A stretch of DNA of 64,000 bases from Bacteroidetes bacterium RIFCSPLOWO2_12_FULL_35_15 (GTDB taxonomy: Bacteria > Bacteroidota > Bacteroidia > 2-12-FULL-35-15). A program made the translations under genes and the position numbers. Shown here one piece after another: positions 1 through 64,000 of this stretch; the stretch's first letter is position 1; the number at the start of each line of letters is the position of its first letter. The stretch lies in contig MEPB01000060.1 of assembly GCA_001769385.1 (NCBI GenBank), positions 1 through 64,000 on the forward strand, read 5' to 3'. The notes beneath the pieces are model-generated. The model was not told where the DNA came from and did no database searches. It saw only the letters and a program-made list of their open reading frames with translations.

Positions 1-201
1 ACTTTTACAGATGGTTTTTCTGATCAGTTTGGTGGCGATAAAGGTAAAAAGCTAATGAGTAAAAAGTTCAAAGAAATTTTAGTTGCAATTGCAGATAAAC
101 CAATGGAGCTGCAAAAAGACGAACTGGAAAATCATTTTGAGAATTGGCGCGGAACAATCGAACAGGTGGATGATGTCTTGGTGATTGGGGTCAGAGTGTG
201 A
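1..201 (+). CDS. C-terminal end of a SpoIIE-family PP2C phosphatase (partial)
   Basis: Frame 1 is open from the left edge to a TGA at 199-201, giving the last 66 residues of a protein whose start lies outside the window. The piece opens with TFTDGFSDQFGG and ends with DDVLVIGVRV. This matches the end of the SpoIIE/PP2C serine phosphatase domain, in which the aspartate of TDG binds metal and a late DD pair closes the active site. Bacteroidota proteins of this kind usually carry TPR or sensor segments in front; these cannot be seen here. Family call is fairly sure, the signal it handles is unknown. Confidence 0.75.
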   Translation, partial: TFTDGFSDQFGGDKGKKLMSKKFKEILVAIADKPMELQKDELENHFENWRGTIEQVDDVLVIGVRV

Positions 202-399
202 TCTTGATTTTTAATTATTGTTAATAATAGTATATTAATGGCGAGACGCCTAATTAAAAAGGACGTAGCGGGACGCAACGCCCAACAATTAATCCTGTTT
301 TTTGACATGTTACTTTGAACCGGGGGTATTCAATTCGAGTGTTTTACTTTTTTGAAAAACGTATTGAGCATGTGTGAAGGTACTTTCAGCTTACAGCAA
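202..399. repeat. Gene-free stretch with degenerate repeats
   Basis: No gene is seen. Around 240-290 there is a GACGTAGCG/ACGCCCAAC type repeat whose relatives occur at 49948-50005 and 50095-50120. At 331-387 lies one copy of a roughly 57-base repeat (CAATTCGAGTGTTTT, then TTTTTGAAAAAC and TATTGAG) that recurs at 46660-46715 and 46946-47003. The first and third copies sit directly 3' of a minus-strand gene. Confidence 0.6.
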
Positions 400-1242
400 T
401 TACCATCCTGTTACCAATAAATTTCTTGCTGCTTTTATACTGCATTTTTGATACGTTGAATAGGCCGTTGCGGCTCGTGTTCTTACACTTTCAGTGGATT
501 CATTATTGAGATAACCCGTTAACGCATCATGCAAGGTATAGGCTTCCGGACACATCAAGCCGGTTGTCCAAACAAGGGGATTTGCTTTTGTTGATTTTAA
601 GTGAGGGGCAAAATAGCTTTTGCTGATACAGGCTAAAATAATACAATCTCTTTTTTTACCATCCGCATTTTCAAACGATTCAGTCAATTGAAAATCCATT
701 AAACCATCATGTCCGATATAGGCAACAAGCTTTGAATTGCCTGAAATACCAATGCTTGTATTGTTGATACGAATGGTATCTTTTAATTGCCCCGAAGCAC
801 TGTAAAGAAAATCCCGTGTGCATTGTTTTATAAATTGCCCGTCATACGCATCTGCCACTAAATAATAATTTTTTGTTACGTGTTTAAAGATCAATCGTTC
901 AAGACGTATCGAATCCAGTTTTTGAATTTTTAATAATTTCCATTCTTTGCTGTTCTTGAAAAAACTGCGAATCCCATAACCGCAACCCCAGTATAAGTTA
1001 TTGTTTGGATCTTGTCCGTTTCCTATTTTAACCGGAACAGGAACAATGCCCTGGTATTTATTATCACACAAGGCAACAAATACATGAATGGTTTTAGTGA
1101 TGGTATCAAATTGGGTAATATTTTTTTTGTAGCTGCTTGTTGGTTTAATAGTTTCTTCCTGATTTTCAATTTTTTTTATCTGAGACTCACAGCTTGAAAA
1201 GCAAAAAGAAAAGAATAGAATTAGGAAAGGTTGTTTTAACAT
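400..1242 (-). CDS. Predicted lipoprotein with possible caspase/CHAT-like His/Cys dyad
   Basis: This 280-residue protein starts with a lipoprotein signal (hydrophobic LILFFSFCFSSC, lipobox cysteine at residue 18), so it is probably anchored in the periplasm or outer membrane. I do not recognise a named family. The second half contains the pair LVAYIGHDG and IILAC, a hydrophobic strand ending in GH followed about 40 residues later by a strand ending in AC. That arrangement is the hallmark of clan CD peptidases (caspases, gingipains, CHAT). The segment after it (TGLMCPEAYTLHDAL) is well formed and ends in a conserved-looking LLVTGW. The protease reading is inference. It is the last of three minus-strand genes separated by repeated elements, which suggests a mobile or cassette-like context. 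Confidence 0.6.
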   Translation of the reverse strand: MLKQPFLILFFSFCFSSCESQIKKIENQEETIKPTSSYKKNITQFDTITKTIHVFVALCDNKYQGIVPVPVKIGNGQDPNNNLYWGCGYGIRSFFKNSKEWKLLKIQKLDSIRLERLIFKHVTKNYYLVADAYDGQFIKQCTRDFLYSASGQLKDTIRINNTSIGISGNSKLVAYIGHDGLMDFQLTESFENADGKKRDCIILACISKSYFAPHLKSTKANPLVWTTGLMCPEAYTLHDALTGYLNNESTESVRTRAATAYSTYQKCSIKAARNLLVTGW

Positions 1243-1254
1243 GTATTATGTTTT

Positions 1255-1450
1255 TTGCATTAACGAACGAAGCTAAAAGATTGCGGAATTACTTGCACAA
1301 AATTGTCTTAACTGAAAAACTTTATTAAATGTACTGAACTAAATAGCAAATGCAAAATATTTATGCGCGGAACGCACCTTTGAAAATTGCATTTGCGAAT
1401 TGCAGAAACTCCGCATCTTGCTTTACATAGAAGGTAATGTTAGCCACTGG
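1255..1450. repeat. attC-like palindromic element, copy 1
   Basis: The element lies between two minus-strand genes. Its left end (1262-1287) is identical over 26 bases to 2185-2210. Inside are perfect inverted arms GCAAATGCAA and TTGCATTTGC (about 1350-1400), then CAGAAACTCCGCAT, whose TCCGCA pairs with TGCGGA in the left end. It closes with GTTAGC at 1439-1444, seven bases before the stop codon of the neighbouring gene. A terminal AAC/GTT pair, long imperfect palindrome and closeness to a stop codon are features of integron attC sites, but the core does not fit the GTTRRRY consensus exactly, so this stays a hypothesis. Confidence 0.45.
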
Positions 1451-2173
1451 TTAAATGAAATTAATCCCATTCAATGTTATATTCATTGTTTTAAAATCAA
1501 CGTGTTCTAAATTATTTTTTTTGCATGTTTCAATTATTTTTTCTCTTGTTAATAAATCCATTCTCGCCCCAAATAATATTCGTCTTAGATTTTTTGGCTC
1601 AAAACTAACTTTGTCGATATCATTAACTAATATTCTCCACTCTTCTTCCTTTTCCCAAGCTTTTCGTTTAATAGAAAACAATCTTTTTAATTCAGATAAA
1701 GTTAGTTCTTCTGCTATGGGAACTTCATTTGTATACTGGACTTGTACAAGGCAATTTTGAATATTCGGTACATAGCTAAAATCGAATTCTAAACATGCAC
1801 CCTTTGAATTTTCTGCATAATGTGCCCACATAAGCTCATTTTCCCTGTTTTCTGTGAGTGAACAAACTTTTAATGTTCCACCTTTACTCTCTAACAATTC
1901 ATAAAAACTTTTTTGGCAGAATGATTTGTCTGCAAAATCTGCAATAAAAGATTTTGGGATAGTATTGTAAAGTGGATTATTCGAAAAACCTTCTACTACA
2001 TGAGCAGCGGCATTGTTTAACATTCTCCGTTTTAGTTCATCTGAAATTAGAAACAATCCGTCATGCGGATCGTTTAACTTTTTTCTGTCACAACAAAATA
2101 GAGATTTGTCAACAAGCATCTCAATTAAATACTTATTGTCGGGGTGAAATTTATATAGTGATTGTGGTGTCAT
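1451..2173 (-). CDS. DUF2971 family protein
   Basis: The product is 240 residues from the ATG at 2173. A longer reading from a GTG at 2221 would translate the flanking repeat, so it was not used. Family marks are LYKFHPDN near the start, LNDPHDG, VCSLTENRENELMWAHYAENSKG in pieces, then a late WEKEEEWRIL and ILFGARM. These are the usual DUF2971 positions: the LNDP(F/H)D, MWAHY and EWR signatures. The biochemical role of the family is not established to my knowledge; members often occur in mobile or defence-rich regions. Flanking attC-like elements on both sides make this gene look like a single captured unit. Confidence 0.75.
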   Translation of the reverse strand: MTPQSLYKFHPDNKYLIEMLVDKSLFCCDRKKLNDPHDGLFLISDELKRRMLNNAAAHVVEGFSNNPLYNTIPKSFIADFADKSFCQKSFYELLESKGGTLKVCSLTENRENELMWAHYAENSKGACLEFDFSYVPNIQNCLVQVQYTNEVPIAEELTLSELKRLFSIKRKAWEKEEEWRILVNDIDKVSFEPKNLRRILFGARMDLLTREKIIETCKKNNLEHVDFKTMNITLNGINFI

Positions 2174-2175
2174 AA

Positions 2176-2355
2176 CTTGCGCCCAACGAACGAAGCTAAA
2201 AGATTGCGGATTTACTTGCACTCTGCTTTTCCGTTACCACAAATATAAATTAAAAGCACAACCGATCCCTGCAAATGTTTAGAAATAAATTTATACCACT
2301 GTGACAAACATTTGCAAATGCAGGAACTCCGCATTTAGGAGGTGGTGTTAGCTAC
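2176..2355. repeat. attC-like palindromic element, copy 2
   Basis: This repeats the plan of the element at 1255-1450. It begins with GCCCAAC (2181-2187), shares the 26-base block at 2185-2210, has its own perfect inverted arms GCAAATGTTT and AAACATTTGC, then CAGGAACTCCGCAT, and ends with GTTAGC at 2347-2352 overlapping the stop codon of the next gene. The arms differ in sequence between the two copies but pair equally well, which suggests that structure rather than sequence is kept. Confidence 0.45.
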
Positions 2356-3385
2356 AGTACTTTTTTGTCAACTTAGCCACACGTTGTAAACTAAACTTGT
2401 CACCATAAGTATAGCTTTCATGAATTAATTCTGCTATGTAATGGCTAATCAGTCTTGGATCAGGCTTTCTATTATGGATTCTTGTATATATATAGTCAAA
2501 ATTAAATTTGAAGGTCTTCAACATTCTATTTACAACAAGATTTGTCATTTGGTCTACACCGGAAATGATTTGTTGTGGTGTGTTTTTATAAATGATTACA
2601 TTTTCAGTACTTTGAATATCCTTCCTATCAATTGACTTTTCAATGCCAAAAAAATTATTACCTTTTTTTGAAAAAGCAGAGTTGTTATTGAAAAAGAAAA
2701 TGGATAATCCATTTATAAAGAAACTGCGAGGATTTGTTTTTTCGGGTTCAAAAAAAACAAACCTACTATTAGTAACATTGACATTTTCAAAATAACAAAT
2801 AGCAATTTTGTGGTTATTAATTACTTCTTTATTTTGTATAATATTTTGAGGAATTTCCTTTTCAATTGTAGATAAACAAAGATTTAGAATAGTATCCAAT
2901 TTTGATAGTGTGGCTTCATGTATCTTGTAGCCTCTATAATTAGCAACTGCCAATCTCCAAATGAGAGAATAACAAAATAGTTTTGAAATTAAACTGCCAG
3001 TTTCATTTAATATTAATGAATCTCCGTTGTTCCCTGAAGAAAAATGTTTCAATGTGGAGAAAATGTTGGAAGAAAATAACGATTCTATTCGAGTAAATTT
3101 GTCTTCACAAGTTGTACAAAATAAATTATCTACTGCGAAAAAATTACTGTTATTTCTTATTTCTTCATCTGTCATGTCTCGTCCAAGAACTTCATGTATT
3201 TTCTCAGGGAGAAGGTCTCGCCCAAGAAAATAATTTACAAATCCCGGTTTTGACAAGTCGAAAGAAATTTCTTTTTCTGTTCTTTTCTTTTCAGTTGGAG
3301 TAACCATTGATTTTAAAAGAAAAAAAGGAATCAAGTGAGAATTTGTTTTGTCAGCTCGATTTTGTTTACATAGTTTGCATGTCAT
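2348..3385 (-). CDS. Hypothetical protein with CxxC/HNH-like zinc site
   Basis: The 345-residue product opens with CKLCKQNRADKTNSHLIPFF and has a second CxxC in LFCTTCEDKF near residue 93. Two CxxC pairs with an intervening SHLIP histidine are the layout of a treble-clef zinc finger related to HNH nucleases, and similar proteins of unknown function begin with C..C...SHIIPKF. The rest, about 250 residues, is not recognised and lacks signal peptide or membrane segments. A nuclease role is possible but unproven: no clear second catalytic histidine or asparagine was identified. It is transcribed towards the DUF2971 gene, with an attC-like element between. Confidence 0.55.
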   Translation of the reverse strand: MTCKLCKQNRADKTNSHLIPFFLLKSMVTPTEKKRTEKEISFDLSKPGFVNYFLGRDLLPEKIHEVLGRDMTDEEIRNNSNFFAVDNLFCTTCEDKFTRIESLFSSNIFSTLKHFSSGNNGDSLILNETGSLISKLFCYSLIWRLAVANYRGYKIHEATLSKLDTILNLCLSTIEKEIPQNIIQNKEVINNHKIAICYFENVNVTNSRFVFFEPEKTNPRSFFINGLSIFFFNNNSAFSKKGNNFFGIEKSIDRKDIQSTENVIIYKNTPQQIISGVDQMTNLVVNRMLKTFKFNFDYIYTRIHNRKPDPRLISHYIAELIHESYTYGDKFSLQRVAKLTKKYCS

Positions 3386-3439
3386 AGTATTGTAGCTAAC
3401 ATTAATATGAACGCAATTGCGTTTATATCTCGTACTTAA
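3386..3439. other. Junction with possible gene-end remnant
   Basis: Immediately upstream of the minus-strand gene, AGCTAAC (3392-3398) mirrors the GTTAGC of the attC-like elements. It is followed on the plus strand by ATGAACGCAATTGCGTTT, a ten-codon reading frame ending in TAA at 3437-3439 directly before a good terminator. No complete plus-strand gene precedes that terminator. The stretch could be the last codons of a gene whose front was displaced, or chance. Confidence 0.3.
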
Positions 3440-3471
3440 AAAACAGACGAAAACATTACGTCTGTTTTTTT
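3440..3471 (+). terminator. Orphan intrinsic terminator
   Basis: AAAACAGACG and CGTCTGTTTT are perfect arms around a nine-base loop, followed by a T run. It would work on either strand. The flanking genes at 2348-3385 (minus) and 3642-4331 (plus) diverge, so it terminates no visible gene. Downstream, 3480-3641 holds no gene. Confidence 0.7.
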
Positions 3472-3641
3472 ATTAACCTTACCAAAGATAATCCATTAAA
3501 CAACGCACAATAAAATTCAGCCCTGTTTTATATCAGCTTTTTTACTCATGTAGTCAGCTGATTTTTATTAACTTCGTAAAGCAGCATTTCATTCATTTTT
3601 ATGAATGAAAACAACAGAACATTTAGAGTAAAAAATTTAGT

Positions 3642-4331
3642 ATGCTATTAAAAAAAGGAGAAATTCATCTGTATTGTGTTTTATTAAATCCGTCCACCGT
3701 TTTTTTTGAAAAATGCAGAGCTGCTCTTTCTGAAAAGGAGCAGGAACGTATTTCTTATTTTAAATTTCCTTCGGTTCAAAAAAGTTTTATTATTAGTCAG
3801 GGTGCATTGCGACTCCTATTATCAGATTATTTAAATATTGATGCTCCGAAAATTCAAATTAGTAAACACAGTAAAGGAAAACCTTTTACGATAGATGATA
3901 CGGATCTTTGTTTTAATATTTCTAATTCGGGTGGATATGTTGTTTATGCTTTTTCGCGAGCAGGGGAAGTTGGGATTGATATCGAAAAGATCAGAACACT
4001 TCCTGATCTGGATGAATTGATCGAAAAAAATTTTTCCGCAAAAGAAAAAACATTCATTTCAAAAAATAAAGCAGAAAAAGAAAAACGATTTTTCAAATTC
4101 TGGACCGTTAAAGAAGCCTATTTAAAAGCAATAGGTGAAGGTATGCGACTTTCACCCGACAACCTTGAATTTACTTTTGAAAATAACAACTATGAGTTGG
4201 ATGCCATAAAAGGAGTGTTTGAACAGGAAGATTGGTTGTTTACCGATTTTTCTATCGCAACTGATTATGCAGGAACCATTGTATATAAAGATAAACAAAC
4301 AAAAATTTCTGAAATAAAATTTATAAATTAA
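3642..4331 (+). CDS. 4'-phosphopantetheinyl transferase, Sfp type
   Basis: The enzyme moves the phosphopantetheine arm of coenzyme A onto carrier proteins. The 229-residue length is normal for the Sfp/EntD group. Expected motifs appear in order: SKGKPF near residue 80, FNISNSGG, then the magnesium-binding GIDIE near 112, and FWTVKEAYLKAIGEG near 151, where WxxKEA is the second metal and CoA signature. No other fatty-acid or polyketide synthase genes are adjacent, so the carrier target is unknown; it could serve fatty acid synthesis as the only PPTase. The start ATG follows a purine-poor leader, as is usual in this phylum. Confidence 0.9.
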   Translation: MLLKKGEIHLYCVLLNPSTVFFEKCRAALSEKEQERISYFKFPSVQKSFIISQGALRLLLSDYLNIDAPKIQISKHSKGKPFTIDDTDLCFNISNSGGYVVYAFSRAGEVGIDIEKIRTLPDLDELIEKNFSAKEKTFISKNKAEKEKRFFKFWTVKEAYLKAIGEGMRLSPDNLEFTFENNNYELDAIKGVFEQEDWLFTDFSIATDYAGTIVYKDKQTKISEIKFIN

Positions 4332-4344
4332 CTTTGCGATTAAG

Positions 4345-4452
4345 ATGGAAGAAAGCAATAAAACAGGCAGCTTTGACTTTATGGCGGAGCGTATAAACAA
4401 GGCAAATATAAATTTCAAGGCTAAAGTCGATTTAAGTATATCAGGATTTTAA
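4345..4452 (+). CDS. Possible short or truncated ORF (35 aa)
   Basis: A TAACTTTG element ending at about 4337 is followed at once by ATG GAA GAA and a 35-residue frame ending FKAKVDLSISGF at a TAA (4450-4452). A near copy of the same promoter-like stretch (ATAAATTAACTTTGC) occurs again at 4511-4525. The last third of the frame overlaps the left REP repeat. It may be the 5' end of a gene cut off when the transposase module arrived, or a non-coding coincidence. Confidence 0.25.
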   Translation: MEESNKTGSFDFMAERINKANINFKAKVDLSISGF

Positions 4453-4478
4453 CTCCGCCATGAATGGCAGAGTTATTA
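4409..4478 (+). repeat. Left REP-like repeat of the RAYT module
   Basis: This stretch is an imperfect direct copy of 5101-5174. Both contain ATAAATTTCAA, a GGCTAAAG block, an AGGATTT block and a terminal hairpin. Here the hairpin is AACTCCGCCATGAATGGCAG followed by AGTTATTA (4451-4478), with two mismatches in the stem. Confidence 0.7.
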
Positions 4479-4525
4479 GGAACAACAAAATATAGATTGA
4501 CAATAAAATTATAAATTAACTTTGC

Positions 4526-4646
4526 AAAAAGAGTACTTAAAAAAAATACTGAAGCTAACTCCGCCTTTCAAGGCGGAGTGATTGTCAAAAAGAGTACTTA
4601 AAACAATACTGAAGCTAACTCCGCCTTTCAAGGCGGGGCGATTGAG
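4526..4646 (+). repeat. Tandem REP units upstream of the transposase
   Basis: Two head-to-tail units of about 60 bases (4526-4586 and 4587-4646) differ at only a few positions. Each carries the hairpin CTCCGCCTTTCAAGGCGG with its closing bases (4559-4578 and 4619-4638) preceded by GAAGCTAA. A separate perfect palindrome AGGGCTTTAGCCCT follows at 4661-4674, just before the transposase start. Tetranucleotide-guided hairpins of this type are the usual substrates of RAYT proteins. Confidence 0.8.
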
Positions 4647-4688
4647 CAAAATAATATACAAGGGCTTTAGCCCTGAAAACAAGATAAT

Positions 4689-5120
4689 ATGCCTTTTGTA
4701 AAAGTTATGATTCATGCCGTATGGGGAACGAAAAGTCGTTATCCTTTTCTCACAAAAGAAGTTAAGCAAAAAGTGATAAAGCATATCAGGGAAAATGCAC
4801 AAACAAAACAAATTTTTATAGACAGATTGAATGGGCATACTGAACATTTACATTGTTTATTCGGATTGAATGCAGAACTTAGTATTGCTAAAACATTACA
4901 ACTTATAAAAGGAGAATCGGCATTTTGGATTAACAAATATCAACTTACTGAACCAAAGTTTGAATGGGCAGATGAGTATTTTGCTGTATCTGTTAGTGAA
5001 TCGATGTTAGATAAAGTAAGAGCATATATTGACGGGCAGGAAGAACATCATAAAAAAGTAAATTATGCTCAAGAATATGATGAATTTATGAAGAAGTATA
5101 AATTTCAAAATCATGGCTAA
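4689..5120 (+). mobile_element. REP-associated tyrosine transposase (IS200-like Y1, RAYT)
   Basis: The 143-residue protein is a small single-strand DNA transposase of the HUH/Y1 type. The metal-binding pair is GHTEHLHCLF (H50, H53 and H55 region), and the catalytic tyrosine is probably in VRAYIDGQEEHHKK near residue 117, where the downstream glutamine is also typical. It is flanked by several REP hairpins: 4451-4478, 4559-4578, 4619-4638 and 5149-5174. A hairpin formed by ATGGCTAAAGCCAT lies across the stop codon (5113-5126). The reading frame is intact. Whether the element still moves or only seeds REPs is not visible. Confidence 0.85.
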
Positions 5121-5174
5121 AGCCATTTTTTAAAATTAGGATTTATTGCTACGCCATGAATGGCGTAGTTATTA
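5101..5174 (+). repeat. Right REP-like repeat of the RAYT module
   Basis: CTACGCCATGAATGGCGTAG (5149-5168) is a perfect nine-base-pair hairpin followed by TTATTA. It is the right-hand counterpart of 4409-4478 and begins within the transposase coding sequence. Confidence 0.7.
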
Positions 5175-5209
5175 TGCCAGCAAGATATTGATCAAAAAAT
5201 AAAATTTAA

Positions 5210-6091
5210 ATGCGATTCTCATACTATCTCTTTCTCATCATTACAAAGCTCTTCTCCATCATACCATTTTGGTTATTGTATTTTTTCTCTGATTGCCTTT
5301 TTGTTTTATTCTATTATTTATTGCCCTACAGAAAGAAGGTGATCTTCGAAAACATCAGTAATTCTTTTCCGGATAAATCGGAACAGGAAAAAATAAAATT
5401 AATGAAAGGATTTTATAAAAATTTGTGTGATATTATTATGGAAGGTGTGAAAGGTTTTTCTATGAGTAAAGCACAATTGGTAGCACGGTATAAAGTTCTG
5501 AATCCTGAAATAATGGATAGGTATTTCGAAAAGGGACAAGATGTAATTTCAGTAGGCGCTCATTATGCGAATTGGGAATGGGGAATTATTGCTGCACCTA
5601 CTCAAATAAAACATCAGATCATTGGGTTTTATACCACCTTGAGCAATTCCTACATTGATGAATACATGCGGAGCAACAGAAAAAAATTGGGGAGTGAAAT
5701 GGTTGCACAATCGGATGTTCGAAAAGCATTTTCAGGAAAGAAAGAAAAACCTGCCACTTATTTTTTCGGTGCAGATCAAAGTCCGTCAAATTTAAAAGGA
5801 GTGCATTGGATGAACTTTCTAAATCAGGATACTCCCTGTATGAAAGGACATGAATTTTTTGCGAAACATTATAATATGCCTGTGGTTTATTTTGATGTAC
5901 AACGTGTGAAAAGAGGGTATTATACTGTGAAATTAATTCCACTGGTGGAAAATTCTGCAGCAACAAGCTCCGGGGAGATCACAGAAAAGTACATGCGGAC
6001 ATTGGAAGAGATCATCCTGAAAAAGCCTGAAGACTATCTTTGGTCGCACCGTAAATGGAAGCATAAAAGAATAAAATCAGAAATTAATTAA
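5210..6091 (+). CDS. Lysophospholipid/lipid A acyltransferase (LpxL/HtrB family)
   Basis: The family adds a secondary acyl chain to lipid A at the inner membrane. The 293-residue protein has an N-terminal membrane anchor (residues 4-42) and the catalytic HX4E motif as GAHYANWEW near residue 117. Further family marks are YFFGADQSP and a C-terminal WSHRKWKHKR, the usual WxHRRWK end. Length is normal. It stands directly before a long-chain acyl-CoA ligase gene (19 bases apart), so the two are probably cotranscribed. Acyl position and chain length cannot be inferred. Confidence 0.88.
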   Translation: MRFSYYLFLIITKLFSIIPFWLLYFFSDCLFVLFYYLLPYRKKVIFENISNSFPDKSEQEKIKLMKGFYKNLCDIIMEGVKGFSMSKAQLVARYKVLNPEIMDRYFEKGQDVISVGAHYANWEWGIIAAPTQIKHQIIGFYTTLSNSYIDEYMRSNRKKLGSEMVAQSDVRKAFSGKKEKPATYFFGADQSPSNLKGVHWMNFLNQDTPCMKGHEFFAKHYNMPVVYFDVQRVKRGYYTVKLIPLVENSAATSSGEITEKYMRTLEEIILKKPEDYLWSHRKWKHKRIKSEIN

Positions 6092-6109
6092 TTTTAATAA
6101 AAATACTTC

Positions 6110-7900
6110 ATGAGCATTACACGAACGTTTGATCTGCTTCAACAATATAAGGAAAAGTATTTTCAGAAAGAAGATGCACTTACCGGAAAAGTAAATGGAC
6201 AATGGGTGAAATATAGTTCTGCCGATTACATCAATAATTCGAATTATATCAGTTACGGTCTTTTGGCTTTAGGAATAAAAAAAGGAGATAAGATAGCAAC
6301 CATTTCTAACAATCGTCCCGAATGGAATTTTGTAGATATGGGACTGGCACAGACCGGAGCAATTCATGTTCCGGTTTTTACATCGCTGGATAAGGAAGGG
6401 TATAAAACTATTTTTACCCATGCTGAAGTAAAATTTGTTTTTGTCTCAGATAGATCATTAGCTACTAAATTAAGTTCATTGCTTGATGAAATTGCTACAC
6501 TCGAAAAAATATATTTATTTGATGAGGTTCCCGGAATAGCCAATTGGAAAGAGATCCTGGAACTTGGAAAACAAAATGAAAATAAATTTAAAACTGAACT
6601 TGAAAAAATAAAATCAGAAATCAAGGCAACAGATGCAGTTACTTTAATTTATACTTCCGGAACAACAGGTAATTCGAAAGGTGTAGTATTATCACATCAG
6701 AATTTAATTTCAAATGCAAAAGCTGCTGCTGCTGTTTTTCAGCTTCAGCCACACCATCGCTACTTGAGTATTTTACCTATTTGTCATGTTGGTGAACGGA
6801 TGGGAAATTACCAGTCGCAATATTCAGGTTGTAGTATTTATTATGCCGAGAGTTTAGGTTCCATCGGTGCTGATCTGATGGATGTAAAACCACATGGTTT
6901 TGGCGCTGTTCCGAGGATCCTGGAAAAAGTGTATGATAAGATTATCGATAAAGGAGAAAAGTTAACAGGGATAAAACGTAGAATATTTTTCTGGGCGATC
7001 AATATTGGTTTGCAGTACAAAGCCAATGGCGAGAACGGAATAGGATATGAATTAAAATTAAAATTGGCAAATAAAATTGTGTTCAGCAAGTGGAGAGAAG
7101 CAATGGGCGGAAATATAATTTCCATTGGTGTTGGAGGCGCAGCATTGCAACCAAGACTGGAACGTGTGTTTTGGGCAGCAGGAATAAAATTGTTGAACAT
7201 GTATGGCTTAACGGAAACATCACCCATTATTACTATTAACAGAGCTACATCACCCTTATTAAAATTGGGAACAGTTGGAGCAGTGATCGATAATGTAGAA
7301 TTAAAAATTGCTGCCGATGGTGAAATACTTTGTAAAGGAAACAATGTGATGATCGGTTATTACAAAGATGAGGAAGCTACAAAATTATCCATCGATAAAG
7401 ATGGGTGGTTTTATACCGGTGATATTGGTATTTTAGAAGAAGGAAAGTTTTTAAGGATCACAGATAGAAAAAAAGAACTGTTCAAACTTTCAAATGGGAA
7501 ATACGTTTCCCCCCAGGGAATAGAAAATCTATTTAAAGAATCTGTTTTTATTGATCAACTGATGGTGATTGGAGAAGGAGAAAAATTTACAAGCGCTATT
7601 ATTTCCCCCGAATTTGATTCATTGAAAAAATGGTGCAGAGATAAAAAGATAGATGTTTCGAATAAAGAAGAAATAATTAAAAATCCTGAAGTGATCGCTC
7701 ATTACAATTCTATCGTAGCCGGTTTTAATAAGTCATTGGGTAGCGATGAAAAAGTAAAAAGAGTACGGCTTGTAAGTGATATGTGGACACCTGATTCAGG
7801 TGAATTGTCTCCTACACTTAAATTAAAACGAAGAATAATAATGCAAAAATATAAATCCATTGTTGATGAAATATTTTCACATAATGAGGTAATGATATAG
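6110..7900 (+). CDS. Long-chain fatty acid-CoA ligase (AMP-forming)
   Basis: The 596-residue enzyme activates fatty acids through an acyl-adenylate. Motifs appear in order: P-loop-like YTSGTTGNSKGV near residue 182, MYGLTETSP near 362, GWFYTGDIG near 434 with the ribose-binding aspartate, the hinge ITDRKKELFKLSNGKYV near 452, and a C-terminal LSPTLKLKRR. The K in SNGKYVSP marks the long-chain (FadD15/FACL) group, which lacks the PTGK lysine of other ligases. It follows the lipid A acyltransferase gene. It also serves as an in-window reference for the degenerate ligase-like protein at 59642-60172. Confidence 0.92.
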   Translation: MSITRTFDLLQQYKEKYFQKEDALTGKVNGQWVKYSSADYINNSNYISYGLLALGIKKGDKIATISNNRPEWNFVDMGLAQTGAIHVPVFTSLDKEGYKTIFTHAEVKFVFVSDRSLATKLSSLLDEIATLEKIYLFDEVPGIANWKEILELGKQNENKFKTELEKIKSEIKATDAVTLIYTSGTTGNSKGVVLSHQNLISNAKAAAAVFQLQPHHRYLSILPICHVGERMGNYQSQYSGCSIYYAESLGSIGADLMDVKPHGFGAVPRILEKVYDKIIDKGEKLTGIKRRIFFWAINIGLQYKANGENGIGYELKLKLANKIVFSKWREAMGGNIISIGVGGAALQPRLERVFWAAGIKLLNMYGLTETSPIITINRATSPLLKLGTVGAVIDNVELKIAADGEILCKGNNVMIGYYKDEEATKLSIDKDGWFYTGDIGILEEGKFLRITDRKKELFKLSNGKYVSPQGIENLFKESVFIDQLMVIGEGEKFTSAIISPEFDSLKKWCRDKKIDVSNKEEIIKNPEVIAHYNSIVAGFNKSLGSDEKVKRVRLVSDMWTPDSGELSPTLKLKRRIIMQKYKSIVDEIFSHNEVMI

Positions 7901-8018
7901 ATTATGTAGAATGTCATTCCGACCGGAGCGGAGGAATCTTTATGTTTATTTAGCAGAATTGCAAACAAGTAAAAATATTTCTCCGCTCGAAAAAACTAGA
8001 CTTAATCAATAAATCCTA

Positions 8019-11000
8019 ATGAACAAAATATTACAAATCCTTTTTTTCTTTTTTATTTGTTCAACAATTTCTTTTTCGCAAATCCTAAAAAAGAAAATGG
8101 AGGATCTGGATTCGGCCTATTATCATGATGATTATATAAAGTCAAAAAAACTCATCGCTGAAATCCTTCCCAAAGCTGAAAGTGTTAAAGATGATACAGT
8201 GTATATCGAATTTTTAAGCACTTGCGGTTCGGTTTATTATCATACCAATGAATTTACAACCGCAGAAAACTATTTTTTGCTCGCTTCTGAAAAAGCAAAA
8301 ATTGTTTTTGGTGAAAATGATTATCACTATTCTCTTCCTCTTTTTAATCTCGCAGGCTGTTATAAAGAAGAAGGAAGATATGCCGAAGCGGAACCCTTGT
8401 ATATGAAATCATTGCCTGTTCTTGCAGAAGCCTTTGGACAATACAGTGTTGAATATACGCGTTGTTTTTATACACTGGGTTCCATGTATGTGGATATGGC
8501 CAAATACGATTATGCCGAAAGTATGTGTGTAGCAGCAGTAAATTTCTATAAAGAAAAATTAGGAACTGCAGATCCTGAATATTTAGGAGCGCTTGGAACA
8601 GTAGGTATAATTTACCAGGGACAGGGTAAATACGATAAAGCGGAAGAAATAGTTCTGGCCCTGTTAAATTATTTTAAATCTTTACCAAATCAGGAAAAGG
8701 AAACAATAGAAACCTTACAAAATAATCTGGGTGATTTATATCGTACCATGGGTGAATATGAAAGGGCTGAACCAATTTTATTGGAAGTTATTAAAACCTG
8801 TGATGAACATTCCTTATCTGCTGCAACAATTTTGAATAACTTAGGTCTTGTTCAAAAAGCACTTGGTAAATTTTCCGAATCAGAATCTTCATATAAAAAA
8901 TCAATTAGCATTTATAAGTTTTTAAATAAAACCAATCATCCCGACTATGCCAGTCCGGTAAATAATTTAGGTGAGTTATACAGAGGCATGGGACGTTTGC
9001 AGGAAGCTTTTAATTCATTTGTGGAGGTTCTGGAAGTCAGGAGAAAAATGGGCGGAACAGAGCATCCTAATTATGCAAATGCATTAAATAATTTGGCTCT
9101 TGTGGAATATAAGGTTGGGAATTTAGTGGATGCAGAACAACACTTTTTAGCAGCAAAAGAAATTTACAGAAAAGTATTAGGTGAGAAACATCGGTTTTAT
9201 GCAAACAGTTTGAATAGTCTGGCTTCTATTTATAAAGAACAAGGGGATCTTAAAAAAGCAGAGGCAACTTATCTCGAATGCATAAAAATTTACAAAGAAA
9301 ATTATGGTGAAACAAATGACACCTATGGAACTTACCTTGGACAATTAGCATTAATCTATCATCGCATGAAACGCTATGATGAAGCCATTAACCTGACAAA
9401 AAAATCACTTGAGATCATAAAAAATAAATTAGGAGAAAATCATTTCAACTTCATTGAAGCAGAATATAATCTTGCAGAGATCTGTCTGGATGCTGGCAAG
9501 TATAAGGAAGCAGAGATATACTATTTGAAGGCGATACAAGGTTATATGTTTTTGATAGAAAAATATTTTCCTTCTTTGAGTGAAAAAGGAAAAACAGAAT
9601 TTTATTATACTATTTACTATTCCTTCGAAACCTATAATTCATTCGTGATTCAGATGATGGATCAATTTCCAAAAGATGATCATCATATATTGATCGAACA
9701 GATGTTTAACAATCAATTGGTTTACAAATCACTTTTGCTGAAAGAAACAGGAAAAACAAAAATTAAGGTGGCAGCAAGTAATAATGAAGAGCTGAAAAAA
9801 GAGTATGAGCAATTAATTAAAATGCGTGAAAATATTGTGCAGCAATATCGGTTGAGTGTTGAAGATATTGCAGAGATAGGAATTGATCTTCCTGCTTTGG
9901 AAAAAGAGGCAAATGATCTGGAACAAAAAATTAATTCAACCTCCTCTTTAATAATTACTAAAAGTGATTCAGAAAAAAAATCATGGAAAGAAATTCAGAA
10001 AGTATTAAAATCTGGTGAATGTGCTGTGGAGATGGTTCAGACACAGTTTTATATAAATCAGAAATGGACCGATTCTATTTATTATTCTGCAATTATTATT
10101 GATAAGATTTGTTTGACACCGAAGTTTGTTCTCCTGAAAAATGGAAATGAATTAGAAAATAATTCAATTAAAAAATACAGAACATTAATAAAATCAAAAT
10201 CTGATGACGAATTTGCTTATACTATTTTTTGGAAGCCTTTAAAAGCAGCTATCGGAAATTCAAACAAGATCTATTTTTCTCCTGATGGAGTCTATCAGCA
10301 GGTAAATTTATATACATTAAAAAATCCGGAGACCAAGAAATATTTGATCGAAGAAACAACAATTTCATTGCTTACCAATACAAATTATTTATTGGAAACT
10401 CATGTATCCTCGACTTCAAAAAAAGCAGAAATATTTTCTTATCCTGATTATGATTTTACGGCTTCTTCTTCAGAAGTAAAAAGCATTGAACCTCTTTCCC
10501 GTTATGGATTTGCTCACTTACAGGAATTGCCCGGCACAAAAATAGAAGCGGATGCTATTACAAAAATACTGGAAACTCAAAACTGGAAAGTAAACAAACA
10601 TTTGCAGGCGGAAGCTTCTGAAGATGCCATAAAAAAGATTGTCAATCCGAAAGTATTACACATAGCTACACATGGTTTTTTTCTGGAAGATGTAAATGAA
10701 AATGAAAGCAATGTAATAGGCATTCAAGCTGAGAAAGCAAGAGAAAATCCTTTGTTACGTTCAGGATTGATGCTTGCCGGTGCTGCATCTATTGCGCGTG
10801 ATTCTATTCTCGACAATACAAAAGAAGATGGAATATTAACGGCTTATGAAGCTGCCAATCTTGATCTTACTCAAACAGATCTGGTGGTGCTTTCTGCCTG
10901 TGAAACAGGATTGGGCGAAGTCCACAATGGTCAAGGTGTTTATGGGTTGCAACGTGCATTTATGGTTGCCGGAGCAAAAGCAGTAATTATGAGTTTATGG

Positions 11001-11171
11001 GTAGTGGATGATTATGCAACGCAGGAATTGATGAGCATTTTTTACAGTGAATGGTTAAAAGATCCGACTTCAGAAAATAAACAAAGAGCTTTACGCACTG
11101 CACAGCTTAAACTAAAAGAAAAATATCCTGAACCTTATTTTTGGGGAGCATTTGTGATGGTGGGAGAATAA
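8019..11171 (+). CDS. Secreted TPR-CHAT protein
   Basis: The 1050-residue protein begins with a signal peptide (ILQILFFFFICSTISFS). Residues about 50-520 form some ten kinesin-light-chain-type tetratricopeptide repeats (units such as YAEAEPLYMKSL and NLGELYRGMGRLQEA). A coiled-coil linker follows, and the last 330 residues are a CHAT domain with the dyad histidine in VLHIATHGFF and the cysteine in LVVLSACETGLGE. CHAT is a caspase-related peptidase fold. The exported location suggests an envelope or surface role rather than an intracellular CRISPR-linked one. Gene neighbours give no substrate. Domain call is firm, function open. Confidence 0.93.
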   Translation: MNKILQILFFFFICSTISFSQILKKKMEDLDSAYYHDDYIKSKKLIAEILPKAESVKDDTVYIEFLSTCGSVYYHTNEFTTAENYFLLASEKAKIVFGENDYHYSLPLFNLAGCYKEEGRYAEAEPLYMKSLPVLAEAFGQYSVEYTRCFYTLGSMYVDMAKYDYAESMCVAAVNFYKEKLGTADPEYLGALGTVGIIYQGQGKYDKAEEIVLALLNYFKSLPNQEKETIETLQNNLGDLYRTMGEYERAEPILLEVIKTCDEHSLSAATILNNLGLVQKALGKFSESESSYKKSISIYKFLNKTNHPDYASPVNNLGELYRGMGRLQEAFNSFVEVLEVRRKMGGTEHPNYANALNNLALVEYKVGNLVDAEQHFLAAKEIYRKVLGEKHRFYANSLNSLASIYKEQGDLKKAEATYLECIKIYKENYGETNDTYGTYLGQLALIYHRMKRYDEAINLTKKSLEIIKNKLGENHFNFIEAEYNLAEICLDAGKYKEAEIYYLKAIQGYMFLIEKYFPSLSEKGKTEFYYTIYYSFETYNSFVIQMMDQFPKDDHHILIEQMFNNQLVYKSLLLKETGKTKIKVAASNNEELKKEYEQLIKMRENIVQQYRLSVEDIAEIGIDLPALEKEANDLEQKINSTSSLIITKSDSEKKSWKEIQKVLKSGECAVEMVQTQFYINQKWTDSIYYSAIIIDKICLTPKFVLLKNGNELENNSIKKYRTLIKSKSDDEFAYTIFWKPLKAAIGNSNKIYFSPDGVYQQVNLYTLKNPETKKYLIEETTISLLTNTNYLLETHVSSTSKKAEIFSYPDYDFTASSSEVKSIEPLSRYGFAHLQELPGTKIEADAITKILETQNWKVNKHLQAEASEDAIKKIVNPKVLHIATHGFFLEDVNENESNVIGIQAEKARENPLLRSGLMLAGAASIARDSILDNTKEDGILTAYEAANLDLTQTDLVVLSACETGLGEVHNGQGVYGLQRAFMVAGAKAVIMSLWVVDDYATQELMSIFYSEWLKDPTSENKQRALRTAQLKLKEKYPEPYFWGAFVMVGE

Positions 11172-11186
11172 TAAAACGAATCGAAA

Positions 11187-11858
11187 CTAATACCGGTGTA
11201 CCAAAACACAATTTTCAAACCCGTAAGACTTTATTTTATTTATAGTTGTTTTCCCGATTATTTGATTCATTCTTTCCGCGATTGCTAAGGTTTGTTTTCG
11301 GGATACCTCATCATTAAAAGGTCTGTTGAAAAAAATTATTCCTGAGTTTGCTTTAAGTTTTTTTATATTATATAGAAAAGATTCCTGATCAATTATTTTT
11401 GGAACTTTAGCATCAACAAAAACATCAATTACGATTAAATCAAATTGCTGCTCACAGCTTTGAACAAAATCAAAAGCACCTTTATTCAGCAATGTTATAG
11501 TATTATATTGCTGTATGTTGAAATATTTTTTTGTCAGCTTAATTACAACAGGATCTTTTTCTACACCAATAATTGAACAGTTAAACTTGTATTTTTTCAG
11601 TAACATATCAGCCACATCACCTGCGCCAAATCCAAGTATTAATACATTTTTGATTTCCAGGTCTTCAATTTTTTCTTTCTCAAAGATATATTCAAATACT
11701 TTATGTAAACCTCCAAATGAGTAGTTTACCTGTTTCGTATTCAACACATACACTCCGTTTTCAATGGTTACTTCCAATTGTGGAGTAACATCCCCTTTAC
11801 ATTTTTCCAATGTAATCGGAATTATATAACTGATAACTTTTCGAATCCGGGTAATCAA
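11187..11858 (-). CDS. Spermidine synthase-like methyltransferase-fold protein
   Basis: The 223-residue protein has the Rossmann motif NVLILGFGAGD near residue 70, an acidic strand end IIGVEKDP about 28 residues later, and FDLIVIDVFVDAKVP near 138, which corresponds to the D-[VL]-[FY] region of spermidine synthases. In Bacteroidota such shortened relatives are common and usually of unknown substrate. Aminopropyl transfer is possible but the usual tetrad of catalytic aspartates could not be confirmed. It stands tail-to-tail with the TPR-CHAT gene. Confidence 0.7.
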   Translation of the reverse strand: MITRIRKVISYIIPITLEKCKGDVTPQLEVTIENGVYVLNTKQVNYSFGGLHKVFEYIFEKEKIEDLEIKNVLILGFGAGDVADMLLKKYKFNCSIIGVEKDPVVIKLTKKYFNIQQYNTITLLNKGAFDFVQSCEQQFDLIVIDVFVDAKVPKIIDQESFLYNIKKLKANSGIIFFNRPFNDEVSRKQTLAIAERMNQIIGKTTINKIKSYGFENCVLVHRY

Positions 11859-11945
11859 AGCTTTCTCGATCTAAAATTTGAAACAGCAATGCAAACTTTT
11901 CAAGTTCAGAATAAATTTAACCCAAAAGGATAATATAAACTATGA

Positions 11946-12596
11946 CTATTTATAATCTTCGATACTTAATTGCTTATTGCAAAAAGGATATTCATATTCC
12001 TGTTGGTTGGAGCATACAAAGATCAACCGATCTTTCGAATAGGTATTCACTAAATTCTGATACCAGTCAATCGCTTTTTTGTCAAGGTTGGAAGTAGGCT
12101 CATCAAGCAGTAAGAGAGGAGTGTTCGCCAAAATAGCCAAGGCTAAACGAACGCGCTGTTTCATTCCTGATGAATAATATTTCAATTGTTTATTTTGTGC
12201 TTTTTCGAGTTGAGTAAGGGCAATAATTTCTTTGGTTTTTAATCCTTCATAAAAGGGTTTAAACTGTGCTTGAAATTCAATGGACTCAGCTAATGTAAAT
12301 TCCTCAAACAATTCGAGGTAAGGGGAAGCAAAACTAATATATTTATAAAGTTCTTCCTGTTCAATTTCTTTTTTTTCTGTTCCGCCAGCTTTCAACATTG
12401 AACTTTCAGCTTTGTATTCTATCTCGCCTTCCGACTGAATAATGTTTCCTGCAATTACCTGAAGTAAAGTTGATTTTCCGGAACCGTTCGAACCTAAAAT
12501 AACATAGTTATTATCACTTGTAAATTCATAATCCACTTTGCGGAATATCCACTCGTAATTATAACGTTTACCTATATTATTTAATTTTATGTTCAT
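11946..12596 (-). CDS. ABC transporter ATP-binding protein
   Basis: The 216-residue ATPase has Walker A GSNGSGKST near residue 35, signature YSSGMKQRVRLALA near 140 and Walker B LLLLDEPTSNLD near 160. No permease gene is adjacent, so the transported compound is unknown. The compact, single-domain form resembles CcmA-like ATPases. It lies downstream of lpxA on the same strand but a hairpin repeat separates them, so cotranscription is uncertain. Confidence 0.88.
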   Translation of the reverse strand: MNIKLNNIGKRYNYEWIFRKVDYEFTSDNNYVILGSNGSGKSTLLQVIAGNIIQSEGEIEYKAESSMLKAGGTEKKEIEQEELYKYISFASPYLELFEEFTLAESIEFQAQFKPFYEGLKTKEIIALTQLEKAQNKQLKYYSSGMKQRVRLALAILANTPLLLLDEPTSNLDKKAIDWYQNLVNTYSKDRLIFVCSNQQEYEYPFCNKQLSIEDYK

Positions 12597-12623
12597 GGGT
12601 GTTGATGCCGAATTGTTTTTTTT

Positions 12624-12698
12624 GTCATTTCGACCACAGGGAGAAATCTCGTTTTTTTTTTAACATTATTAAGATTCCTCCACTGTGGTCGGAATGAC
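12624..12698. repeat. Hairpin repeat, family A, copy 1
   Basis: GTCATTTCGACCACAGGGAG on the left pairs imperfectly with the GGTCGGAATGAC end on the right around a T-rich loop. The same repeat family occurs at 38533-38605 and 52597-52671. It lies between lpxA and the ABC ATPase gene and could act as a transcript end or processing site. Confidence 0.75.
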
Positions 12699-12744
12699 AT
12701 TGAAGTCATAATTCGTATATTCGTATAAATTAGTATTTCGTAGA

Positions 12745-13518
12745 TTAAGAAATCCCCCTCATGATTCCATCTTTTGATTCACGGATGAATCGAAGGATCT
12801 GATCTTTTTCAGGTGATGCCGGAGCTTCCTGCTCAATGATGGCCAATGCATTTGTTACATTATGCCCTTTGATATAAAGTGTGCGGTAAATATCTTCGAT
12901 CTCTGAAATCCGTTCATTACTGAATCCTCTTCTGCGCAATCCAACAGAGTTGATGCCAATATATTGCAATGGCTCGCGCGCTGCTTTAGTAAAGGGAGGT
13001 ACATTTTTTCTTACGCCTGTATGTCCCGTAATAAATGCATGTGCGCCAATTTTTACAAATTGTGAAATACCAACGCCACCTTCAATTATTACCCAGTCAT
13101 CTATATCCACATGTCCGGCAAGATTCACGCTGTTTGCAATTATTACATTGTTGCCTATCATACAATCATGAGCTACATGAACATAAGCCATCAGTAAGCT
13201 ATTGCTGCCAATCACAGTTTTTTGTTTATCAATAGTGCCGCGATTAACTGTAACACATTCTCGAATAGTAGTGTTATCGCCAATTTCAGCAGTAGTTTCT
13301 TCGCCTTTGAATTTTAGATCCTGAGGAATAGCTGCAATTACAGATCCCGGAAATAGTTTGCAGTTTTTACCAATTCGGGCTCCCGGGAAAATAGTTACAT
13401 TCGGGCCAACCCATGTTCCATCGCCAATCTCAACATTTTCATATACCGTTGAAAATGGCGCTAATATTACATTTTTACCTATTTTAGCCTCAGGATGCAG
13501 GTAGGAGAGTTGGGTCAT
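12745..13518 (-). CDS. lpxA: Acyl-ACP--UDP-N-acetylglucosamine O-acyltransferase
   Basis: LpxA performs the first step of lipid A synthesis. The 257-residue protein is built of hexapeptide repeats (left-handed beta helix) over residues 1-190, with the catalytic histidine in VHVAHDCMIGNN near 118 and the C-terminal helical region containing GLRRRGFSNERI. Its start overlaps the end of lpxC/fabZ by 29 bases, so both are translated from one message. Length matches the family. Confidence 0.96.
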   Translation of the reverse strand: MTQLSYLHPEAKIGKNVILAPFSTVYENVEIGDGTWVGPNVTIFPGARIGKNCKLFPGSVIAAIPQDLKFKGEETTAEIGDNTTIRECVTVNRGTIDKQKTVIGSNSLLMAYVHVAHDCMIGNNVIIANSVNLAGHVDIDDWVIIEGGVGISQFVKIGAHAFITGHTGVRKNVPPFTKAAREPLQYIGINSVGLRRRGFSNERISEIEDIYRTLYIKGHNVTNALAIIEQEAPASPEKDQILRFIRESKDGIMRGIS

Positions 13519-14917
13519 TTTTTTTTATTTTTACTATTTGTGCCATTAATTCGGCTTCCATTACAGGTTTGTTGTTTACGTAAGCGATGCCTTTCATATG
13601 ACAGATACCCCTTCGGATAGGTGATAAAAGATGCAAATCAAAAACAACGGTATCACCTGGAATTACTTTTTGCTTAAATTTTACTCCATCGATTTTCATG
13701 AAATAAGTTAAATAATTTTCAGGATCTGGCACTGTTTTTAAGATCAAAACGCCTCCGGTTTGCGCCATGGCTTCAACCAATAAGACCCCCGGCATTACAG
13801 GGTTTTCCGGGAAGTGTCCTTTAAAAAACTCTTCATTCATGGTTACATTTTTTACTCCAACTACTGATTCTGGAGTAATGTTCATGATCTTGTCAATCAA
13901 TAAAAAAGGCTGGCGATGAGGCAATAATTTTTGAATGTCCATTATGTTAAGGACAGGCTCTTTCGTTAAATCAAAAGTTGGATGTTCATTCTTTTTACTT
14001 CTTTGTTTTTTTATCAGTTCTTTAATTTGTTTTGCAAAGGCAATGTTTCCGGCATGTCCTGGGCGTGCTGCCAAAATATGCATTTTTAAAGGCACTCCCA
14101 CCAAAGCAAGATCTCCAACAATATCAAGTAATTTATGACGTGCGGGTTCGTTAAAGTAATGTAAAGTAGTGTTGTTCAATACTCCTTTTCCTTTAACTTC
14201 CACATCTTCCTTATGAAAAACTTTTTTAAGTTTATTTAATTTTTCTTCTGAAACCTCTTTATCTACCAATACAATGGCATTGTTTAAATCACCGCCTTTT
14301 ATCAGATTATGTTCCAGCAAAGCTTCTAATTCATGCAAAAAAACAAAGGTTCTGCAATTTGCGATCTCCGTTTTAAAATCACTTACTTTATAAATATGCG
14401 CATGTTGAGTTCCTAATACATCTGAATTATAATCCACCATAACAGTAACTCTGAATTCATCCTGAGGTACGGCAAGCATTTCAACATTTTTTATAGGATC
14501 TTCGTAGGAAAGATTTTCCTTCAATTCAAAATAGATGCGTTCGGCATTTTGTTCTATAGCACCTGCTTCTTCCAGTTTTTTTACAAAGGGCATGGAACTG
14601 CCATCCATAATTGGCATTTCCGGACCATCAATTTCCATCAACACATTGTCAATTTCCATCCCAACCAATGCTGCTAATACATGTTCTGTAGTATAAATAC
14701 GTGCTCCATTTTGTTCCAGAGTTGTTCCACGGGCAGTATCAACAACGTTATCAACATCCGCATCAATGATGGGATTATTGGTCAGATCAACTCGTTGAAA
14801 TTTGAAACCATGATTTTCTGGCGCTGGCAAAAATGTTAATGTTGCTTGTTTACCGGTGTGTAAACCTACTCCTGAAATTGTTACTACGTTTTTTATTGTT
14901 CTTTGATGTACGATCAT
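13490..14917 (-). CDS. lpxC/fabZ: Fused UDP-3-O-acyl-GlcNAc deacetylase / (3R)-hydroxyacyl-ACP dehydratase
   Basis: The 475-residue protein joins two enzymes, a fusion typical of Bacteroidota. Residues 1-300 are the zinc deacetylase LpxC, with the zinc histidine in YTTEHVLAAL and HKLLDIVGDL, and the active-site HAARPGHAGN. Residues about 325-470 are FabZ, with LLPHRQPFLLID and the catalytic histidine and glutamate in GHFPENPVMPGVLLVEAMAQ. It directs hydroxyacyl chains to lipid A or to fatty acid elongation. It is cotranscribed with lpxA. The neighbouring lpxD found in many relatives is not between this gene and the HD gene. Confidence 0.97.
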   Translation of the reverse strand: MIVHQRTIKNVVTISGVGLHTGKQATLTFLPAPENHGFKFQRVDLTNNPIIDADVDNVVDTARGTTLEQNGARIYTTEHVLAALVGMEIDNVLMEIDGPEMPIMDGSSMPFVKKLEEAGAIEQNAERIYFELKENLSYEDPIKNVEMLAVPQDEFRVTVMVDYNSDVLGTQHAHIYKVSDFKTEIANCRTFVFLHELEALLEHNLIKGGDLNNAIVLVDKEVSEEKLNKLKKVFHKEDVEVKGKGVLNNTTLHYFNEPARHKLLDIVGDLALVGVPLKMHILAARPGHAGNIAFAKQIKELIKKQRSKKNEHPTFDLTKEPVLNIMDIQKLLPHRQPFLLIDKIMNITPESVVGVKNVTMNEEFFKGHFPENPVMPGVLLVEAMAQTGGVLILKTVPDPENYLTYFMKIDGVKFKQKVIPGDTVVFDLHLLSPIRRGICHMKGIAYVNNKPVMEAELMAQIVKIKKNDPTLLPAS

Positions 14918-15104
14918 TGTTCTTTCTTAAATTGTACGGATGTTTTATGCAATACTATTTCTAAAATATATTTATTATTCCTCGTAATTATTTAAGTCTC
15001 AAATTTATACAAATTATTAATTAGATAGCTATAGAGGAGTATTTTGTTTTGAATAGCTTTTTGTTGATATATTATTTTTTGATTGAGTTTATTTTAATTC
15101 AGAA

Positions 15105-16334
15105 CTATTTAGGATAACACAAATAATATTTTTTTACAGTTTTTGCCAATACCTGAATATTTAATTGGTCCGATGCCTTTGCAATATCAGAAACACTTCC
15201 ATCCTTAAATAAAATATTGATACTGATCTTATCCGCCCGGTATGCATCATTTTCTACATTCCCGGAAAAAACAAAATAATTTACCTGCTTATCATTTAAC
15301 TTGTAAAGCGCTTTTATTTTATTTTTTATTTCTTTTATTTTTTCTTCTTTAAATGGTAAATTCTGTAATTCGATCTTAAATAATTTGCGATTTACCAATT
15401 GTTCACAAAGTTTAGAAAGCACAGCATCTTTATGTTTTGTCCACACTTTTACGGACGTCATGATATCAGAGTCATCTAACAATGCAAATGTTTCTAATAT
15501 TTCAGGTTTTTTTATAAAATCCTGCAACGTGAATTGTTTATATAAAAAAGTTTTTAAGGCCGGGGTGCAAAATAAATCTTCTTTTTTTTGTGCAAGTTCT
15601 TTCGCACGTTTTAAAATATTTACCAATAAATTTTCTGCACTCAATACGGTTTTGTGTAAATATACCTGCCAGTACATGAGTCTGCGGGCAACAATAAATT
15701 TTTCAATGGAATAAATACCTTTTGCTTCCACTGCTAATTGGTCGTTCACAACATTCAGCATAATAATGATCCGGTCAGAACTAACTACACCTTCTGAAAC
15801 ACCGGTAAAAAAACTATCACGTTTCAGGTAGTCTAAGCGGTCCATGTCCAGCTGGCTGGAAACTAATTGATGCAAAAACTTTTTGTGATATTTATTCTGA
15901 AATATTTTGATCGCTAATGTTAATTCTCCTTTAAATTCTGTATTCAACCGATACATGAACAATTCAGAAATAGCTTCATGAGAAATGTTGCTAACAATAC
16001 TATGTTCTAATGCATGTGAAAAAGGTCCATGTCCAATATCATGCAAAAGAATGGCAATGGTCACAGCTTTTGCTTCATCATCAGTGATTTCGTTTCCTTT
16101 GGAGCGGATCACTTCAATGGCTTCACCCATCAAATGCATGGCTCCCATCGCATGATGAAAACGTGTATGCAATGCTCCCGGATAAACTAAATTGGTTAAG
16201 CCCAATTGTTTTATCCTTCGTAAGCGCTGAAAATAGGGGTGTTCTATGAGATCGTAAATTATTTCATAGGGCAGAGATACGAAACCGTAAATTGGATCGT
16301 TAAATATTTTTCGTTTGTTAGAGAAGGAGTTCAT
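15105..16334 (-). CDS. HD-domain phosphohydrolase (dNTPase-like)
   Basis: The 409-residue protein has the H...HD...D metal site of HD hydrolases: TRFHHAMGAMHLM near residue 58 and ILLHDIGHGPFSHALEH near 94. The start NDPIYGFVSLP and the HSIVSNISHE stretch are typical of the SAMHD1/YdhJ-like group, which is linked to dNTP hydrolysis. It is a standard neighbour of the lipid A gene cluster in Bacteroidota. Substrate is inferred only from family. Confidence 0.87.
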   Translation of the reverse strand: MNSFSNKRKIFNDPIYGFVSLPYEIIYDLIEHPYFQRLRRIKQLGLTNLVYPGALHTRFHHAMGAMHLMGEAIEVIRSKGNEITDDEAKAVTIAILLHDIGHGPFSHALEHSIVSNISHEAISELFMYRLNTEFKGELTLAIKIFQNKYHKKFLHQLVSSQLDMDRLDYLKRDSFFTGVSEGVVSSDRIIIMLNVVNDQLAVEAKGIYSIEKFIVARRLMYWQVYLHKTVLSAENLLVNILKRAKELAQKKEDLFCTPALKTFLYKQFTLQDFIKKPEILETFALLDDSDIMTSVKVWTKHKDAVLSKLCEQLVNRKLFKIELQNLPFKEEKIKEIKNKIKALYKLNDKQVNYFVFSGNVENDAYRADKISINILFKDGSVSDIAKASDQLNIQVLAKTVKKYYLCYPK

Positions 16335-16384
16335 TGTTGCAAAGATAATTTATCTTTTTAAACCGAATTCATCTTTAATATTTC

Positions 16385-16392
16385 TAAATTTG
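16385..16392 (+). promoter_or_regulatory. -7 promoter element for porX
   Basis: TAAATTTG matches the Bacteroidota -7 consensus TAnnTTTG and ends 22 bases before the porX start codon. No convincing TTTG -33 element was seen at the right distance. Confidence 0.5.
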
Positions 16393-16414
16393 TAATGCTA
16401 AAAAAATTGAAATT

Positions 16415-17968
16415 ATGGATAAGATACAGATTCTTTGGGCCGATGATGAAATTGATTTATTAAAACCCCATATATTGTTTTTAAAAGAAAAGGGTTATGA
16501 CGTTCAAACCGCTACCAGTGGTGATGAAGCCATTGAATTGGTTGAAAAAAACAATTATGCAGTGGTTTTGCTGGACGAAAATATGCCCGGACTTTCTGGT
16601 TTGGAAACGCTCAACCGGTTAAAGTCATCACACTCTGATCTGCCGGTAATAATGATCACCAAAAGCGAGGAGGAATATTTGATGGAAGATGCAATCGGTT
16701 CCAAAATTTCTGATTACCTCATAAAGCCTGTAAATCCAAATCAAATTTTGCTTTCATTGAAAAAAACATTGGATAACAAACGTTTGATCAGTGAAAAAAC
16801 AACATCTAATTATCAGCAGGAATTTCGTCAGATAGGAATGACTTTAAGCGATCGTTTATCATGGACTGAGTGGGTGGATGTATATAAAAAACTAGTGTAT
16901 TGGGAGTTAGAGTTGGATAAAAGTAAGGATGAGAGCATGATGGAGATCCTGAAAATGCAGAAAGCGGAAGCGAATAAGTTGTATGGTAAATTTGTTGAGA
17001 ATAATTACATTGGCTGGTTAAATGGCAAATCGCAAAATCCTCCTTTATTCTCTCATACTATTTTTAAAGCAAAAGTAGCACCGTTGTTAGAAAAAGATGA
17101 AACTACTTTTGTTGTGCTGATAGATAATTTACGATACGACCAATGGAAAATAATTCAGCCGATAATCTCTGACTATTTTAAAGTGGAATCAGAGGACCTG
17201 TACAGCAGCATTTTACCTACCGCGACACAATATGCACGTAATGCATTTTTTTCCGGTTTGATGCCTTCCGAAATTGAAAAACGTTTCCCCAATATGTGGT
17301 TGAATGACGAAGAAGAAGGAGGAAAAAATTTACATGAAGAGGAGTTGCTTGTGGAGCAATTAAAGCGTTTGGGCAAAGATGTAAAGCACAGTTACAATAA
17401 AATCACTACTCATGCTGCAGGAAAAAAATTGTCGGAGAACATGAGCAATTTAATGCAAAATAAATTGAATGTGATTGTCTATAACTTTGTTGACATGCTA
17501 TCTCATGCCCGTACCGAAATGGAAGTTATCCGTGAATTGGCCGATGATGAAAAAGCGTATCGTTCGATTACTTTATCCTGGTTTGAACATTCACCATTGC
17601 ATGATATCTTAAAACAAATTGCTGCAAAAAAATGCAAGCTGGTAATTACCACAGATCACGGAACCATTAAAGTTGCCGAGCCTTCTAAGGTTGTTGGGGA
17701 TAAAAATGTAAATACTAATTTGCGTTACAAACAAGGTAAAAGCCTTGATTATGTGAAGAAAGATGTGTTTGAAGTCCGAAACCCGGCCGATGCTTTTTTA
17801 CCTAAACAACATGTGAGTACCGCTTTTGTTTTTGTGAAAGAAGATAAATTTTTCGCCTACCCGAATAATTACAATTATTATGTAAATTATTATCGCAATA
17901 CTTTTCAGCATGGAGGCATCTCATTGGAAGAAATGATCATTCCGTTTATTACGTTATCAGCAAAATAA
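16415..17968 (+). CDS. porX: Type IX secretion regulator PorX: response regulator with PglZ domain
   Basis: The 517-residue protein begins with a receiver domain (residues 1-120): acidic pair ADDE near 9-12, phosphoacceptor D54 in VLLDENMP, T82 and K104. The remainder is a PglZ-type alkaline phosphatase-like domain with metal-site signatures FVVLIDNLRYDQW, the SSILPTATQYARNAFF threonine region, TTDHGT and QHGGISLEE. This two-domain layout is diagnostic for PorX, which controls type IX secretion genes and can hydrolyse phosphodiesters. The window has candidate cargo for that system (27103-29502 and 47016-48593) and a histidine kinase, though the partner kinase is not proven. Confidence 0.94.
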   Translation: MDKIQILWADDEIDLLKPHILFLKEKGYDVQTATSGDEAIELVEKNNYAVVLLDENMPGLSGLETLNRLKSSHSDLPVIMITKSEEEYLMEDAIGSKISDYLIKPVNPNQILLSLKKTLDNKRLISEKTTSNYQQEFRQIGMTLSDRLSWTEWVDVYKKLVYWELELDKSKDESMMEILKMQKAEANKLYGKFVENNYIGWLNGKSQNPPLFSHTIFKAKVAPLLEKDETTFVVLIDNLRYDQWKIIQPIISDYFKVESEDLYSSILPTATQYARNAFFSGLMPSEIEKRFPNMWLNDEEEGGKNLHEEELLVEQLKRLGKDVKHSYNKITTHAAGKKLSENMSNLMQNKLNVIVYNFVDMLSHARTEMEVIRELADDEKAYRSITLSWFEHSPLHDILKQIAAKKCKLVITTDHGTIKVAEPSKVVGDKNVNTNLRYKQGKSLDYVKKDVFEVRNPADAFLPKQHVSTAFVFVKEDKFFAYPNNYNYYVNYYRNTFQHGGISLEEMIIPFITLSAK

Positions 17969-18071
17969 AAAATGGAGCGCAGATTTTTAGGGCAGATCTA
18001 ATTTTTTTAAGACTTCAAAAAATCATATTTAATCTTACAATCATAAAAATCTGCGTTCCATCAAAATTAGT

Positions 18072-18488
18072 ATGCCAAATACAATCACCATTATTAATTT
18101 ATCCGAACTCCCATCCGCTGCAAAGCAATTGTTGGAACTTTGTCCCGATAAAAAGATCTTTGCTTTTTATGGTGAAATGGGATCAGGAAAAACAACTTTT
18201 ATCAAAGCTGTTTGTGAAATCCTTGGTGTAGCGGATACTATAAGTAGTCCAACCTTTTCTATTGTAAATGAATATCGGTCCGCCAAAGGAGAAAAAATAT
18301 TTCATTTCGATTTTTACAGGATCAAATCACTAAATGAAGCCTACGACATGGGGTATGAAGATTATTTTTATTCTGATGCCTTTTGTTTTATTGAATGGCC
18401 AGAGAAAATAGCTGAACTTCTTCCTGAAGAACATGTAAAAATTACAATAACGCAAGAAGCTGAACAGCGCACACTAGTTATTGGTTAA
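18072..18488 (+). CDS. tsaE: tRNA threonylcarbamoyladenosine biosynthesis ATPase
   Basis: TsaE assists the t6A modification of tRNA. The 138-residue protein has Walker A FYGEMGSGKTTFIK near residue 35, the conserved SSPTFSIVNEY near 61, HFDFYRI near 82 and IEWPEKI near 113. Length is normal. It lies between porX and ald. Confidence 0.94.
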   Translation: MPNTITIINLSELPSAAKQLLELCPDKKIFAFYGEMGSGKTTFIKAVCEILGVADTISSPTFSIVNEYRSAKGEKIFHFDFYRIKSLNEAYDMGYEDYFYSDAFCFIEWPEKIAELLPEEHVKITITQEAEQRTLVIG

Positions 18489-18700
18489 TACTTCTTTCAA
18501 GTGATCAAAAAATTTGTTTATTGTTTAGTGTGAGGGATGAAGCAATCTACACGTAGCGTGGTTCCCGGAGATTGAGTGTCTGCTTCAACGCAGAATGTTC
18601 CTCGCAATGATCGTAGTTTTTTATCTTACTCTTCCCGCTTTTTTGTTTATTTTTTTTATCAACACTCCAACTTTAATAAACCTTCATAATAAACGTAAAC
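18489..18700. other. Intergenic region with repeat remnant
   Basis: No gene is seen. 18535-18608 carries a degenerate repeat (GATGAAGCAATCT, CACGTAGCGTGG, TTCCTCGCAATGA) of the kind scattered in intergenic DNA here; GTCTGCTTCAACGCAGAATG is shared in part, in opposite orientation, with 25484-25506. Confidence 0.5.
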
Positions 18701-18716
18701 TTTGACATAGATTTTC

Positions 18717-18724
18717 TAAATTTG
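18717..18724 (+). promoter_or_regulatory. -7 promoter element for ald
   Basis: TAAATTTG fits TAnnTTTG and lies 32 bases before the ald start. A TTTG at 18701-18704 is closer than the usual -33 spacing, so only the -7 element is claimed. Confidence 0.5.
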
Positions 18725-18756
18725 TAAGAATGTAACATCCCTTCACAAACCAAGAA

Positions 18757-19974
18757 ATGAAAACATCCAAAGAATTATTAGCAGCACTCACTCAAACGGC
18801 ATTGATGCCACAAGAGGAAATGCTTGAAGTAGCCCGTAAAAAAGGTAAATTATTTATTGGAATTCCAAAAGAAATATCATTTCAGGAAAATCGCGTTCCA
18901 TTGGTGCCGGATGCTGTTGCATTATTGGTGAATAACGGTCATACCATCGTGATCGAAAGTAATGCAGGTAAAATGGCTCACTTTGAGGATCATGATTTCA
19001 GTGAGGCAGGAGCTACCATTGTTTATAGTCCGGAAGAAGTATATAAAGCAAATATTATTTTAAAAGTTGCACCTCCTTCTCCAAAAGAAATTGAGATGAT
19101 GCAACAAAAACAAACGCTGATTTCAGCCTTGCAATTGACTGTTCAGCCCGAAGATTTTTTAAAACAATTAATCTCAAAAAAAATTACTGCCATCGCATTT
19201 GATTGGATAAAAGATGAAGATGGAATTTATACGATTATTCGCTCCATGGGCGAAATTGCCGGAAGCACCTCTATTCTTATCGCTGCGGAATATTTAAGCA
19301 ATGTAAATAACGGACAAGGATCCATATTGGGTGGCATTTCAGGTATTTCGCCTACTGAAGTTATTATTTTAGGTGCGGGTACTGTTGGCGAATTTGCAAC
19401 ACGGGCAGCTTTAGGATTAGGCGCCTCTGTAAAAGTTTTTGATAATTCTATTTCCCGCTTAAGACGTATGCAGAGTGATCTTGGAAGAAGGATTTTTACA
19501 TCCACCATTCAACCACGTGTATTGGCAAAACATTTAAAAACGGCTGATGTGGTTATTGGTGCTATCCGGGCACAACACGGACGAACACCATGTGTTGTAA
19601 CAGAAGAGATGGTGGCTGAAATGAAAACAGGCTCGGTAATAATTGATGTGAGTATTGATCAGGGAGGTTGTTTTGAAACTTCTGAGGTTACTAATCATAC
19701 TAATCCTGTATTCCGTAAACATGGGGTTATACATTATTGTGTTCCCAATATTGCATCGCGTGTTTCACGTACTGCTTCTTATTCACTGAGTACTATTTTT
19801 GCTCAGATTCTTATTGATATTGGTGAAGAAGGAGGAGTGGATTATATGCTTCGCAGAGATGAAGGTGTACGTAATGGTGTGTATTTATACAATGGAACCC
19901 TTACCAATCGCGTGTTAGGGAAGATATTTAAACTTCCTTATAAAGATATTAATTTACTGATGGCGGGGATTTAG
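18757..19974 (+). CDS. ald: Alanine dehydrogenase
   Basis: The enzyme interconverts alanine and pyruvate with NAD. The 405-residue protein shows IGIPKEISFQENRVPLVP near residue 33, with the substrate-binding arginine, ILKVAPPSP near 105, the NAD-binding VIILGAGTVGEFATRAALGLG near 206 and DVSIDQGGCFETS near 291. The long N-terminal lead of about 30 residues before the first beta strand is usual in Bacteroidota copies. A DUF4258 gene follows, as often in this phylum. Confidence 0.92.
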   Translation: MKTSKELLAALTQTALMPQEEMLEVARKKGKLFIGIPKEISFQENRVPLVPDAVALLVNNGHTIVIESNAGKMAHFEDHDFSEAGATIVYSPEEVYKANIILKVAPPSPKEIEMMQQKQTLISALQLTVQPEDFLKQLISKKITAIAFDWIKDEDGIYTIIRSMGEIAGSTSILIAAEYLSNVNNGQGSILGGISGISPTEVIILGAGTVGEFATRAALGLGASVKVFDNSISRLRRMQSDLGRRIFTSTIQPRVLAKHLKTADVVIGAIRAQHGRTPCVVTEEMVAEMKTGSVIIDVSIDQGGCFETSEVTNHTNPVFRKHGVIHYCVPNIASRVSRTASYSLSTIFAQILIDIGEEGGVDYMLRRDEGVRNGVYLYNGTLTNRVLGKIFKLPYKDINLLMAGI

Positions 19975-20046
19975 TTAATTGGTTAATTAGGTTATTTTAA
20001 ATTGGGTTTAAATCCTAAATCCACACATCCTCAATCCAAATAAATT

Positions 20047-20463
20047 ATGGCAATACCCGGAAAAAATGCTGATTTAATAAGACGTTTCAAGTTTTATGGT
20101 TTTGGTTTTTTGTTAGGTCTGATGATGGTGGTGGTGATTTTCCGCGGCAGAAGTTGTGAGATGCCAGGTTCAAGAAAGCTGGCTGAACTGGAACATCAAA
20201 GGTTAGAATATTCGAAACATGCAGCATGCCGAATGCAATGCAGAAATATAACCGAAATCGAAATAAAACAAATACTAAAAAGCGGAAAAGTGAATTACGA
20301 TAAAAGTAATGTTCACGAAAAACCCTATGGTACCTATGCTGTGGAAGGAATTGCAGTTAATGGTAAAAGTTTGCGCATCATTATTGCGGATTGCGATACC
20401 ATTTCAAAAGTTGTAACTGCCATCGATCTGATGATGGAGAAAGATAGTTGTGATTGCCCTTGA
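20047..20463 (+). CDS. DUF4258 membrane-anchored protein
   Basis: The 138-residue protein has one membrane segment (residues 15-31, FYGFGFLLGLMMVVVIF) followed by a domain with YSKHAACRMQCRNITEIEIKQIL and a later VVTAIDLMM. The SKHAxxRMxxRxIxxxEI pattern is the DUF4258 signature, distantly like RelE-type toxins, but the anchored form is not known to be a toxin. It follows ald. Confidence 0.75.
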   Translation: MAIPGKNADLIRRFKFYGFGFLLGLMMVVVIFRGRSCEMPGSRKLAELEHQRLEYSKHAACRMQCRNITEIEIKQILKSGKVNYDKSNVHEKPYGTYAVEGIAVNGKSLRIIIADCDTISKVVTAIDLMMEKDSCDCP

Positions 20464-20646
20464 TCGCTTGAGATTTAATAACTGTTTTTATTTTGTATTT
20501 CTTGTTGATTAATAAATAAGCACCAATAAGTGCAAAAATATTTTAAATTGCATCGGTATATTTATCATAAAGACTTATAATACGAAACGAGTTTCGTAAA
20601 ACACAGGTGGTATAGCCAATACCAAAAAAAATAATTTAGACTTAGA

Positions 20647-21498
20647 GTGAAAAATATTTTGCCATTCATATTCTGTATGTGTCCAATATTAATTTGTGCC
20701 CAAATTAGTAATGAGGACAATCTGAATATTTTATATGGAAGCATAAAACCAATTAGTTATGGTAAAGACAGTGTTCCAAATGAATATTTTAATTTAAAAA
20801 GTTTTATTTTTTATACTAAAACCTACAGACAAAACGATACACTTTTTGAATCTACAAAAGATTCTATAATTTGGATGTATTTTAATAAGAAACAGTCAAA
20901 AGGAAAAATCAAATTAATTACGAAAGACACTCTTAACAAAAGAATAGACTTTACCATTGAGAGTGAAAATAATATTATTATTCCTTATGGAGTACGGCTT
21001 TTAATCTCTACTAAAAAATTTCCTAATCAAACCTGGAACTTACAGACATTATCTAAGACAGACAGCTCTTTTGCTATTAAATTTGTTAATCGCAAAAAAA
21101 TGGAGATAGAAAAGAAAATGGAGTTCTCAAAAACTTATACTAAAGATATACTAAAGGATGAAAAATTTAATTTTGAATTGACTAAAATGGAAGAATGTGG
21201 TATTATGGAAGCCCAAAATATTTTTTATGTTAAAACCCTATATCAAGGCGAATTCCTTATCGTAAATTATCTTTTCCCATATTTTGAAGATGAATTTGTT
21301 CCGTATGCTATTTCTATTTTCAAAAGGATAAAGCAAAATGAAAAATGGGAATTGTTTTTTGAAAATTTAGACTCCGCCTCACCATACATAGACCTTGATA
21401 ATGACGGAGTTCCTGAGCTTATTGGCGGAAATGACTATGATAATGGAATTTGGCAATTTTATAAAAATTACAAATCAATTATAAGAGATGGTATTTAA
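20647..21498 (+). CDS. Secreted protein with FG-GAP/EF-hand-like end
   Basis: A GTG start gives 283 residues with a short signal peptide (ILPFIFCMCPILICAQ). The main part is not recognised. Near the C-terminus YIDLDNDGVPELIGGNDYDNG is a calcium-binding D-x-D-x-D-G-x-x-E loop of the FG-GAP/VCBS type, split here for length. It is probably exported to the periplasm or beyond. A palindromic element at 22078-22230 lies after its downstream partner, giving this pair a cassette-like setting similar to 400-3385. Confidence 0.55.
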   Translation: MKNILPFIFCMCPILICAQISNEDNLNILYGSIKPISYGKDSVPNEYFNLKSFIFYTKTYRQNDTLFESTKDSIIWMYFNKKQSKGKIKLITKDTLNKRIDFTIESENNIIIPYGVRLLISTKKFPNQTWNLQTLSKTDSSFAIKFVNRKKMEIEKKMEFSKTYTKDILKDEKFNFELTKMEECGIMEAQNIFYVKTLYQGEFLIVNYLFPYFEDEFVPYAISIFKRIKQNEKWELFFENLDSASPYIDLDNDGVPELIGGNDYDNGIWQFYKNYKSIIRDGI

Positions 21499-21600
21499 CC
21501 AAACATCCAAATCAGAAATATAGGTATGGATTGGACGGAGAAATGGGTACTGGCTATAACAGCACCACTATTCAGAAGACACGAACTAAACTTTGACGAC

Positions 21601-22032
21601 ATGAAATCAAAAATTATTTCTCTCCTTTTTCTGGCTTTTATTTTCTCGGCCGGACATGCTCAAAAACATAGTGAATATAAATGCCAGCTTTCTATTGACA
21701 AAGAATCTGGACGAGACGTTTACGAAAAAGTAGACAGCCAACCTGTGTTTGCTGACAAAACTATAAGCGACACTTTGTTCATTACAAAGAATTTTAAATT
21801 TAAAGTGTCACCTCAAAATCATAAAGACAAAGAATGGGTTCAATTTGCTTATATAGTTGAAAAAGATGGCAAAGTGACCTTTCTAAGAGTAATTTCTCCG
21901 AAAGACGATAAAGAAATAGAAGAAGAGGCTAAACGAATTGTAAGTTTAATGCCCCTTTATGAACCGGCAAGGTGTGAACACGCTGCTGTACCTACACTAA
22001 TGAAAATTCGTTTTCAAATGCGAACAAATTAA
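21601..22032 (+). CDS. Secreted TonB C-terminal-domain protein
   Basis: The ATG at 21601 gives 143 residues with a clear signal peptide (IISLLFLAFIFSAGHAQ). An earlier start at 21526 would put a non-hydrophobic stretch ahead of the signal, so it was not chosen. The C-terminal part (VQFAYIVEKDGKVTFLRV, then IVSLMPLYEPA and LMKIRFQM) matches the TonB_C fold. No membrane anchor or proline-rich linker is present, so it is not a working TonB but one of the stand-alone domains common in Bacteroidota. Confidence 0.72.
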   Translation: MKSKIISLLFLAFIFSAGHAQKHSEYKCQLSIDKESGRDVYEKVDSQPVFADKTISDTLFITKNFKFKVSPQNHKDKEWVQFAYIVEKDGKVTFLRVISPKDDKEIEEEAKRIVSLMPLYEPARCEHAAVPTLMKIRFQMRTN

Positions 22033-22077
22033 ATTGTTTATGGAAATTTTCACAGAGCTGTGTGGCGCTTAAAGCTT

Positions 22078-22230
22078 ATAACATTGCCTAAGCAAGATGC
22101 CGAGTTTCTGCAAGTTCGCCCTCGTATAGCAAAGCGTAACGAGGGCGGATGAGAAAAGCGTTTCTAACGCAGCTAAAATTTTTATGATCCGCAACCGCTA
22201 CAATCTTCTCCGCTTTTTTGCGAAACGCTA
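22078..22230. repeat. Possible third attC-like element
   Basis: On the plus strand, AACATT, then AGCAAGATGCCGAGTTTCTG and CAAGTTCGC (22080-22118) closely match the minus-strand sequence of the element at 1255-1450. A GATCCGCAACCGCTACAATC block (22187-22206) occupies the place of the other arm. A separate hairpin repeat (22117-22147) sits in the middle. There is no gene between 22033 and 22343. Confidence 0.4.
22117..22175. repeat. CGCCCTCGT hairpin repeat, copy 1
   Basis: CGCCCTCGT pairs with ACGAGGGCG (22117-22147), followed by ATGAGAAAAGCGTTTCTAAC. A direct copy lies at 22708-22760, so the pair brackets the small membrane protein gene at 22344-22652. Confidence 0.75.
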
Positions 22231-22343
22231 TTTTTTTATGCGAATGAAAAATATCATCGTAAAAGTTAATCTTCGTCACTGCAAATAATTAAATAGGAAT
22301 TTAATTTTGTGTACTAAATGATTAATAATTAAAACCAAAGGCG

Positions 22344-22652
22344 ATGAAAAGAATATTTTTTTATTTGATGATAGTCTGTTTATCATTAACTATTGGAACG
22401 AACGAATTGAAGGCTTCAACTAACTCTTCAAAAACTGAAAATTCACTTAATTCTTTTGAAGCACAAAAATTAGTCAACAGATTGCATGAAATCAAATCAA
22501 TGGACAAAACGAAAATGGGGCGTCCTGAAAAAAAGAAGTTACGGACGGAAGTACTTTCAATTGCTAAAAGATTGAAACATCCGGAGCCTGTTATTTTTAT
22601 TTCAGGAGGAACACTTTTCCTTATCATTTTGCTGCTGCTTATTTTGTTGTAA
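22344..22652 (+). CDS. Small secreted/membrane protein
   Basis: The 102-residue protein has a signal peptide (residues 1-24), a charged middle with FEAQKLVNRLHEIKSMDKTK and a C-terminal hydrophobic stretch FISGGTLFLIILLLLILL. Similar small proteins are common in Bacteroidota, sometimes mislabelled as seryl-tRNA synthetase because of the coiled helix. Function unknown. It is bracketed by two copies of a hairpin repeat. Confidence 0.7.
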   Translation: MKRIFFYLMIVCLSLTIGTNELKASTNSSKTENSLNSFEAQKLVNRLHEIKSMDKTKMGRPEKKKLRTEVLSIAKRLKHPEPVIFISGGTLFLIILLLLILL

Positions 22653-22707
22653 TCAGCGTTTGATTAATACATCATTATGCAACACAGCTTTCTCGTTTAG
22701 CCTCACT

Positions 22708-22760
22708 CGCCCTCGTTTAGCGCAGCGTAACGAGGGCTATGAGAAAATCGTTTGTAACGC
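22708..22760. repeat. CGCCCTCGT hairpin repeat, copy 2
   Basis: GCCCTCGT and ACGAGGGC (22709-22737) form the stem, and ATGAGAAAATCGTTTGTAAC follows, as in the copy at 22117-22175. Confidence 0.75.
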
Positions 22761-22880
22761 TATCGTTTTTAATGCTCCCCACCAGCTTTTGCTTTCCCCT
22801 CTTTTTTATACAAATTAAAATATAAAAGAATATGGATCATTCCATTTTCTAAAATGAATAGAAAATATAAAATTATCTTC

Positions 22881-22888
22881 TATATTTG
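22881..22888 (+). promoter_or_regulatory. -7 promoter element for aroB
   Basis: TATATTTG fits TAnnTTTG and ends 17 bases before the aroB start codon. Confidence 0.5.
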
Positions 22889-22905
22889 TTTATCAAGAAT
22901 AAGGT

Positions 22906-23997
22906 ATGACAGAAATTGAAGCAAGCAATTATTCGGTTTACATTGGAAAAGGAATTGCAAAAGAACTAAATCGATTTTTTAGGCTCAATAAAAATAAGTA
23001 TTCCAAATTATTTATTTTAGTGGATGAAAACACCCTGAAATGTTGTTACCCTCAATTGGTGGAACAAGTAGATGTTTTCAAAGAAGCTGAAATAATTGAG
23101 ATCGAAAGTGGTGAAGAAAGCAAAAACATTGAAGTATGTTCCCAAATTTGGGCAACGTTAAGTGAATATGGCGGGGATCGGAAATCCATGATGGTTAATT
23201 TAGGAGGCGGTGTTATTACCGATATGGGTGGTTTTATTTCTTCCACTTTTAAACGAGGAATCGGATTTATAAACATTCCTACTACCTTGCTTTCACAAGT
23301 AGATGCATCAATTGGAGGAAAGGTAGGCATTGACCTGAATCACCTTAAAAATGAGATTGGGTTATTCAATAATCCGGCAGCGGTATTTGTTGATCCTGTT
23401 TTTTTAAGCACCTTGGATAAACGTCAATTATTATCCGGATTTGCCGAAATAATTAAACATGCCTTGATCGCTGATGCTGATTATTGGAAACGAATTGTAC
23501 AGGCAGATTTTTCTTTCCTGAATAATTTTGATTCATTGATCGAAACTTCAATTCAAATAAAAAACAAAGTTGTTTTGGGAGATCCGACAGAAAATAATAT
23601 TCGAAAAATATTAAATTTTGGTCATACGATCGGACATGCAATTGAGACATTTGCCCTGGAACAAAATAACCGTAAACAGTTACTACATGGTGAAGCAATT
23701 GCTGTTGGAATGATATGCGAAGCTTATCTTTCCAACATGTTGTGTAAATTAACAAGCGGTGAATTGAAGCAGATCACACAATTTATATTAAGTAAATACA
23801 AAGCAGTAAAAATCGATGAATTGGATTTTCATCGTTTAATAGAACTGATGAAGCATGATAAGAAAAATAATAAAGGTGATATTAATTTTTCATTGTTATC
23901 TTCAATAGGTAAATGTGAAATAAACAAAGCGGCTAAACCTGATCTGATAAAGGAATCATTGAATTATTATAAGGAGCAAAGTAAATTGTTTAAATAA
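22906..23997 (+). CDS. aroB: 3-dehydroquinate synthase
   Basis: AroB performs the second shikimate-pathway step. The 363-residue protein shows the NAD-binding NLGGGVITDMGGF near residue 98, IPTTLLSQVDASIGGK near 125, FAEIIKHALI near 180 and the zinc-site GHTIGHAIE near 243. The stop codon abuts the ATG of aroA, so the pair is an operon. Confidence 0.95.
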   Translation: MTEIEASNYSVYIGKGIAKELNRFFRLNKNKYSKLFILVDENTLKCCYPQLVEQVDVFKEAEIIEIESGEESKNIEVCSQIWATLSEYGGDRKSMMVNLGGGVITDMGGFISSTFKRGIGFINIPTTLLSQVDASIGGKVGIDLNHLKNEIGLFNNPAAVFVDPVFLSTLDKRQLLSGFAEIIKHALIADADYWKRIVQADFSFLNNFDSLIETSIQIKNKVVLGDPTENNIRKILNFGHTIGHAIETFALEQNNRKQLLHGEAIAVGMICEAYLSNMLCKLTSGELKQITQFILSKYKAVKIDELDFHRLIELMKHDKKNNKGDINFSLLSSIGKCEINKAAKPDLIKESLNYYKEQSKLFK

Positions 23998-25257
23998 ATG
24001 ATGAAGTATCGAATTTCTCATCCGACAAAAAAACTGAGTGGCAGTTTAACCCTTACTGCTTCCAAAAGCGAAAGTAATCGTGCCTTGATCATTCAGGCAT
24101 TATGCAGGGAAAGATTCGAAATAAAAAATCTGGCGCTTGCTCAGGATACCCAAACGCTTCAACAAATTCTGGAAAGATCGATCAATGATCCTTATTCATC
24201 TGTTCCCTATAACGTTGGGGCCGGAGGAACAACCATGCGTTTTTTAACAGCCTATTTTTCTACCAAATTAGGCACTCATATTTTAACCGGCTCGGAAAGA
24301 ATGAAAAAACGTCCGATTGGAATTTTGGTGGACGCATTGCGCCAATTAGGTGCAAACATTGAATATATGGAGGAGGAGGGGTTCCCTCCCTTAAAAATCA
24401 CCGGCAAATCCTTAATTGGGGGTGAAATTGAAATGGATGGTAATGTAAGTAGTCAATTTATTTCTGCTTTATTGCTTATTTCTCCTGAATTACGGAATGG
24501 ATTGGTAATAAAATTTAATGGAGCGGTAACATCACGGCCATACATTAATATGACATTAAATATAATGGAAGAGTTTCGTGTTTATGGTATGTGGCACGAC
24601 TGCTATGTTTCGGTCAGTAAACAAGTGTATCATCGGAAAAGTGAAACGGATTATGAGTATGAGGTGGAAGCCGACTGGAGCTCCGCATCCTATTGGTATG
24701 CCGCAGCGGCCCTGTCAAAAGAAGCTGACCTTACGATCAAAGGATTAAGAAATCCAAGCATACAAGGTGATGCGATCGTTGAAAATATTTTCCCGTTTTT
24801 TGGTGTAAAAACAGAATATACAGATGAAGGTGTGCGCTTAACGAAAATCCGTGTCAAAGACGAGCATTTTGGTTTTGATTTTTCTGATTGTCCGGATCTG
24901 GCCCAAACAATAGCTGTTGTTGCAAGCGCATTAAAAATACCCGCATTTTTTAATGGCTTACATACTTTACGAATAAAGGAAACTGACCGCATACAAGCAT
25001 TAAAAAATGAATTGCATAAATTTGGTGTTGAAATAGAAATTGTAAGTGATAATGCGATAAAAATAAATCCTTCAGCTTTTTGTAATACTGATTCAGCAAT
25101 TAAAACATATGAAGATCATCGTATGGCTATGGCTTTTGCCACATTAGCAATGCAGGTAGATTCAATTATCATAGAAGATCCTTCTGTTGTAAAAAAATCG
25201 TATCCGGATTTTTGGACTGATCTGAAATCACTTGGATTTGTAGTGGAAGAAATTTAG
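23998..25257 (+). CDS. aroA: 3-phosphoshikimate 1-carboxyvinyltransferase (EPSP synthase)
   Basis: The 419-residue enzyme joins shikimate-3-phosphate and phosphoenolpyruvate. Signatures are LTASKSESNRALI near residue 20, GAGGTTMRF near 75, VSSQFISALL near 150, DCPDLAQT near 298, RIKETDRIQAL near 324 and YEDHRMAMA near 371. The start could be either of two adjacent ATG codons. It is translationally linked to aroB. Confidence 0.95.
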   Translation: MMKYRISHPTKKLSGSLTLTASKSESNRALIIQALCRERFEIKNLALAQDTQTLQQILERSINDPYSSVPYNVGAGGTTMRFLTAYFSTKLGTHILTGSERMKKRPIGILVDALRQLGANIEYMEEEGFPPLKITGKSLIGGEIEMDGNVSSQFISALLLISPELRNGLVIKFNGAVTSRPYINMTLNIMEEFRVYGMWHDCYVSVSKQVYHRKSETDYEYEVEADWSSASYWYAAAALSKEADLTIKGLRNPSIQGDAIVENIFPFFGVKTEYTDEGVRLTKIRVKDEHFGFDFSDCPDLAQTIAVVASALKIPAFFNGLHTLRIKETDRIQALKNELHKFGVEIEIVSDNAIKINPSAFCNTDSAIKTYEDHRMAMAFATLAMQVDSIIIEDPSVVKKSYPDFWTDLKSLGFVVEEI

Positions 25258-25573
25258 TCCTTTTTGTAACTATTTTATCTATATCCGTTCTCCGTTTTTT
25301 CTAAAGCCCCCACAACTCAAAGCGTGTGGTCATGTTGTTTTGTCGAAATACATCCATTGGCCTTCTGCACCATTAATAAATACAGTGTGACTTATACCAT
25401 TTACCAGTATAAACTAGTCCAATTTAAATTGCCTCGCTCGTTTCTCGACTCCCCTCGAAATGACACCAGCGCTGTCATTTCGAGCATTCTGCGTTGAAGC
25501 AGACACATCGAGATTGTGTTGGGCTAAATTTCGGAAATAATATATTTAGAATTGGTATTAATCACCTTTTATT
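25258..25573. repeat. Gene-free repeat region after aroA
   Basis: No gene is seen. 25436-25520 holds a hairpin repeat: CTCGAAATGACA and TGTCATTTCGAG around a short CCAGCGC-type loop, then CATTCTGCGTTGAAGCAGAC, related in inverted form to 18580-18601. Similar CTCGAAATGAC stems occur at 59491-59544. Confidence 0.6.
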
Positions 25574-26917
25574 TCAAATCCTTTTACTCACATAATTAAA
25601 TCTGAAAAACAAAAGAATCGCGGCAGTTGTTAATCCAAAGGACAAACCATACCAAACACCTTGTACTCCATAATTAAGTTTAAATGCAAAGAAATAACTC
25701 ATTGGTAATCCAATTATCCAATAGGCGATAAGCGTAATGATGGTTGGAATGGTAACATCTTTTATGCCTCTTAAAGCCCCTAAACAAACTACTTGTGTGC
25801 CATCGCTCAGTTGAAAAAAAGCAGCAATTATCAATAAAGATGCTGAAATCGAAATCACTTCGGGTTCAATACTAAAAAAAACAGGTAGCACATTACGAAA
25901 TAAAATAAAACAAATTGCAGTAAAACTCATAAAAACCAAAGCCATCACTACGGCACTAAAACCTGCTGTGCGGACACCTTCCTTGCTTTTTAATCCGAGC
26001 TGATTTCCAACACGAACAGATGCTGCAGCCGACAAGCCACTTGCCATCATATAAGTAGTGGCTGCTATACTTAATGCGACCTGGTGTGCTGCTTGTGCCA
26101 TTGGACTTATCCAGCCGATCATAATTACGGCACAACTAAAAGCTCCAACTTCAAACACCCATTGCAATCCCGATGGAACGCCCAATGCAAGAATTTTTTT
26201 TGTCAGGTCCTTCGATATGTTTTTGAAATTAAAATTATGCCAATAAATTTTAAAATTTTTGTTGTAATATACATAGGCAAACATGGCGAGCGCCATCACA
26301 ACTCTTGAAATGAAACTCGCCCAACACGAACCCATTAGCCCCATTTCCGGAAAACCCCAATGTCCGAATATCATTAAATAGTTAAGCAGGATATTTAAAA
26401 TATTAGTACCAACAGTGATTAGCATTGCAACACGGGTGAATGAAAGTCCTTCGGTAAATTGTTTAAATCCCGAAAAAATACAAAGAGGTATCATTCCCAA
26501 CATCATCACATTCAAAAAAGGAATTGCCATATCAACCACTTCCTGTTTTTGGTTGAAATAATTCAGCATCGGTGAGATCATTATTAACAGCAGAAATAGG
26601 AGGACGCCCATTGCAGTATTGATAAGGATGCCGTGTTTCAATAAAGCTGCGTTTTCTGAATGATTTTTTGAACTATCGGCTACAGCTACTAAAGGAGTTA
26701 CACCATAAGAAACACCCAGACCGAATACTAAGACTAGAATATACAGACTATTAGCCAGTGCAACTGCCGCTTGTGGAATTGTACCTATTTGACCAACCAT
26801 GGCTGTATCTACAACACCAACCATGATATGACCAAGCTGACTAAGAACAACAGGATACGCCAGAAAAAAGGTTTTCCTGTAGCTTGTACTGTATTCAGGT
26901 GAAAATATACTTTTCAT
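25574..26917 (-). CDS. MATE family multidrug/cation antiporter
   Basis: The start at 26917 (MKSIFSPEYSTSYRK) gives 447 residues; a start at 26968 would add 17 unusual residues. The protein has about 12 membrane helices. MATE marks are AYPVVLSQLGHIMVGVVDTAMVGQIG in the first helices, FKQFTEGLSFTR in the middle and the second-half repeat PSGLQWVFEVGAFSCAVIM. It exports drugs or metabolites using a sodium or proton gradient. Substrate unknown. It faces aroA tail-to-tail. Confidence 0.9.
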   Translation of the reverse strand: MKSIFSPEYSTSYRKTFFLAYPVVLSQLGHIMVGVVDTAMVGQIGTIPQAAVALANSLYILVLVFGLGVSYGVTPLVAVADSSKNHSENAALLKHGILINTAMGVLLFLLLIMISPMLNYFNQKQEVVDMAIPFLNVMMLGMIPLCIFSGFKQFTEGLSFTRVAMLITVGTNILNILLNYLMIFGHWGFPEMGLMGSCWASFISRVVMALAMFAYVYYNKNFKIYWHNFNFKNISKDLTKKILALGVPSGLQWVFEVGAFSCAVIMIGWISPMAQAAHQVALSIAATTYMMASGLSAAASVRVGNQLGLKSKEGVRTAGFSAVVMALVFMSFTAICFILFRNVLPVFFSIEPEVISISASLLIIAAFFQLSDGTQVVCLGALRGIKDVTIPTIITLIAYWIIGLPMSYFFAFKLNYGVQGVWYGLSFGLTTAAILLFFRFNYVSKRI

Positions 26918-27102
26918 AAGGCGGCAAAGATAGATGAATAATGAAATCAATAAGTTTGAAAACCACAATTTTTAGTTAAACGACTCTTTTGGAAATGAAT
27001 ATGCAACCTCAAACCCTAAAAAATCATCCGTTTTAAGATAGCATTATAATAAACAAATTTTTATATTTACGAAATCAAAAATTTAGCATTATATCTTTAA
27101 AG

Positions 27103-29502
27103 ATGAAAAAACACTTTTTATTATTCCTTTTTCTTGGAACAATTATTTTCCAAACTTTTTCCCAATCAAAAATTCTTTTGCCAAAAGAGGTGTATGCAGA
27201 TATGAAAGCGAAGGGTGAATTAAAGCAAGGAGTAGAATATGTAATTATTAATAATGAACAAAATGTGAGCTCAGTTGAATCCAAACCTGTAAAAGCTAGT
27301 CCTGAACAAATAAAAAAAGGAGGTAACAAAGGCGTTGCCTCCACATCGTGTAGTTGCATGGTTCCGCTTGATGGAACATTTAATGTTGCCGAGTTTTCAG
27401 GATATTCTTCGCCTGATTACAGAAATGATGATGCTTCCACTCCTGCGAAAACACTTCCATTCAATTTTTGTTTGTATGGTACCAATTATAATCAATTGTA
27501 TATAAATAATAATGGGAACGTATCTTTTGGAAATGGATATTCAACCTTTACTGCAAGCGGTTTTCCTGACCCAAGTTATATTATGGTTGCTCCATTCTGG
27601 GGTGATGTGGATACACGAAATTCAGGAAGTGGTTTGGTTTATTATAAGATCACTTCAACCTATATGATCGTAAAGTGGGAAGCTGTTGGATATTATAATT
27701 CGTATGTTGACAAAATAAACACGTTTCAATTAATCATTTCGAATGGTACAGATCCTATAATACCAAATGGTAATAACATTGCTTTTTGTTATGGAGATAT
27801 GCAATGGACAACCGGAGATGCTTCATCCGGAACCAATGGTTTTGGTGGTACTCCTGCTACGGTAGGTGTTAATCAGGGTTCACCGGGAAACAATTATATT
27901 CAGATGGGACGTTTTGATCAGGCTGGTGCTGCTTACGATGGTGGTTATGGTTTAAGTGATGGGGTAAGCTGGTTAGATAATCAAACATTTTATTTCAATT
28001 CTTGTTCAAGTACTAATATTCCCCCAATTGCTAACGGGTTAAATAATTGTGACACCATTCGGATTTGTGGCCTGGGAGATACATTAATTTTAGATGGCTT
28101 GTTCCTGTCCCCTGAAATAGGCCAAATTACAACAGTTTCAGTAAATCTAAATGGAATGCCCGGAGCTACTGTGGTATCTAACACGTCAGGAAATTCCGCA
28201 AATGCCCAGGTTTTAATTATTTCAGGCTTGGCAAATGCCGGTAATCATGTTATTACCTATACTGCCACAGACAATGGAACACCTGTAGGAATAACAACTA
28301 TTAATTTAAATATATATGTGGATACGCTTGGTTTGGCAAACTTTAACCCTCACATTACAGGTAATCTGGAGTTTTGCCAGGGAAGTAACTCTACACTCAG
28401 CGTAGCCCCTACTACCTACGATTCTTATTTTTGGAACACAGGTCTTACAACAACTTCCATTGTTGTAAATACAGCCGGACAATATTGGGTAACATCAAAA
28501 ATGAGTGGTTGTTCTAAAACCAGTATGGTGGATGTAATTGTGCATCCGAATCCGACACCCGCAATTATCGGAAATTTATTTACATGCAGTTCTAATCTTA
28601 CTACCATTTATATTGATTCGGCATCTTTATACACTAACTATGTTTGGTCAAACTCCAGCACAAATGATTCTGTTACAACTGTTAGTGGAACTTTTACCGT
28701 AACTGTAACCGATTCAAATGGGTGTAATACAACATCACCTCCTGTAACAGTAGTTAATGTAAGCCCTACTGTAGCTATTTCCGGTGAGCAACCTTTTTGT
28801 CCGGGTGATAGTGTTTTATTAACAGGTAATCCTTCCATACCATCAGGTGCAAATTATTTGTGGTCAACAACCGCCATTACACAATCTGAATATGTTTCAG
28901 TTCCGGATACTTATCATCTTACTGTGAGCTACTCCAACGGGTGCTCTGCTTCCGATTCGGCTATAGTAACCATGTTTAACGGACCAAATGCCAATTTTAT
29001 AACGAATCCTCCCGGACAAACAAATTTAGGTGCCCCGGTTACCTTTACAGACATTTCAACTGTTTCAGGAGCTTCCATTGCAGCATGGTATTGGGATTTT
29101 GGTGATGCTTCAGGAAGTCATCCAACAACATCAAACCCCATTCATCAATATGGTGAGAATGGAATATTTACAATTACTTTAATTGTTCAAAGTAGCGATG
29201 GTTGTTGGGATACGATCCGGAAAAATTATGAGATCATTTCTGAGATCCAGGTACCGAATATTTTTACACCTAACAATGGTGGAATTACCGGATTAAATCA
29301 ATTCTTCTATTTTAAAAATTTAGAATATTATCCAAGTTCCACTTTAAAAATATTTAACCGCTGGGGAGTAAAGGTTTACGAAAATTCTAATTATCAAAAT
29401 AATTGGACCGGTGGTAATCATCCGGATGGAGTGTATTATTTTATTTTAGAGGGACCAAAACTCAAAGAGCCTTTATATGGCTTCGTGCAGATATTGAGAT
29501 AA
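27103..29502 (+). CDS. Large surface protein: NIDO-like, Ig/PKD domains, CHU_C tail
   Basis: The 799-residue protein has a signal peptide (residues 1-20). Residues about 85-305 resemble a nidogen-like (NIDO) domain, with LYINNNGNVSFG, MVAPFWGDVDT and FQLIISNG. Cysteine-containing Ig-like repeats follow (LEFCQGSNSTLSV, QPFCPGDSVLLTG). A PKD domain near 625-705 has AWYWDFGDASGS. The last 80 residues (NIFTPNN, LKIFNRWGVKVYE, HPDGVYYF) are the CHU_C / type B type IX sorting domain. It is probably exported by the PorX-regulated system and acts at the cell surface, in adhesion or gliding. Its ligand is unknown. Confidence 0.9.
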   Translation: MKKHFLLFLFLGTIIFQTFSQSKILLPKEVYADMKAKGELKQGVEYVIINNEQNVSSVESKPVKASPEQIKKGGNKGVASTSCSCMVPLDGTFNVAEFSGYSSPDYRNDDASTPAKTLPFNFCLYGTNYNQLYINNNGNVSFGNGYSTFTASGFPDPSYIMVAPFWGDVDTRNSGSGLVYYKITSTYMIVKWEAVGYYNSYVDKINTFQLIISNGTDPIIPNGNNIAFCYGDMQWTTGDASSGTNGFGGTPATVGVNQGSPGNNYIQMGRFDQAGAAYDGGYGLSDGVSWLDNQTFYFNSCSSTNIPPIANGLNNCDTIRICGLGDTLILDGLFLSPEIGQITTVSVNLNGMPGATVVSNTSGNSANAQVLIISGLANAGNHVITYTATDNGTPVGITTINLNIYVDTLGLANFNPHITGNLEFCQGSNSTLSVAPTTYDSYFWNTGLTTTSIVVNTAGQYWVTSKMSGCSKTSMVDVIVHPNPTPAIIGNLFTCSSNLTTIYIDSASLYTNYVWSNSSTNDSVTTVSGTFTVTVTDSNGCNTTSPPVTVVNVSPTVAISGEQPFCPGDSVLLTGNPSIPSGANYLWSTTAITQSEYVSVPDTYHLTVSYSNGCSASDSAIVTMFNGPNANFITNPPGQTNLGAPVTFTDISTVSGASIAAWYWDFGDASGSHPTTSNPIHQYGENGIFTITLIVQSSDGCWDTIRKNYEIISEIQVPNIFTPNNGGITGLNQFFYFKNLEYYPSSTLKIFNRWGVKVYENSNYQNNWTGGNHPDGVYYFILEGPKLKEPLYGFVQILR

Positions 29503-29517
29503 GGATTTAATAGGAAT

Positions 29518-29553
29518 AAAAAAAACACTGCTCAAATGGGCAGTGTTTTTTTT
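29518..29553 (+). terminator. Intrinsic terminator after the surface-protein gene
   Basis: AAAAAACACTGC and GCAGTGTTTTTT form a strong stem with a short CAAATGG-type loop and a T run, 16 bases after the stop codon. Confidence 0.85.
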
Positions 29554-29594
29554 GTTTTCAAAATTATCTAGTCCTGAAACAATGCTACATACTA

Positions 29595-30203
29595 TTATTT
29601 TGCAGTAGCTACTACATTTACATTTAACTCAAAATCATCACTGATTGCTTTATTTCCAACACTCTCGAAGAAAGTAGCTGAACCATATTTAATATCAAAT
29701 TTTGTTCTGTTAACAGTAATTTTTGCAACTGTTACAACGGTTTTAGCATCCATTTTGATCAAAGCGGGAAAAGTAATTTCATTTGTTATTCCCTTAATTG
29801 TAAGTTTTCCGGAAATTTCATAATCATTTCCTGCTTTCAAGGTTACTTTACTGATCTCAAATTTAGCTGTTGGATTTTTTTCGGTACTAAAAAAATCCTC
29901 TGATTTTAAATGACCGATCAATTTAGCACTATACTCCTTATCGGTTACATCAGTATTTGTAATTGAATTCATATCAAATTCAAATGTTCCTCCTGTAATG
30001 GTTTTACCATCAGAAATAATGTTGCCTTTCGAAATAGTTATTCCTCCAGCATGTTCACCGGTTACTTTTTTTCCCAGCCATGTACTTGTTGTTGATTTTG
30101 TATCAATAGTGTAATTGATATCCTTTTTTGCATTTGTTGTTGTAAATGCAAATGCAGTTATTGCTGTTAACGCAATAAAGCTCATTCCGATTTTTTTCAT
30201 CAT
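29595..30203 (-). CDS. YceI family periplasmic protein
   Basis: The start at 30203 (MMKKIGMSFIALTAITAFAF) supplies a signal peptide; an earlier start would place 35 charged residues before it. The 202-residue product has the YceI lipocalin-like pattern: YTIDTKSTTSTWLGKKVTGEHAG near the start, FEFDMNSITNTD, LKSEDFF and the repeated KLTIKGIT. YceI proteins bind isoprenoid-like lipids in the periplasm. Physiological ligand unknown here. Confidence 0.88.
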   Translation of the reverse strand: MMKKIGMSFIALTAITAFAFTTTNAKKDINYTIDTKSTTSTWLGKKVTGEHAGGITISKGNIISDGKTITGGTFEFDMNSITNTDVTDKEYSAKLIGHLKSEDFFSTEKNPTAKFEISKVTLKAGNDYEISGKLTIKGITNEITFPALIKMDAKTVVTVAKITVNRTKFDIKYGSATFFESVGNKAISDDFELNVNVVATAK

Positions 30204-30305
30204 TGTTTTTAAGTTTTTAAAATTTTTATACTGCAAATATACGATATTATATGTACATACATATAATGTTTTAACATTTTTTTTCTTTTCCTGCTTTTTT
30301 AGATA

Positions 30306-30344
30306 CAAAAATGCCTTGCAGAAAGCTTCTGCAAGGCATTTTTG
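30306..30344 (-). terminator. Strong bidirectional terminator
   Basis: Perfect 18-base arms (CAAAAATGCCTTGCAGAA on the left) flank a three-base loop. It lies 15 bases beyond the stop codon of the minus-strand DUF4412 gene and upstream of the yceI-like gene, separating the two transcripts. Confidence 0.9.
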
Positions 30345-30359
30345 TAAAATTCAATATTA

Positions 30360-31007
30360 TTATTTTTCAAACTTATTATATCCTTTTGGTATATCAAACA
30401 TTGTTGGATCGACCACTTTTTTGGTAATTTTTGTAACTTCCAAACGACCAGTTTCTTTACCCGCCAGATCAGTTTGAACAGAAAGCATAGGGAACATATT
30501 TTTCACATTTGGAATTTGCAAAAAATAAATTGATGATTTGTCTTTACGATTTAACTGAGTTAATAATTTATCGAAAAAGGAGAATTTACCATCAGCAAGC
30601 CAATAGGTAATTATTGTTCCTTCCTCATTATTTGTAACAATATATTCTGTGCATTTATATCCTTGTAAGTTTTTTACATTCTGACCTTTTTTTACTGTAC
30701 AAGTTCCTTTAATAACCGGAGCACTTGGCGTTGCCTGATCCATATATAATTTTCGTTCATGGTTCAGTGACTTCATTGTCTTTGCATTCATATCTACTAA
30801 AAAAGTTCCTTCAACTTTATGAGATTTTGATCCGATCTCGTCAATACGAACAATATTGTCTTTTACATAATAAACATAATTAGTAGTATCTGTTGTTGAA
30901 ATCTTTTTGAATTCAATAACCCCTTCGAATGATTGTGCGAGAGTTGTTAAGGAAAATGAAAACATTACAACAACTATGGTTACAATTTTTAAGATAGATT
31001 TTTTCAT
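30360..31007 (-). CDS. DUF4412 secreted protein
   Basis: The 215-residue protein has a signal peptide (residues 1-24) and the DUF4412 layout: FEGVIEFK at the start, YYVKDNIVRIDE, FLVDMNAKTMKSLNHERKLY and YKCTEYIV. It is probably periplasmic or outer-membrane attached. Function unknown. Confidence 0.8.
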   Translation of the reverse strand: MKKSILKIVTIVVVMFSFSLTTLAQSFEGVIEFKKISTTDTTNYVYYVKDNIVRIDEIGSKSHKVEGTFLVDMNAKTMKSLNHERKLYMDQATPSAPVIKGTCTVKKGQNVKNLQGYKCTEYIVTNNEEGTIITYWLADGKFSFFDKLLTQLNRKDKSSIYFLQIPNVKNMFPMLSVQTDLAGKETGRLEVTKITKKVVDPTMFDIPKGYNKFEK

Positions 31008-31184
31008 TTCTTACGTTTTTTATGTTTGTGTTAAATTAAAAATACATTTTCTTGGTCTGCTAAAATACTAATTTTTTAGTTGAGCCAATATCCCATTTCA
31101 AAACTTGTACCAAGTTTTTATGAACAACAATAATTTGCATTTAAATCCTCATATTTGCATCTATTTCAAAAAACGAAAGATCTA

Positions 31185-31547
31185 ATGGCCGAACATAATG
31201 AAACTGGAGAAAAGGGTGAAGAAATAGCAGCCAACTATTTGCAAAATAAAGGTTTTGTCGTTTTGGAGAAAAACTGGCGCTTTAAAAATCTGGAAGCTGA
31301 TATTATTGCAACTATTTCAAAAACTTTAGTTATCGCTGAAGTAAAAACGCGGAAAAGCAATTACTTTGGTGAACCCGAAACATTTGTAAATAAACAAAAA
31401 CAAAAAAATCTGATCAAAACAGCACACGAGTATATTCAACGGAACAAGCTTGATTTAGAGGTACGTTTTGATATTGTTTCTATTATTTTGGGTGATAGCC
31501 AAACGAAAATAAACCATATTGAAGACGCTTTTTCGTTTAGTCATTAA
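31185..31547 (+). CDS. YraN / UPF0102 family endonuclease-like protein
   Basis: The start at 31185 (MAEHNETGEKGEEIAANYL) gives 120 residues. A start at 31155 lies inside a probable -7 element (CATATTTG, 31150-31157), so it would precede transcription. The restriction-fold core is visible: GEEIAANYLQNKGF, the aspartate of LEADIIA and EVKTRKS. UPF0102 proteins are linked to recombination or repair, but their role is not settled. Confidence 0.88.
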   Translation: MAEHNETGEKGEEIAANYLQNKGFVVLEKNWRFKNLEADIIATISKTLVIAEVKTRKSNYFGEPETFVNKQKQKNLIKTAHEYIQRNKLDLEVRFDIVSIILGDSQTKINHIEDAFSFSH

Positions 31548-31643
31548 GGGTTCTTGGAATTTCTTCGAAAAGATCAATTACCCGTTTTCAATAAATTTTA
31601 TAGCCCGATGGATCAAGCCTCCACATACATCCCTTAAATTTAG

Positions 31644-31651
31644 TATCTTTG
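31644..31651 (+). promoter_or_regulatory. -7 promoter element that fixes the next gene start
   Basis: TATCTTTG fits TAnnTTTG. It overlaps the possible TTG start at 31649, so the ATG at 31667 must be the translation start of the following gene. Confidence 0.55.
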
Positions 31652-31666
31652 CAAAAAATTAGAAAG

Positions 31667-33007
31667 ATGGCAAAGGAATTCAAACGTAGCGGTAATAAAG
31701 ATTTTAAGAGCAAAAAACCGTTTGGTAAAAAAGCAGGAAAAGGGAAAAGTTCTCCTGATAAACCTTTTTTTAAACGCGACAACGAAACTCGTTCAACAGA
31801 TAATTTCAGTGAAGAAAAATCGTATGAGCCTAAAAAATCCCGTCCTGACAAAAGAGATGATAAACCTGCTTTTGAGCGTTACCGCGATGAGTCAAAACCA
31901 TCTGATTTCGGAACAGCTGCAAAACGGGAAAAAACCACATTTGGAGGATTTAAAAAGAAACGTTTTGATGATAAGCCATTATTTAAAAAGCACTCTGAAG
32001 GTGATTCTGAAAAACCTTCCTTCCGAGAAAGAAGAGATGATAAGCCAAAATCAGTTGGTAAAAAACCATTTTCCGGCAAAACATCTTTTACTAAAACACC
32101 TTCTAAGGCAGCAAATCCATACGATCTGGATGAATCGGATTTAGAATATGGTAAACCGAAAGCTTCATTTGATAGGAGCAAAGGAAGAGATTTCAAGAAA
32201 AAACCATACGAAAAAAAGCCATACACAAAGAAAGCCTATTCCCCTAGACCTTCCACCTCTGAAAAATCACAACAAGATTCAGATGATGGAACAGTTCGTT
32301 TAAATAAATACATTGCCAATGCCGGAATTTGCTCTCGCAGAGAGGCAGATGCCTTAATATCTTCGGGCGTAGTACAGGTAAATGGCAAGAACATTACCGA
32401 GATGGGTTATAAAGTAAAACCTACCGATATTATTAAATATGGCGGACAAACGCTTAAAAAGGAGAGAATGGTTTATTTGATCTTGAATAAACCAAAAGAT
32501 TATATCACCACCTCTGACGACCCCCAAAAACGTAAAACCGTATTGGAATTAATTCAAGGTGCCTGCAAAGAACGAATTTACCCTGTTGGCCGATTAGATA
32601 GAGCAACTACGGGATTACTGATGTTCACTAATGATGGAGAGCTTACAAAAAAGTTAACTCATCCAAGTCATGGTGTTCGGAAAGTGTATCATGTAGAGCT
32701 GGATAAACCTCTTAAACATTCTGATCTGGAAAAGATTTCAGCAGGAATTGAGCTCGAAGATGGTGAAATTAAAGTGGATGAAGCAACTTATATTGGCGAT
32801 GGAAGTGATAAAACACAAGTTGGTGTAGAAATACATTCAGGTAAAAATCGTATTGTGAGAAGGATCTTTGAACACATGGGCTATAATGTCCGTAAATTAG
32901 ACAGAGTAGTTTTTGGTTCTTTAACAAAAAAAGATCTTCCTCGCGGCCGTTGGAGATTATTAACTGATGCCGAAGTTGGAATGCTGAAAATGATCAGCGC
33001 CCATTAA
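31667..33007 (+). CDS. Pseudouridine synthase (RluB/RsuA type) with basic low-complexity N-terminus
   Basis: The 446-residue protein has a C-terminal enzyme: S4 RNA-binding domain (VRLNKYIANAGICSRREAD near residue 206) and the RsuA-type catalytic domain with VGRLDRATTGLLMFTNDGEL near 310, where the D of GRLD is the nucleophile. The first 200 residues are rich in lysine, arginine, serine and aspartate, with repeated KPxFKK-like units, and are probably disordered and RNA-binding. Such extensions are frequent in Bacteroidota RluB-like proteins. The target uridine (23S rRNA U2605 in RluB) is inferred from family. Confidence 0.9.
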   Translation: MAKEFKRSGNKDFKSKKPFGKKAGKGKSSPDKPFFKRDNETRSTDNFSEEKSYEPKKSRPDKRDDKPAFERYRDESKPSDFGTAAKREKTTFGGFKKKRFDDKPLFKKHSEGDSEKPSFRERRDDKPKSVGKKPFSGKTSFTKTPSKAANPYDLDESDLEYGKPKASFDRSKGRDFKKKPYEKKPYTKKAYSPRPSTSEKSQQDSDDGTVRLNKYIANAGICSRREADALISSGVVQVNGKNITEMGYKVKPTDIIKYGGQTLKKERMVYLILNKPKDYITTSDDPQKRKTVLELIQGACKERIYPVGRLDRATTGLLMFTNDGELTKKLTHPSHGVRKVYHVELDKPLKHSDLEKISAGIELEDGEIKVDEATYIGDGSDKTQVGVEIHSGKNRIVRRIFEHMGYNVRKLDRVVFGSLTKKDLPRGRWRLLTDAEVGMLKMISAH

Positions 33008-33140
33008 TTGTTTAATTTATTAAACCATCAGTTTCGAAAAAATACTAAACTTATCCACTTTCCGTTTTTGATAATATCTCTTTACGTCTAAGAAGCTACC
33101 TTTCTTTTTTGTGAACTTTGCATAATCATCAATTAGCAAA

Positions 33141-35801
33141 ATGGACACTCAACCTGTTGTAAATCCTGAACAAACTCCTAAAAAAAAATCACCTTTGATT
33201 TTTAGGATCCTGTGGCGCTTCTTAATTTTCTTTTTTATCCTTTTTGTATTACTTATAGGTTCGGGATTTGTTATCAGTTATTACTATCAAAGCGAAGTAA
33301 AAGAATATGTAATAGGTGAACTAAACAAACAATTAAATACTCAAATAATTGTTGATGGTAAAGACATTGATTTTACAGTTTTAAAGAATTTCCCTTACGC
33401 ATCAGTTGATTTTAAAAATGTAAAAGCACTGGAAGCAACAAATAATGCAACTAAGGACACCTTATTTAAAGCAGGAAAAATATCACTCCAGTTCAACATT
33501 GTAGATGTTTTCAAAAAAAACTATCACATCAAAAAAATGGAGATTGATAATGTTGATCTGAAAGTCCGGATCGATAAAAACGGTAACGACAATTTTCATT
33601 TCTGGAAATCTTCTTCTGATACAGCAACTACTTCCTTTGCTTTTGCACTCGAAAAAATTATTTTAAACCAGATACACCTTTCCTATAAAGATGTTAAAAC
33701 AAAACTAAATATAGATCTGCTGATCAAAAAAAGCAAACTCTCCGGTAATTTTTCAGAAAAACAATATTCCTTAGAGACAGTGAGTGACCTCTTTGTTAAT
33801 TTAATTAAAGTTGACAGCATAAATTATTTGCGCAAGAAAGACATACATGCTGAGGTAGCAATAGAAGTTGATAATACAAAGCAATCTTATAAAATAAATG
33901 AAGGCAAAATAAAGATAGAAAATTTACTTTTTGGAATAGTTGGGAACATACTTAATAACAACGAGCCATCTTTAAATTTAAGCATCGAAGGAAAAGATAT
34001 GGATATAAAATCTGTGTTGTCCTTAATTCCGAACAAATACAAAGGAAAAATAAATGACTATAAAAGCGATGGAGAATTCTATTTTAATGCAACAGTTCAA
34101 GGTCAATTTTCAAAAAATAAAACGCCACAAATAAAAGCAGATTTCGGGATCAACAATGCCGTTATCACTCAAATTAAGGAAAATATTTTTCTGCAAAATG
34201 TAAATTTAAAAGGACATTATTCGAATGGTAACACTGAAAATAAGGAACCTTCTGTGCTCACACTAATTCCCTTTTCTGCAACTATTAAGCAAGGTACAAT
34301 TGCAGGAGAATTATCATTACTCAATTTGAAGAATCCTTCCTTTACTGGAAAAATAAAAGGAAATATCAGTTTGGAAGAACTGCAACGTTTTGTAAAAATC
34401 GATACGATCGAACGTGTTACAGGTGAATTAAAAATTGATGCCACATTCGATGGAGAGGAAAAAAACATTAGTTCCGAAAAGTATGAAAATATGAGAACTT
34501 CAGGTGATCTGACAATTACAGATATGAACTTGAAGATGAAAAATAACATTCTTGAATTCGCTAAAATAAATGGAAGTTTCAAATTTGATAATAATGATCT
34601 GGCAATAAATAATTTAACCGGAAATATATCAACCAGCGATTTTGAATTAAAAGGTTTCATTAGAAACATGATCGGCTATTTGCTCAAAGAAAATCAGGAT
34701 ATTACTATTGAAGCATCACTAAATTCGAAAAATATAAATTTGAATGAAATACTTGCCAATAAAGAAGTGGAAGAAACGGAACAAAAATTAAAAAAGAACT
34801 ACAAACTAAAATTTTCTGAACATATCAATGTGAATTTAAACAGTGAAATTCAACATTTAGAATTTCGAAAATTTAACGCAACCAATATCAAAGGGCTTAT
34901 AAAATTAAATAATAAAAAACTTGTTCTTGACCCAGTAACATTAAATACAATGAATGGGACAATTACCACCAGCGGATTAATTGATGGCCGCGATAGTACC
35001 CAGTTACTGGTTACATGTTTCTCGGAAATAACGAAAATAAATATTACTAAATTATTCGAGTCTTTTGAAAACTTTAATCAAACTGCAATCACTGATAAAA
35101 ACATAAAAGGAATCGCGACTGCAAAAGTTCAGTTTGCTGCGGTGCTTTCTCCGGAATTAAAAATGGACATGAAAAAATTGTATGCAGGAGTTGACATGAC
35201 AATTGACAATGGGGAGTTGAACAATGTTGAGTCGATGAAAAGTTTATCCCGTTTTATTGAATTAAAAGATCTGGAAAATGTACGTTTCTCGACTTTAAAA
35301 AATCAGATAGAAATAAAAAACCAAGTGATAACCATTCCTAAAATGGAAGTAAAATCAACGGCATTAAATATTTCTGCCTCCGGAACCCATACATTCAATA
35401 ATGAAATCAATTATAAAATAAAATTATCGCTCAATGAGTTGCTTTCTAAAAAGGCGAAAAAAGCAAAAAAAGAAAATGATGAATTTGGGGAAATAACTGA
35501 TGATGGTTTAGGCAGAACAAACATATTTTTATCAATGACAGGAACAACTGACAATCCAATAATTAAATACGACTCAAAAGGTGCCATTCAAAATGTAAAA
35601 CAGGATCTAAAGGTTGAAAAACAAACATTAAAGTCGATCTTACATGAAGAGTTCGGTCTGTTTAAAAAAGATTCCACATTAACTAACAAAACTCCCAAAA
35701 AAGATAACACAAAGTTTACCATCAAGTGGGATGAAGATGACAAAAAAGAAGAGAAAAAAGAGTTAAAAAAACCAAAAAAACCTGAAGAAGAGGATTTTTA
35801 A
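33141..35801 (+). CDS. AsmA-like envelope biogenesis protein
   Basis: The 886-residue protein has one N-terminal membrane helix (residues 22-48, ILWRFLIFFFILFVLLIGSG). The AsmA pattern then follows: QLNTQIIVDGKDIDFTVLKNFPYASVDFKNV near 65-95 and IKKMEIDNVDLKVRIDKNGNDNF near 130, plus a C-terminal AsmA_2 region with MSGTITTSGLID-like (MNGTITTSGLIDG) segments and a lysine/glutamate-rich tail. The family forms periplasmic grooves for phospholipid transfer to the outer membrane. Exact cargo unknown. Confidence 0.85.
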   Translation: MDTQPVVNPEQTPKKKSPLIFRILWRFLIFFFILFVLLIGSGFVISYYYQSEVKEYVIGELNKQLNTQIIVDGKDIDFTVLKNFPYASVDFKNVKALEATNNATKDTLFKAGKISLQFNIVDVFKKNYHIKKMEIDNVDLKVRIDKNGNDNFHFWKSSSDTATTSFAFALEKIILNQIHLSYKDVKTKLNIDLLIKKSKLSGNFSEKQYSLETVSDLFVNLIKVDSINYLRKKDIHAEVAIEVDNTKQSYKINEGKIKIENLLFGIVGNILNNNEPSLNLSIEGKDMDIKSVLSLIPNKYKGKINDYKSDGEFYFNATVQGQFSKNKTPQIKADFGINNAVITQIKENIFLQNVNLKGHYSNGNTENKEPSVLTLIPFSATIKQGTIAGELSLLNLKNPSFTGKIKGNISLEELQRFVKIDTIERVTGELKIDATFDGEEKNISSEKYENMRTSGDLTITDMNLKMKNNILEFAKINGSFKFDNNDLAINNLTGNISTSDFELKGFIRNMIGYLLKENQDITIEASLNSKNINLNEILANKEVEETEQKLKKNYKLKFSEHINVNLNSEIQHLEFRKFNATNIKGLIKLNNKKLVLDPVTLNTMNGTITTSGLIDGRDSTQLLVTCFSEITKINITKLFESFENFNQTAITDKNIKGIATAKVQFAAVLSPELKMDMKKLYAGVDMTIDNGELNNVESMKSLSRFIELKDLENVRFSTLKNQIEIKNQVITIPKMEVKSTALNISASGTHTFNNEINYKIKLSLNELLSKKAKKAKKENDEFGEITDDGLGRTNIFLSMTGTTDNPIIKYDSKGAIQNVKQDLKVEKQTLKSILHEEFGLFKKDSTLTNKTPKKDNTKFTIKWDEDDKKEEKKELKKPKKPEEEDF

Positions 35802-35883
35802 GAATATAAATTACTGACAAAAATCAGGTACTTTCTTCAGTCAAAATTCTTTATCTTCGTTGATACAATCCTAAAAAGGTTAA

Positions 35884-37386
35884 GTGAGCATCTATTCAAA
35901 AAAACAAAAATGGAAATTATGGCTGTTTATAGCAGCTATAATTATTATTGGTCTATCACTATGGTACACGAATACTCTTGTCAATAAAATTGCTCAGGAT
36001 GAACGTGAAAAGGTAAAGCTATGGGCAAGCGCTGTTCAGAAAAAAGCTAAACTTGTAAAATATACCAACGAATTATTTAATAAGTTAAAGGCAGAAGAAC
36101 GCAAGAAAATTGAACTGTGGGCAGAAGCAACAAAACAATTATCGATGGATCTGAGCGATTATGGTTTCGTTCTGAAAGTTGTTTCTGACAACACTACTGT
36201 TCCGGTAATTTTGGCTGATGAAAACGGGTTGCCAATTACATCGAGGAATTTAGATCCCCAAAAGGAAACTGACAAAAAATATCTAAAAGAGCAAATGGAA
36301 GAAATGAAGGCTTCCCAGGAGCCCATTGAAATCAATATTTACAAAGGGCAAAAAAATTATTTGTATTATAAAGATTCCAAATTATTTTCTGAATTAAAAA
36401 ATGTTCTGGACGACTTAATAAAATCGTTTATTTCAGAAGTTGCAGTAAATTCGGCATCTGTACCGGTTTTATATACTGATTCTACTAAAATTAATGTTAT
36501 TGCCTCCGGTAATATTGACTCCTTAAAAATAAAAGATTCTACGTTTTTAAAAACATCACTCATTTCTATGGCAGAGCATAATCAGCCAATTGAAGTTGAA
36601 TTTGGTGATGGCACAAAAAATTATATCTTTTATCAGGAATCCAAATTGCTGACTCAGCTCAAATATTATCCTTATGTAATGTTCTCCATATTCGGACTGT
36701 TTTTATTGATCGCCTATTTGTTATTCAGCACAGCAAGAAAAGTTGAACAAAACCAGGTTTGGGTTGGAATGGCCAAAGAAACGGCACATCAACTTGGCAC
36801 GCCACTTTCTTCACTTATTGCCTGGCTGGAATATTTAAGATCAAAAGGATTAGAACCGGAAACAGCAAATGAAATAGAAAAGGATGTAAAACGTTTAGAA
36901 ACAATCACAGAACGTTTCTCAAAAATTGGATCTGTTCCCAAACTGGATAAAGTAAATTTGATAAGTGTATTGAATAATTCAGTGAATTATATCAAGCTAA
37001 GAAGTTCTAAAAATGTTGTATTTACAGTTGATACAGAAAATCAAAAAGAAATAATCGCCCAATTAAATATCCCTTTGTTTGAATGGGTGATAGAAAATTT
37101 ATGCAGAAATGCGGTAGATGCCATGAATGGGAACGGAGCAATTAACATAAGTATTTCTGACCAAACTCAATTTGTTTACATTGATGTTTCTGATACCGGA
37201 AAAGGTATTCCGAAATCAAAATACAAAACAGTTTTTGAGCCTGGTTTCACTACCAAACAAAGAGGTTGGGGGTTAGGGTTATCACTCACTAAACGTATCA
37301 TCGAAAATTATCATTCAGGAAAAATATTTGTAAAAAATTCTGAACTTGGCAAAGGAACTACCTTTAGAATTGTTTTGAATAAATAG
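35884..37386 (+). CDS. Membrane sensor histidine kinase
   Basis: A GTG start gives 500 residues with membrane helices near residues 12-31 and 260-282 and a periplasmic sensor region between. The phosphoacceptor histidine lies in AKETAHQLGTPLSSL near 300. The ATPase domain shows NLCRNAVDAM, SDTGKGIP and GWGLGLSLTKRI. The sensor region seems to contain two similar halves (PVILADENGLPI and PVLYTDSTKINVI, each followed by NYxxYxxSKL), so it may be a duplicated module. No response regulator is adjacent; pairing with PorX is possible but unsupported. The stop is two bases before hemW. Confidence 0.9.
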   Translation: MSIYSKKQKWKLWLFIAAIIIIGLSLWYTNTLVNKIAQDEREKVKLWASAVQKKAKLVKYTNELFNKLKAEERKKIELWAEATKQLSMDLSDYGFVLKVVSDNTTVPVILADENGLPITSRNLDPQKETDKKYLKEQMEEMKASQEPIEINIYKGQKNYLYYKDSKLFSELKNVLDDLIKSFISEVAVNSASVPVLYTDSTKINVIASGNIDSLKIKDSTFLKTSLISMAEHNQPIEVEFGDGTKNYIFYQESKLLTQLKYYPYVMFSIFGLFLLIAYLLFSTARKVEQNQVWVGMAKETAHQLGTPLSSLIAWLEYLRSKGLEPETANEIEKDVKRLETITERFSKIGSVPKLDKVNLISVLNNSVNYIKLRSSKNVVFTVDTENQKEIIAQLNIPLFEWVIENLCRNAVDAMNGNGAINISISDQTQFVYIDVSDTGKGIPKSKYKTVFEPGFTTKQRGWGLGLSLTKRIIENYHSGKIFVKNSELGKGTTFRIVLNK

Positions 37387-37388
37387 AA

Positions 37389-38522
37389 ATGGCAGGAATT
37401 TATATACACATTCCGTTTTGCAAACAAGCTTGCCATTATTGCGATTTTCATTTTTCAACTTCTTTAAAAAATAAAGATGCTTTTTTGATCTCCTTAAAGA
37501 AAGAGATCGAATTACAAAAAAACTATTTAGAAGCATCTAAAATTTCCACAATTTATTTTGGAGGAGGAACTCCTTCCCTTCTGTCGGAAAGTGAATTGAT
37601 GCATATTTTTGATACACTGAATTCACATTTTGAAATTGCTCCGGATGCAGAAATCACCTTAGAAGCAAATCCCGATGATTTGAGTTTAAAAAAAATTAAA
37701 GAATTAAAACATACTCCTGTCAATCGTTTGAGTGTTGGGATACAAAGTTTTTTTGATGAAGATCTGGTATTGATGAATCGGGCACATACTTCCAAAGAAG
37801 CGTTGTCTGTTGTGCAAACATCCCAGGATGCCGGTTTTGAAAACATCACCATTGATCTGATCTATGGAATACAAACACTGACGAATGAAAAATGGAAACA
37901 TAATTTACAAACAGCTTTTGATCTTCAGGTAAAACATATTTCAAGTTATTGCTTAACAGTAGAAGCGAAAACAGCCTTGTCAAATTTTATTAAAACAGGG
38001 AAGGTGAAAAATGTGGATGAACAACAAAGTATTGAGCAATTTGAGATCATGGTCGAAAAAATGAAAGAAAATGATTTCATCCATTATGAAATTTCTAATT
38101 TTTGCAAAAAAGATTATCATTCAAAGCATAACAGTAATTATTGGTTAAAAGAAAATTATTTAGGATTAGGACCTTCAGCCCATTCCTATAATGGGATTTC
38201 AAGACAATGGAACATTTCTAATAATGCTTTGTACATTCAATCTCTTGAAAATAATAAATTAAATTTTGAAGAAGAAACTTTAACGGCAGCTCAAAAATAC
38301 AACGAATATATTCTTACCTCACTTCGCACTATTTGGGGAACAGATCTCAACTGTATTAAAACTATATTTGGAACCGATTATTTAACTTATTGCATAAAGG
38401 AATCGGAAAAGTATATTTCAGAAGGAAAATTGCTGAACCAAGAAAATAAATTATTTTTAACAGAAAAAGGAAAGTTGCTTGCCGATAAAATTGCAAGTGA
38501 TTTGTTTTATATTAGCGATTAA
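37389..38522 (+). CDS. hemW: Radical SAM heme chaperone HemW
   Basis: The 377-residue protein begins YIHIPFCKQACHYCDFHF, with the CxxxCxxC cluster motif of radical SAM enzymes followed by the C-terminal F/P-type residue pattern of HemW rather than HemN. FGGGTPSLL near residue 56 and the HemN_C-like end (YNEYILTSLRT) are present. It inserts heme into target proteins; older labels call it oxygen-independent coproporphyrinogen oxidase. It is transcribed with the histidine kinase gene. Confidence 0.9.
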   Translation: MAGIYIHIPFCKQACHYCDFHFSTSLKNKDAFLISLKKEIELQKNYLEASKISTIYFGGGTPSLLSESELMHIFDTLNSHFEIAPDAEITLEANPDDLSLKKIKELKHTPVNRLSVGIQSFFDEDLVLMNRAHTSKEALSVVQTSQDAGFENITIDLIYGIQTLTNEKWKHNLQTAFDLQVKHISSYCLTVEAKTALSNFIKTGKVKNVDEQQSIEQFEIMVEKMKENDFIHYEISNFCKKDYHSKHNSNYWLKENYLGLGPSAHSYNGISRQWNISNNALYIQSLENNKLNFEEETLTAAQKYNEYILTSLRTIWGTDLNCIKTIFGTDYLTYCIKESEKYISEGKLLNQENKLFLTEKGKLLADKIASDLFYISD

Positions 38523-38532
38523 TTACTTTTTT

Positions 38533-38605
38533 GTCATTTCGACCGTAGGGAGAAATCTCGTTTAATGGCAAGTCTATTGAGATTTCTCCCTGCGGTCGAA
38601 ATGAC
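38533..38605. repeat. Hairpin repeat, family A, copy 2
   Basis: GTCATTTCGACCGTAGGGAG on the left and its near-perfect complement ending GGTCGAAATGAC on the right. Close copies are at 12624-12698 and 52597-52671. It lies 10 bases after the hemW stop. Confidence 0.8.
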
Positions 38606-38634
38606 ATGGAACGACATAAAATTGTATAAATAAA

Positions 38635-39393
38635 ATGACATCAAAAATTACACACAAAGGAAAATCATATGTTGTTGATCTCAATTTACCGATCGACATT
38701 TCAATTCCATTACGCAGCGGAAATGAAAATGTGAATGCATGGCATGCAAATCCGGTAACGATAGAACCCGTTCGCATGGGTGATTGGGTGGGCGATGTAA
38801 AACAGGGTGGCTCGGTAAATTTCAGAAATATTTTTTTCAATCCTCATGGCAATGGTACACATACCGAATGTGTGGGACATATTAGTAAGGAAGATTACAG
38901 CATCAATCAGACATTAAAAAAATTCTTTTTTATTGCTGAATTAATTACTGTATTACCTGACGAACTACCAAACGGAGATAAGATAATTACAGGAGAACAT
39001 ATCAAAAACTCTTTGGGAGATGTACGTCCGGAAGCAATTGTAATTCGCACATTGGATAATCACATTTCAAAGATCAACAAACATTATTCAAATACAAATC
39101 CTGCTTATTTACATCATAAAGCGGCAGAATTAATTGATTCCTTAGGCATTGATCATTTATTAATTGACATGCCATCTGTTGATAAAGAACAAGATGACGG
39201 TAAATTATTGGCACATCATGCATTCTGGCAGTATCCGCATCATACAAAATCAGAACGTACCATCACGGAAATGATCTATGTTCCGAACAACGTATTTGAC
39301 GGAACCTACCTGTTGAATATACAGATAGCAAGTTTTGAGAATGATGCATCACCAAGCAAACCTATATTGTACAAGTTAAATACAGTCTTGTAA
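38635..39393 (+). CDS. Cyclase family protein (kynurenine formamidase-like)
   Basis: The 252-residue protein has the metal motif of this family as NPHGNGTHTECVGH near residue 82, where HxxGTHxE/D binds metal. DLNLPIDISIPLRSG and HLLIDMPSVDKEQDDG are further family positions. Relatives hydrolyse N-formylkynurenine or isatin. No other tryptophan breakdown gene is near, so the substrate is open. Confidence 0.82.
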   Translation: MTSKITHKGKSYVVDLNLPIDISIPLRSGNENVNAWHANPVTIEPVRMGDWVGDVKQGGSVNFRNIFFNPHGNGTHTECVGHISKEDYSINQTLKKFFFIAELITVLPDELPNGDKIITGEHIKNSLGDVRPEAIVIRTLDNHISKINKHYSNTNPAYLHHKAAELIDSLGIDHLLIDMPSVDKEQDDGKLLAHHAFWQYPHHTKSERTITEMIYVPNNVFDGTYLLNIQIASFENDASPSKPILYKLNTVL

Positions 39394-39407
39394 ATTAATA
39401 AAAAACA

Positions 39408-39438
39408 AAGCCGCGCAATTAAAATAATTGCGCGGCTT
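39408..39438. terminator. Bidirectional terminator
   Basis: AAGCCGCGCAATT and AATTGCGCGGCTT are perfect arms around a five-base loop, between two converging genes. Confidence 0.88.
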
Positions 39439-39454
39439 ATTCTTTAATTTAAAC

Positions 39455-40894
39455 TTATATACTTATGGTAACTCCAACTGTAAATGGATATACCTGAGGT
39501 CCCTGATCCTTTTTGAATAACCTGTTCAATCCATAATTAGCAAATATGGTTACATTATTATATCCAACACGTGCGATAGCGCTGTAACGGAAAGGCTCCA
39601 AATTATAATCATCACGCTGTTTGTTTTTGTAATGGGTATCATTGGCATCGTATTTTTGTTTTGTAACTGCATGGATACGATATGCAAATTCTGCTCCCAC
39701 TCCTATGTGGAAGTTTTTATCAGGATTTTTGCTGGTATTGAACTCCAATATCAATGGTGCCTTTATATAACTAACATTCAATGTGTTTTTCTTATACTTC
39801 ACATCATCCTTGCCAGCAACAAGGTAAGATGTATCAGGATTAAGAGTAATATTATTTTGAAATGCATAGTGATTAAAATCGAAACCAAAACCGGTAACTA
39901 TATTGATGTAATTTTTATAGATATGAAAATCTTTCTCTAAAAGATTTAAACCAAACTGAATAGATTTACCGTAATTTAACTCCAGAAAATCCGCATTTTT
40001 AGGCACATTTAATGAATTATCGTACCCAAGGAAGCCATTTACTCCAAGATCGATCCCCTGCCAATGTTTGAACTCTTGAGCTGTATCTTTTGCAGTGCGT
40101 CTGTCTGATTTATCTTCATCACCATCACCAATGATCATATACTTTTTATTTCCAAGTTTAAATTTTGTAGTATCGCTTGCAGTTTCTTCCCCCGTTCCAA
40201 TTTTGCTTTCACGAACAGAACCAGCACCACTAATACTGACATTCCGATCGGTCGGATTCCCTTTATAAATAATAGAACCCGCACCGGATACATCCGCATC
40301 TAAACTTTGTTTCACATTTATTTTTGCATCACCGGCTCCAGAAACTGTTATTTTCGCTTTCTCAGCTTCTAAATTAGAGGCTTTTAGATCACCTGCTCCT
40401 GAAACAGAAGCATTCAGTAATTGTGCGCTTCCTTTTAAGGTAATATCCCCTGCCCCGCTTATTTTTGTAGTAATTTCATTGGCCTTAATATCCAGGTGAA
40501 CATCTCCTGCACCACTTGATTCTATTGTTAGTTTATCACAAACAAGTTGATTCTCCCCATTTACATCGGTAGAACCGGATGCGTCTAAACTACTTAATGA
40601 TTTAACTCCTACCGTTATTACAATTGTCTTTTCACTTTTTAAATTTCCCTCTGCGCTAATGTTTAAAATACCATCTTTTACTTCTGTTTTTATTTGTGGC
40701 TGAACTTTTTCATCAGCATCTACTTTTACTGAATTGATTTCGGATTGGGAGACAACGATACTAAATGCATCACTGACTTTTATTCCTGTGAAGTCGCCAA
40801 CATTTCGTATTTGCTGTGCCTGGATCGTTAGTATAGAAAGGCCGGTAAATAAGAGCAATCCAATTTTTTTTGTCTTTAGGGTTATTGCGTTCAT
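39455..40894 (-). CDS. Head-GIN (DUF2807) protein with beta-barrel-like C-terminus
   Basis: The 479-residue protein has a signal peptide (residues 8-26). Residues 30-230 are the head-GIN domain, with VGDFTGIKVSDAFSIVVSQ and repeated SGAGDxxL units (for example SSGAGDVHL, SGAGDITLKG, SGAGDAKINV), forming a right-handed beta structure. The C-terminal 220 residues look like an outer-membrane porin-like barrel, with alternating strands and a terminal VGVTISI. The combination suggests a surface or outer-membrane protein. Function unknown. Confidence 0.8.
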   Translation of the reverse strand: MNAITLKTKKIGLLLFTGLSILTIQAQQIRNVGDFTGIKVSDAFSIVVSQSEINSVKVDADEKVQPQIKTEVKDGILNISAEGNLKSEKTIVITVGVKSLSSLDASGSTDVNGENQLVCDKLTIESSGAGDVHLDIKANEITTKISGAGDITLKGSAQLLNASVSGAGDLKASNLEAEKAKITVSGAGDAKINVKQSLDADVSGAGSIIYKGNPTDRNVSISGAGSVRESKIGTGEETASDTTKFKLGNKKYMIIGDGDEDKSDRRTAKDTAQEFKHWQGIDLGVNGFLGYDNSLNVPKNADFLELNYGKSIQFGLNLLEKDFHIYKNYINIVTGFGFDFNHYAFQNNITLNPDTSYLVAGKDDVKYKKNTLNVSYIKAPLILEFNTSKNPDKNFHIGVGAEFAYRIHAVTKQKYDANDTHYKNKQRDDYNLEPFRYSAIARVGYNNVTIFANYGLNRLFKKDQGPQVYPFTVGVTISI

Positions 40895-41303
40895 GTTTCT
40901 GAATTTTTGGTTGTTTTAGGGTGTGACGTTCTGGATTTCCTTTTTGTTACAGATCTATTATTTTTTTTTATTACTGGGTGAAATTAATAACAATTAGAAT
41001 AATATGATAGTCCAAAGATGAACCGGCACACGTTCTCGACTCCGCTCGAACTGACTCCGCGCTGTCAAACTAAGGTACAGAATGTCGATTGTGGAGGTCA
41101 CCCTGAGTTTGTTGAAGGGGAGGGAAAGCCTACACACATGTTTCGATGCTTCGACAAAGGCTCAGGGACAGGCCAAGCGCAACATGACCTTGTATGGTTC
41201 GGTTTGGTCAGTTAGAGTGTAGTCGAGAACGTGCTATAGCAAAAATACCCGAACTTAATTATAGCGATAAATAACAAGATAATGAATTTTATAGAGGCTC
41301 TTT
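40895..41303. repeat. Gene-free stretch with degraded repeats
   Basis: No believable gene. Around 41030-41240 the DNA is built of repeat fragments (CGTTCTCGACTCCGCTCGAA, CACCCTGAGTTTGTTGAAG, CTTCGACAAAGGCTCAGGGA, GTAGTCGAGAACG), the same families as at 49450-49650 and 60246-60268. A plus-strand open frame here encodes only repeat. Confidence 0.6.
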
Positions 41304-41339
41304 AAAAAAAACGAAATCAGCTTTTCAGCGATTTCGTTT
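41304..41339 (-). terminator. Terminator after dch
   Basis: On the minus strand AACGAAATC, GCTGAAAAGC and GATTTCGTT form a stem followed by eight T residues, 20 bases after the dch stop. Confidence 0.88.
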
Positions 41340-41359
41340 CAAATCCTAAGAATTACAAT

Positions 41360-42133
41360 TTAATTATTCTTCCACTCCGGTTTACGTTTTTCGATAAACG
41401 AATTGATACCTTCATTTGCATCATGCGTTTCCATCAGTTGATTTACGTATAAGCTTTCTAATTGGGGTAAAAAATTACTAAAGATGTGATTGAATTTACT
41501 TCTTACAGCACGTATTGCATAACGCAATGCAACAGCACTTTTCGGAACTATATATTGTTCGATCCAGGCATTTGTTCCGGTTTCTAATTCAGCTTTATCT
41601 TCAAACAATTGATTTAATAAACCAAAAGTTTTTCCTTCTTCTGCAGAAATTGTTCTACCTGTAAGCAATAGATCTTCGGCACGTGATAAACCAATTTTTT
41701 CAGGAAGAAGAAGAGATGCAGGCGGAGGGAATACACCGAGTACTACTTCAGGCTGACCTAATTTTGCAGTTTTATCAGCAAACATCTGATTACACATCAA
41801 CGCTAATTCCAATCCTCCACCTAAACATTGCCCGCTGATTTTTGCAACCGTAGGAATTGACAGATCACGTAAGGTATAAAACAACTGATGAAAACTGCGA
41901 AGCATTGCTCCTGCTGCTTCTTTGCGATGTTCTTCAACGCTTGCACCAAACGAAAAATGTTTTCCGGCACCTTCAAATGTAATGAGTTTTAAAGCTTGAT
42001 TTGTTTTATATGAATTTAACAATGCCTGTAACTCTTCCATCATAATATGGTCAAGTACATTGCCTTTTCCATCATCTAAAATTATTTGAGCAATAGAATC
42101 ATTATGTGTGTAGTTTACTTTTATCTTTTCCAT
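41360..42133 (-). CDS. dch: Cyclohexa-1,5-diene-1-carbonyl-CoA hydratase
   Basis: The enzyme adds water to the dienoyl-CoA made by benzoyl-CoA reductase, giving 6-hydroxycyclohex-1-ene-1-carbonyl-CoA. The 257-residue length equals that of Thauera Dch. Crotonase-fold marks are FSFGASVEEHRKE near residue 60, GQCLGGGLELAL near 102 and a particular EVVLGVFPPPASLLLPEKIG near 124, which is closer to Dch than to ordinary enoyl-CoA hydratases (the latter have a catalytic glutamate in a different setting). It lies downstream of korC on the same strand. Assignment is supported by the other pathway genes 9-22 kb away. An ordinary enoyl-CoA hydratase is the alternative. Confidence 0.85.
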   Translation of the reverse strand: MEKIKVNYTHNDSIAQIILDDGKGNVLDHIMMEELQALLNSYKTNQALKLITFEGAGKHFSFGASVEEHRKEAAGAMLRSFHQLFYTLRDLSIPTVAKISGQCLGGGLELALMCNQMFADKTAKLGQPEVVLGVFPPPASLLLPEKIGLSRAEDLLLTGRTISAEEGKTFGLLNQLFEDKAELETGTNAWIEQYIVPKSAVALRYAIRAVRSKFNHIFSNFLPQLESLYVNQLMETHDANEGINSFIEKRKPEWKNN

Positions 42134-42317
42134 GTGAATCTGTTTAGATGTTTTATTTATTCAAATATTATTTTGTTAAACCTACTTAATCGTTTTTTCT
42201 TGTTCGACCCCATACGGGTCGTATAAACCTTTGTTGTTATTGCTATAAACCTTTGACCCCTTCAGGGTCATTCTATTATTCTCTTTTTTCTTAAAATTAA
42301 ATAATTATTATTTAAAC

Positions 42318-42362
42318 AAAAAATCCGGATCTCATTTCATAAAACCAATGACATCCGAATTG
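42318..42362 (-). terminator. Terminator after korC
   Basis: On the minus strand AATTCGGATGTCATT and AATGAGATCCGGATT pair with few mismatches, followed by a T run. Between it and dch (42134-42317) a short repeat (TATAAACCTTTG twice, with ACCCCATACGGGT) is seen and no gene, so dch probably has its own promoter. Confidence 0.75.
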
Positions 42363-42378
42363 ATAGAAATTTATTTTA

Positions 42379-42933
42379 TTAACTCAATACCAATTGCGCC
42401 TTAATAATTTCTTTTCCCCTTTCGATTGCTTTTTCATTTTCAGGAATTGAATTATGGTGGCGCAGCGGCAATGATTTTTCAAGTCCTTTGCGCATATATT
42501 CGGGTTCGATCAATGGTTTTAATTTTAAGAATCCTCCTAAAACAAGCATATTAAAAACTTTCGCTAATCCTAATTTTGCAGCTTCATCAGCAGCATCAAT
42601 TGTATAAATATTAATATCTGTTCGTACAGGGTGACGTGTAATTCCATTTGGATCATAGATCAAAACTCCACCTTTTTTTACTGAGTTCTCAAATTTATCC
42701 ATTGATTGCTGATTCAAAATAATGGCAGTATCAAACTTATTTAAGATTGGAGAACTAATGCGTTCGTCACTTATGATGACAGTTACATTAGCTGTTCCAC
42801 CACGCATTTCCGGACCATAAGAAGGAAACCAGCTTACTTCTTTATTTTGCATCATCCCTGCATAGGCAAGGATTTTGCCCATCGATAAAACTCCCTGTCC
42901 TCCAAATCCTGCGATGATAATTTCTTCAGTCAT
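42379..42933 (-). CDS. korC: 2-oxoacid:ferredoxin oxidoreductase, gamma subunit
   Basis: The start at 42933 (MTEEIIIAGFGGQGVLSMGK) fits the family; a start nine codons earlier adds an unlikely lead. The 184-residue protein shows the gamma-domain motif GFGGQGVLSMGKILA, PSYGPEMRGGTANV near residue 43 and a C-terminal RHHNSIPENEKAIERG. It completes the KorDABC complex, following korB after 85 bases. Confidence 0.92.
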   Translation of the reverse strand: MTEEIIIAGFGGQGVLSMGKILAYAGMMQNKEVSWFPSYGPEMRGGTANVTVIISDERISSPILNKFDTAIILNQQSMDKFENSVKKGGVLIYDPNGITRHPVRTDINIYTIDAADEAAKLGLAKVFNMLVLGGFLKLKPLIEPEYMRKGLEKSLPLRHHNSIPENEKAIERGKEIIKAQLVLS

Positions 42934-43018
42934 AGCTTTAATGTTTTTATATAAATTCAAAATTTAATTAGCACATTTTCAAATTACTCACCTGTCTGCC
43001 GATAGGCAGGTTTTCAAA

Positions 43019-43795
43019 TTATTTCGGCACTTTAATATCACCAAGCGGATAATAAGGGAACATGTTTTCCTCCATCCATTTGTTTGATTCCAATGGAGTC
43101 ATTTTCCACCCTGAGTTGCAATTCGAAACAATTTCAACAAAGCATAAACCTTTATTTAATTTTTGATATTGAATTGCTTTTTCAATTGCTTTTTTCGCTT
43201 TACGCACATTTGCAGGTGTGTGAACCGATTGACGGGAAACAAAATAGGTACCGGGAAGCTGAGCTACTAATTCAGTAATTTTTAATGGATGTCCCATTGT
43301 TTCCACATCACGACCAAAAGGGGATGTTGCTGTTTTCATTCCAGGAAGTGTTGTTGGAGCCATTTGTCCGCCTGTCATTCCATAAATCCCGTTGTTCACA
43401 AAAAATACGGTGATGTTTTCTCCTCTGTTACATACATGAATTGTTTCTCCTGTTCCGATAGCTGCAAGATCTCCATCACCTTGATACGTGAATACAAATT
43501 TTTCCGGATGAAGTCTTTTTATTCCTGTTGCAACAGCAGGTGCTCTGCCGTGTGCAGCTTGTTGCATATCGATGTTCATAAAGTCATAGGCAAGTACTGA
43601 ACATCCAACAGGAGCAACACCAATGGTATCCGCCTGTAAATTCATTTCTTCGATCACCTCCATGATCAATCGGTGAGCGGTACCATGACCGCATCCCGGG
43701 CAATACGAAAGAGCATTGTCGGTTAACAAACAAGTTCTTGAGTAAACCAGGTTTTCCGGTTCAATTACTTCATCTCTAGTTGGTATGTGGCTCAT
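43019..43795 (-). CDS. korB: 2-oxoacid:ferredoxin oxidoreductase, beta subunit (TPP-binding)
   Basis: The 258-residue subunit binds thiamine diphosphate: YCPGCGHGTAHRL near residue 31, with the [4Fe-4S]-related CPGCGH, and the TPP motif GDGDLAAIGTGETIHVCNRGENITVFFVNN near 120, split here for length. GMTGGQMAPTT is the typical substrate-side loop of 2-oxoglutarate enzymes. Its start overlaps the end of korA by 20 bases. Confidence 0.93.
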   Translation of the reverse strand: MSHIPTRDEVIEPENLVYSRTCLLTDNALSYCPGCGHGTAHRLIMEVIEEMNLQADTIGVAPVGCSVLAYDFMNIDMQQAAHGRAPAVATGIKRLHPEKFVFTYQGDGDLAAIGTGETIHVCNRGENITVFFVNNGIYGMTGGQMAPTTLPGMKTATSPFGRDVETMGHPLKITELVAQLPGTYFVSRQSVHTPANVRKAKKAIEKAIQYQKLNKGLCFVEIVSNCNSGWKMTPLESNKWMEENMFPYYPLGDIKVPK

Positions 43796-44882
43796 ATGTT
43801 TTTTCTTTTATAAAATTTTGTTCTAGAACATTTAATACTTCATCCGGTGCCGGCATAATTCCGCCTAGTCGGCCATAATGCTCCACCGGTACGGCACCAT
43901 TCACAGATAGGCGAACATCTTCTACCATTTGTCCTGCACTCATTTCAACGGATAACATACCTTTTACCTGCTTTGCTAATTTCGCTAATTCATCTGATGG
44001 ATAAGGGAAAAGCGTGATCGGGCGCAATAAACCTACTTTAATTCCTCGCTCTCTTCCTAACAATACAGCTTTCTGGCAAATACGTGCACTTGAGCCATAA
44101 GCAACAAATAAGTATTCGGCATCATCACACTGGATCCGTTCAAAACGAACTTCCGTTTCTTGAATATGCTTAAATTTTTTCTGAAGATTGATATTAATGA
44201 TTTCCTGTTTTACCGGATTCAAATCCAATGAAGTAATAATATTTCGTTCTCTGTCAGGAGTTTTTCCTGTTGTTGCCCAAGGAGACATTGCTTTAATTTC
44301 GGCATCTGTCCAACGAGGTACTTGCTCATCCAATTCCACTTTTTCCATCATCTGACCGATAGCACCATCTGACAATACCATTACTTGAATGCGATGTTTG
44401 AAAGCCAGTTCAAATCCGAGTTTTGCAAAATCATACATTTCCTGAACAGAAGCCGGAGCCAATACAATCATTTTATAATCGCCATGCCCGCCCCCTTTTA
44501 CAGTTTGAAAATAATCGGATTGGGAGGGTTGAATGGTTCCTAAACCAGGTCCACCACGAACAACGTTCAATAATAAACAAGGAAGTTCTGTTCCTGCCAT
44601 AAACGAAATGCCCTCTTGCATAAGACTTATTCCCGGACTGGAAGAAGAGGTCATTACTCTTTTCCCACAAGCTGCACCTCCATAAACCATGTGTATGGAA
44701 GCAATCTCACTTTCGGCTTGCAAAACAATCATACCGGTACGTTCCTTTATTTTGTTTGCAAATAAATATTCCATTACTTCTGATTGAGGAGTAATTGGAT
44801 ATCCAAAATAACCGTCACATCCGGCACGAATAGCGCCTTCGGCTATTGCTTCATTACCTTTCATTAACCTAATATCCTTCAT
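43776..44882 (-). CDS. korA: 2-oxoacid:ferredoxin oxidoreductase, alpha subunit
   Basis: The start at 44882 (MKDIRLMKGNEAIAEGAI) gives 368 residues. A longer frame to 44981 would overlap korD, which argues against it. Family marks are the GNEAIAEGAIRAGCDGYFGYPITPQSEV start and the domain II sequence SSSSPGISLMQEGISFMAG. The LxGxxRxxxLxP-like C-terminal end (RPITLFPYPSDEL) belongs to the pyrimidine-binding half. In Thauera aromatica, korAB beside bcr regenerate reduced ferredoxin from 2-oxoglutarate; the same role is inferred here. Confidence 0.93.
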   Translation of the reverse strand: MKDIRLMKGNEAIAEGAIRAGCDGYFGYPITPQSEVMEYLFANKIKERTGMIVLQAESEIASIHMVYGGAACGKRVMTSSSSPGISLMQEGISFMAGTELPCLLLNVVRGGPGLGTIQPSQSDYFQTVKGGGHGDYKMIVLAPASVQEMYDFAKLGFELAFKHRIQVMVLSDGAIGQMMEKVELDEQVPRWTDAEIKAMSPWATTGKTPDRERNIITSLDLNPVKQEIININLQKKFKHIQETEVRFERIQCDDAEYLFVAYGSSARICQKAVLLGRERGIKVGLLRPITLFPYPSDELAKLAKQVKGMLSVEMSAGQMVEDVRLSVNGAVPVEHYGRLGGIMPAPDEVLNVLEQNFIKEKTYEPHTN

Positions 44883-44905
44883 GTTCTGAATTCTTTTTTT
44901 TATGA

Positions 44906-45130
44906 TTAATTTACTTTTACTCTGTAAACTGATATTGCACCATCCGGACAAACCAAAGCGCAATTGGTACAACCGTTGCAATCCTGATTGCTGCTGGTGG
45001 CAAAGTGATAACCTTTACTATTTAAAACTACTGACATTGCAATAGTTTTTTCCTTACAAACCGGAACGCATAATTCACAACCTTTGCATCTTTCGGTATT
45101 TACTACAATTTCACCTTTTACTGTTGCCAT
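44906..45130 (-). CDS. korD: 2-oxoacid:ferredoxin oxidoreductase, delta (ferredoxin) subunit
   Basis: The 74-residue protein has two [4Fe-4S] motifs, CKGCELCVPVC and CNGCTNCALVCP. It heads the korDABC operon, 23 bases before korA. As a subunit it passes electrons from the TPP centre to external ferredoxin. Confidence 0.93.
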   Translation of the reverse strand: MATVKGEIVVNTERCKGCELCVPVCKEKTIAMSVVLNSKGYHFATSSNQDCNGCTNCALVCPDGAISVYRVKVN

Positions 45131-45174
45131 GATTCTTTATTTTAAGATAATGGTATTATTTAAATGTTGTTAGA

Positions 45175-45182
45175 CAAATTTA
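45175..45182 (-). promoter_or_regulatory. Possible -7 element of the korDABC operon
   Basis: The minus strand reads TAAATTTG, fitting TAnnTTTG, 44 bases upstream of the korD start. No -33 element was recognised. Confidence 0.4.
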
Positions 45183-45372
45183 TTTTTTCATGTCCATTTA
45201 AAATATGATATGCCTCATGATTCTATTTTTTGCGTTTATTAGTGTTCTATGCGGAAAGAAAATTCCTGTTTAACAAAAATTAAAATTGATTTATTTCATT
45301 GATCACGCAATAATCCGACATTGTATTAACAATTTTATTTGTTTACTTTTCATAAAAATTACCCATCATAAA

Positions 45373-46611
45373 ATGAGCAGTACTCAACTTTCAAATGAAT
45401 TGAAACTTCCTTGCGGAGCTATACTAAAAAATCGTATTGGAAAATCTGCCATGAGCGAAAATATGGGTACAAAAGATCACTATTCAAATAGCTCCTTAAA
45501 CATCTTATATAAACGTTGGGCAAATGGCGGAGCAGGATTATTGATCACCGGCAATATAATGATAGATCACACAGCATTAGGAGAGCCACGAAATGTTGTT
45601 TTTGAAAAAGAACATTCGGATACTAACTTAAAAGAATGGGCGAAAGCAGGGACACAAAACAATACGCATGTATGGACACAAATTAATCATCCCGGAAAAC
45701 AATCTCCGAAATTTTTAAGTAATGAGCCTGTCGCACCATCGGCCATAGCACTTAAACCGCCTTTGAACAGAATGTTTAATTTGCCCCGTGCACTTACAGA
45801 AAAAGAAATTTATGATCTTATTGAACGTTTTGGGTATGCTGCAAAAGTTTCGAAAGAAAATGGTTTTACCGGAGTTCAAATACATGGTGCACATGGATAT
45901 CTGGTAAGTCAATTTCTTTCACCACGCCATAATCAACGGACCGATCAATGGGGAGGAACAATTGAAAACCGGATGCGCTTTGTAAGCCAAATTTATCAAG
46001 CGATGCGTAAAGAAGTTGGAAATGAATACCCGCTTAGTATCAAATTAAATTCTGCTGATTTTCAAAAAGGAGGATTTTCAAAAGAAGAATCAATGACAGT
46101 AGTACAGCACCTTTCGGAGCAAGGGATGGATCTTATTGAAATTTCGGGTGGAACCTATGAAGCTCCCGTAATGACCGGCAAAGGAAAAGACATCAAAGAA
46201 AGCACACAAAAAAGAGAAGCTTATTTTTTAGAGTATTGCGAAGAAGTACGTAAGATCGTTAAAGCACCTTTGATGTTAACCGGAGGTTTTAGAACTTCGA
46301 AAGGAATGAATGATGCCCTTGCCAGCGGAGCATGTGAAATGATTGGACTAGCCAGATCTGTTGCTGTTAACCCTGATTTCCCTAACGACTTATTATCAGG
46401 AAAAAATATTGAAAGCTCTGTAAAACCTCTTACAACAGGTTTGAAATTTCTAGATAACATTGTTCCTTTAGAAATTGTTTGGTACAGTGAGCAATTGAAA
46501 CTGATGGGTAAGGGTAAAAACCCTCAACCAACAATGAGTACACTGAAAGCAGCTTTGAATACCGTTTTACAGGTCGGATTGCAGGGGTTGAAAAGAGTGA
46601 GAGCGAAGTAA
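45373..46611 (+). CDS. NADH:flavin oxidoreductase (Old Yellow Enzyme family)
   Basis: The start at 45373 (MSSTQLSNELKLPCGAIL) gives 412 residues. A start at 45286 would add 29 hydrophobic residues with no family counterpart. The FMN barrel is visible as LPCGAILKNRIGKSAMSENMG near residue 15, WTQINHPGKQSP near 100, GVQIHGAHGYLVSQFLSP near 170 and GLARSVAVNPDFP near 330. It has no C-terminal iron-sulfur and FAD domains, so it is not a 2,4-dienoyl-CoA reductase of the long type. It diverges from korD and is the only plus-strand gene right of 41 kb, so a role with the aromatic pathway is not implied. Confidence 0.86.
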   Translation: MSSTQLSNELKLPCGAILKNRIGKSAMSENMGTKDHYSNSSLNILYKRWANGGAGLLITGNIMIDHTALGEPRNVVFEKEHSDTNLKEWAKAGTQNNTHVWTQINHPGKQSPKFLSNEPVAPSAIALKPPLNRMFNLPRALTEKEIYDLIERFGYAAKVSKENGFTGVQIHGAHGYLVSQFLSPRHNQRTDQWGGTIENRMRFVSQIYQAMRKEVGNEYPLSIKLNSADFQKGGFSKEESMTVVQHLSEQGMDLIEISGGTYEAPVMTGKGKDIKESTQKREAYFLEYCEEVRKIVKAPLMLTGGFRTSKGMNDALASGACEMIGLARSVAVNPDFPNDLLSGKNIESSVKPLTTGLKFLDNIVPLEIVWYSEQLKLMGKGKNPQPTMSTLKAALNTVLQVGLQGLKRVRAK

Positions 46612-47015
46612 TTGAGCATTAAATGCCATTATTTAGCATGAGTAGAATTAAAATTGTCTGTTCAGTTTTTCATTTTTTTGAAGAATGTATTGAGAATGTG
46701 TGACAGGTTTTTAAACGACAAGGATTACGTTTATTGTTACTTCTCGATACTCTCCCTTTGGTCGAACCACCATTGACGTATTTTATTATTGGCTCCATTT
46801 CAATTATTTAATTTCATCCCCCTGCCCCCTTCTCCAAAGGAGTCCTTCTGACAAAGGGGGACATAGTCGTGCAAGCAATGAAATAGACGTCATTTTTATA
46901 TTGCTTTTTTTGAAAAAAATTATCCCTCGAAGTGACTGGCGTGAGTCAATTCGAGTGTTTTTATTTTTTGAAAAATGTATTGAGAATATGTGAAAGGTTT
47001 TTAAAATCAGGTCAA
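46612..47015. repeat. Gene-free repeat region
   Basis: No gene is seen. Two further copies of the repeat at 331-387 lie at 46660-46715 and 46946-47003, both on the same strand as that copy; the second ends just before the stop codon of the CotH gene. In between is a run with CTTCTCGATACTCTCCCTTT and CCCCTGCCCCCTTCTCCAAA fragments typical of dispersed repeats. Confidence 0.65.
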
Positions 47016-48593
47016 CTATTTTACAATTATTTTTGCCCTGCCGATCCTGCCATCTGCTGAATTTTTAGTAAGCAGGTAGATACCGGAAGGAACGCCTTCC
47101 AATTGTAAGGTATAATAATCACCAGGTAATAATTCATACTTTGTTTCTCTATATAATCTACCCATGAAATCATACAATCTGAATTGGGCATATTCGAAAC
47201 CAGAAGCATCATTCGATATGTTAATGTAATTAGCAGCAGGATTAGGAAAAACGAACAGACCATAAATTGAATTGTCTTGAATCGAACATTCATGGTCCCA
47301 TCCATTCATTTGTTCTACTGCCCATTCTCTTTGGGATTGAATGAAAGGATAAATGCCGGGATAATTTATTCGGAGTACAAAACCGGAATGAGTGAGGGAT
47401 ACTTCATCATTGTTATCCTCCGTCAATGAATTTTTAAATGATTCGTAAGAATTATATCTGTATGGATCGATTTTATAAGCTTCGTCAATTAAATTATGAC
47501 GGTCTAAAATATAATCTCCTAAATGATCTAATGTATAATTCGTATTTATAAGATCACATACATAATTCAAATATTCATTTTTATATTCCTCTATTTCGAA
47601 TATCCTTTTTAACAGAGGTCGTTCATCATACTTATTTGCAGGCACCAAATAGCCTGTCAGCAATGACGTTTCACTAAGTAGTTTTATATCCTGAAATGTT
47701 TCATTCATATCCCATGGGATCCATTTTATTTTTCCATCAGGATGTTCATATAAAAAATAGTTATTCCCGCCACCCCAATAACTGTCCCAACTTCGTATGC
47801 TTTTTTCGATGGCAAGTATTTTTAAATAATTATGCACATCAAATTTATTTTCTAATTGTTGTTTAAAATCTGTTGAATGATCATTATTAATAAAATCAAT
47901 AAACCCAATTAATGTTGACCAATTATCCATGCTCTCATTGGTAGTTAATTTTAATCCCTGGCCCTTATATCCGGATGATTCTGTGCCTAACCATGTTAAG
48001 GGAACTGATGCGCCTCTATCTGTTTTATATAAATTACCATCATTTTGTGTGCTGCCATAATTAAATTTCAGAAATGTTTTGTCCACATTTTCTATCACTA
48101 CATACAATCCGATGTATTCGCCATTGATCCAAAGTTTTGTGTAGGAGGTTCTGGATGCTACGAGACCGGCATCACGAAAAAGTTTAAAAGAAATTACATC
48201 GTGAACTAAAGAAGGATCGTTCGTAAAATTATTCAGATTGATTTTTTTTAATCCGTCTAATTTTTGATTTAAAAATTCATCAAAAGAAATTTTAAAAGGC
48301 TTTTTCTTTCCAAAATTAGCTAATGAGTTGGAAGCATTTCCTTTTTCCCGGAAGCCACAATCAATAAGAACAATGCTATCCCAGGTAATTTTACATTTTC
48401 GATAAATTTCAGGGTTTGCTATTGGATCTGCTAGATTCGAATTAAAATCATTTTCCAATGTTTCAAACCAATCCGGAAGGTCCGTTTCAATGAAAAGGGT
48501 ATGCAACACAGAATCGTTAAACACCAGATCACCTGTTTGTGCAGAAGAGGATATACTAATAAACAGTAAGAAACTACCTATTACATTTTTCAT
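47016..48593 (-). CDS. CotH-like kinase-fold protein with type IX sorting tail
   Basis: The 525-residue protein has a signal peptide (residues 1-18). The CotH region, about 60-400, includes FREKGNAS (the RGNS-like start), KKPFKISFDEF, LNNFTNDPSLVHD, LWINGEYIGLYVVIENVDKTFL and KWIPWDMNETFQD with the metal-binding DMN. The last 85 residues (VFPNPAANYINI, LYDFMGRL, GIYLLTK) form a type A Por secretion tail. CotH kinases phosphorylate protein serines. It overlaps the upstream gene by four bases (ATGA), so the two are cotranslated. Confidence 0.88.
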   Translation of the reverse strand: MKNVIGSFLLFISISSSAQTGDLVFNDSVLHTLFIETDLPDWFETLENDFNSNLADPIANPEIYRKCKITWDSIVLIDCGFREKGNASNSLANFGKKKPFKISFDEFLNQKLDGLKKINLNNFTNDPSLVHDVISFKLFRDAGLVASRTSYTKLWINGEYIGLYVVIENVDKTFLKFNYGSTQNDGNLYKTDRGASVPLTWLGTESSGYKGQGLKLTTNESMDNWSTLIGFIDFINNDHSTDFKQQLENKFDVHNYLKILAIEKSIRSWDSYWGGGNNYFLYEHPDGKIKWIPWDMNETFQDIKLLSETSLLTGYLVPANKYDERPLLKRIFEIEEYKNEYLNYVCDLINTNYTLDHLGDYILDRHNLIDEAYKIDPYRYNSYESFKNSLTEDNNDEVSLTHSGFVLRINYPGIYPFIQSQREWAVEQMNGWDHECSIQDNSIYGLFVFPNPAANYINISNDASGFEYAQFRLYDFMGRLYRETKYELLPGDYYTLQLEGVPSGIYLLTKNSADGRIGRAKIIVK

Positions 48594-49324
48594 TTCCGGT
48601 ATATTCTGCGTTCATCATTAAGAACATCATAATACTTCTTAAAATTCCTTTTCATAAAGTGAATTCCAATGGTTGTGTTAAATCCTGACTGATTATTTTT
48701 ATTAGCTATATTTAATTGCACACCGAACTTGAAATGAATTCTTAAGTGTTCATTTAGTTTCTTTTCAAATCCTGTAAATGGTTCAAGTGTCACTTGTGCG
48801 CCATTATTATATTTTGCATTCATAAAATTTACTTCTGTCCCGACAAAAAAAGTGTTTTTTTTCAGGTAAGTACTACCACCTAAATAGCGTTGAAAACCTA
48901 AACCAACTTTAGTTACAGCATAAGGTTTTGCAGGTGAATAGAATAGGTCAACATAATAAAGCTTAACACCTCTCAGTGCTAAACCAATTTTATACTGCAT
49001 TCCCCATTGCTTGGCAATCATTGATTCATCGCGGAATACAGAAAAGTAAGGCGTTTTATAATATCCAAAATTTGCTCCAAACCAAATCGTCTTTAGTTTT
49101 TTTCCTTTAATAGTATCAACAATTACCCAGGGAATAATAGTAATGGATTCATCCATTTTTTTAATCTTCAGATTTATTGAATCACATTGTTGAATGGTAC
49201 CTGTTTGGGAGTTTCCATCTTTTAAAACAATTTCATCTGTTATTAATTTTCTGGAATTCATGCAGCTGCTGAGGACAAGTGCGGAGAAAATGGTGTAGAG
49301 GATATATTTTATAAAAGATTTCAT
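48590..49324 (-). CDS. Lipoprotein with outer-membrane-like strands
   Basis: The start at 49324 (MKSFIKYILYTIFSALVLSSC) gives a lipobox signal with the cysteine at residue 21; a start at 49411 would bury it. The 244-residue product contains KLITDEIVLKDGN and a pattern of aromatic beta strands (FGANFGYYKTPYFSVF, VGLGFQRYLGG, FKFGVQLNIA) that suggests a small barrel or sandwich at the outer membrane. Not recognised as a named family. Overlap with the CotH gene suggests the two proteins work together. Confidence 0.6.
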   Translation of the reverse strand: MKSFIKYILYTIFSALVLSSCMNSRKLITDEIVLKDGNSQTGTIQQCDSINLKIKKMDESITIIPWVIVDTIKGKKLKTIWFGANFGYYKTPYFSVFRDESMIAKQWGMQYKIGLALRGVKLYYVDLFYSPAKPYAVTKVGLGFQRYLGGSTYLKKNTFFVGTEVNFMNAKYNNGAQVTLEPFTGFEKKLNEHLRIHFKFGVQLNIANKNNQSGFNTTIGIHFMKRNFKKYYDVLNDERRIYRK

Positions 49325-50270
49325 CGATTGGATAGGAATTTGGAAAAACGTTTGAAATAATCGTTCTAACGAAGATACAATATTCTTTTTTTGCGAAAAG
49401 AAGCTTTTCAATAAATAAATTTCGTAAGGCTCAACAGGACACCGCGCGTAGTCAGTCAGAGTTTGTCGAAGACGTGGGCAGGATAAATGTAAAAAGAGGT
49501 AGGCGCCAGGCTCTGCCTGGTGACATTTCTATATTTGTAAGCTCAGCTTACAGACAACAAAAAACACGAAGTAGCAACACACATGTCTTCGCTCGAACTT
49601 CGCGCATACTAAGTAAGGTATAGCTTAATGGCCTACGGGGGGGGCAGTCAGAGTTTGTCGAAGACGTGGGCAGGATAAATGTAAAAAGAGGTAGGCGCCA
49701 GGCTCTGCCTGTTGACATTTCTGTATTTGTAAGCTCAGCTTGCAGACAACAAAAAACACGAAGTAGCTACACACATGTCTTCGCTCTAACTTCGCGCTTA
49801 CTATTAGTTCATCTTAAGGGCTTAAGGAGTAATAAAAAAAATCGTTTTAACGAAGATACAATATTCTATACAGTAGGAAAAGAACAATTTATACAAATCA
49901 ACTATTCATTTTAATTGTAGAAATAAAAAGTCAAAAGCAATGTTAAAACAGACGTAGCGAAATACTCTGAAAGGAATAGTTGGGCGTAGCTTCTCGCTGC
50001 TTCCTTTTTGAAATGGCGTCTCGCCATAAAAATAATTTGCAACAACTAAACAATTTTGATTATTTAAACTTTTAGGCTGGAAGCCTTGTTAAAACAGACG
50101 TAGCGAGACGCTACGCCTAACACTTGCAATTTTTATTTTTATCCCCCTACGCTTAACGGGGTTGGTGGCCACTAACTTATCGCTAATCCCACAAAATTAC
50201 AACATTTCTTTTTCACACCATTTCATTTTAAATGAAAACACACCCCTACTCATCTCTTGATGGGAATATA
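49325..50270. repeat. 1-kb repeat block with tandem duplication
   Basis: No believable gene. About 160 bases at 49453-49612 are repeated at 49645-49803 with a few differences (offset 192). Both contain GGCGCCAGGCTCTGCCT and TGTAAGCTCAGCTT. Both duplicates lie between two copies of a TAACGAAGATACAATATTCT block (49366-49385 and 49844-49863), suggesting a larger duplication. 49948-50120 holds related GACGTAGCG hairpin repeats. An open frame across the second copy encodes only repeat. Confidence 0.7.
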
Positions 50271-50295
50271 AAAAAAGCCCCGATTTCTCGAGGCT
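50271..50295 (-). terminator. Terminator after oah
   Basis: On the minus strand AGCCTCGA, a GAAA loop and TCGGGGCT form a stem followed by six T residues, 31 bases after the oah stop codon. Confidence 0.85.
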
Positions 50296-50325
50296 GATTT
50301 ACAAAAAAATAAACAAATAAAAAAC

Positions 50326-51420
50326 TTATGCGTTTTGATATTGTGGAGAAATGGTGCGGTGTAATTCTTCATTCCATTCATGTCCTTCTGCAAGCAATTG
50401 ACGAAGTTTAATAAAGTCCACTTCACGGTTATCTTTTGGTCCATCGTTAAATGCACGGAAACCGGCTTTTGCTTCACTCATCATATTTAATGCTAACCAT
50501 TCACGACTGCTTTCTTTGTTTTTATCCCAATGTTCTAATTTTTTCTTACGTACTTCAGTAAGTGTTTTTGCTAAACAATTCGGGAAGGTATGTAATAATT
50601 TTGCGATCAGATCATTTACTGTTTTGTCTAATAAAGAAAGATCAACTTCTCCTTTTGCCATTAATTCTTTTCCTTGTTTCATGGCTTCACCTGATTTCAT
50701 GGTACCGAACACAAGTTTTCCAAATTCGTCCGTTTGTTTATCCAACACAACTAAAGGGTTGGCAACAAATTTTCCATCCACTTTTAATGCAGGAACCACA
50801 TCTGTGATCATTCCAAAATTATATGCCTGATGCGCTGTCCAAGGCTCACACAATGTTAATGACATCATTGCCCGTTCAACACCAACATACAAATGTAAGA
50901 AGTCGGTTGCCCCACCAATGGCAGCACTACCGTGTTTCGGACCAGCTTGTCCGAAACGGGCTAAGTCACTTGCTACCGTGAAATCACAAGCCATTCCGAT
51001 TTCTTGTCCGCCACCAATACGCATTCCGTTTACACGGCAAACCACAGGCTTTTCGCACATCAAAATTGCGGAAACCATGTCGTTGAATAAACGCATGTAT
51101 TGACTGTATTCCTGAGGATTCCCGGAATAATACTCCGCATATTCTTTTGTGTTACCACCGGTACAAAATGCTTTATCACCAACAGCAGTAAAGATCACAG
51201 CCACAACACTTCTGTCGTTTGATGCCTGACGGAAAGCAAGGATAATTTCTTTTACCGCAGCAGTTGTGTATGAATTGTATTGCTTGGGATTATTAAGGAT
51301 GATCCATGCATTGTAAAGTCCTTTAACAGGAGTTCCGTCTTTATCGACACAAGGGCGATTTTCGAAAATAATTTCTTTGTAGGTTATATCTACTAGGTTG
51401 TGGTTATTTAGTTCTTTCAT
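50326..51420 (-). CDS. oah: 6-oxocyclohex-1-ene-1-carbonyl-CoA hydrolase
   Basis: The enzyme hydrates and opens the ring of 6-oxocyclohexene-carbonyl-CoA, giving 3-hydroxypimeloyl-CoA. The 364-residue length is close to Thauera Oah and BamA and longer than ordinary crotonases. Marks include WIILNNPKQYNSYTTAAV near residue 45, CTGGNTKEYAEYYSGNPQEY near 111, RVNGMRIGGGQEIGMACDF near 155 and FGQAGPKHGSAAIGGATDF near 183, all typical for this family. It follows had after 78 bases. This is the common marker gene for anaerobic aromatic degradation, here with high confidence. Confidence 0.94.
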   Translation of the reverse strand: MKELNNHNLVDITYKEIIFENRPCVDKDGTPVKGLYNAWIILNNPKQYNSYTTAAVKEIILAFRQASNDRSVVAVIFTAVGDKAFCTGGNTKEYAEYYSGNPQEYSQYMRLFNDMVSAILMCEKPVVCRVNGMRIGGGQEIGMACDFTVASDLARFGQAGPKHGSAAIGGATDFLHLYVGVERAMMSLTLCEPWTAHQAYNFGMITDVVPALKVDGKFVANPLVVLDKQTDEFGKLVFGTMKSGEAMKQGKELMAKGEVDLSLLDKTVNDLIAKLLHTFPNCLAKTLTEVRKKKLEHWDKNKESSREWLALNMMSEAKAGFRAFNDGPKDNREVDFIKLRQLLAEGHEWNEELHRTISPQYQNA

Positions 51421-51498
51421 GTTTTTATGTTTTTGATGTTTTTTTTATAATTTATTTTTTTGCCGCAAAGGCGCAAAGTTTTTTTAAAATAATTGATA

Positions 51499-52560
51499 TT
51501 AATTAAAATCCGGTACTAATACCGAACGCTTTGTGTATTTATGTGCAAGCGTATTTTGAAATACTTCGTTGATCTGTGACATCGGAAATATTTGAACAAA
51601 CTGATCAATTTTTAATTTATCATTTGCAACCAGCTCAACCACTTCAGGATACAACTCCGGCTTACAACCCCACGTACCGATCAGTTTCGCATCAAATGCC
51701 ATCAGGTTACTCAAACGCACTTCCAGTTTATCCATGGTGAAACCAACGATAGAAAGCGTAGATGCAAAAGTGATCAGATTAAAAGCTAATTCTTGTCCTT
51801 GTTTTGTCCCACTGAATTCAAATATTTTCCAGGAGAATTTTGGGGCTTTTATTTCTTTGGCAATTTCTTTCACCTTATCTTTTATTGCTTTGATGTCCAT
51901 TCCCTTGGTATTTAATGTTGCATCAACACCATTCTTTTTTGCGATCTCTAATTTTTCATCATTGATATCTAATGCTAAAACTTTTGCCCCGAATATTTTT
52001 GCTATCTGGGCACCATAAATTCCAACACCTCCAACACCAATAACGATAGCCAGATCACCGGTTTGCAATTCAGATTTTTTCATCACCTGATAAGGTGTTG
52101 AAATAGCATCAGCAATAACGGATAATTGTTCCAGGGAATATTTTTCCAATACTTTTTCAGGAACCGGACATAAATATTTGGAAGGGACTTTGATGTGAGA
52201 CGCAAATCCACCATGAAAATCGTTACCCGGCATTAATTGATTTCTACAGATATTGCTTCTATCACTTTTGCATAATTCACATTCTCCACAAGGAAGAACA
52301 GCAGGAATGATCACCGGCCTGTTCAACCATTCTTTATCACCTGCCACTACTATTCCACTGATCTCATGACCCAGTGTAAGCGGCATAGGCTGTTTCGTTT
52401 GTACACCGGAATGCCAGAAACTGAGGTCGGTATGACACACTCCGCAACCTGCAATTTTTACAAGTGCTTCGCCTGGTTTTACTTCAGGCAATGCTGATTC
52501 GGTAAGCTTAAAATCTTTGTTAAGCTCCACCATTTGCCATTGTGATAATTTGTTGCTCAT
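51499..52560 (-). CDS. had: 6-hydroxycyclohex-1-ene-1-carbonyl-CoA dehydrogenase
   Basis: The 353-residue zinc alcohol dehydrogenase oxidises the hydroxyl group made by Dch, using NAD. Catalytic zinc residues lie in GCGVCHTDLSFWHSG near residue 36 and LGHEISG near 62; four structural zinc cysteines are in PCGECELCKSDRSNIC near 90. The dinucleotide fold is VIGVGGVGIYGAQIAK near 170. SFWHSGVQTKQP and NEVFQNTLAHK also agree with Had. Assignment depends on family resemblance plus the oah, bcr and dch neighbours. Confidence 0.9.
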   Translation of the reverse strand: MSNKLSQWQMVELNKDFKLTESALPEVKPGEALVKIAGCGVCHTDLSFWHSGVQTKQPMPLTLGHEISGIVVAGDKEWLNRPVIIPAVLPCGECELCKSDRSNICRNQLMPGNDFHGGFASHIKVPSKYLCPVPEKVLEKYSLEQLSVIADAISTPYQVMKKSELQTGDLAIVIGVGGVGIYGAQIAKIFGAKVLALDINDEKLEIAKKNGVDATLNTKGMDIKAIKDKVKEIAKEIKAPKFSWKIFEFSGTKQGQELAFNLITFASTLSIVGFTMDKLEVRLSNLMAFDAKLIGTWGCKPELYPEVVELVANDKLKIDQFVQIFPMSQINEVFQNTLAHKYTKRSVLVPDFN

Positions 52561-52596
52561 TTTAATATGTTTTTTTTAGTACAATTTTTTCTTTTT

Positions 52597-52671
52597 GTCA
52601 TTTCGACCGTAGGGAGAAATCTCTTTTAATAATGACATTTTCATGAGATTTCTCCCTACGGTCGAAATGAC
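52597..52671. repeat. Hairpin repeat, family A, copy 3, inside the aromatic gene run
   Basis: GTCATTTCGACCGTAGGGAG and CTCCCTACGGTCGAAATGAC form long, almost perfect arms around a TTTTAATAATGAC-type loop. It lies between the thiolase and had genes, so it may reduce or process the transcript between them. Confidence 0.8.
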
Positions 52672-52701
52672 ATTCTGCTCAAAAGAAATTTTAAAATTCA
52701 T

Positions 52702-53961
52702 CTACATATTTACATTCTCAAATAATATGGCTGTCGCTTGTCCGCCACCAATGCAAGCCGAAGCAATACCATATTTTACTTTACGGAGATTCATTTCTCT
52801 TGAAATGGTCAACGATAATCGTCCGCCTGTTGCAGCTAAAGGATGGCCAATTGCAATGGCTCCACCGTTAACGTTACAAATATTTCTGTCCAAACCTAAT
52901 TCTCTTTCGCAACCGATAAATTGAGCAGCGAAAGCTTCGTTGATCTCGATTAATCCGATGTCACTAATTTTCAAACCTGTTAATTCTAAAATCAACCGAA
53001 TAGCCGGAACCGGAGCTAATCCCATAACACTTGGATCAAGTGCACTTGTTGCAGATGCTAAAATTTTGGTAAGTGGTTTTAAATTATTTTCTAAAATAAA
53101 ATTTTTGTGCGCTACAACAACCATTGACGATCCATCAACAATTCCGCTTGAATTAGCAGCAGTCTGCACACCATCTTTCATAAATACGGAAGGTAATTTG
53201 GCCATATCCTCTAAATTAGAAGGACGAATATTTTCATCTTTGATAAAATCTTTTGTTCCTTTTGGAAGAAAAACTTTACGGGGCTTTAATCCCTCCACTT
53301 CAAATACTGTTGAGTTCATTGCTACGATCTCATCTTTGAAATATCCTTTCTCCACAGCAGCAACAGCACGATCAACCGAAAGTTTTGCAAATACATTTGC
53401 ATCTTCTTTTGAAATATTGTGTTTCTTAGCAACATTTTCAGCAGTGCATCCCATGGGAACAGCAGCAGTATCATTCAATGCTTCCCAAAGCATATCCACA
53501 AATCCGGGTTTACCTAATGCGTACCCCATACGATTTCCGAAAGAGGCAGTTGGTGACATGGACATACTTTCTGTTCCTCCACAAAGAGCAGTACTAGCTT
53601 TACCAAGCGAAATCTGTTCTGCACCGGCAACAATAGTTTCGAAACCTGAACCGCAAATACGTTGTAACATAATAGAAGGGATGCTTTGCGGAATACCTGA
53701 ATACAAGCTGATGTGACGCGGAAGAAAATAAGTATCTGCCGAACTTTGCCCAACATTAGCAAGCATAACCTGATCAATATCAGTAGGTTTAACTCCTGAT
53801 TTTTCCATTGCGGCTTTTGCAGCATATATTCCTAAATCAGTTGGAGAAACACCACCAAGTGTTCCGCATAATTTTCCGAAGGGAGTACGAGCGCCATTGA
53901 TTAAATAAATATCATCGTAAATAATTCCGAACCCTTTTTCTTTGTCGTGGTATGCTTTCAT
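52702..53961 (-). CDS. Acetyl-CoA acyltransferase (thiolase)
   Basis: The 419-residue enzyme splits a 3-oxoacyl-CoA with CoA. The nucleophile is C103 in LQRICGSGFE, and the second half shows INEAFAAQF, NVNGGAIAIGHPLAATGGR and a C-terminal CIGGGQATAI, where the second active cysteine sits. In this cluster it can cleave 3-oxopimeloyl-CoA to glutaryl-CoA and acetyl-CoA; general acetyl-CoA acetyltransferase is an alternative. The N-terminal 17 residues before YDDIYLINGARTPFG are a longer lead than usual. Confidence 0.9.
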   Translation of the reverse strand: MKAYHDKEKGFGIIYDDIYLINGARTPFGKLCGTLGGVSPTDLGIYAAKAAMEKSGVKPTDIDQVMLANVGQSSADTYFLPRHISLYSGIPQSIPSIMLQRICGSGFETIVAGAEQISLGKASTALCGGTESMSMSPTASFGNRMGYALGKPGFVDMLWEALNDTAAVPMGCTAENVAKKHNISKEDANVFAKLSVDRAVAAVEKGYFKDEIVAMNSTVFEVEGLKPRKVFLPKGTKDFIKDENIRPSNLEDMAKLPSVFMKDGVQTAANSSGIVDGSSMVVVAHKNFILENNLKPLTKILASATSALDPSVMGLAPVPAIRLILELTGLKISDIGLIEINEAFAAQFIGCERELGLDRNICNVNGGAIAIGHPLAATGGRLSLTISREMNLRKVKYGIASACIGGGQATAILFENVNM

Positions 53962-54041
53962 ATTTTTTTTGTTAATTAGTTAAGTAAGTAATTGGGTTAA
54001 TTAAGTCTATATTTTTTTAGAATTTCTTTCTCTTCAAATTT

Positions 54042-54830
54042 TCAAATTGTCTTTACTTTCATTTCAGATTCAGCATGTTTTTTTGCAAGTAGTGCTGCAC
54101 CGAATGAATTGATCATCTGCGGATTTTCAGGAACAACAACCCGTTGTTTAAATTTTTCTTCCACAATAGTTTTTAAAAAAGGATGATATTGAATTACGCC
54201 ACCAATTAAAAATATGGGTAAGGTTTTATCCATTCTGATTTTAGCAATTCGATTTACGATAGAAATATAAATACCTCTCGCCAGATCATGTTCAGGAACT
54301 TCATCAAAGATCCATTTCATTATTTCTGTTTTCGCAAATACTGTACAGAAACTATTTAATTCTTTATCAAAATCAGACTTTGCAGCAAGTTCGCTTAAAC
54401 GTGACAATGGAAGTTCTGCACGTTCAGCAATTTCGATTATAAATGTTCCGGTTCCGGCAGCACATTTGGTATTCATATAAAAATCATCCACCTTACTATC
54501 TGCATCGCTTTTGATCACTTTAATATCTTCACCACCAATATCAATGATTGTTTTTACTTCGGGATAAAGTGCCGAAACACCAACAGAAGCGCAATATATT
54601 TCTGTTTTGTTTATATGAGAATCTTTAAAATGTTCGCGTCCATAACCCGTTGCACAAACAGAAACAATATTAAATTGTGATTTTATTTTTGTTAAGATAT
54701 TTGCAAGCTCTTGTTTATCGCGATTGAGTGTTTTTACAATGTTCTGATAACAGATACGATCATCTTCATCAATCACTGTTAGCTTAGTGTATGACGAACC
54801 TATATCGACTCCCTGGTAATAGTTATTCAT
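54042..54830 (-). CDS. HgdC/BcrD-like activator ATPase (third copy in the cluster)
   Basis: The 262-residue protein belongs to the BcrA/BcrD/HgdC ATPase family (actin fold, [4Fe-4S] between subunits). GVDIGSSYTKLTVID near residue 7 is the phosphate motif, TIIDIGGEDIKVI near 94 the second, and the cluster cysteines are C123 in TKCAAGTGTF and C162 in SFCTVFAKTEI. It is distinct from BcrA and BcrD in the same window and shorter than BcrD. It is downstream of the ketopantoate reductase-like gene and the BcrB/HgdB-like gene (55971-57191), so it is probably their dedicated ATP-driven electron donor. Confidence 0.82.
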   Translation of the reverse strand: MNNYYQGVDIGSSYTKLTVIDEDDRICYQNIVKTLNRDKQELANILTKIKSQFNIVSVCATGYGREHFKDSHINKTEIYCASVGVSALYPEVKTIIDIGGEDIKVIKSDADSKVDDFYMNTKCAAGTGTFIIEIAERAELPLSRLSELAAKSDFDKELNSFCTVFAKTEIMKWIFDEVPEHDLARGIYISIVNRIAKIRMDKTLPIFLIGGVIQYHPFLKTIVEEKFKQRVVVPENPQMINSFGAALLAKKHAESEMKVKTI

Positions 54831-54978
54831 TTATTGAAAACCTTCCTCTTCCTTGTTTGACCTCACCCCAACTCCTCTCCAAAGAAGAGGGGAGAAGTGT
54901 GTGAAGTATATTATTTATTTACGTCTCTCACCTGCTGCCCCTCTTTTTACGGAGAGTGGATTAAGGGCTGAGTTATAT
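54831..54978. repeat. Repeat between two cluster genes
   Basis: CTCACCCCAACTCCTCTCC and GAAGAGGGGAGAAG make a partial hairpin. The sequence is a dispersed repeat rather than a gene. Confidence 0.45.
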
Positions 54979-55965
54979 TTACAATATTACTTCCGGATCA
55001 ACTTTTTGATGTTTGTTGACCTCTTTATTTTTTGATGTTGCAGCTTTTACAAGATTGGTAAAAGTTAAATTTAAAGGAGTACGCACATAATGCTTTCTTC
55101 CATATTCAACAATTTTACCATTAAAAAAATCTATTTCTGTTTCTCTTTTATTTAAAAAGTCAACTGCTAATGAAGGGAAGTGGTCGCCACCTTTTTTCAA
55201 ATAACGAAGACAAATCTTCACAAAATTATCGCAAAACTTTATATCCTCTTTGCGCGCTACTTCAACCGCTTCAATAATTGTTTGTTCTACAATTTCTATT
55301 GTATCCAAATTATTCATCGCTTCCCGCATTGTTAATTTAGAGATGGCACATAATGGACTAAGAGCAGCATTTAAAATTGTTTTTTCCCAGATCTTCTGGA
55401 TCATTTCGAAGGAGGTAGATGTTTCTGTTTTCAAGGAAACGCTTGTAAGAATATCAGCACACCACTTCGCTAATTCTTCTTTGGAATCATCCATAGAAGC
55501 AATATAATTTGGCGGATTAAAGAAAGTAACATTCACAGCATTTGGTGCATGTAAATTTCCTGCAAAATTTAAAACCATCCGAAGTGTACGCGATTCACCA
55601 ATTACATCAGAATATTTATTTTCAATATCAATTCCGTTCTGAGCACTTATTGCGCAAATTTTTCCATCATCCAATGCTTTGAATTCTTCCAGAATAAAAT
55701 CTGTATGTGTTGATTTGATACAAAAGAAAATCATATCCAGATCCAGAGGAGCAAATTCAGAAATCGAAGTAAAAGCATTGTTGAAGAACATGCTTTTTTT
55801 GATCACCCCCTCTAACTTCACACCTTCTCTCCGAATCAAAACCATCTTGTCTTTATCGTTATCACATACAGCAACTTCACATCCTGCTTCTTTAAAATGA
55901 ACAGCAAGTGTTTGCCCGATTGGTCCCATCCCTACAATACCAATTTTATATTTTTTCGCGTTCAT
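54979..55965 (-). CDS. Ketopantoate reductase-family dehydrogenase, divergent
   Basis: The 328-residue protein shows the Rossmann motif GIVGMGPIGQTLA near residue 9, the conserved asparagine in SAQNGI near 110, the catalytic-lysine segment WEKTILNAALSPL near 192 and the C-terminal RETEIDFFNGKI with the glutamate near 288. The second asparagine of the Kxxx-N-xxx-N pattern is a serine, so ketopantoate is not assured as substrate. The gene lies five bases after 55971-57191. Candidate roles are an R-2-hydroxyacid dehydrogenase feeding the neighbouring dehydratase-like protein, or the missing 3-hydroxypimeloyl-CoA dehydrogenase of the pathway. Both are inference. Confidence 0.72.
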   Translation of the reverse strand: MNAKKYKIGIVGMGPIGQTLAVHFKEAGCEVAVCDNDKDKMVLIRREGVKLEGVIKKSMFFNNAFTSISEFAPLDLDMIFFCIKSTHTDFILEEFKALDDGKICAISAQNGIDIENKYSDVIGESRTLRMVLNFAGNLHAPNAVNVTFFNPPNYIASMDDSKEELAKWCADILTSVSLKTETSTSFEMIQKIWEKTILNAALSPLCAISKLTMREAMNNLDTIEIVEQTIIEAVEVARKEDIKFCDNFVKICLRYLKKGGDHFPSLAVDFLNKRETEIDFFNGKIVEYGRKHYVRTPLNLTFTNLVKAATSKNKEVNKHQKVDPEVIL

Positions 55966-55970
55966 AATTT

Positions 55971-57191
55971 CTATGATAATTGTTCGATGAATGTTTCAAT
56001 TTTTGTTGTTGTTTGTCCTTCAGAATAAAAACGCAGATCACACAAATCGCCTTCTATCACCAATGTTTCGATGCCCAATTCATTTTTTAATCTTAATGGC
56101 ATTCCGAATCTCGAATTAGAATTACTGAAACATGTTTTTGCTTCATGAAAAATCATTCCTCCAATATTGAAATCTTTAATTAAACCTTTCAATATTTTTT
56201 CTTTGGCTCGTTCACTGCGATTGATAAAGATCTCTGTGTATGCTAATGCACTTGACTCAAATGGATCTTTGGGATCAAAGGCGTCAAACACCCAGCTGTT
56301 GCAGTAAGTAGAGGCTACGACTGCCGCATTATTTGCAGCAAATAATTCCGACATCGGACGAAGTTTCCCCCAGATAGGCATTCCATCCCAATAGATACGG
56401 CACTTCTCCACTTCTAAAAAGCCAATTCCTTTTGTTACGTTATCTTCTAATTCTTTTAATAGAGTTGTATAATAATCCTTTGCCATTTGTGTTCCGCGTA
56501 AAACAACGATTGGTCCCATGTGAATGGTGGCATCAAAAAAGCTAATCGGAGAAGGTGATACGCGGGCTGTCCATAATACTTTTTTCCAAAGATCAGTTGC
56601 TTCCTTACTTAATCGAAGTGTTTCGCGAAATTTATCAATATCAAATTTTTGTCCGCTTGCTTTTTCACAAATCGGAATCAATGCTTTAAATTGTGCCGCA
56701 ACATTTTCGATGGCTTCATTTGAAACTTCATCTACATAACGTGGTGGCTCAATCCCAAACACAGGGCAATTTTTTTCTTTTGCAAAATACTCAAACCAAT
56801 CTTGCACCTCACGACACTGATTGGTATTATAAACGATCAAATCCGGTTTGGGTGGGCCTTCCAAGCCATAATGTTCAGTTAATGGAGTTTGTTTTTTTAA
56901 GTAGGATCCAACATCAGCAGTTAGATACGAACAAATTTCACTTGAATAACCAAGCTTTGTGGCTTCAGGAATAAGGTCTGTTGCTGTGCGTGTTGCACCT
57001 AATAATGCTCCATGATTTTCCGGAAAGTGAACTTCAAACCCAAAGGAACGAAGTAATTCAGCAGGCCCAACACTTGTACACCAGGCCATCTTTTTTGTGG
57101 TGTCTTTCATCCCAAGAAAATAATTTCCCATTATTTCCTTCATTATTTTTGCGGATTGTATTTTATAAGGTTTTTTAATTTCTTGTTCCAT
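55971..57191 (-). CDS. BcrB/HgdB-like 2-hydroxyacyl-CoA dehydratase family protein
   Basis: The 406-residue protein has the family fold: AWCTSVGPAELLRSFGFEV near residue 36, HGALLGATRTATDLIP near 60, SEICSYLTADVG near 84, YNTNQCREVQDWF near 121, MGPIVVLRGT near 225 and EAKTCFSNSNSRFG near 350. Cysteines 87, 126 and 354 occupy the positions of the conserved cluster ligands in BcrB (for example SYTGCFTF and IKSCNSFS of the partial bcrB here). C38 is an extra. No BcrC/HgdA-like partner is adjacent, so it may act as a homodimer, as double-cubane proteins do, or with BcrC. The substrate is not known. Confidence 0.8.
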   Translation of the reverse strand: MEQEIKKPYKIQSAKIMKEIMGNYFLGMKDTTKKMAWCTSVGPAELLRSFGFEVHFPENHGALLGATRTATDLIPEATKLGYSSEICSYLTADVGSYLKKQTPLTEHYGLEGPPKPDLIVYNTNQCREVQDWFEYFAKEKNCPVFGIEPPRYVDEVSNEAIENVAAQFKALIPICEKASGQKFDIDKFRETLRLSKEATDLWKKVLWTARVSPSPISFFDATIHMGPIVVLRGTQMAKDYYTTLLKELEDNVTKGIGFLEVEKCRIYWDGMPIWGKLRPMSELFAANNAAVVASTYCNSWVFDAFDPKDPFESSALAYTEIFINRSERAKEKILKGLIKDFNIGGMIFHEAKTCFSNSNSRFGMPLRLKNELGIETLVIEGDLCDLRFYSEGQTTTKIETFIEQLS

Positions 57192-57285
57192 TTTTATTTA
57201 GTATTGAGATATTAGTATTGAGATTTGAGACACTAGATATGAAATTGAGATTTTATAAACGGTCTCAATTCTCATATCTCACTAC
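57192..57285. repeat. Short hairpin between two cluster genes
   Basis: ATTGAGA (57233-57239) and TCTCAAT (57262-57268 region) can pair across a short A/T-rich loop; TATTGAGAT occurs twice just before. Meaning unknown. Confidence 0.3.
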
Positions 57286-59412
57286 TCATATCTTTATTCG
57301 TGCATCCACAACAAAAGCTTTATCTTCAAATGCCATGATCGGATTCAAGTCCATTTCTTCGATCATTGGCAGATCACTTACTAATTGTGATAATCGCTGA
57401 ATGATTTCTATTACACTCGCTTTATGAATAGCTTTTTCACCACGCACACCATCCAATAATTTTGCTGCTTTTATTTTTGTAAGCATTTCGGTTGCTTCCA
57501 CCTCAGTAACCGGTGCAATTTTAAATACCACATCTTTCAACACCTCCACATAAATTCCACCAATACCAAACATTATTAAATGACCTAAGTCTTTTTTTGC
57601 ACTCACTCCTGCAATTAATTCTCTTCCACCGGGAAGAAATTTTTGGATAAAGAATTTCAGATCAGGTGCATTGAATTTAGTTTTCATCTTTTCTATCACG
57701 ACACGCACCTCTTCTGCATTCTTCAAATTGATAGCTACTCCGCCCAGATCACTTTTATGAACCAATGATTCAGCATCTGCTTTTACAACAACGGGGAAAC
57801 CTATTTCAGAAGCGGCTTTCATGGCATCATCCGCTGAACTTGCTATGCGCCAATCAGCAACCGGAATTCCATATTGAGCCAACAACTTATATACTTGTGA
57901 AGAAGAAAGAAAAGATTTTCCTTCTTTTTTTGCTTCATTAATAATAGCAAGGGCATTTTCTTTTTTTACATCAGCAAAAATTTTTGCTTCACCAATATTC
58001 CTCGTACTAACCTGGTGATATTTATACAATGCACCAAGCGCTTTTGCTGCTGTTGTTGGGAAAGCATAACAAGGAACACCACCATCTTTCATAATCTTTG
58101 TTGTTACCTGATAACGTTCCATACTCAGGTTGGTCATAAAATTACAGACGATAGGCTTCTTTTTCATCTTGTTCACTTCCACAATTTGTCGTGCTACTTC
58201 ATCCGTATCCGTAAAAGGTGCGGTGACAAAATTTATATAGATCGAATCAATATTTTCTTCATTCATCAATACATCTAAGGCACTTCTGAAATGTTGTCCG
58301 CCACCTGTTGCAACTACATCTATTGGATTATTGATACTAGCTTCAGGCAGCATGGTTGCTTTTAAAATTTCTTTTGCTTTTTCAGAAAGTTCCGGAAGTA
58401 CCATGCCTGCACTTACTAATTCATCTGTTGCGATAACTGCAGGACCGCCTGTATTAGTAATAATTCCAACTCTGTTTCCTTTTGGAATGGGTTGTGTTGC
58501 AAATGCCATGGATGTCTGGCACATTTCTTCCTCATTATTAAATGCAAGGATCCCAATTTTTTCAAAAATTAGTTCTGTTGCAATATCCACACCTGCAAGT
58601 GAACCTGTATGTGAGGCAGCTGCTTTTGCCCCTTCTTCGGTGCGTCCGGCTTTCATAGCAAGAATTGGTTTTTTCTTCGCCACTACTTTCGCCACATCCA
58701 TAAATTCTTTCGGATTAGAAAATCCTTCTGTATATAAAATGATGGCTTTTGTTCCTTCATCTTCACCATAATAATTTACTACATCAGGAATAGAAACATC
58801 GCATGCATTTCCGTTAGAAGCATACATGCGCATTCCAATATCAAGGTCAAATAAACTTTGCATAATGAATGCACCCACACCTCCGCTTAATGCAACAATA
58901 GATATAGAACCGGGTTTTGGAAATGTAAAAGTAAAATCACAATAGGCATTGTAATCAGGATCGCAATTAATAATTCCCTGGCAATTTGGTCCGAAGATCC
59001 GTACACCATATTCTTTTGCTTTTGCAAGAAATGCTTTTTGCAGAGCCATTCCTTCTTCACCCATTTCACTGAATCCGGCAGAATTGATGATCACAGATTT
59101 AATTCCTTTTTTTCCGCAATCTTCAATTATTTGTGGAACAAATTTGCTGGGGATAATAACATGTGCCGCATCAATATCATAAGGCACATCAAAAATTGTT
59201 GGATATGCTTTTATTCCTCTTATTTCCGGTTCTTTTGGGTTTATAGGATAGATAGGACCTTTATAACCAAAATGCACTAAGTTTTTTATGATCACATTTC
59301 CGATGGAAAGTTCTTTGGAGGAGGCGCCAATAATAGCAATTGATTTTGGCTTAAATAATGAATCCAATTCGTGAATTGATTTTTTTTCTTTTTGTTTTAC
59401 TTCTGCTTCCAT
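57286..59412 (-). CDS. ADP-forming acyl-CoA synthetase (fused alpha-beta)
   Basis: The start at 59412 (MEAEVKQKEKKSIHEL) gives 708 residues; an upstream ATG at 59436 adds eight. The protein makes a CoA thioester with ATP to ADP and phosphate, or the reverse. Order is alpha then beta: CoA-binding PKSIAIIGASS, ligase GPNCQGI, the phosphohistidine in KAAASHTGSLAG (about residue 268), then ATP-grasp VADWRIASSADDAMKAASEIGFPVVVKAD (split for length) and MFGIGGIYVEVLKD. The position next to bcr genes suggests activation of benzoate or another aromatic or alicyclic acid, or energy recovery from acyl-CoA products, but acetate is the default. Confidence 0.88.
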   Translation of the reverse strand: MEAEVKQKEKKSIHELDSLFKPKSIAIIGASSKELSIGNVIIKNLVHFGYKGPIYPINPKEPEIRGIKAYPTIFDVPYDIDAAHVIIPSKFVPQIIEDCGKKGIKSVIINSAGFSEMGEEGMALQKAFLAKAKEYGVRIFGPNCQGIINCDPDYNAYCDFTFTFPKPGSISIVALSGGVGAFIMQSLFDLDIGMRMYASNGNACDVSIPDVVNYYGEDEGTKAIILYTEGFSNPKEFMDVAKVVAKKKPILAMKAGRTEEGAKAAASHTGSLAGVDIATELIFEKIGILAFNNEEEMCQTSMAFATQPIPKGNRVGIITNTGGPAVIATDELVSAGMVLPELSEKAKEILKATMLPEASINNPIDVVATGGGQHFRSALDVLMNEENIDSIYINFVTAPFTDTDEVARQIVEVNKMKKKPIVCNFMTNLSMERYQVTTKIMKDGGVPCYAFPTTAAKALGALYKYHQVSTRNIGEAKIFADVKKENALAIINEAKKEGKSFLSSSQVYKLLAQYGIPVADWRIASSADDAMKAASEIGFPVVVKADAESLVHKSDLGGVAINLKNAEEVRVVIEKMKTKFNAPDLKFFIQKFLPGGRELIAGVSAKKDLGHLIMFGIGGIYVEVLKDVVFKIAPVTEVEATEMLTKIKAAKLLDGVRGEKAIHKASVIEIIQRLSQLVSDLPMIEEMDLNPIMAFEDKAFVVDARIKI

Positions 59413-59490
59413 AATTTTTTCAAATTTTAATCCCAAGGGGACTTAATATTAGGCTTTATATAAGTTAATTCGTAACATGATCAACCGCAC

Positions 59491-59544
59491 TTTCTCGACA
59501 AGCTCGAAATGACTGCGCGTGGTCATTTCGAGCTTGTCGAGAAA
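59491..59544. repeat. Perfect 23-base hairpin repeat
   Basis: TTTCTCGACAAGCTCGAAAT plus GAC pairs with its exact complement across an eight-base TGCGCGTG loop. It stands between the 176-residue protein gene and the ADP-forming synthetase gene, both on the minus strand, with AT-rich flanks and no gene. Confidence 0.8.
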
Positions 59545-59641
59545 ATTGTGTGGAAGCATTTTTAACTCTAATTTCGTTGTAAACATAGGATGTACTTTAA
59601 CTTATATAAAAGTCCTTTTATAGAAATTTATTTTGAGAACT

Positions 59642-60172
59642 TTAAATTTCTACAATTAAAAAATTTTTAATTTTTGAAAATTTTTGTCCGATCAGGCAGT
59701 TAGCATCATTCAAACAGCCTGTTAAACATTTATTCAATTCGTCCATATCTCTTGGACAAAAACATCCGTCCAGTGGGGAAATGTTATACTCCGGACGTTC
59801 TAACTGGTGATTGGGAAATAGAAATGCAACAGGAGAATCCTCTCCTGCCCCAACCAGAATGGTTGAAGAAATATAATGACATTTACCCTCTATTAAGACC
59901 TTCATTTCTGAAGTGACCACCTGATCAGCAGTTGACAAAAATCCTGACTGTTTAATTTCATCAAGAACAAATTTTCCTGATTCAAATCTTCCGTACACAG
60001 AAGTACAAAACCATCCATCCGGTGTAAATGAATCTTTAGTCAGTTTTTGATCTTTATAAAAATCAAAAAAAGCGTCCGGCACTTTGACTTGTATTTCACC
60101 GTCATCAGCCAAACGCCCTTTTACGTTCTGAACTAAACTTCCTAACTGATTATTTTTTCCAAGAGTTTGCAT
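59642..60172 (-). CDS. Isolated C-terminal-like piece of an AMP-forming CoA ligase, catalytic residues lost
   Basis: The 176-residue protein aligns by eye with residues about 370-500 of the in-window ligase at 6110-7900: LGSLVQNVKGRLADDGEIQ, FFDFYKDQKLTKDSF and PDGWFCTSVYGRF correspond to LGTVG...ADGEI, IGYYKDEEATK and DGWFYTGDIG; ILVGAGEDSPVAFLFPN corresponds to VIGEGEKFTSAII. The adenylation domain is absent, the ribose-binding aspartate of TGD is lost (TSVY) and the hinge DRKKE is not kept. The end (CFCPRDMDELNKCLTGCLND) is cysteine-rich. The frame is intact, so it is not simple debris. It lies between bcrD and the ADP-forming synthetase. Binding of an acyl or adenylate ligand is possible. 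Confidence 0.6.
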   Translation of the reverse strand: MQTLGKNNQLGSLVQNVKGRLADDGEIQVKVPDAFFDFYKDQKLTKDSFTPDGWFCTSVYGRFESGKFVLDEIKQSGFLSTADQVVTSEMKVLIEGKCHYISSTILVGAGEDSPVAFLFPNHQLERPEYNISPLDGCFCPRDMDELNKCLTGCLNDANCLIGQKFSKIKNFLIVEI

Positions 60173-60321
60173 CTTATTTAAATTTCACATTCCCAACGCA
60201 TATACAGTTTTTTATAAATAATACCATCACACTTATAAATTCGTTGTCACCCTGAGTTTATCGAAGGGCGTATTTCATACATTCGTAAACAGTCGTATTT
60301 CGTTGATTTGTATTTCGTAAA
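60173..60321. other. Gap between bcrD and the ligase-like gene
   Basis: 149 bases without a gene. CACCCTGAGTTTATCGAAGG (60249-60268) is a fragment of a dispersed repeat also seen at 41100 and 49460. Confidence 0.5.
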
Positions 60322-61161
60322 TTATACTGCTACCGCTTTCTTTTCTTTTAATTTCAGATGACGGAATCCACCCCAAAGTGCTGCTCCAATAGCTCCTGCA
60401 TAAATTGCATCCGGATGTGTTTTGATGATGAATTTTTTTCCTGTTTCAGCCAATTGTTCTTCAATTGCCTGCATCATTCCTTTGTTAAGTGCCATACCTC
60501 CTGTTAACATAATAGGAGATTCTCCTTTTAATGAACTGATCAATTTAATGATACGTCCTGCAATAGAGATATGAATTCCTTTAATAATATTCGGAGTAGT
60601 GATACCGCGGGACACCATATTGATAACATCTGTTTCAGCCAAAACAGCGCAAATGCCGGAAGAAACTTCAGGAGCCTGAGCTTGTAAAGAAACGTCACCA
60701 ACTTCTTCAATAGATAATCCAAGGTAACGTGAAATATTTTCAACAAACTGTCCGGAACCGGAAGCACATTGTCCCGTCATTTTATAATCCTGAACACGGG
60801 CATCTTCTGTGATTTTAACTGCACGTACAAATAATGCACCCATGTCCACTACTGTTTTTGTTTCAGGAAAAAAGAAGTTAGCTCCTTTGGCATGTGTTGT
60901 CATTCCATAGAAATGGCCACGCTTACGTTTCACCATATCGCCTTCACCTGTTGAAGCTAAATATGCAACTTCTTCATATTTTAAATTATGCTTTTCAAGC
61001 ATAGTGTTTATCATTTCATCCGCCAATTGTGTCGGATTACGTTTCCTGATCTTTTCGGTTTGTTTGTCAATTATTTTTGGGTTATTCGAATAATCGATCA
61101 GCACCAATTTTATAAAATTGCTACCTACATCAATCCCCATCGTATAAAATGAATTTTCCAT
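60322..61161 (-). CDS. bcrD: Benzoyl-CoA reductase subunit D (ATPase)
   Basis: The 279-residue length equals BcrD/BadG. MGIDVGSNFIKLVLIDY near residue 8 and TVVDMGALFVRAVK near 103 are the nucleotide motifs; cluster cysteines are C132 in TGQCASGSGQF and C171 in SGICAVLAETDVI, a spacing and sequence typical for BcrD rather than HgdC. With BcrA it forms the ATP-hydrolysing half that donates electrons to BcrBC. It follows bcrA after 90 bases that contain a perfect hairpin. Confidence 0.92.
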   Translation of the reverse strand: MENSFYTMGIDVGSNFIKLVLIDYSNNPKIIDKQTEKIRKRNPTQLADEMINTMLEKHNLKYEEVAYLASTGEGDMVKRKRGHFYGMTTHAKGANFFFPETKTVVDMGALFVRAVKITEDARVQDYKMTGQCASGSGQFVENISRYLGLSIEEVGDVSLQAQAPEVSSGICAVLAETDVINMVSRGITTPNIIKGIHISIAGRIIKLISSLKGESPIMLTGGMALNKGMMQAIEEQLAETGKKFIIKTHPDAIYAGAIGAALWGGFRHLKLKEKKAVAV

Positions 61162-61212
61162 TTGTTGTATAATTAAACGTTGTTTTTTTAAATCCTGTTT
61201 TTTTCTGTGCTT

Positions 61213-61249
61213 TTACCCCTGTCAGAGTTTGAAACCCTGACAGGGGTAA
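61213..61249. repeat. Perfect hairpin between bcrA and bcrD
   Basis: TTACCCCTGTCAG pairs with CTGACAGGGGTAA across an 11-base AGTTTGAAACC-type loop. No T run follows on the minus strand, so it is not a typical terminator; it may stabilise or process the bcrA end of the message. The motif is a common dispersed repeat in this phylum. Confidence 0.8.
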
Positions 61250-61251
61250 TT

Positions 61252-62673
61252 TTAAGCGTTCTCTGCTGTTTTTTTAGCGGAAGGAAGATCTGCTTTGATG
61301 TTTCTTCTTGCGAACATTGCTCCACCTAAAGCGCCCATAAAAATTGAATCGGTATGGATATTGATTTTTATTTTATCACCATAATTTTCTTTTACTAATT
61401 GTCCTAGGTATTTAATTACTGCAGGATTTCTGGCAACACCACCGGTAAAAGTAAATTCGTTATAAACACCGCCTGAACGGGCAATTAAAGACATGGCGCG
61501 CATGATGATGGCTTTGTGTAAGCCACCCAAAATATCTTCACGTTTTTCACCAAGATTGGTTAATTCGCGTAATTCAGCCCCTGCAAATACCGTACAGGTA
61601 GAACAGATCGTTACTTCCTTTTCGGCTTTCATCGCCATTGGCCCTAGTTCATTTACAGTGATACTCATTTCGTCTGCAATGTATCCAAGGTAACGGCCAC
61701 AACCTGCCGCACAACGGTCATTCATCTGGAAGCTGGTTACCAAACCATATTTATCCACCTGGATCGCTTTTGTATCTTGTCCGCCAATATCCAGCACAGT
61801 ACGTGTTTCAGGGAAAATAGCATGTGCTCCGAAAGCATGACAAAGAATTTCAGAACGGATGCAATCCTGAGGGAAAGGTAATAATGCGCGACCATAACCG
61901 GTTCCGGTCATGTTAGCAATATTGAATTCAAGATCAGTTATTTCGTCAATGTGTGAACGAAGCGATTCAGAAACAGTATCGAAATTTCCTTTCAATAAAT
62001 TTAATTCCGCATCAAAGTTTACACTTTTTGAATCAGCTACAGAATCCGGTAAATTTTTATATTTTACTTCCAATTCTTCCATTGCTTTGTAAACAAGTTC
62101 CTTAAAGTTGAACTCGATGATCTGATTTTCTGCAGGGCTGATGCTCTTGTCCCAAACAATCATCAATGGCTCAAACAAAGCCATTCCCAATTTATTTACT
62201 TCTTCGTTGTATTGTTCAGAAACGATGTCGCGGAAGAATTGATTTTTAGCCCCAAGGTTATTATACAAATATTCGTGCTTGATCCTTGGTTTAAATGTTT
62301 TACGGATGGTACGTAAATGACCCAGGATTTCTTCCTGTTGTTTTGCATCCGTGAAAAAGGTTTTGCAGGTTTTCAATAATTCTTCACCTAGTCGATCCAG
62401 ACGAACTTTAAATTGCTCGTATTGAAAAACACTTTCTAAGTCGGTGATGTATTTTTTGTATTCCGGCTTTGCTTTAATCTCCTCTTCTAATTTTCGTTGT
62501 AAGATGGAAAAACGAGCGTTATAAATTGCTTCGTCACGTGCAATGTCAGCTGCAACGGAATAATTAGCACGCGTATTGGTAATTCCGCGCCCAATAATCT
62601 CATCCTTTTCATTGATGATTACCGCTTTTGATGTTGTTGAACCTAAGTCAACTCCAAGATAATATTTGTTCAT
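61252..62673 (-). CDS. bcrA: Benzoyl-CoA reductase subunit A (ATPase)
   Basis: The 473-residue protein is an actin-fold ATPase with a long insert (about residues 36-235) between the first and second motifs, as in BcrA/BadF of the Thauera type. YYLGVDLGSTTSKAVI near residue 4, TVLDIGGQDTKAI near 292 and the cluster cysteines C321 (NDRCAAGCGRYL) and C360 (ICSTCTVFAGAE) are present. The insert is somewhat longer than in the families I recall (total about 440). It follows bcrB after 27 bases. Confidence 0.94.
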   Translation of the reverse strand: MNKYYLGVDLGSTTSKAVIINEKDEIIGRGITNTRANYSVAADIARDEAIYNARFSILQRKLEEEIKAKPEYKKYITDLESVFQYEQFKVRLDRLGEELLKTCKTFFTDAKQQEEILGHLRTIRKTFKPRIKHEYLYNNLGAKNQFFRDIVSEQYNEEVNKLGMALFEPLMIVWDKSISPAENQIIEFNFKELVYKAMEELEVKYKNLPDSVADSKSVNFDAELNLLKGNFDTVSESLRSHIDEITDLEFNIANMTGTGYGRALLPFPQDCIRSEILCHAFGAHAIFPETRTVLDIGGQDTKAIQVDKYGLVTSFQMNDRCAAGCGRYLGYIADEMSITVNELGPMAMKAEKEVTICSTCTVFAGAELRELTNLGEKREDILGGLHKAIIMRAMSLIARSGGVYNEFTFTGGVARNPAVIKYLGQLVKENYGDKIKINIHTDSIFMGALGGAMFARRNIKADLPSAKKTAENA

Positions 62674-62700
62674 CGTTTTATTTTTCTAGATGTTGGTTAA

Positions 62701-64000
62701 TTATTTTACAGCCTCTTCCTGCGCTAAAATTGTTTTGCGTTGCTCTAACATTTGGAAGTAAGACTCCAAACGGTTTTTAATATTCGCATACGAGAAATAA
62801 CGTGGGTCAACCAAGTCAGATTCAATAAATCCAACAGGAACACCGGTACGTTGTTCAATTTCACGCATGATCATCAATTGGCCTGCTGAGAAAGAGTTAC
62901 AGCTCTTGATGGAGTTAATCAAAAATCCATCTGCTTTGTATTCTCTCACATATTTTTCGATCAGATCAACACGTTGAGGCAAGTTCATATTTGTATAAAC
63001 ACTCATGCAATATTTTGCTAAACTTTCTAAGGGTTCAGAAGGATCGTGACGGAAACCAAGATCATAACAACCTCCAACTTTGGTATAAGTTGATGCAACA
63101 ATGATGGCACCCATATCATAAAATATTTTCCAGAATTCGCGGAAGTTGGTCCAGTTTGGAGGTCCTTCAATTACTAATCTGAAACGCTCTTCTTTCAATT
63201 CACCTTCAGGAGTGACAGGACCAAGTCCCAATCGCATACGCTCTTGCACCTCGTTCCATAATTCCTGATAATAAACTACTGCTTCTTTAGTTCCTCTGAA
63301 AGCCGTAAAAATCGGTCCGATGTAATAAACACCTGCAAAATAGGCATCAATAGGAGTCGGAACAGTTTTCGCGCTTTCTAAAATTTTCACTAACAGATCT
63401 TCTGCTTTAGCAGAATCAACCATCATATTCGAAAGACGTTTCATGTCAAACTTTTTGCCCGACACTTGTTCCATTTTAGGAATCACATCTTCCTGCAATT
63501 GTTTTACCATGTAGGTGATCTGGTCTTGTGTGATAACACCATCTTCCTGATAAGGCGTATGAAGCATGGCAACAGGAACGCCCGGATATAAACGTTCTAA
63601 ATTTTCGAACCATTTCAAAAATGTAAAACAACCGGTATAACTTAATAATAATAAATCAGGTGGTGGAAGTTGTTCACCTGTTGGCCCGATGTTGCCTTTC
63701 AGCATCATACCGATATCACATTTTACGTATGTACACACATCTTCAGAGAATCCAATCTTTTCAGCCTCCTTGATATACTCACCGGATTTTTTACGCATAC
63801 CGGATTGTAATGCATTGATCTCAGGATATACAGGCAACATATCAAAAGATAAGATCAATTCTGTAAGATTACCGGGAACAAATGTATATACTACCTTTTT
63901 TCCCAATTCTTTTGCCATACTTAATTCTTTGAATTGTTTGGAAAGCATTTCCTTTTGAAGGTTCATGCTTTTTTCTTTTATTGCTTCTACTGGTTCAGCC
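62701..64000 (-). CDS. bcrB: Benzoyl-CoA reductase subunit B (partial, runs off the right edge)
   Basis: The reading frame continues in phase past the ATG at 63966 to the last base, adding AEPVEAIKEKS before it, so the true start may be outside the window. Marks of BcrB/BadE are TFVPGNLTELILSFDM, PEINALQSGMRK, SEDVCTYVKCDIG, LLSYTGCFTFLKWF, GPPNWTNFREFWKIFYD and the C-terminal INSIKSCNSFSAGQLMIMRE. It forms with BcrC the benzoyl-CoA-binding half that holds the active-site [4Fe-4S] clusters. bcrC, first in the Thauera order C-B-A-D, is expected upstream, beyond base 64000. Confidence 0.94.
   Translation of the reverse strand, partial: AEPVEAIKEKSMNLQKEMLSKQFKELSMAKELGKKVVYTFVPGNLTELILSFDMLPVYPEINALQSGMRKKSGEYIKEAEKIGFSEDVCTYVKCDIGMMLKGNIGPTGEQLPPPDLLLLSYTGCFTFLKWFENLERLYPGVPVAMLHTPYQEDGVITQDQITYMVKQLQEDVIPKMEQVSGKKFDMKRLSNMMVDSAKAEDLLVKILESAKTVPTPIDAYFAGVYYIGPIFTAFRGTKEAVVYYQELWNEVQERMRLGLGPVTPEGELKEERFRLVIEGPPNWTNFREFWKIFYDMGAIIVASTYTKVGGCYDLGFRHDPSEPLESLAKYCMSVYTNMNLPQRVDLIEKYVREYKADGFLINSIKSCNSFSAGQLMIMREIEQRTGVPVGFIESDLVDPRYFSYANIKNRLESYFQMLEQRKTILAQEEAVK

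Follow-up and report, generated by a model that had tools for sequence, protein, structure and literature searches.

Canonical integrons of the Vibrio type, represented by the integrase VchIntIA (2a3v), have one-way cassette arrays, complementary R''/R' boxes and an attI site beside the tyrosine recombinase. The crossover motif has been described as GTTRRRY, cut as G|TT (PMC8876359). A patch-region domain is given as the defining feature of IntI (PMC9668308), and the survey of PMC2426708 is reported to have selected genes by this patch. The I2 helix has been described as the source of the single-strand recombination catalyzed by integrases; it docks the extrahelical bases of attC and is needed for the capture of cassettes (PMC7790495). 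In the passages that deal with it, the same source describes a hairpin of the CTX phage that is recombined by XerC, and thus an I2-less recombinase on a single-strand hairpin, in which the host Xer is hijacked and there is neither a cassette array nor a dedicated recombinase (PMC7790495). One complete integron has been reported in Bacteroidetes, in Salinibacter ruber (PMC9024848).

In this report, we describe a cassette system from Bacteroidetes bacterium RIFCSPLOWO2_12_FULL_35_15 that is integron-like in its working, so far as it is known here from sequence. The locus is best explained as a whole, with a probability of about 0.8, as an integron-like cassette system in which a patchless recombinase acts on folded attC sites and of which the window is a scattered remnant. 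This system shares with canonical integrons the one-way arrays, the complementary R''/R' boxes, the G|TT crossover and the attI beside a tyrosine recombinase. It differs from them in that the recombinase is without the 42-residue patch/I2 block and carries an N-terminal extension that is possibly HARP-like, the extrahelical bases of attC are mostly missing, and the array and its recombinase run in one direction rather than diverging. Its layout can be likened, by description, to the reverse-oriented integrons of Spirochaetota, in which the arrangement of integrase and cassettes is reversed relative to other integrons (PMC9668308). Unlike the CTX phage, it possesses both an array and a recombinase of its own.

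The window is the whole stretch of 64,000 nucleotides that was analyzed (contig C60 of a genome of 110 contigs). The preliminary description had proposed an integron-like cassette structure around three genes, based on two repeated elements. The 26-base identical end, AACGAACGAAGCTAAAAGATTGCGGA, was found as claimed at 1262-1287 and 2185-2210, and its 22-base core, with up to 3 mismatches allowed, was matched at 2 positions of the window, while 100 shuffles gave 0 matches. The ten-base arms, which had been said to be perfect within each copy and to differ between copies, were located at 1346-1355 and 1387-1396 (GCAAATGCAA/TTGCATTTGC) and at 2271-2280 and 2306-2315 (GCAAATGTTT/AAACATTTGC); pairing within each copy is perfect, and the arm sequences of the two copies are unlike each other. 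The TGCGGA/TCCGCA pair is present at 1282-1287/1410-1415 and 2205-2210/2328-2333. The terminal GTTAGC (plus strand) was found just past the stop (1451) of a DUF2971 gene at 1439-1444, and at 2347-2352, where it overlaps the stop (2348) of a gene for 345 residues. All three genes were confirmed to be on the minus strand, and a third GTTAGC junction on that strand (cut 3400|3399) coincides with the start of the first cassette.

When read along the minus strand, each element is composed of R'' GCTAAC at the gene stop, TGCGGAG, an internal hairpin and TCCGCAATCTTTTAGCTTCGTTCG|TT, and the start of the next gene is within ~20 nt of the |TT. The series begins with an attI-like junction, AGATATAAACGCAATTGCGTTCATATTAATG (3400-3430, minus strand), with the first cassette running from 3399. 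The junction contains a 7-bp perfect inverted repeat that ends 10 nt before the cut, and it resembles the attI of three other loci (L118, L122 and L126). Cassette A (2187-3399, minus strand), TTAGCTAC...GTAGCTAAC plus attC, has a start and an end that are complementary over 9 nt, including the G. Its 345-residue gene (2348-3385, minus strand) is without a family match, and its attC (2187-2352, minus strand) has R'' GCTAAC at 2352-2347 and the cut between 2187 and 2186. Cassette B (1264-2186, minus strand), TTGGGCGC...GTGGCTAAC plus attC, has partly complementary ends (3 of 5 scored positions). It carries the gene of the DUF2971 family (240 residues from the ATG; 1451-2173, minus strand) and an attC (1264-1444, minus strand) with R'' GCTAAC at 1444-1439 and the cut between 1264 and 1263. 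Each cassette is thus a promoterless-looking gene with an attC-type site of ~165-180 nt, joined G|TT to G|TT, and the same sites are carried by the array contigs C23, C80, C84 and C70 and by the array head on C93. By these marks, the 345-residue gene and the DUF2971 gene are in mobile gene cassettes, and the integron-like system to which they belong is common across Bacteroidia.

The claim of a cassette structure held for these two genes and was not supported for the third, a lipoprotein-like gene of 280 residues (400-1242, minus strand) that begins 21 nt past the attC cut. Since no recognizable attC follows it, this gene may be resident, or it may form a cassette that lacks a site. No clean empty site for the window cluster was found; in genome G023, identity is 86% over the flank beyond 3557, but the flank on the opposite side is different, and the cassettes are absent.

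Further copies, for which the preliminary description had proposed a search, were found in the genome: with up to 3 mismatches, the right half was identified 50 times, and 0 times in reversed form. At the same threshold, 0 copies were found in 35 genomes of the same genus. Contig C23 is an array throughout, with 11 sites; arrays open C80 (11 exact cores) and C84 (16 exact cores), and an array closes C70. Contigs C52, C18, C94, C32, C35 and C60 have 1-3 sites each, those of C60 being the two of the window. The orientation of the sites is uniform within any one array. Both ends were present in the fetched stretches for 46 of the 50 right halves, 159-175 nt apart, and the cut position has G in 49/50 sites, TT in 50/50, and A as the next base in 48/50. 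The longer ORF was on the sense strand in 39 of 40 cassettes, and identical units were found side by side in three adjacent pairs.

If these units are cassettes, then the first bases, TTRxxxxx, must pair with the last bases of the same unit, xxxxxYAAC, because only those meet in the circle. For 34 unique units, 147 of 170 own-end comparisons at positions 4-8 were found to match, versus 80.7 ± 6.0 when the ends were shuffled among units (maximum of 107 in 20000 shuffles). The match was perfect over 8 nt in 23 of the 34 units, compared with a shuffled mean of 1.6, and neighboring ends in the array as it stands matched in just 127 of 230 cases. Such own-end complementarity is what integron recombination requires, and a dispersed repeat would not predict it.

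An ORF-less cassette of ~275 nt follows the attI on C80 (L070) and recurs there in 4 units with 88-98% identity; a similar start is also found on C93 (L074, 1-400). This cassette might carry a promoter. On C84 (L071), the units at 867-3459 and 13716-15721 are 86% identical over 1.5 kb. Their ORFs appear transposase-like by eye, which suggests insertion sequences inside cassettes.

The search for an integron integrase had a divided outcome. Neither this genome nor any of 36 genomes of the genus and family has a canonical IntI that scores above the cut-off; an array-linked tyrosine recombinase of a patchless kind was found. The best protein with the IntI profile is a 547-residue tyrosine recombinase on C93, with 209 bits in all versus the TIGR02249 cut-off of 265. 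Its assignment as a canonical IntI was rejected, as it is below the cut-off and the patch block is absent. On one strand of C93, the order is recombinase, two small genes, attI-like site, short cassette unit, half attC and contig end. The attI-like site contains two CGAAACTAGTTTCG palindromes followed by the junction CAGATG|TTACGCGC; the short unit ends with GGCGCGTAAC and is followed by a first attC half that resembles the attC of the arrays. The same double palindrome was found on C80 inside the array, together with a remnant of the last residues of the recombinase. From the order on C93 and the remnant on C80, the recombinase and the array head are physically linked, with the assembly breaking in repeats. 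A perfect inverted repeat with arms of at least 6 precedes the cut in 14 of 28 attI-like sites, versus 59 of 1502 random G|TTR positions. By resemblance of sequence, the site beside the recombinase is an attI.

The integron-cassette reading of the preliminary description is therefore supported by the copies, the one-way arrays, the own-end complementarity, and the recombinase with an attI-like site at the head of an array. It has to be corrected in that the recombinase is patchless, with no canonical IntI, and in that the window copies belong to a scattered subfamily with a broken stem signature.

The two small genes between the recombinase and attI on C93 (L074, 670-1403) resemble a HigB/HigA pair. 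An ssb gene was found within 1.2 kb at 10 of 48 patchless loci and at 0 of 9 canonical loci, in three different layouts. It lies between the recombinase and attI in L120 (11676-12037), L118, L122, L123 and L126, and upstream of the recombinase in L074 (3221-3559). The association of ssb with the recombinase is suggestive only.

The distance between the KGxKDR and HxLRH motifs was determined to be 58-66 residues in 56 patchless proteins, versus 100 in 19 of 19 canonical IntI. The block without a counterpart in the patchless recombinases has 42 residues and corresponds to the patch and I2 helix of canonical IntI. In this spacing (59-66 in 7 Xer-type rows from this genome and the genus) and in having no I2, the patchless enzyme is like XerA, XerC and XerD; it differs from them in having an IntI-type SPxDxL C-terminal tail, which is common to the recombinase and IntI, and an attI with cassettes downstream. 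The best PDB match of the recombinase is the Vibrio integron integrase VchIntIA (2a3v, 138.8 bits), which is also the top match with Foldseek. With VIA-align, archaeal Xer/XerA (Z of 22.4 and 21.3) rank above VchIntIA (19.2), and the closeness to IntI over Xer consequently rests on sequence and Foldseek. In a quick tree, which gave long-branch warnings, IntI form one clade (SH-aLRT of 100), and IntI together with the patchless group are apart from the Xer rows of the genome itself (SH-aLRT of 99).

The N-terminal part of the recombinase was modeled as three beta-beta-alpha-beta-beta-alpha units, a pattern that agrees with the description of HARP (PMC4666394). The Pfam HARP family matches this part weakly: with hits accepted at E up to 1, it was found in 15 of 25 members, and the best E was 1e-5. 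Comparison of the model with the HARP (SMARCAL1) structure 4o66 gave a Foldseek E of 0.15 and a VIA Z of 4.7, and the Z values for a MutS domain, XPB and HARP were each below 8; these resemblances are tentative.

The preliminary description had also suggested that the folded shape of the elements is selected. The arms do pair perfectly in each copy, but when each window copy is folded as one hairpin, its advantage over shuffles is weak (z of -1.9 and -0.9). The bottom strands of 28 attC from foreign loci had a median z of -3.35, versus -0.25 for 28 random stretches; 31 intervals had been obtained, and 3 from L099 were dropped because they are inside a repeat-protein gene. In 17 of 17 canonical attC, taken from 3 genomes of one family, the R'' side has 2 or more extra bases, as expected of the extrahelical bases. 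No extra bases were found in the first 22 arm columns of 19 of 26 patchless attC from 11 foreign loci, nor in 20 of 26 attC of a second, independent set that was filtered by arm score alone. A top-strand A facing a top-strand C near the L box, equivalent to a bottom-strand G·T wobble, was found in 26 of 26 patchless attC of the first set; two of the 28 (L102_7063 and L170_6390) had been dropped as having no clear hairpin, with the fold already known. The A/G pair is present in 25 of 26 attC of the second set. In this genome, the A/G pair was found in 36 of 36 scored sites of the big arrays, and A/T in 9 of 9 scored scattered sites, including the two of the window; one further site was unscorable. 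Because A/T replaces the A/G pair in the scattered sites, the window sites are a distinct subfamily that is probably decayed.

The joint absence of I2 and the extrahelical bases fits the exchange of one recognition mode for another. The patchless enzyme might instead act on double-stranded sites in the manner of Xer, with hairpins that are incidental or act in RNA. This is improbable: the protein is indeed Xer-like where I2 would be and the extrahelical bases are absent, but the long arms vary between genomes and yet pair, with the difference in fold given above, the wobble is strand-asymmetric, and the R box complementarity joins ends that are one whole cassette apart.

The proposed recombination of attC by a patchless enzyme is also addressed by recurrence in other genomes. 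A scan of named genomes with five proteins from the genus gave 36 loci, all from Bacteroidota, including the cultured Thermoflexibacter ruber (DSM 9560), in which the contig stops at attI. At many loci, a palindrome comes downstream of the recombinase on the same strand, followed by G|TTR and by a cassette whose ends match and which has an attC; in some cases several follow in series. In a count over 36 loci with at least 700 nt downstream, cassettes were found downstream of the recombinase at 21, whereas the upstream side gave 3 and a Markov model predicts 2.1. For canonical patch-bearing IntI of the phylum, examined by the same method, the cassettes of 4 of 7 were located on the divergent side, and those of 0 of 7 downstream. 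The count over 36 loci applies a 500-nt limit, which misses the more distant cassettes of L074, L095 and L133. It leaves out L119 (no complete ORF), L127, L129 and L132 (tail pattern), and the contigs that duplicate genus loci (L108, L109, L121, L128 and L131). At least one chained attC was found at 10 of 20 further class-level loci; of the 10 without one, 3 are on contigs that end within 0.9 kb. No cassettes were found downstream of the related recombinases L100, L134, L168 and L169, and L101 has a pair on the upstream side only. The family profile matches 229 of 395 genomes of the class at E up to 1e-45; weak cross-hits are part of this number, among them one to a genome with a canonical IntI at 1e-48. 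Among the matches listed, a hand count gave 31 minus-strand versus 3 plus-strand starts within 1.5 kb of the contig start. Contig breaks are therefore located mostly on the downstream side of the recombinase, an effect to be expected of repeats in that position.

A still less probable explanation is that a canonical IntI acting in trans, or the host XerC/D, moves the cassettes, with the patchless recombinase as a passenger. The I2 helix is reported to be necessary for cassette capture (PMC7790495), and patch-bearing canonical IntI are frequent in other parts of the phylum, being found in 105 of 395 genomes. However, no IntI over the cut-off was found in this genome or in the 36 genomes of the genus and family, and among the 44 same-class matches listed, a canonical IntI is present only in G072. 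Patchless recombinases head arrays in many genomes with an attI between, and the attC linked to them are without extrahelical bases, unlike canonical attC.

It is scarcely credible that the elements are nothing more than dispersed repeats, such as a terminator or a family of the REP or MITE kind, next to genes with which they have no connection. In favor of this are the scattered positions of the window copies, the conservation of the 26-base end, which is like that of a repeat end, and the hairpins, which would act in RNA too. Against it, the units are bounded exactly by G|TT, the gene orientation is uniform, an array is headed by a recombinase and attI, and no Rfam family matches above the gathering threshold in window positions 1-6000. 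The ends also match their own unit and not others, a cassette-specific complementarity by which this explanation is refuted.

In the mechanism that we propose for the integron-like system, the bottom strand of attC, single and folded, would be the substrate that the patchless recombinase recombines with attI and with further attC sites, and cassettes would be excised and inserted in the fashion of integrons without the IntI patch and I2 helix. What is recognized would be the hairpin itself. The bottom-strand G·T wobble, which on the top strand is A·C, may serve as the strand mark, and the N-terminal HARP-like domains could perhaps assist as readers of the hairpin. HARP-like domains elsewhere handle branched DNA. 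The window cluster would be a scattered remnant, located at an attI that is either secondary or old, with sites that have lost the wobble and are probably poorly active. Because the patch was found to be absent and the extrahelical bases mostly absent, the system is not classed as a canonical integron. A broader proposal, which we regard as tentative and rather doubtful, is that a separate large branch in Bacteroidia captures cassettes by means of single-stranded attC hairpins and without any I2, with the strand set by the wobble and HARP-like domains as readers, and that it represents either a stage before I2 or an independent solution.

No description of patchless integrons of Bacteroidota was found in the open-access literature of PubMed Central. 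Surveys that select by the patch would miss this system, and this could explain the near absence of integrons from Bacteroidetes (PMC9024848). With a linked recombinase that has no I2, the origin of single-strand recombination becomes directly testable.

In Acinetobacter, two plasmids have tet(X3) and tet(X5), respectively, directly behind a truncated recombinase of the patchless family and an attI-like site (L185, NZ_CP104735.1, 2916-5117; L186, 5001-7073). The recombinase that precedes tet(X3) or tet(X5) has 222 residues and is 68% identical to the patchless family. The attI-like site between it and tet(X) is ATATACGCCATTTGGCGTATAGCCACTTG|TTATG, and tet(X3) is followed by CTACTAACAAGCAGTTTTGCAATAGTGGGG, which resembles a left attC half. 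The start and end of the tet(X3) unit are not complementary, and the unit may thus be a fusion. In the passages of PMC7473080 that deal with it, the gene beside tet(X) is called xerD and no integron reading is given. This arrangement suggests that tet(X) passed through an integron of the patchless type, and through tet(X3) and tet(X5) the patchless cassette system may bear on drug resistance.

A separate feature of the window is found at 4434-5174, where an ORF of 143 residues (4689-5120) is located between inverted palindromic repeats with 61-nt arms (4616-4676/5111-5171). This ORF and its inverted repeats resemble a REP-associated transposase with its repeats.

Follow-up and report, generated by a model that had tools for sequence, protein, structure and literature searches.

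Aromatic-ring reduction in bcr operons is carried out by class I (ATP-dependent) benzoyl-CoA reductases, and the class I subunits BzdNO from Aromatoleum were found to hold [8Fe-9S] and [4Fe-4S] clusters when produced in Escherichia coli (PMC11971306). The AMP-forming acyl/aryl-CoA ligases of the ANL type (PF00501 with PF23562), among them 4-chlorobenzoate-CoA ligase, MatB and oxalyl-CoA synthetase, end in a described C-domain, and the ADP-forming acetyl/acyl-CoA synthetases (relatives of TIGR02717 and NF045493; PF13380, PF13607 and PF13549) are likewise known. So is domain atrophy, as in a phenylacetate-CoA ligase of Burkholderia that has lost 67 residues and is thought still to function in phenylacetate degradation (Genome Biol 2015, PMC4432964). 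Our literature search returned no paper on a ligase piece of the kind described below or on AMP-to-ADP replacement in bcr clusters, and no prior description of the Bacteroidota operons concerned. Here, using a window of 64,000 nucleotides (the whole stretch of DNA analysed) and comparison with relatives, we describe ORF176, a small protein encoded within a bcr cluster, and the exchange of enzymes that appears to have left it behind.

ORF176 sits between bcrD and the gene for an ADP-forming acyl-CoA synthetase, in the following neighbourhood.

62701..63966, minus strand: bcrB, benzoyl-CoA reductase subunit B (TIGR02260, 677 bits; cut-off 486.55)
61252..62673, minus strand: bcrA-like gene, benzoyl-CoA reductase subunit A (TIGR02259 is the best family, at 436.7 bits, below its cut-off of 578)
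60322..61161, minus strand: bcrD, benzoyl-CoA reductase subunit D, upstream neighbour of ORF176 (TIGR02261, 317 bits, above the cut-off of 312.85)
59642..60172, minus strand: ORF176, s-type, what remains, as a free-standing protein with an internal deletion, of a Cys4-type AMP-forming CoA ligase, as judged by comparison with relatives
57286..59436, minus strand: ADP-forming acyl-CoA synthetase (CoA_binding_2, Succ_CoA_lig and ATP-grasp_5; PF13380, PF13607 and PF13549 above cut-off), presumed, on grounds of co-occurrence, to have taken over the function of the lost ligase
55971..57191, minus strand: Hgd2, an extra HGD-D (2-hydroxyacyl-CoA dehydratase/BCR-type) subunit and constant neighbour (PF06050, 2e-61)
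54979..55965, minus strand: ketopantoate-reductase-like protein (PF02558 and PF08546)
54042..54830, minus strand: second activator ATPase of the BcrA/D family (PF01869, 9e-37; TIGR00241)

The same operon encodes Had (6-hydroxycyclohexenecarbonyl-CoA dehydrogenase, TIGR03201) and Oah (6-oxocyclohexenecarbonyl-CoA hydrolase, TIGR03200), both above curated cut-offs; with BcrB, BcrD, Had and Oah passing and BcrA below its own cut-off, the profiles assign the operon to the Bcr-type class I benzoyl-CoA reductases. The synthetase reaches no NCBIfam equivalog cut-off. The nearest solved relatives of Hgd2 are 3o3m, MbdO and BzdO, and the ketopantoate-reductase-like protein and the activator form one fused protein in most relatives. 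None of these three genes (54042-57191) has been assigned a step in the degradation of benzoyl-CoA. Between ORF176 and the synthetase lies a perfect inverted repeat (59491-59544; TTTCTCGACAAGCTCGAAATGAC / GTCATTTCGAGCTTGTCGAGAAA), the core of which, GTCATTTCGA, recurs near 12624, 25455-25474, 38533-38596 and 52597-52662 in the manner of a REP-like intergenic repeat. In several relatives (L029, L030 and L033), the bcr cluster is flanked by molybdenum-hydroxylase-like genes, of xanthine dehydrogenase or 4-hydroxybenzoyl-CoA reductase type by eye from their N-terminal sequence.

The gene for ORF176 is real: its 176 codons run from ATG to stop without interruption, as originally predicted, and its residues 5-120 align as claimed with the late part of the window's ligase at 6110-7900 (33% identity, E 4.8e-12). 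That ligase is nevertheless not the closest, the nearest ones belonging instead to a distinct lineage of full-length ANL ligases that occupy the bcr slot of relatives and share 40-51% identity over most of ORF176, which shows descent from the ANL fold. The late parts of NCBIfam CoA-ligase profiles match residues 6-120 weakly (best 3e-5), and a Pfam scan gave no family, only sub-threshold noise (Flavi_glycop_C, PAN_3 and WAP); ORF176 itself gives no hit to PF23562 (AMP-binding_C_3), whose gathering cut-off its full-length relatives pass. A plasmid search with ORF176 found only ordinary AMP-binding proteins, over residues 20-112. Foldseek on the predicted model ranked ANL enzymes at the top, with E values of 0.009 or worse, and VIA-align superposed model residues 14-76 on ANL enzymes weakly (Z 2.0-2.7). 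The protein can be divided as follows.

60122..60172, minus strand: residues 1-17, the ligase's original N-terminus, consensus M-x-x-x-x-S-x-x-x-LG-x-x-I-x-N-[IV] (ungapped score against ligase N-termini)
59945..60121, minus strand: residues 18-76, relic of the last adenylation-domain subdomain (A6-A7 region, TGD changed to TSV), faster evolving (alignment; weak structure match; dN/dS 0.24)
59645..59941, minus strand: residues 78-176, the Cys4 C-domain, a conserved unit common to full-length ligases and c-type proteins (alignment; dN/dS 0.031)
59873..59881, minus strand: C98-H99-Y100 motif, nearly invariant (C in 55, H in 54 and Y in 56 of 56 proteins)
59714..59764, minus strand: C137-x-C139-x9-C149-x3-C153 four-cysteine motif, invariant (56/56 at each cysteine)

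Relatives were gathered by searching relative, phylum, order and class genomes and fetching the regions, which gave 56 proteins including the window's own; the named relatives, located by their DNA, are metagenome-assembled genomes of uncultured Bacteroidetes. More than half of the proteins (31) derive from full-length AMP-forming CoA ligase genes in bcr operons, mostly of 558-614 residues; in relatives the ligase lies after bcrD, in the slot that ORF176 takes up in the window. Two of the 31 (G021 and G720) are fragments at contig edges; the remaining 29 are complete, and all 29 retain the P-loop, A5, TGD, A8 and A10 motifs, with A10 of G493 (LTPSIK) and A8 of G514 and G539 (RKDRIFK) confirmed by eye. 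Nine proteins, ORF176 included, are s-types of 173-188 residues that occupy the ligase slot, and 14 are c-types of 147-157 residues, encoded after hgd2 and wholly devoid of the N-half. There is one minimal form of 93 residues (G486, L119), directly upstream of the synthetase and with its upstream cysteine shifted (SHYVTC), and one intermediate (G460). Homologues of similar length thus accompany bcr genes elsewhere: outside the window, stand-alone proteins or a dead ligase occur in 24 genomes, 23 with truncated copies and one with a dead near-full-length copy, so that the copy in the window is not alone in its truncation.

In ORF176 the adenylation core with the P-loop (TSGTxGxPK) and A5 (GxTE), present in 29/29 complete full-length relatives, is deleted; the A7 TGD aspartate, kept in all of those relatives, is absent from the short forms (TSV, TNF or TGI; TSV in ORF176), the A8 hinge is degenerate and the chain stops before the A10 lysine. 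Lacking all five motifs, ORF176 presumably does not act as a ligase, and the missing motifs bear out its original description as a catalytically dead ligase piece. The accompanying statement that the adenylation domain, TGD and hinge are all gone is right for the core, the TGD and the A8 hinge, to which the A10 lysine can be added, but some 60 residues of the last N-domain subdomain (18-76) remain. Nor does a cysteine-rich tail replace the usual end, as had been supposed. The cysteine stretch lies inside the C-domain of the same-operon full-length ligases of relatives, with the terminal strand after it, and the end that was lost is the A10-lysine segment.

The C-x-C-x9-C-x3-C motif is invariant in 56/56 proteins and is found in the C-domain of the full-length ligases too, whereas ordinary FadD proteins in the alignment lack it. 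We define the Cys4 ligase C-domain as a family with this motif in its C-domain and a gene adjoining bcr genes, and ORF176 falls within it. Between the window and its closest relative, dN/dS is 0.088 over the whole ORF; the N-half has 0.24 and the Cys half 0.031, the latter being only a rough value because dS there is 2.2. Across s-type pairs, dN/dS is 0.08-0.15 for the whole ORF and 0.03-0.08 for the Cys half, with frames intact, and intact ligases likewise evolve more slowly in the C-domain (0.021 versus 0.089 in one pair). These substitution patterns indicate strong purifying selection on the Cys half and agree with the earlier view that the gene is retained rather than decaying. AlphaFold models of whole ORF176 and of the Cys4 half alone are of low confidence (pLDDT 62 and 46); in them a helix (143-154) follows the C-x-C loop and carries the last two cysteines, spaced by one turn, a predicted arrangement that would suit a metal site, and given this confidence we make no claim on metal geometry. 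The four cysteines probably bind metal, either zinc or an Fe-S cluster, and could alternatively be redox-active or structural.

The first 17 residues of the s-types (for example, MQYPESENKLGGAIQNV) match the N-termini of the ligases (MQYLRSEKDLGDVIPNI) with a mean ungapped score of 5.1, compared with -12.2 +/- 4.6 for column permutations, of which 0/2000 scored as high. The gene for ORF176 therefore still begins at the ligase's own start and has been shortened by about 345 codons without a change of frame. The alignment thus indicates an origin by in-frame internal deletion of the adenylation core, with loss of the A10 segment as well; where exactly the break fell is uncertain, since the residues at the junction also resemble the ligase stretch that precedes the retained part. 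In the tree, the s-types form one clade (100/99) within a clade of 26 that also contains ligases (100/99), and the c-types form a separate clade (95/98) outside the clade of 26. A single origin of both truncated shapes is disfavoured, marginally (p-AU 0.049, on 99 columns only), and two releases, one s-type and one c-type, are likely but not certain.

The state of the ligase tracks that of the synthetase. Genome-wide searches found a close homologue of the window's synthetase in 25 of 25 genomes with a truncated or dead form (G031 is counted as positive on a piece cut by a contig end), and no synthetase of the same subfamily at E<=1e-200 in any of the 31 genomes with a full-length ligase (Fisher p 2e-16, treating genomes as independent and ignoring kinship). 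On the BcrD tree there are at least nine state changes, and all five supported independent pairs agree (sign test p 0.06, the number of pairs being too small for 0.05 to be attainable); the modules have therefore been passed from one bcr background to another while the match of states was kept. Judged by these genomes, where the synthetase is present the ligase has been reduced to a piece or is dead. The dead form is that of G460 (INTERMEDIATE), a 522-residue ligase adjoining a synthetase 92-93% identical to the window's. Its P-loop has changed from TSGT to TFGT (serine to phenylalanine) and its A8 from RKDRIFK to RKESGLK, and the chain stops before the A10 lysine, ending NSFLIVEI where ORF176 ends KNFLIVEI. 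A state like that of G460 would be expected to precede the deletion, and the topology test permits a sister relationship between G460 and the s-types without proving it (p-AU 0.33 for the two grouped together). In another genome, G004 (L033, L121), the Cys4 gene has been retained though a rearrangement separated it from the synthetase. The bcr cluster of G004 is split between these two genes, and a break at the corresponding point seems to divide the ribosomal-protein operon, a pattern resembling that left by a chromosomal inversion or a misassembly.

The module also accompanies practically every benzoyl-CoA reductase sampled in the phylum. In a class sample of 395 genomes, BcrB occurs in 51, Hgd2 in 52 and the Cys4 module in 49; the module is present in 49 of the 51 BcrB-positive genomes, and in the other two (G504 and G691) a contig ends where the gene would lie. 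Both further BcrB-bearing operons seen in the phylum samples (G114 and G349) have it. G675 (L120) encodes an Hgd2-like protein, a ketopantoate-reductase-like protein, Had, Oah and a related synthetase (59% identity), with no BcrB match and no module. A partner specific to Hgd2 was rejected on this genome, in which an Hgd2-like protein lacks the module; the module therefore follows BcrB rather than Hgd2 alone, and this single contrast suggests that the tie is with the reductase itself and not with the pathway as a whole. G675 possibly has another type of ring reductase.

That anaerobic, ring-opening Bacteroidota have preserved a small part of the old enzyme as a separate gene, in every case next to the enzyme that reduces the ring and probably on more than one occasion, makes a second job very likely, and these patterns indicate that the displaced ligase had one, carried by the four cysteines. 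We propose, with belief and doubt in about equal measure, that a bifunctional AMP-forming CoA ligase once filled the bcr slot, that ORF176 is what survives of it, the Cys4 module, and that this protein is an accessory of the benzoyl-CoA pathway. The ancestral slot would have held a full-length, motif-intact ligase with the Cys4 module in its C-domain; an unrelated ADP-forming synthetase would then have displaced it, with the core and A10 segment lost and the start and Cys4 half retained. As an accessory, the Cys4 protein may be a subunit for docking or regulation that keeps the activating enzyme, the ligase in cis or the ADP-forming synthetase in trans, at the reductase, or, with less likelihood, an electron-transfer or cluster-handling factor. 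More tentative is a stronger version, in which the Cys4 protein would be a hitherto unrecognised metal-dependent component required by Bacteroidota benzoyl-CoA reductases that began as a second function in a CoA ligase and was released at least twice on displacement by the ADP-forming, energy-saving synthetase.

Other roles must be weighed against this accessory. A metallochaperone, cluster-assembly or electron-transfer protein for the operon's iron-sulfur enzymes (BcrBC and Hgd2) would explain why the module tracks BcrB and Hgd2 and why it bears four cysteines, and we consider it unlikely. To our knowledge, the Cys4 spacing corresponds to no known ferredoxin pattern, and a PDB sequence search with the Cys4 profile found no match. 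A class I reductase does carry [8Fe-9S] and aqua-[4Fe-4S] clusters, but BzdNO gained its clusters in E. coli, which makes a required dedicated assembly factor less likely (PMC11971306). That the protein is instead a dedicated subunit or partner needed by the synthetase, as a lid, tether or regulator, strikes us as rather improbable. Truncated forms do occur only in genomes with the synthetase, often directly upstream of its gene, but ligases of genomes without such a synthetase contain this module too, with its invariant cysteines, the related synthetase of G675 occurs with no module in the genome, and in the c-types hgd2 separates the two genes.

The original prediction of a sensor or binder of an acyl-CoA or aromatic acid drew on the ligase ancestry and the open frame, and is now very improbable: the acyl/AMP-binding pocket is deleted, neither the A8 hinge nor the A10 lysine is left, and the remaining N-half, which in the closest pair has a dN/dS about eight times that of the cysteine half, is dropped entirely by the c-types. 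Least credible of all is a decaying pseudogene, a ligase fossil disappearing after the synthetase took over. The missing adenylation core, the relaxed N-half (dN/dS about 0.24) and the dead intermediate G460 would fit such decay, but purifying selection on the Cys half of the s-types, four cysteines conserved throughout, open frames in nine s-type and 15 c-type or minimal copies, and the gene's persistence in G004 apart from the synthetase largely refute it.

From the intact ligase through a dead intermediate beside the newcomer to a stripped-down survivor, dozens of genomes together document the replacement of one enzyme by another with unusual completeness. The job of the Cys4 module, if found, could supply an element now lacking from our picture of how Bacteroidota reduce aromatic rings with ATP, and annotators gain a means to recognise a small gene unnamed by Pfam and NCBIfam. 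In the Pfam, NCBIfam, PDB and literature searched, we found no precedent for a Cys4 module that is part of a CoA ligase and persists as a separate gene once the ligase is gone.

Compared with the ANL ligases, ORF176 is homologous over residues 18-176 to their last N-subdomain and C-domain, and its full-length Cys4 relatives are complete ANL ligases; it differs in lacking the P-loop, A5, TGD, A8 and A10 and in having the Cys4 motif. As in the described domain atrophy (PMC4432964), an AMP-binding domain has lost core elements with function retained, but in ORF176 the whole catalytic core is gone and a different module survives. The neighbouring synthetase (57286-59436) belongs with the ADP-forming enzymes, whose fold and chemistry are unrelated to ORF176, and presumably replaces the lost ligase. 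With BcrB and BcrD above NCBIfam cut-offs and Had and Oah present, the operon resembles known Bcr-type class I operons, to which those of the Bacteroidota add the Cys4 module, Hgd2, the ketopantoate-reductase-like protein and a second activator.
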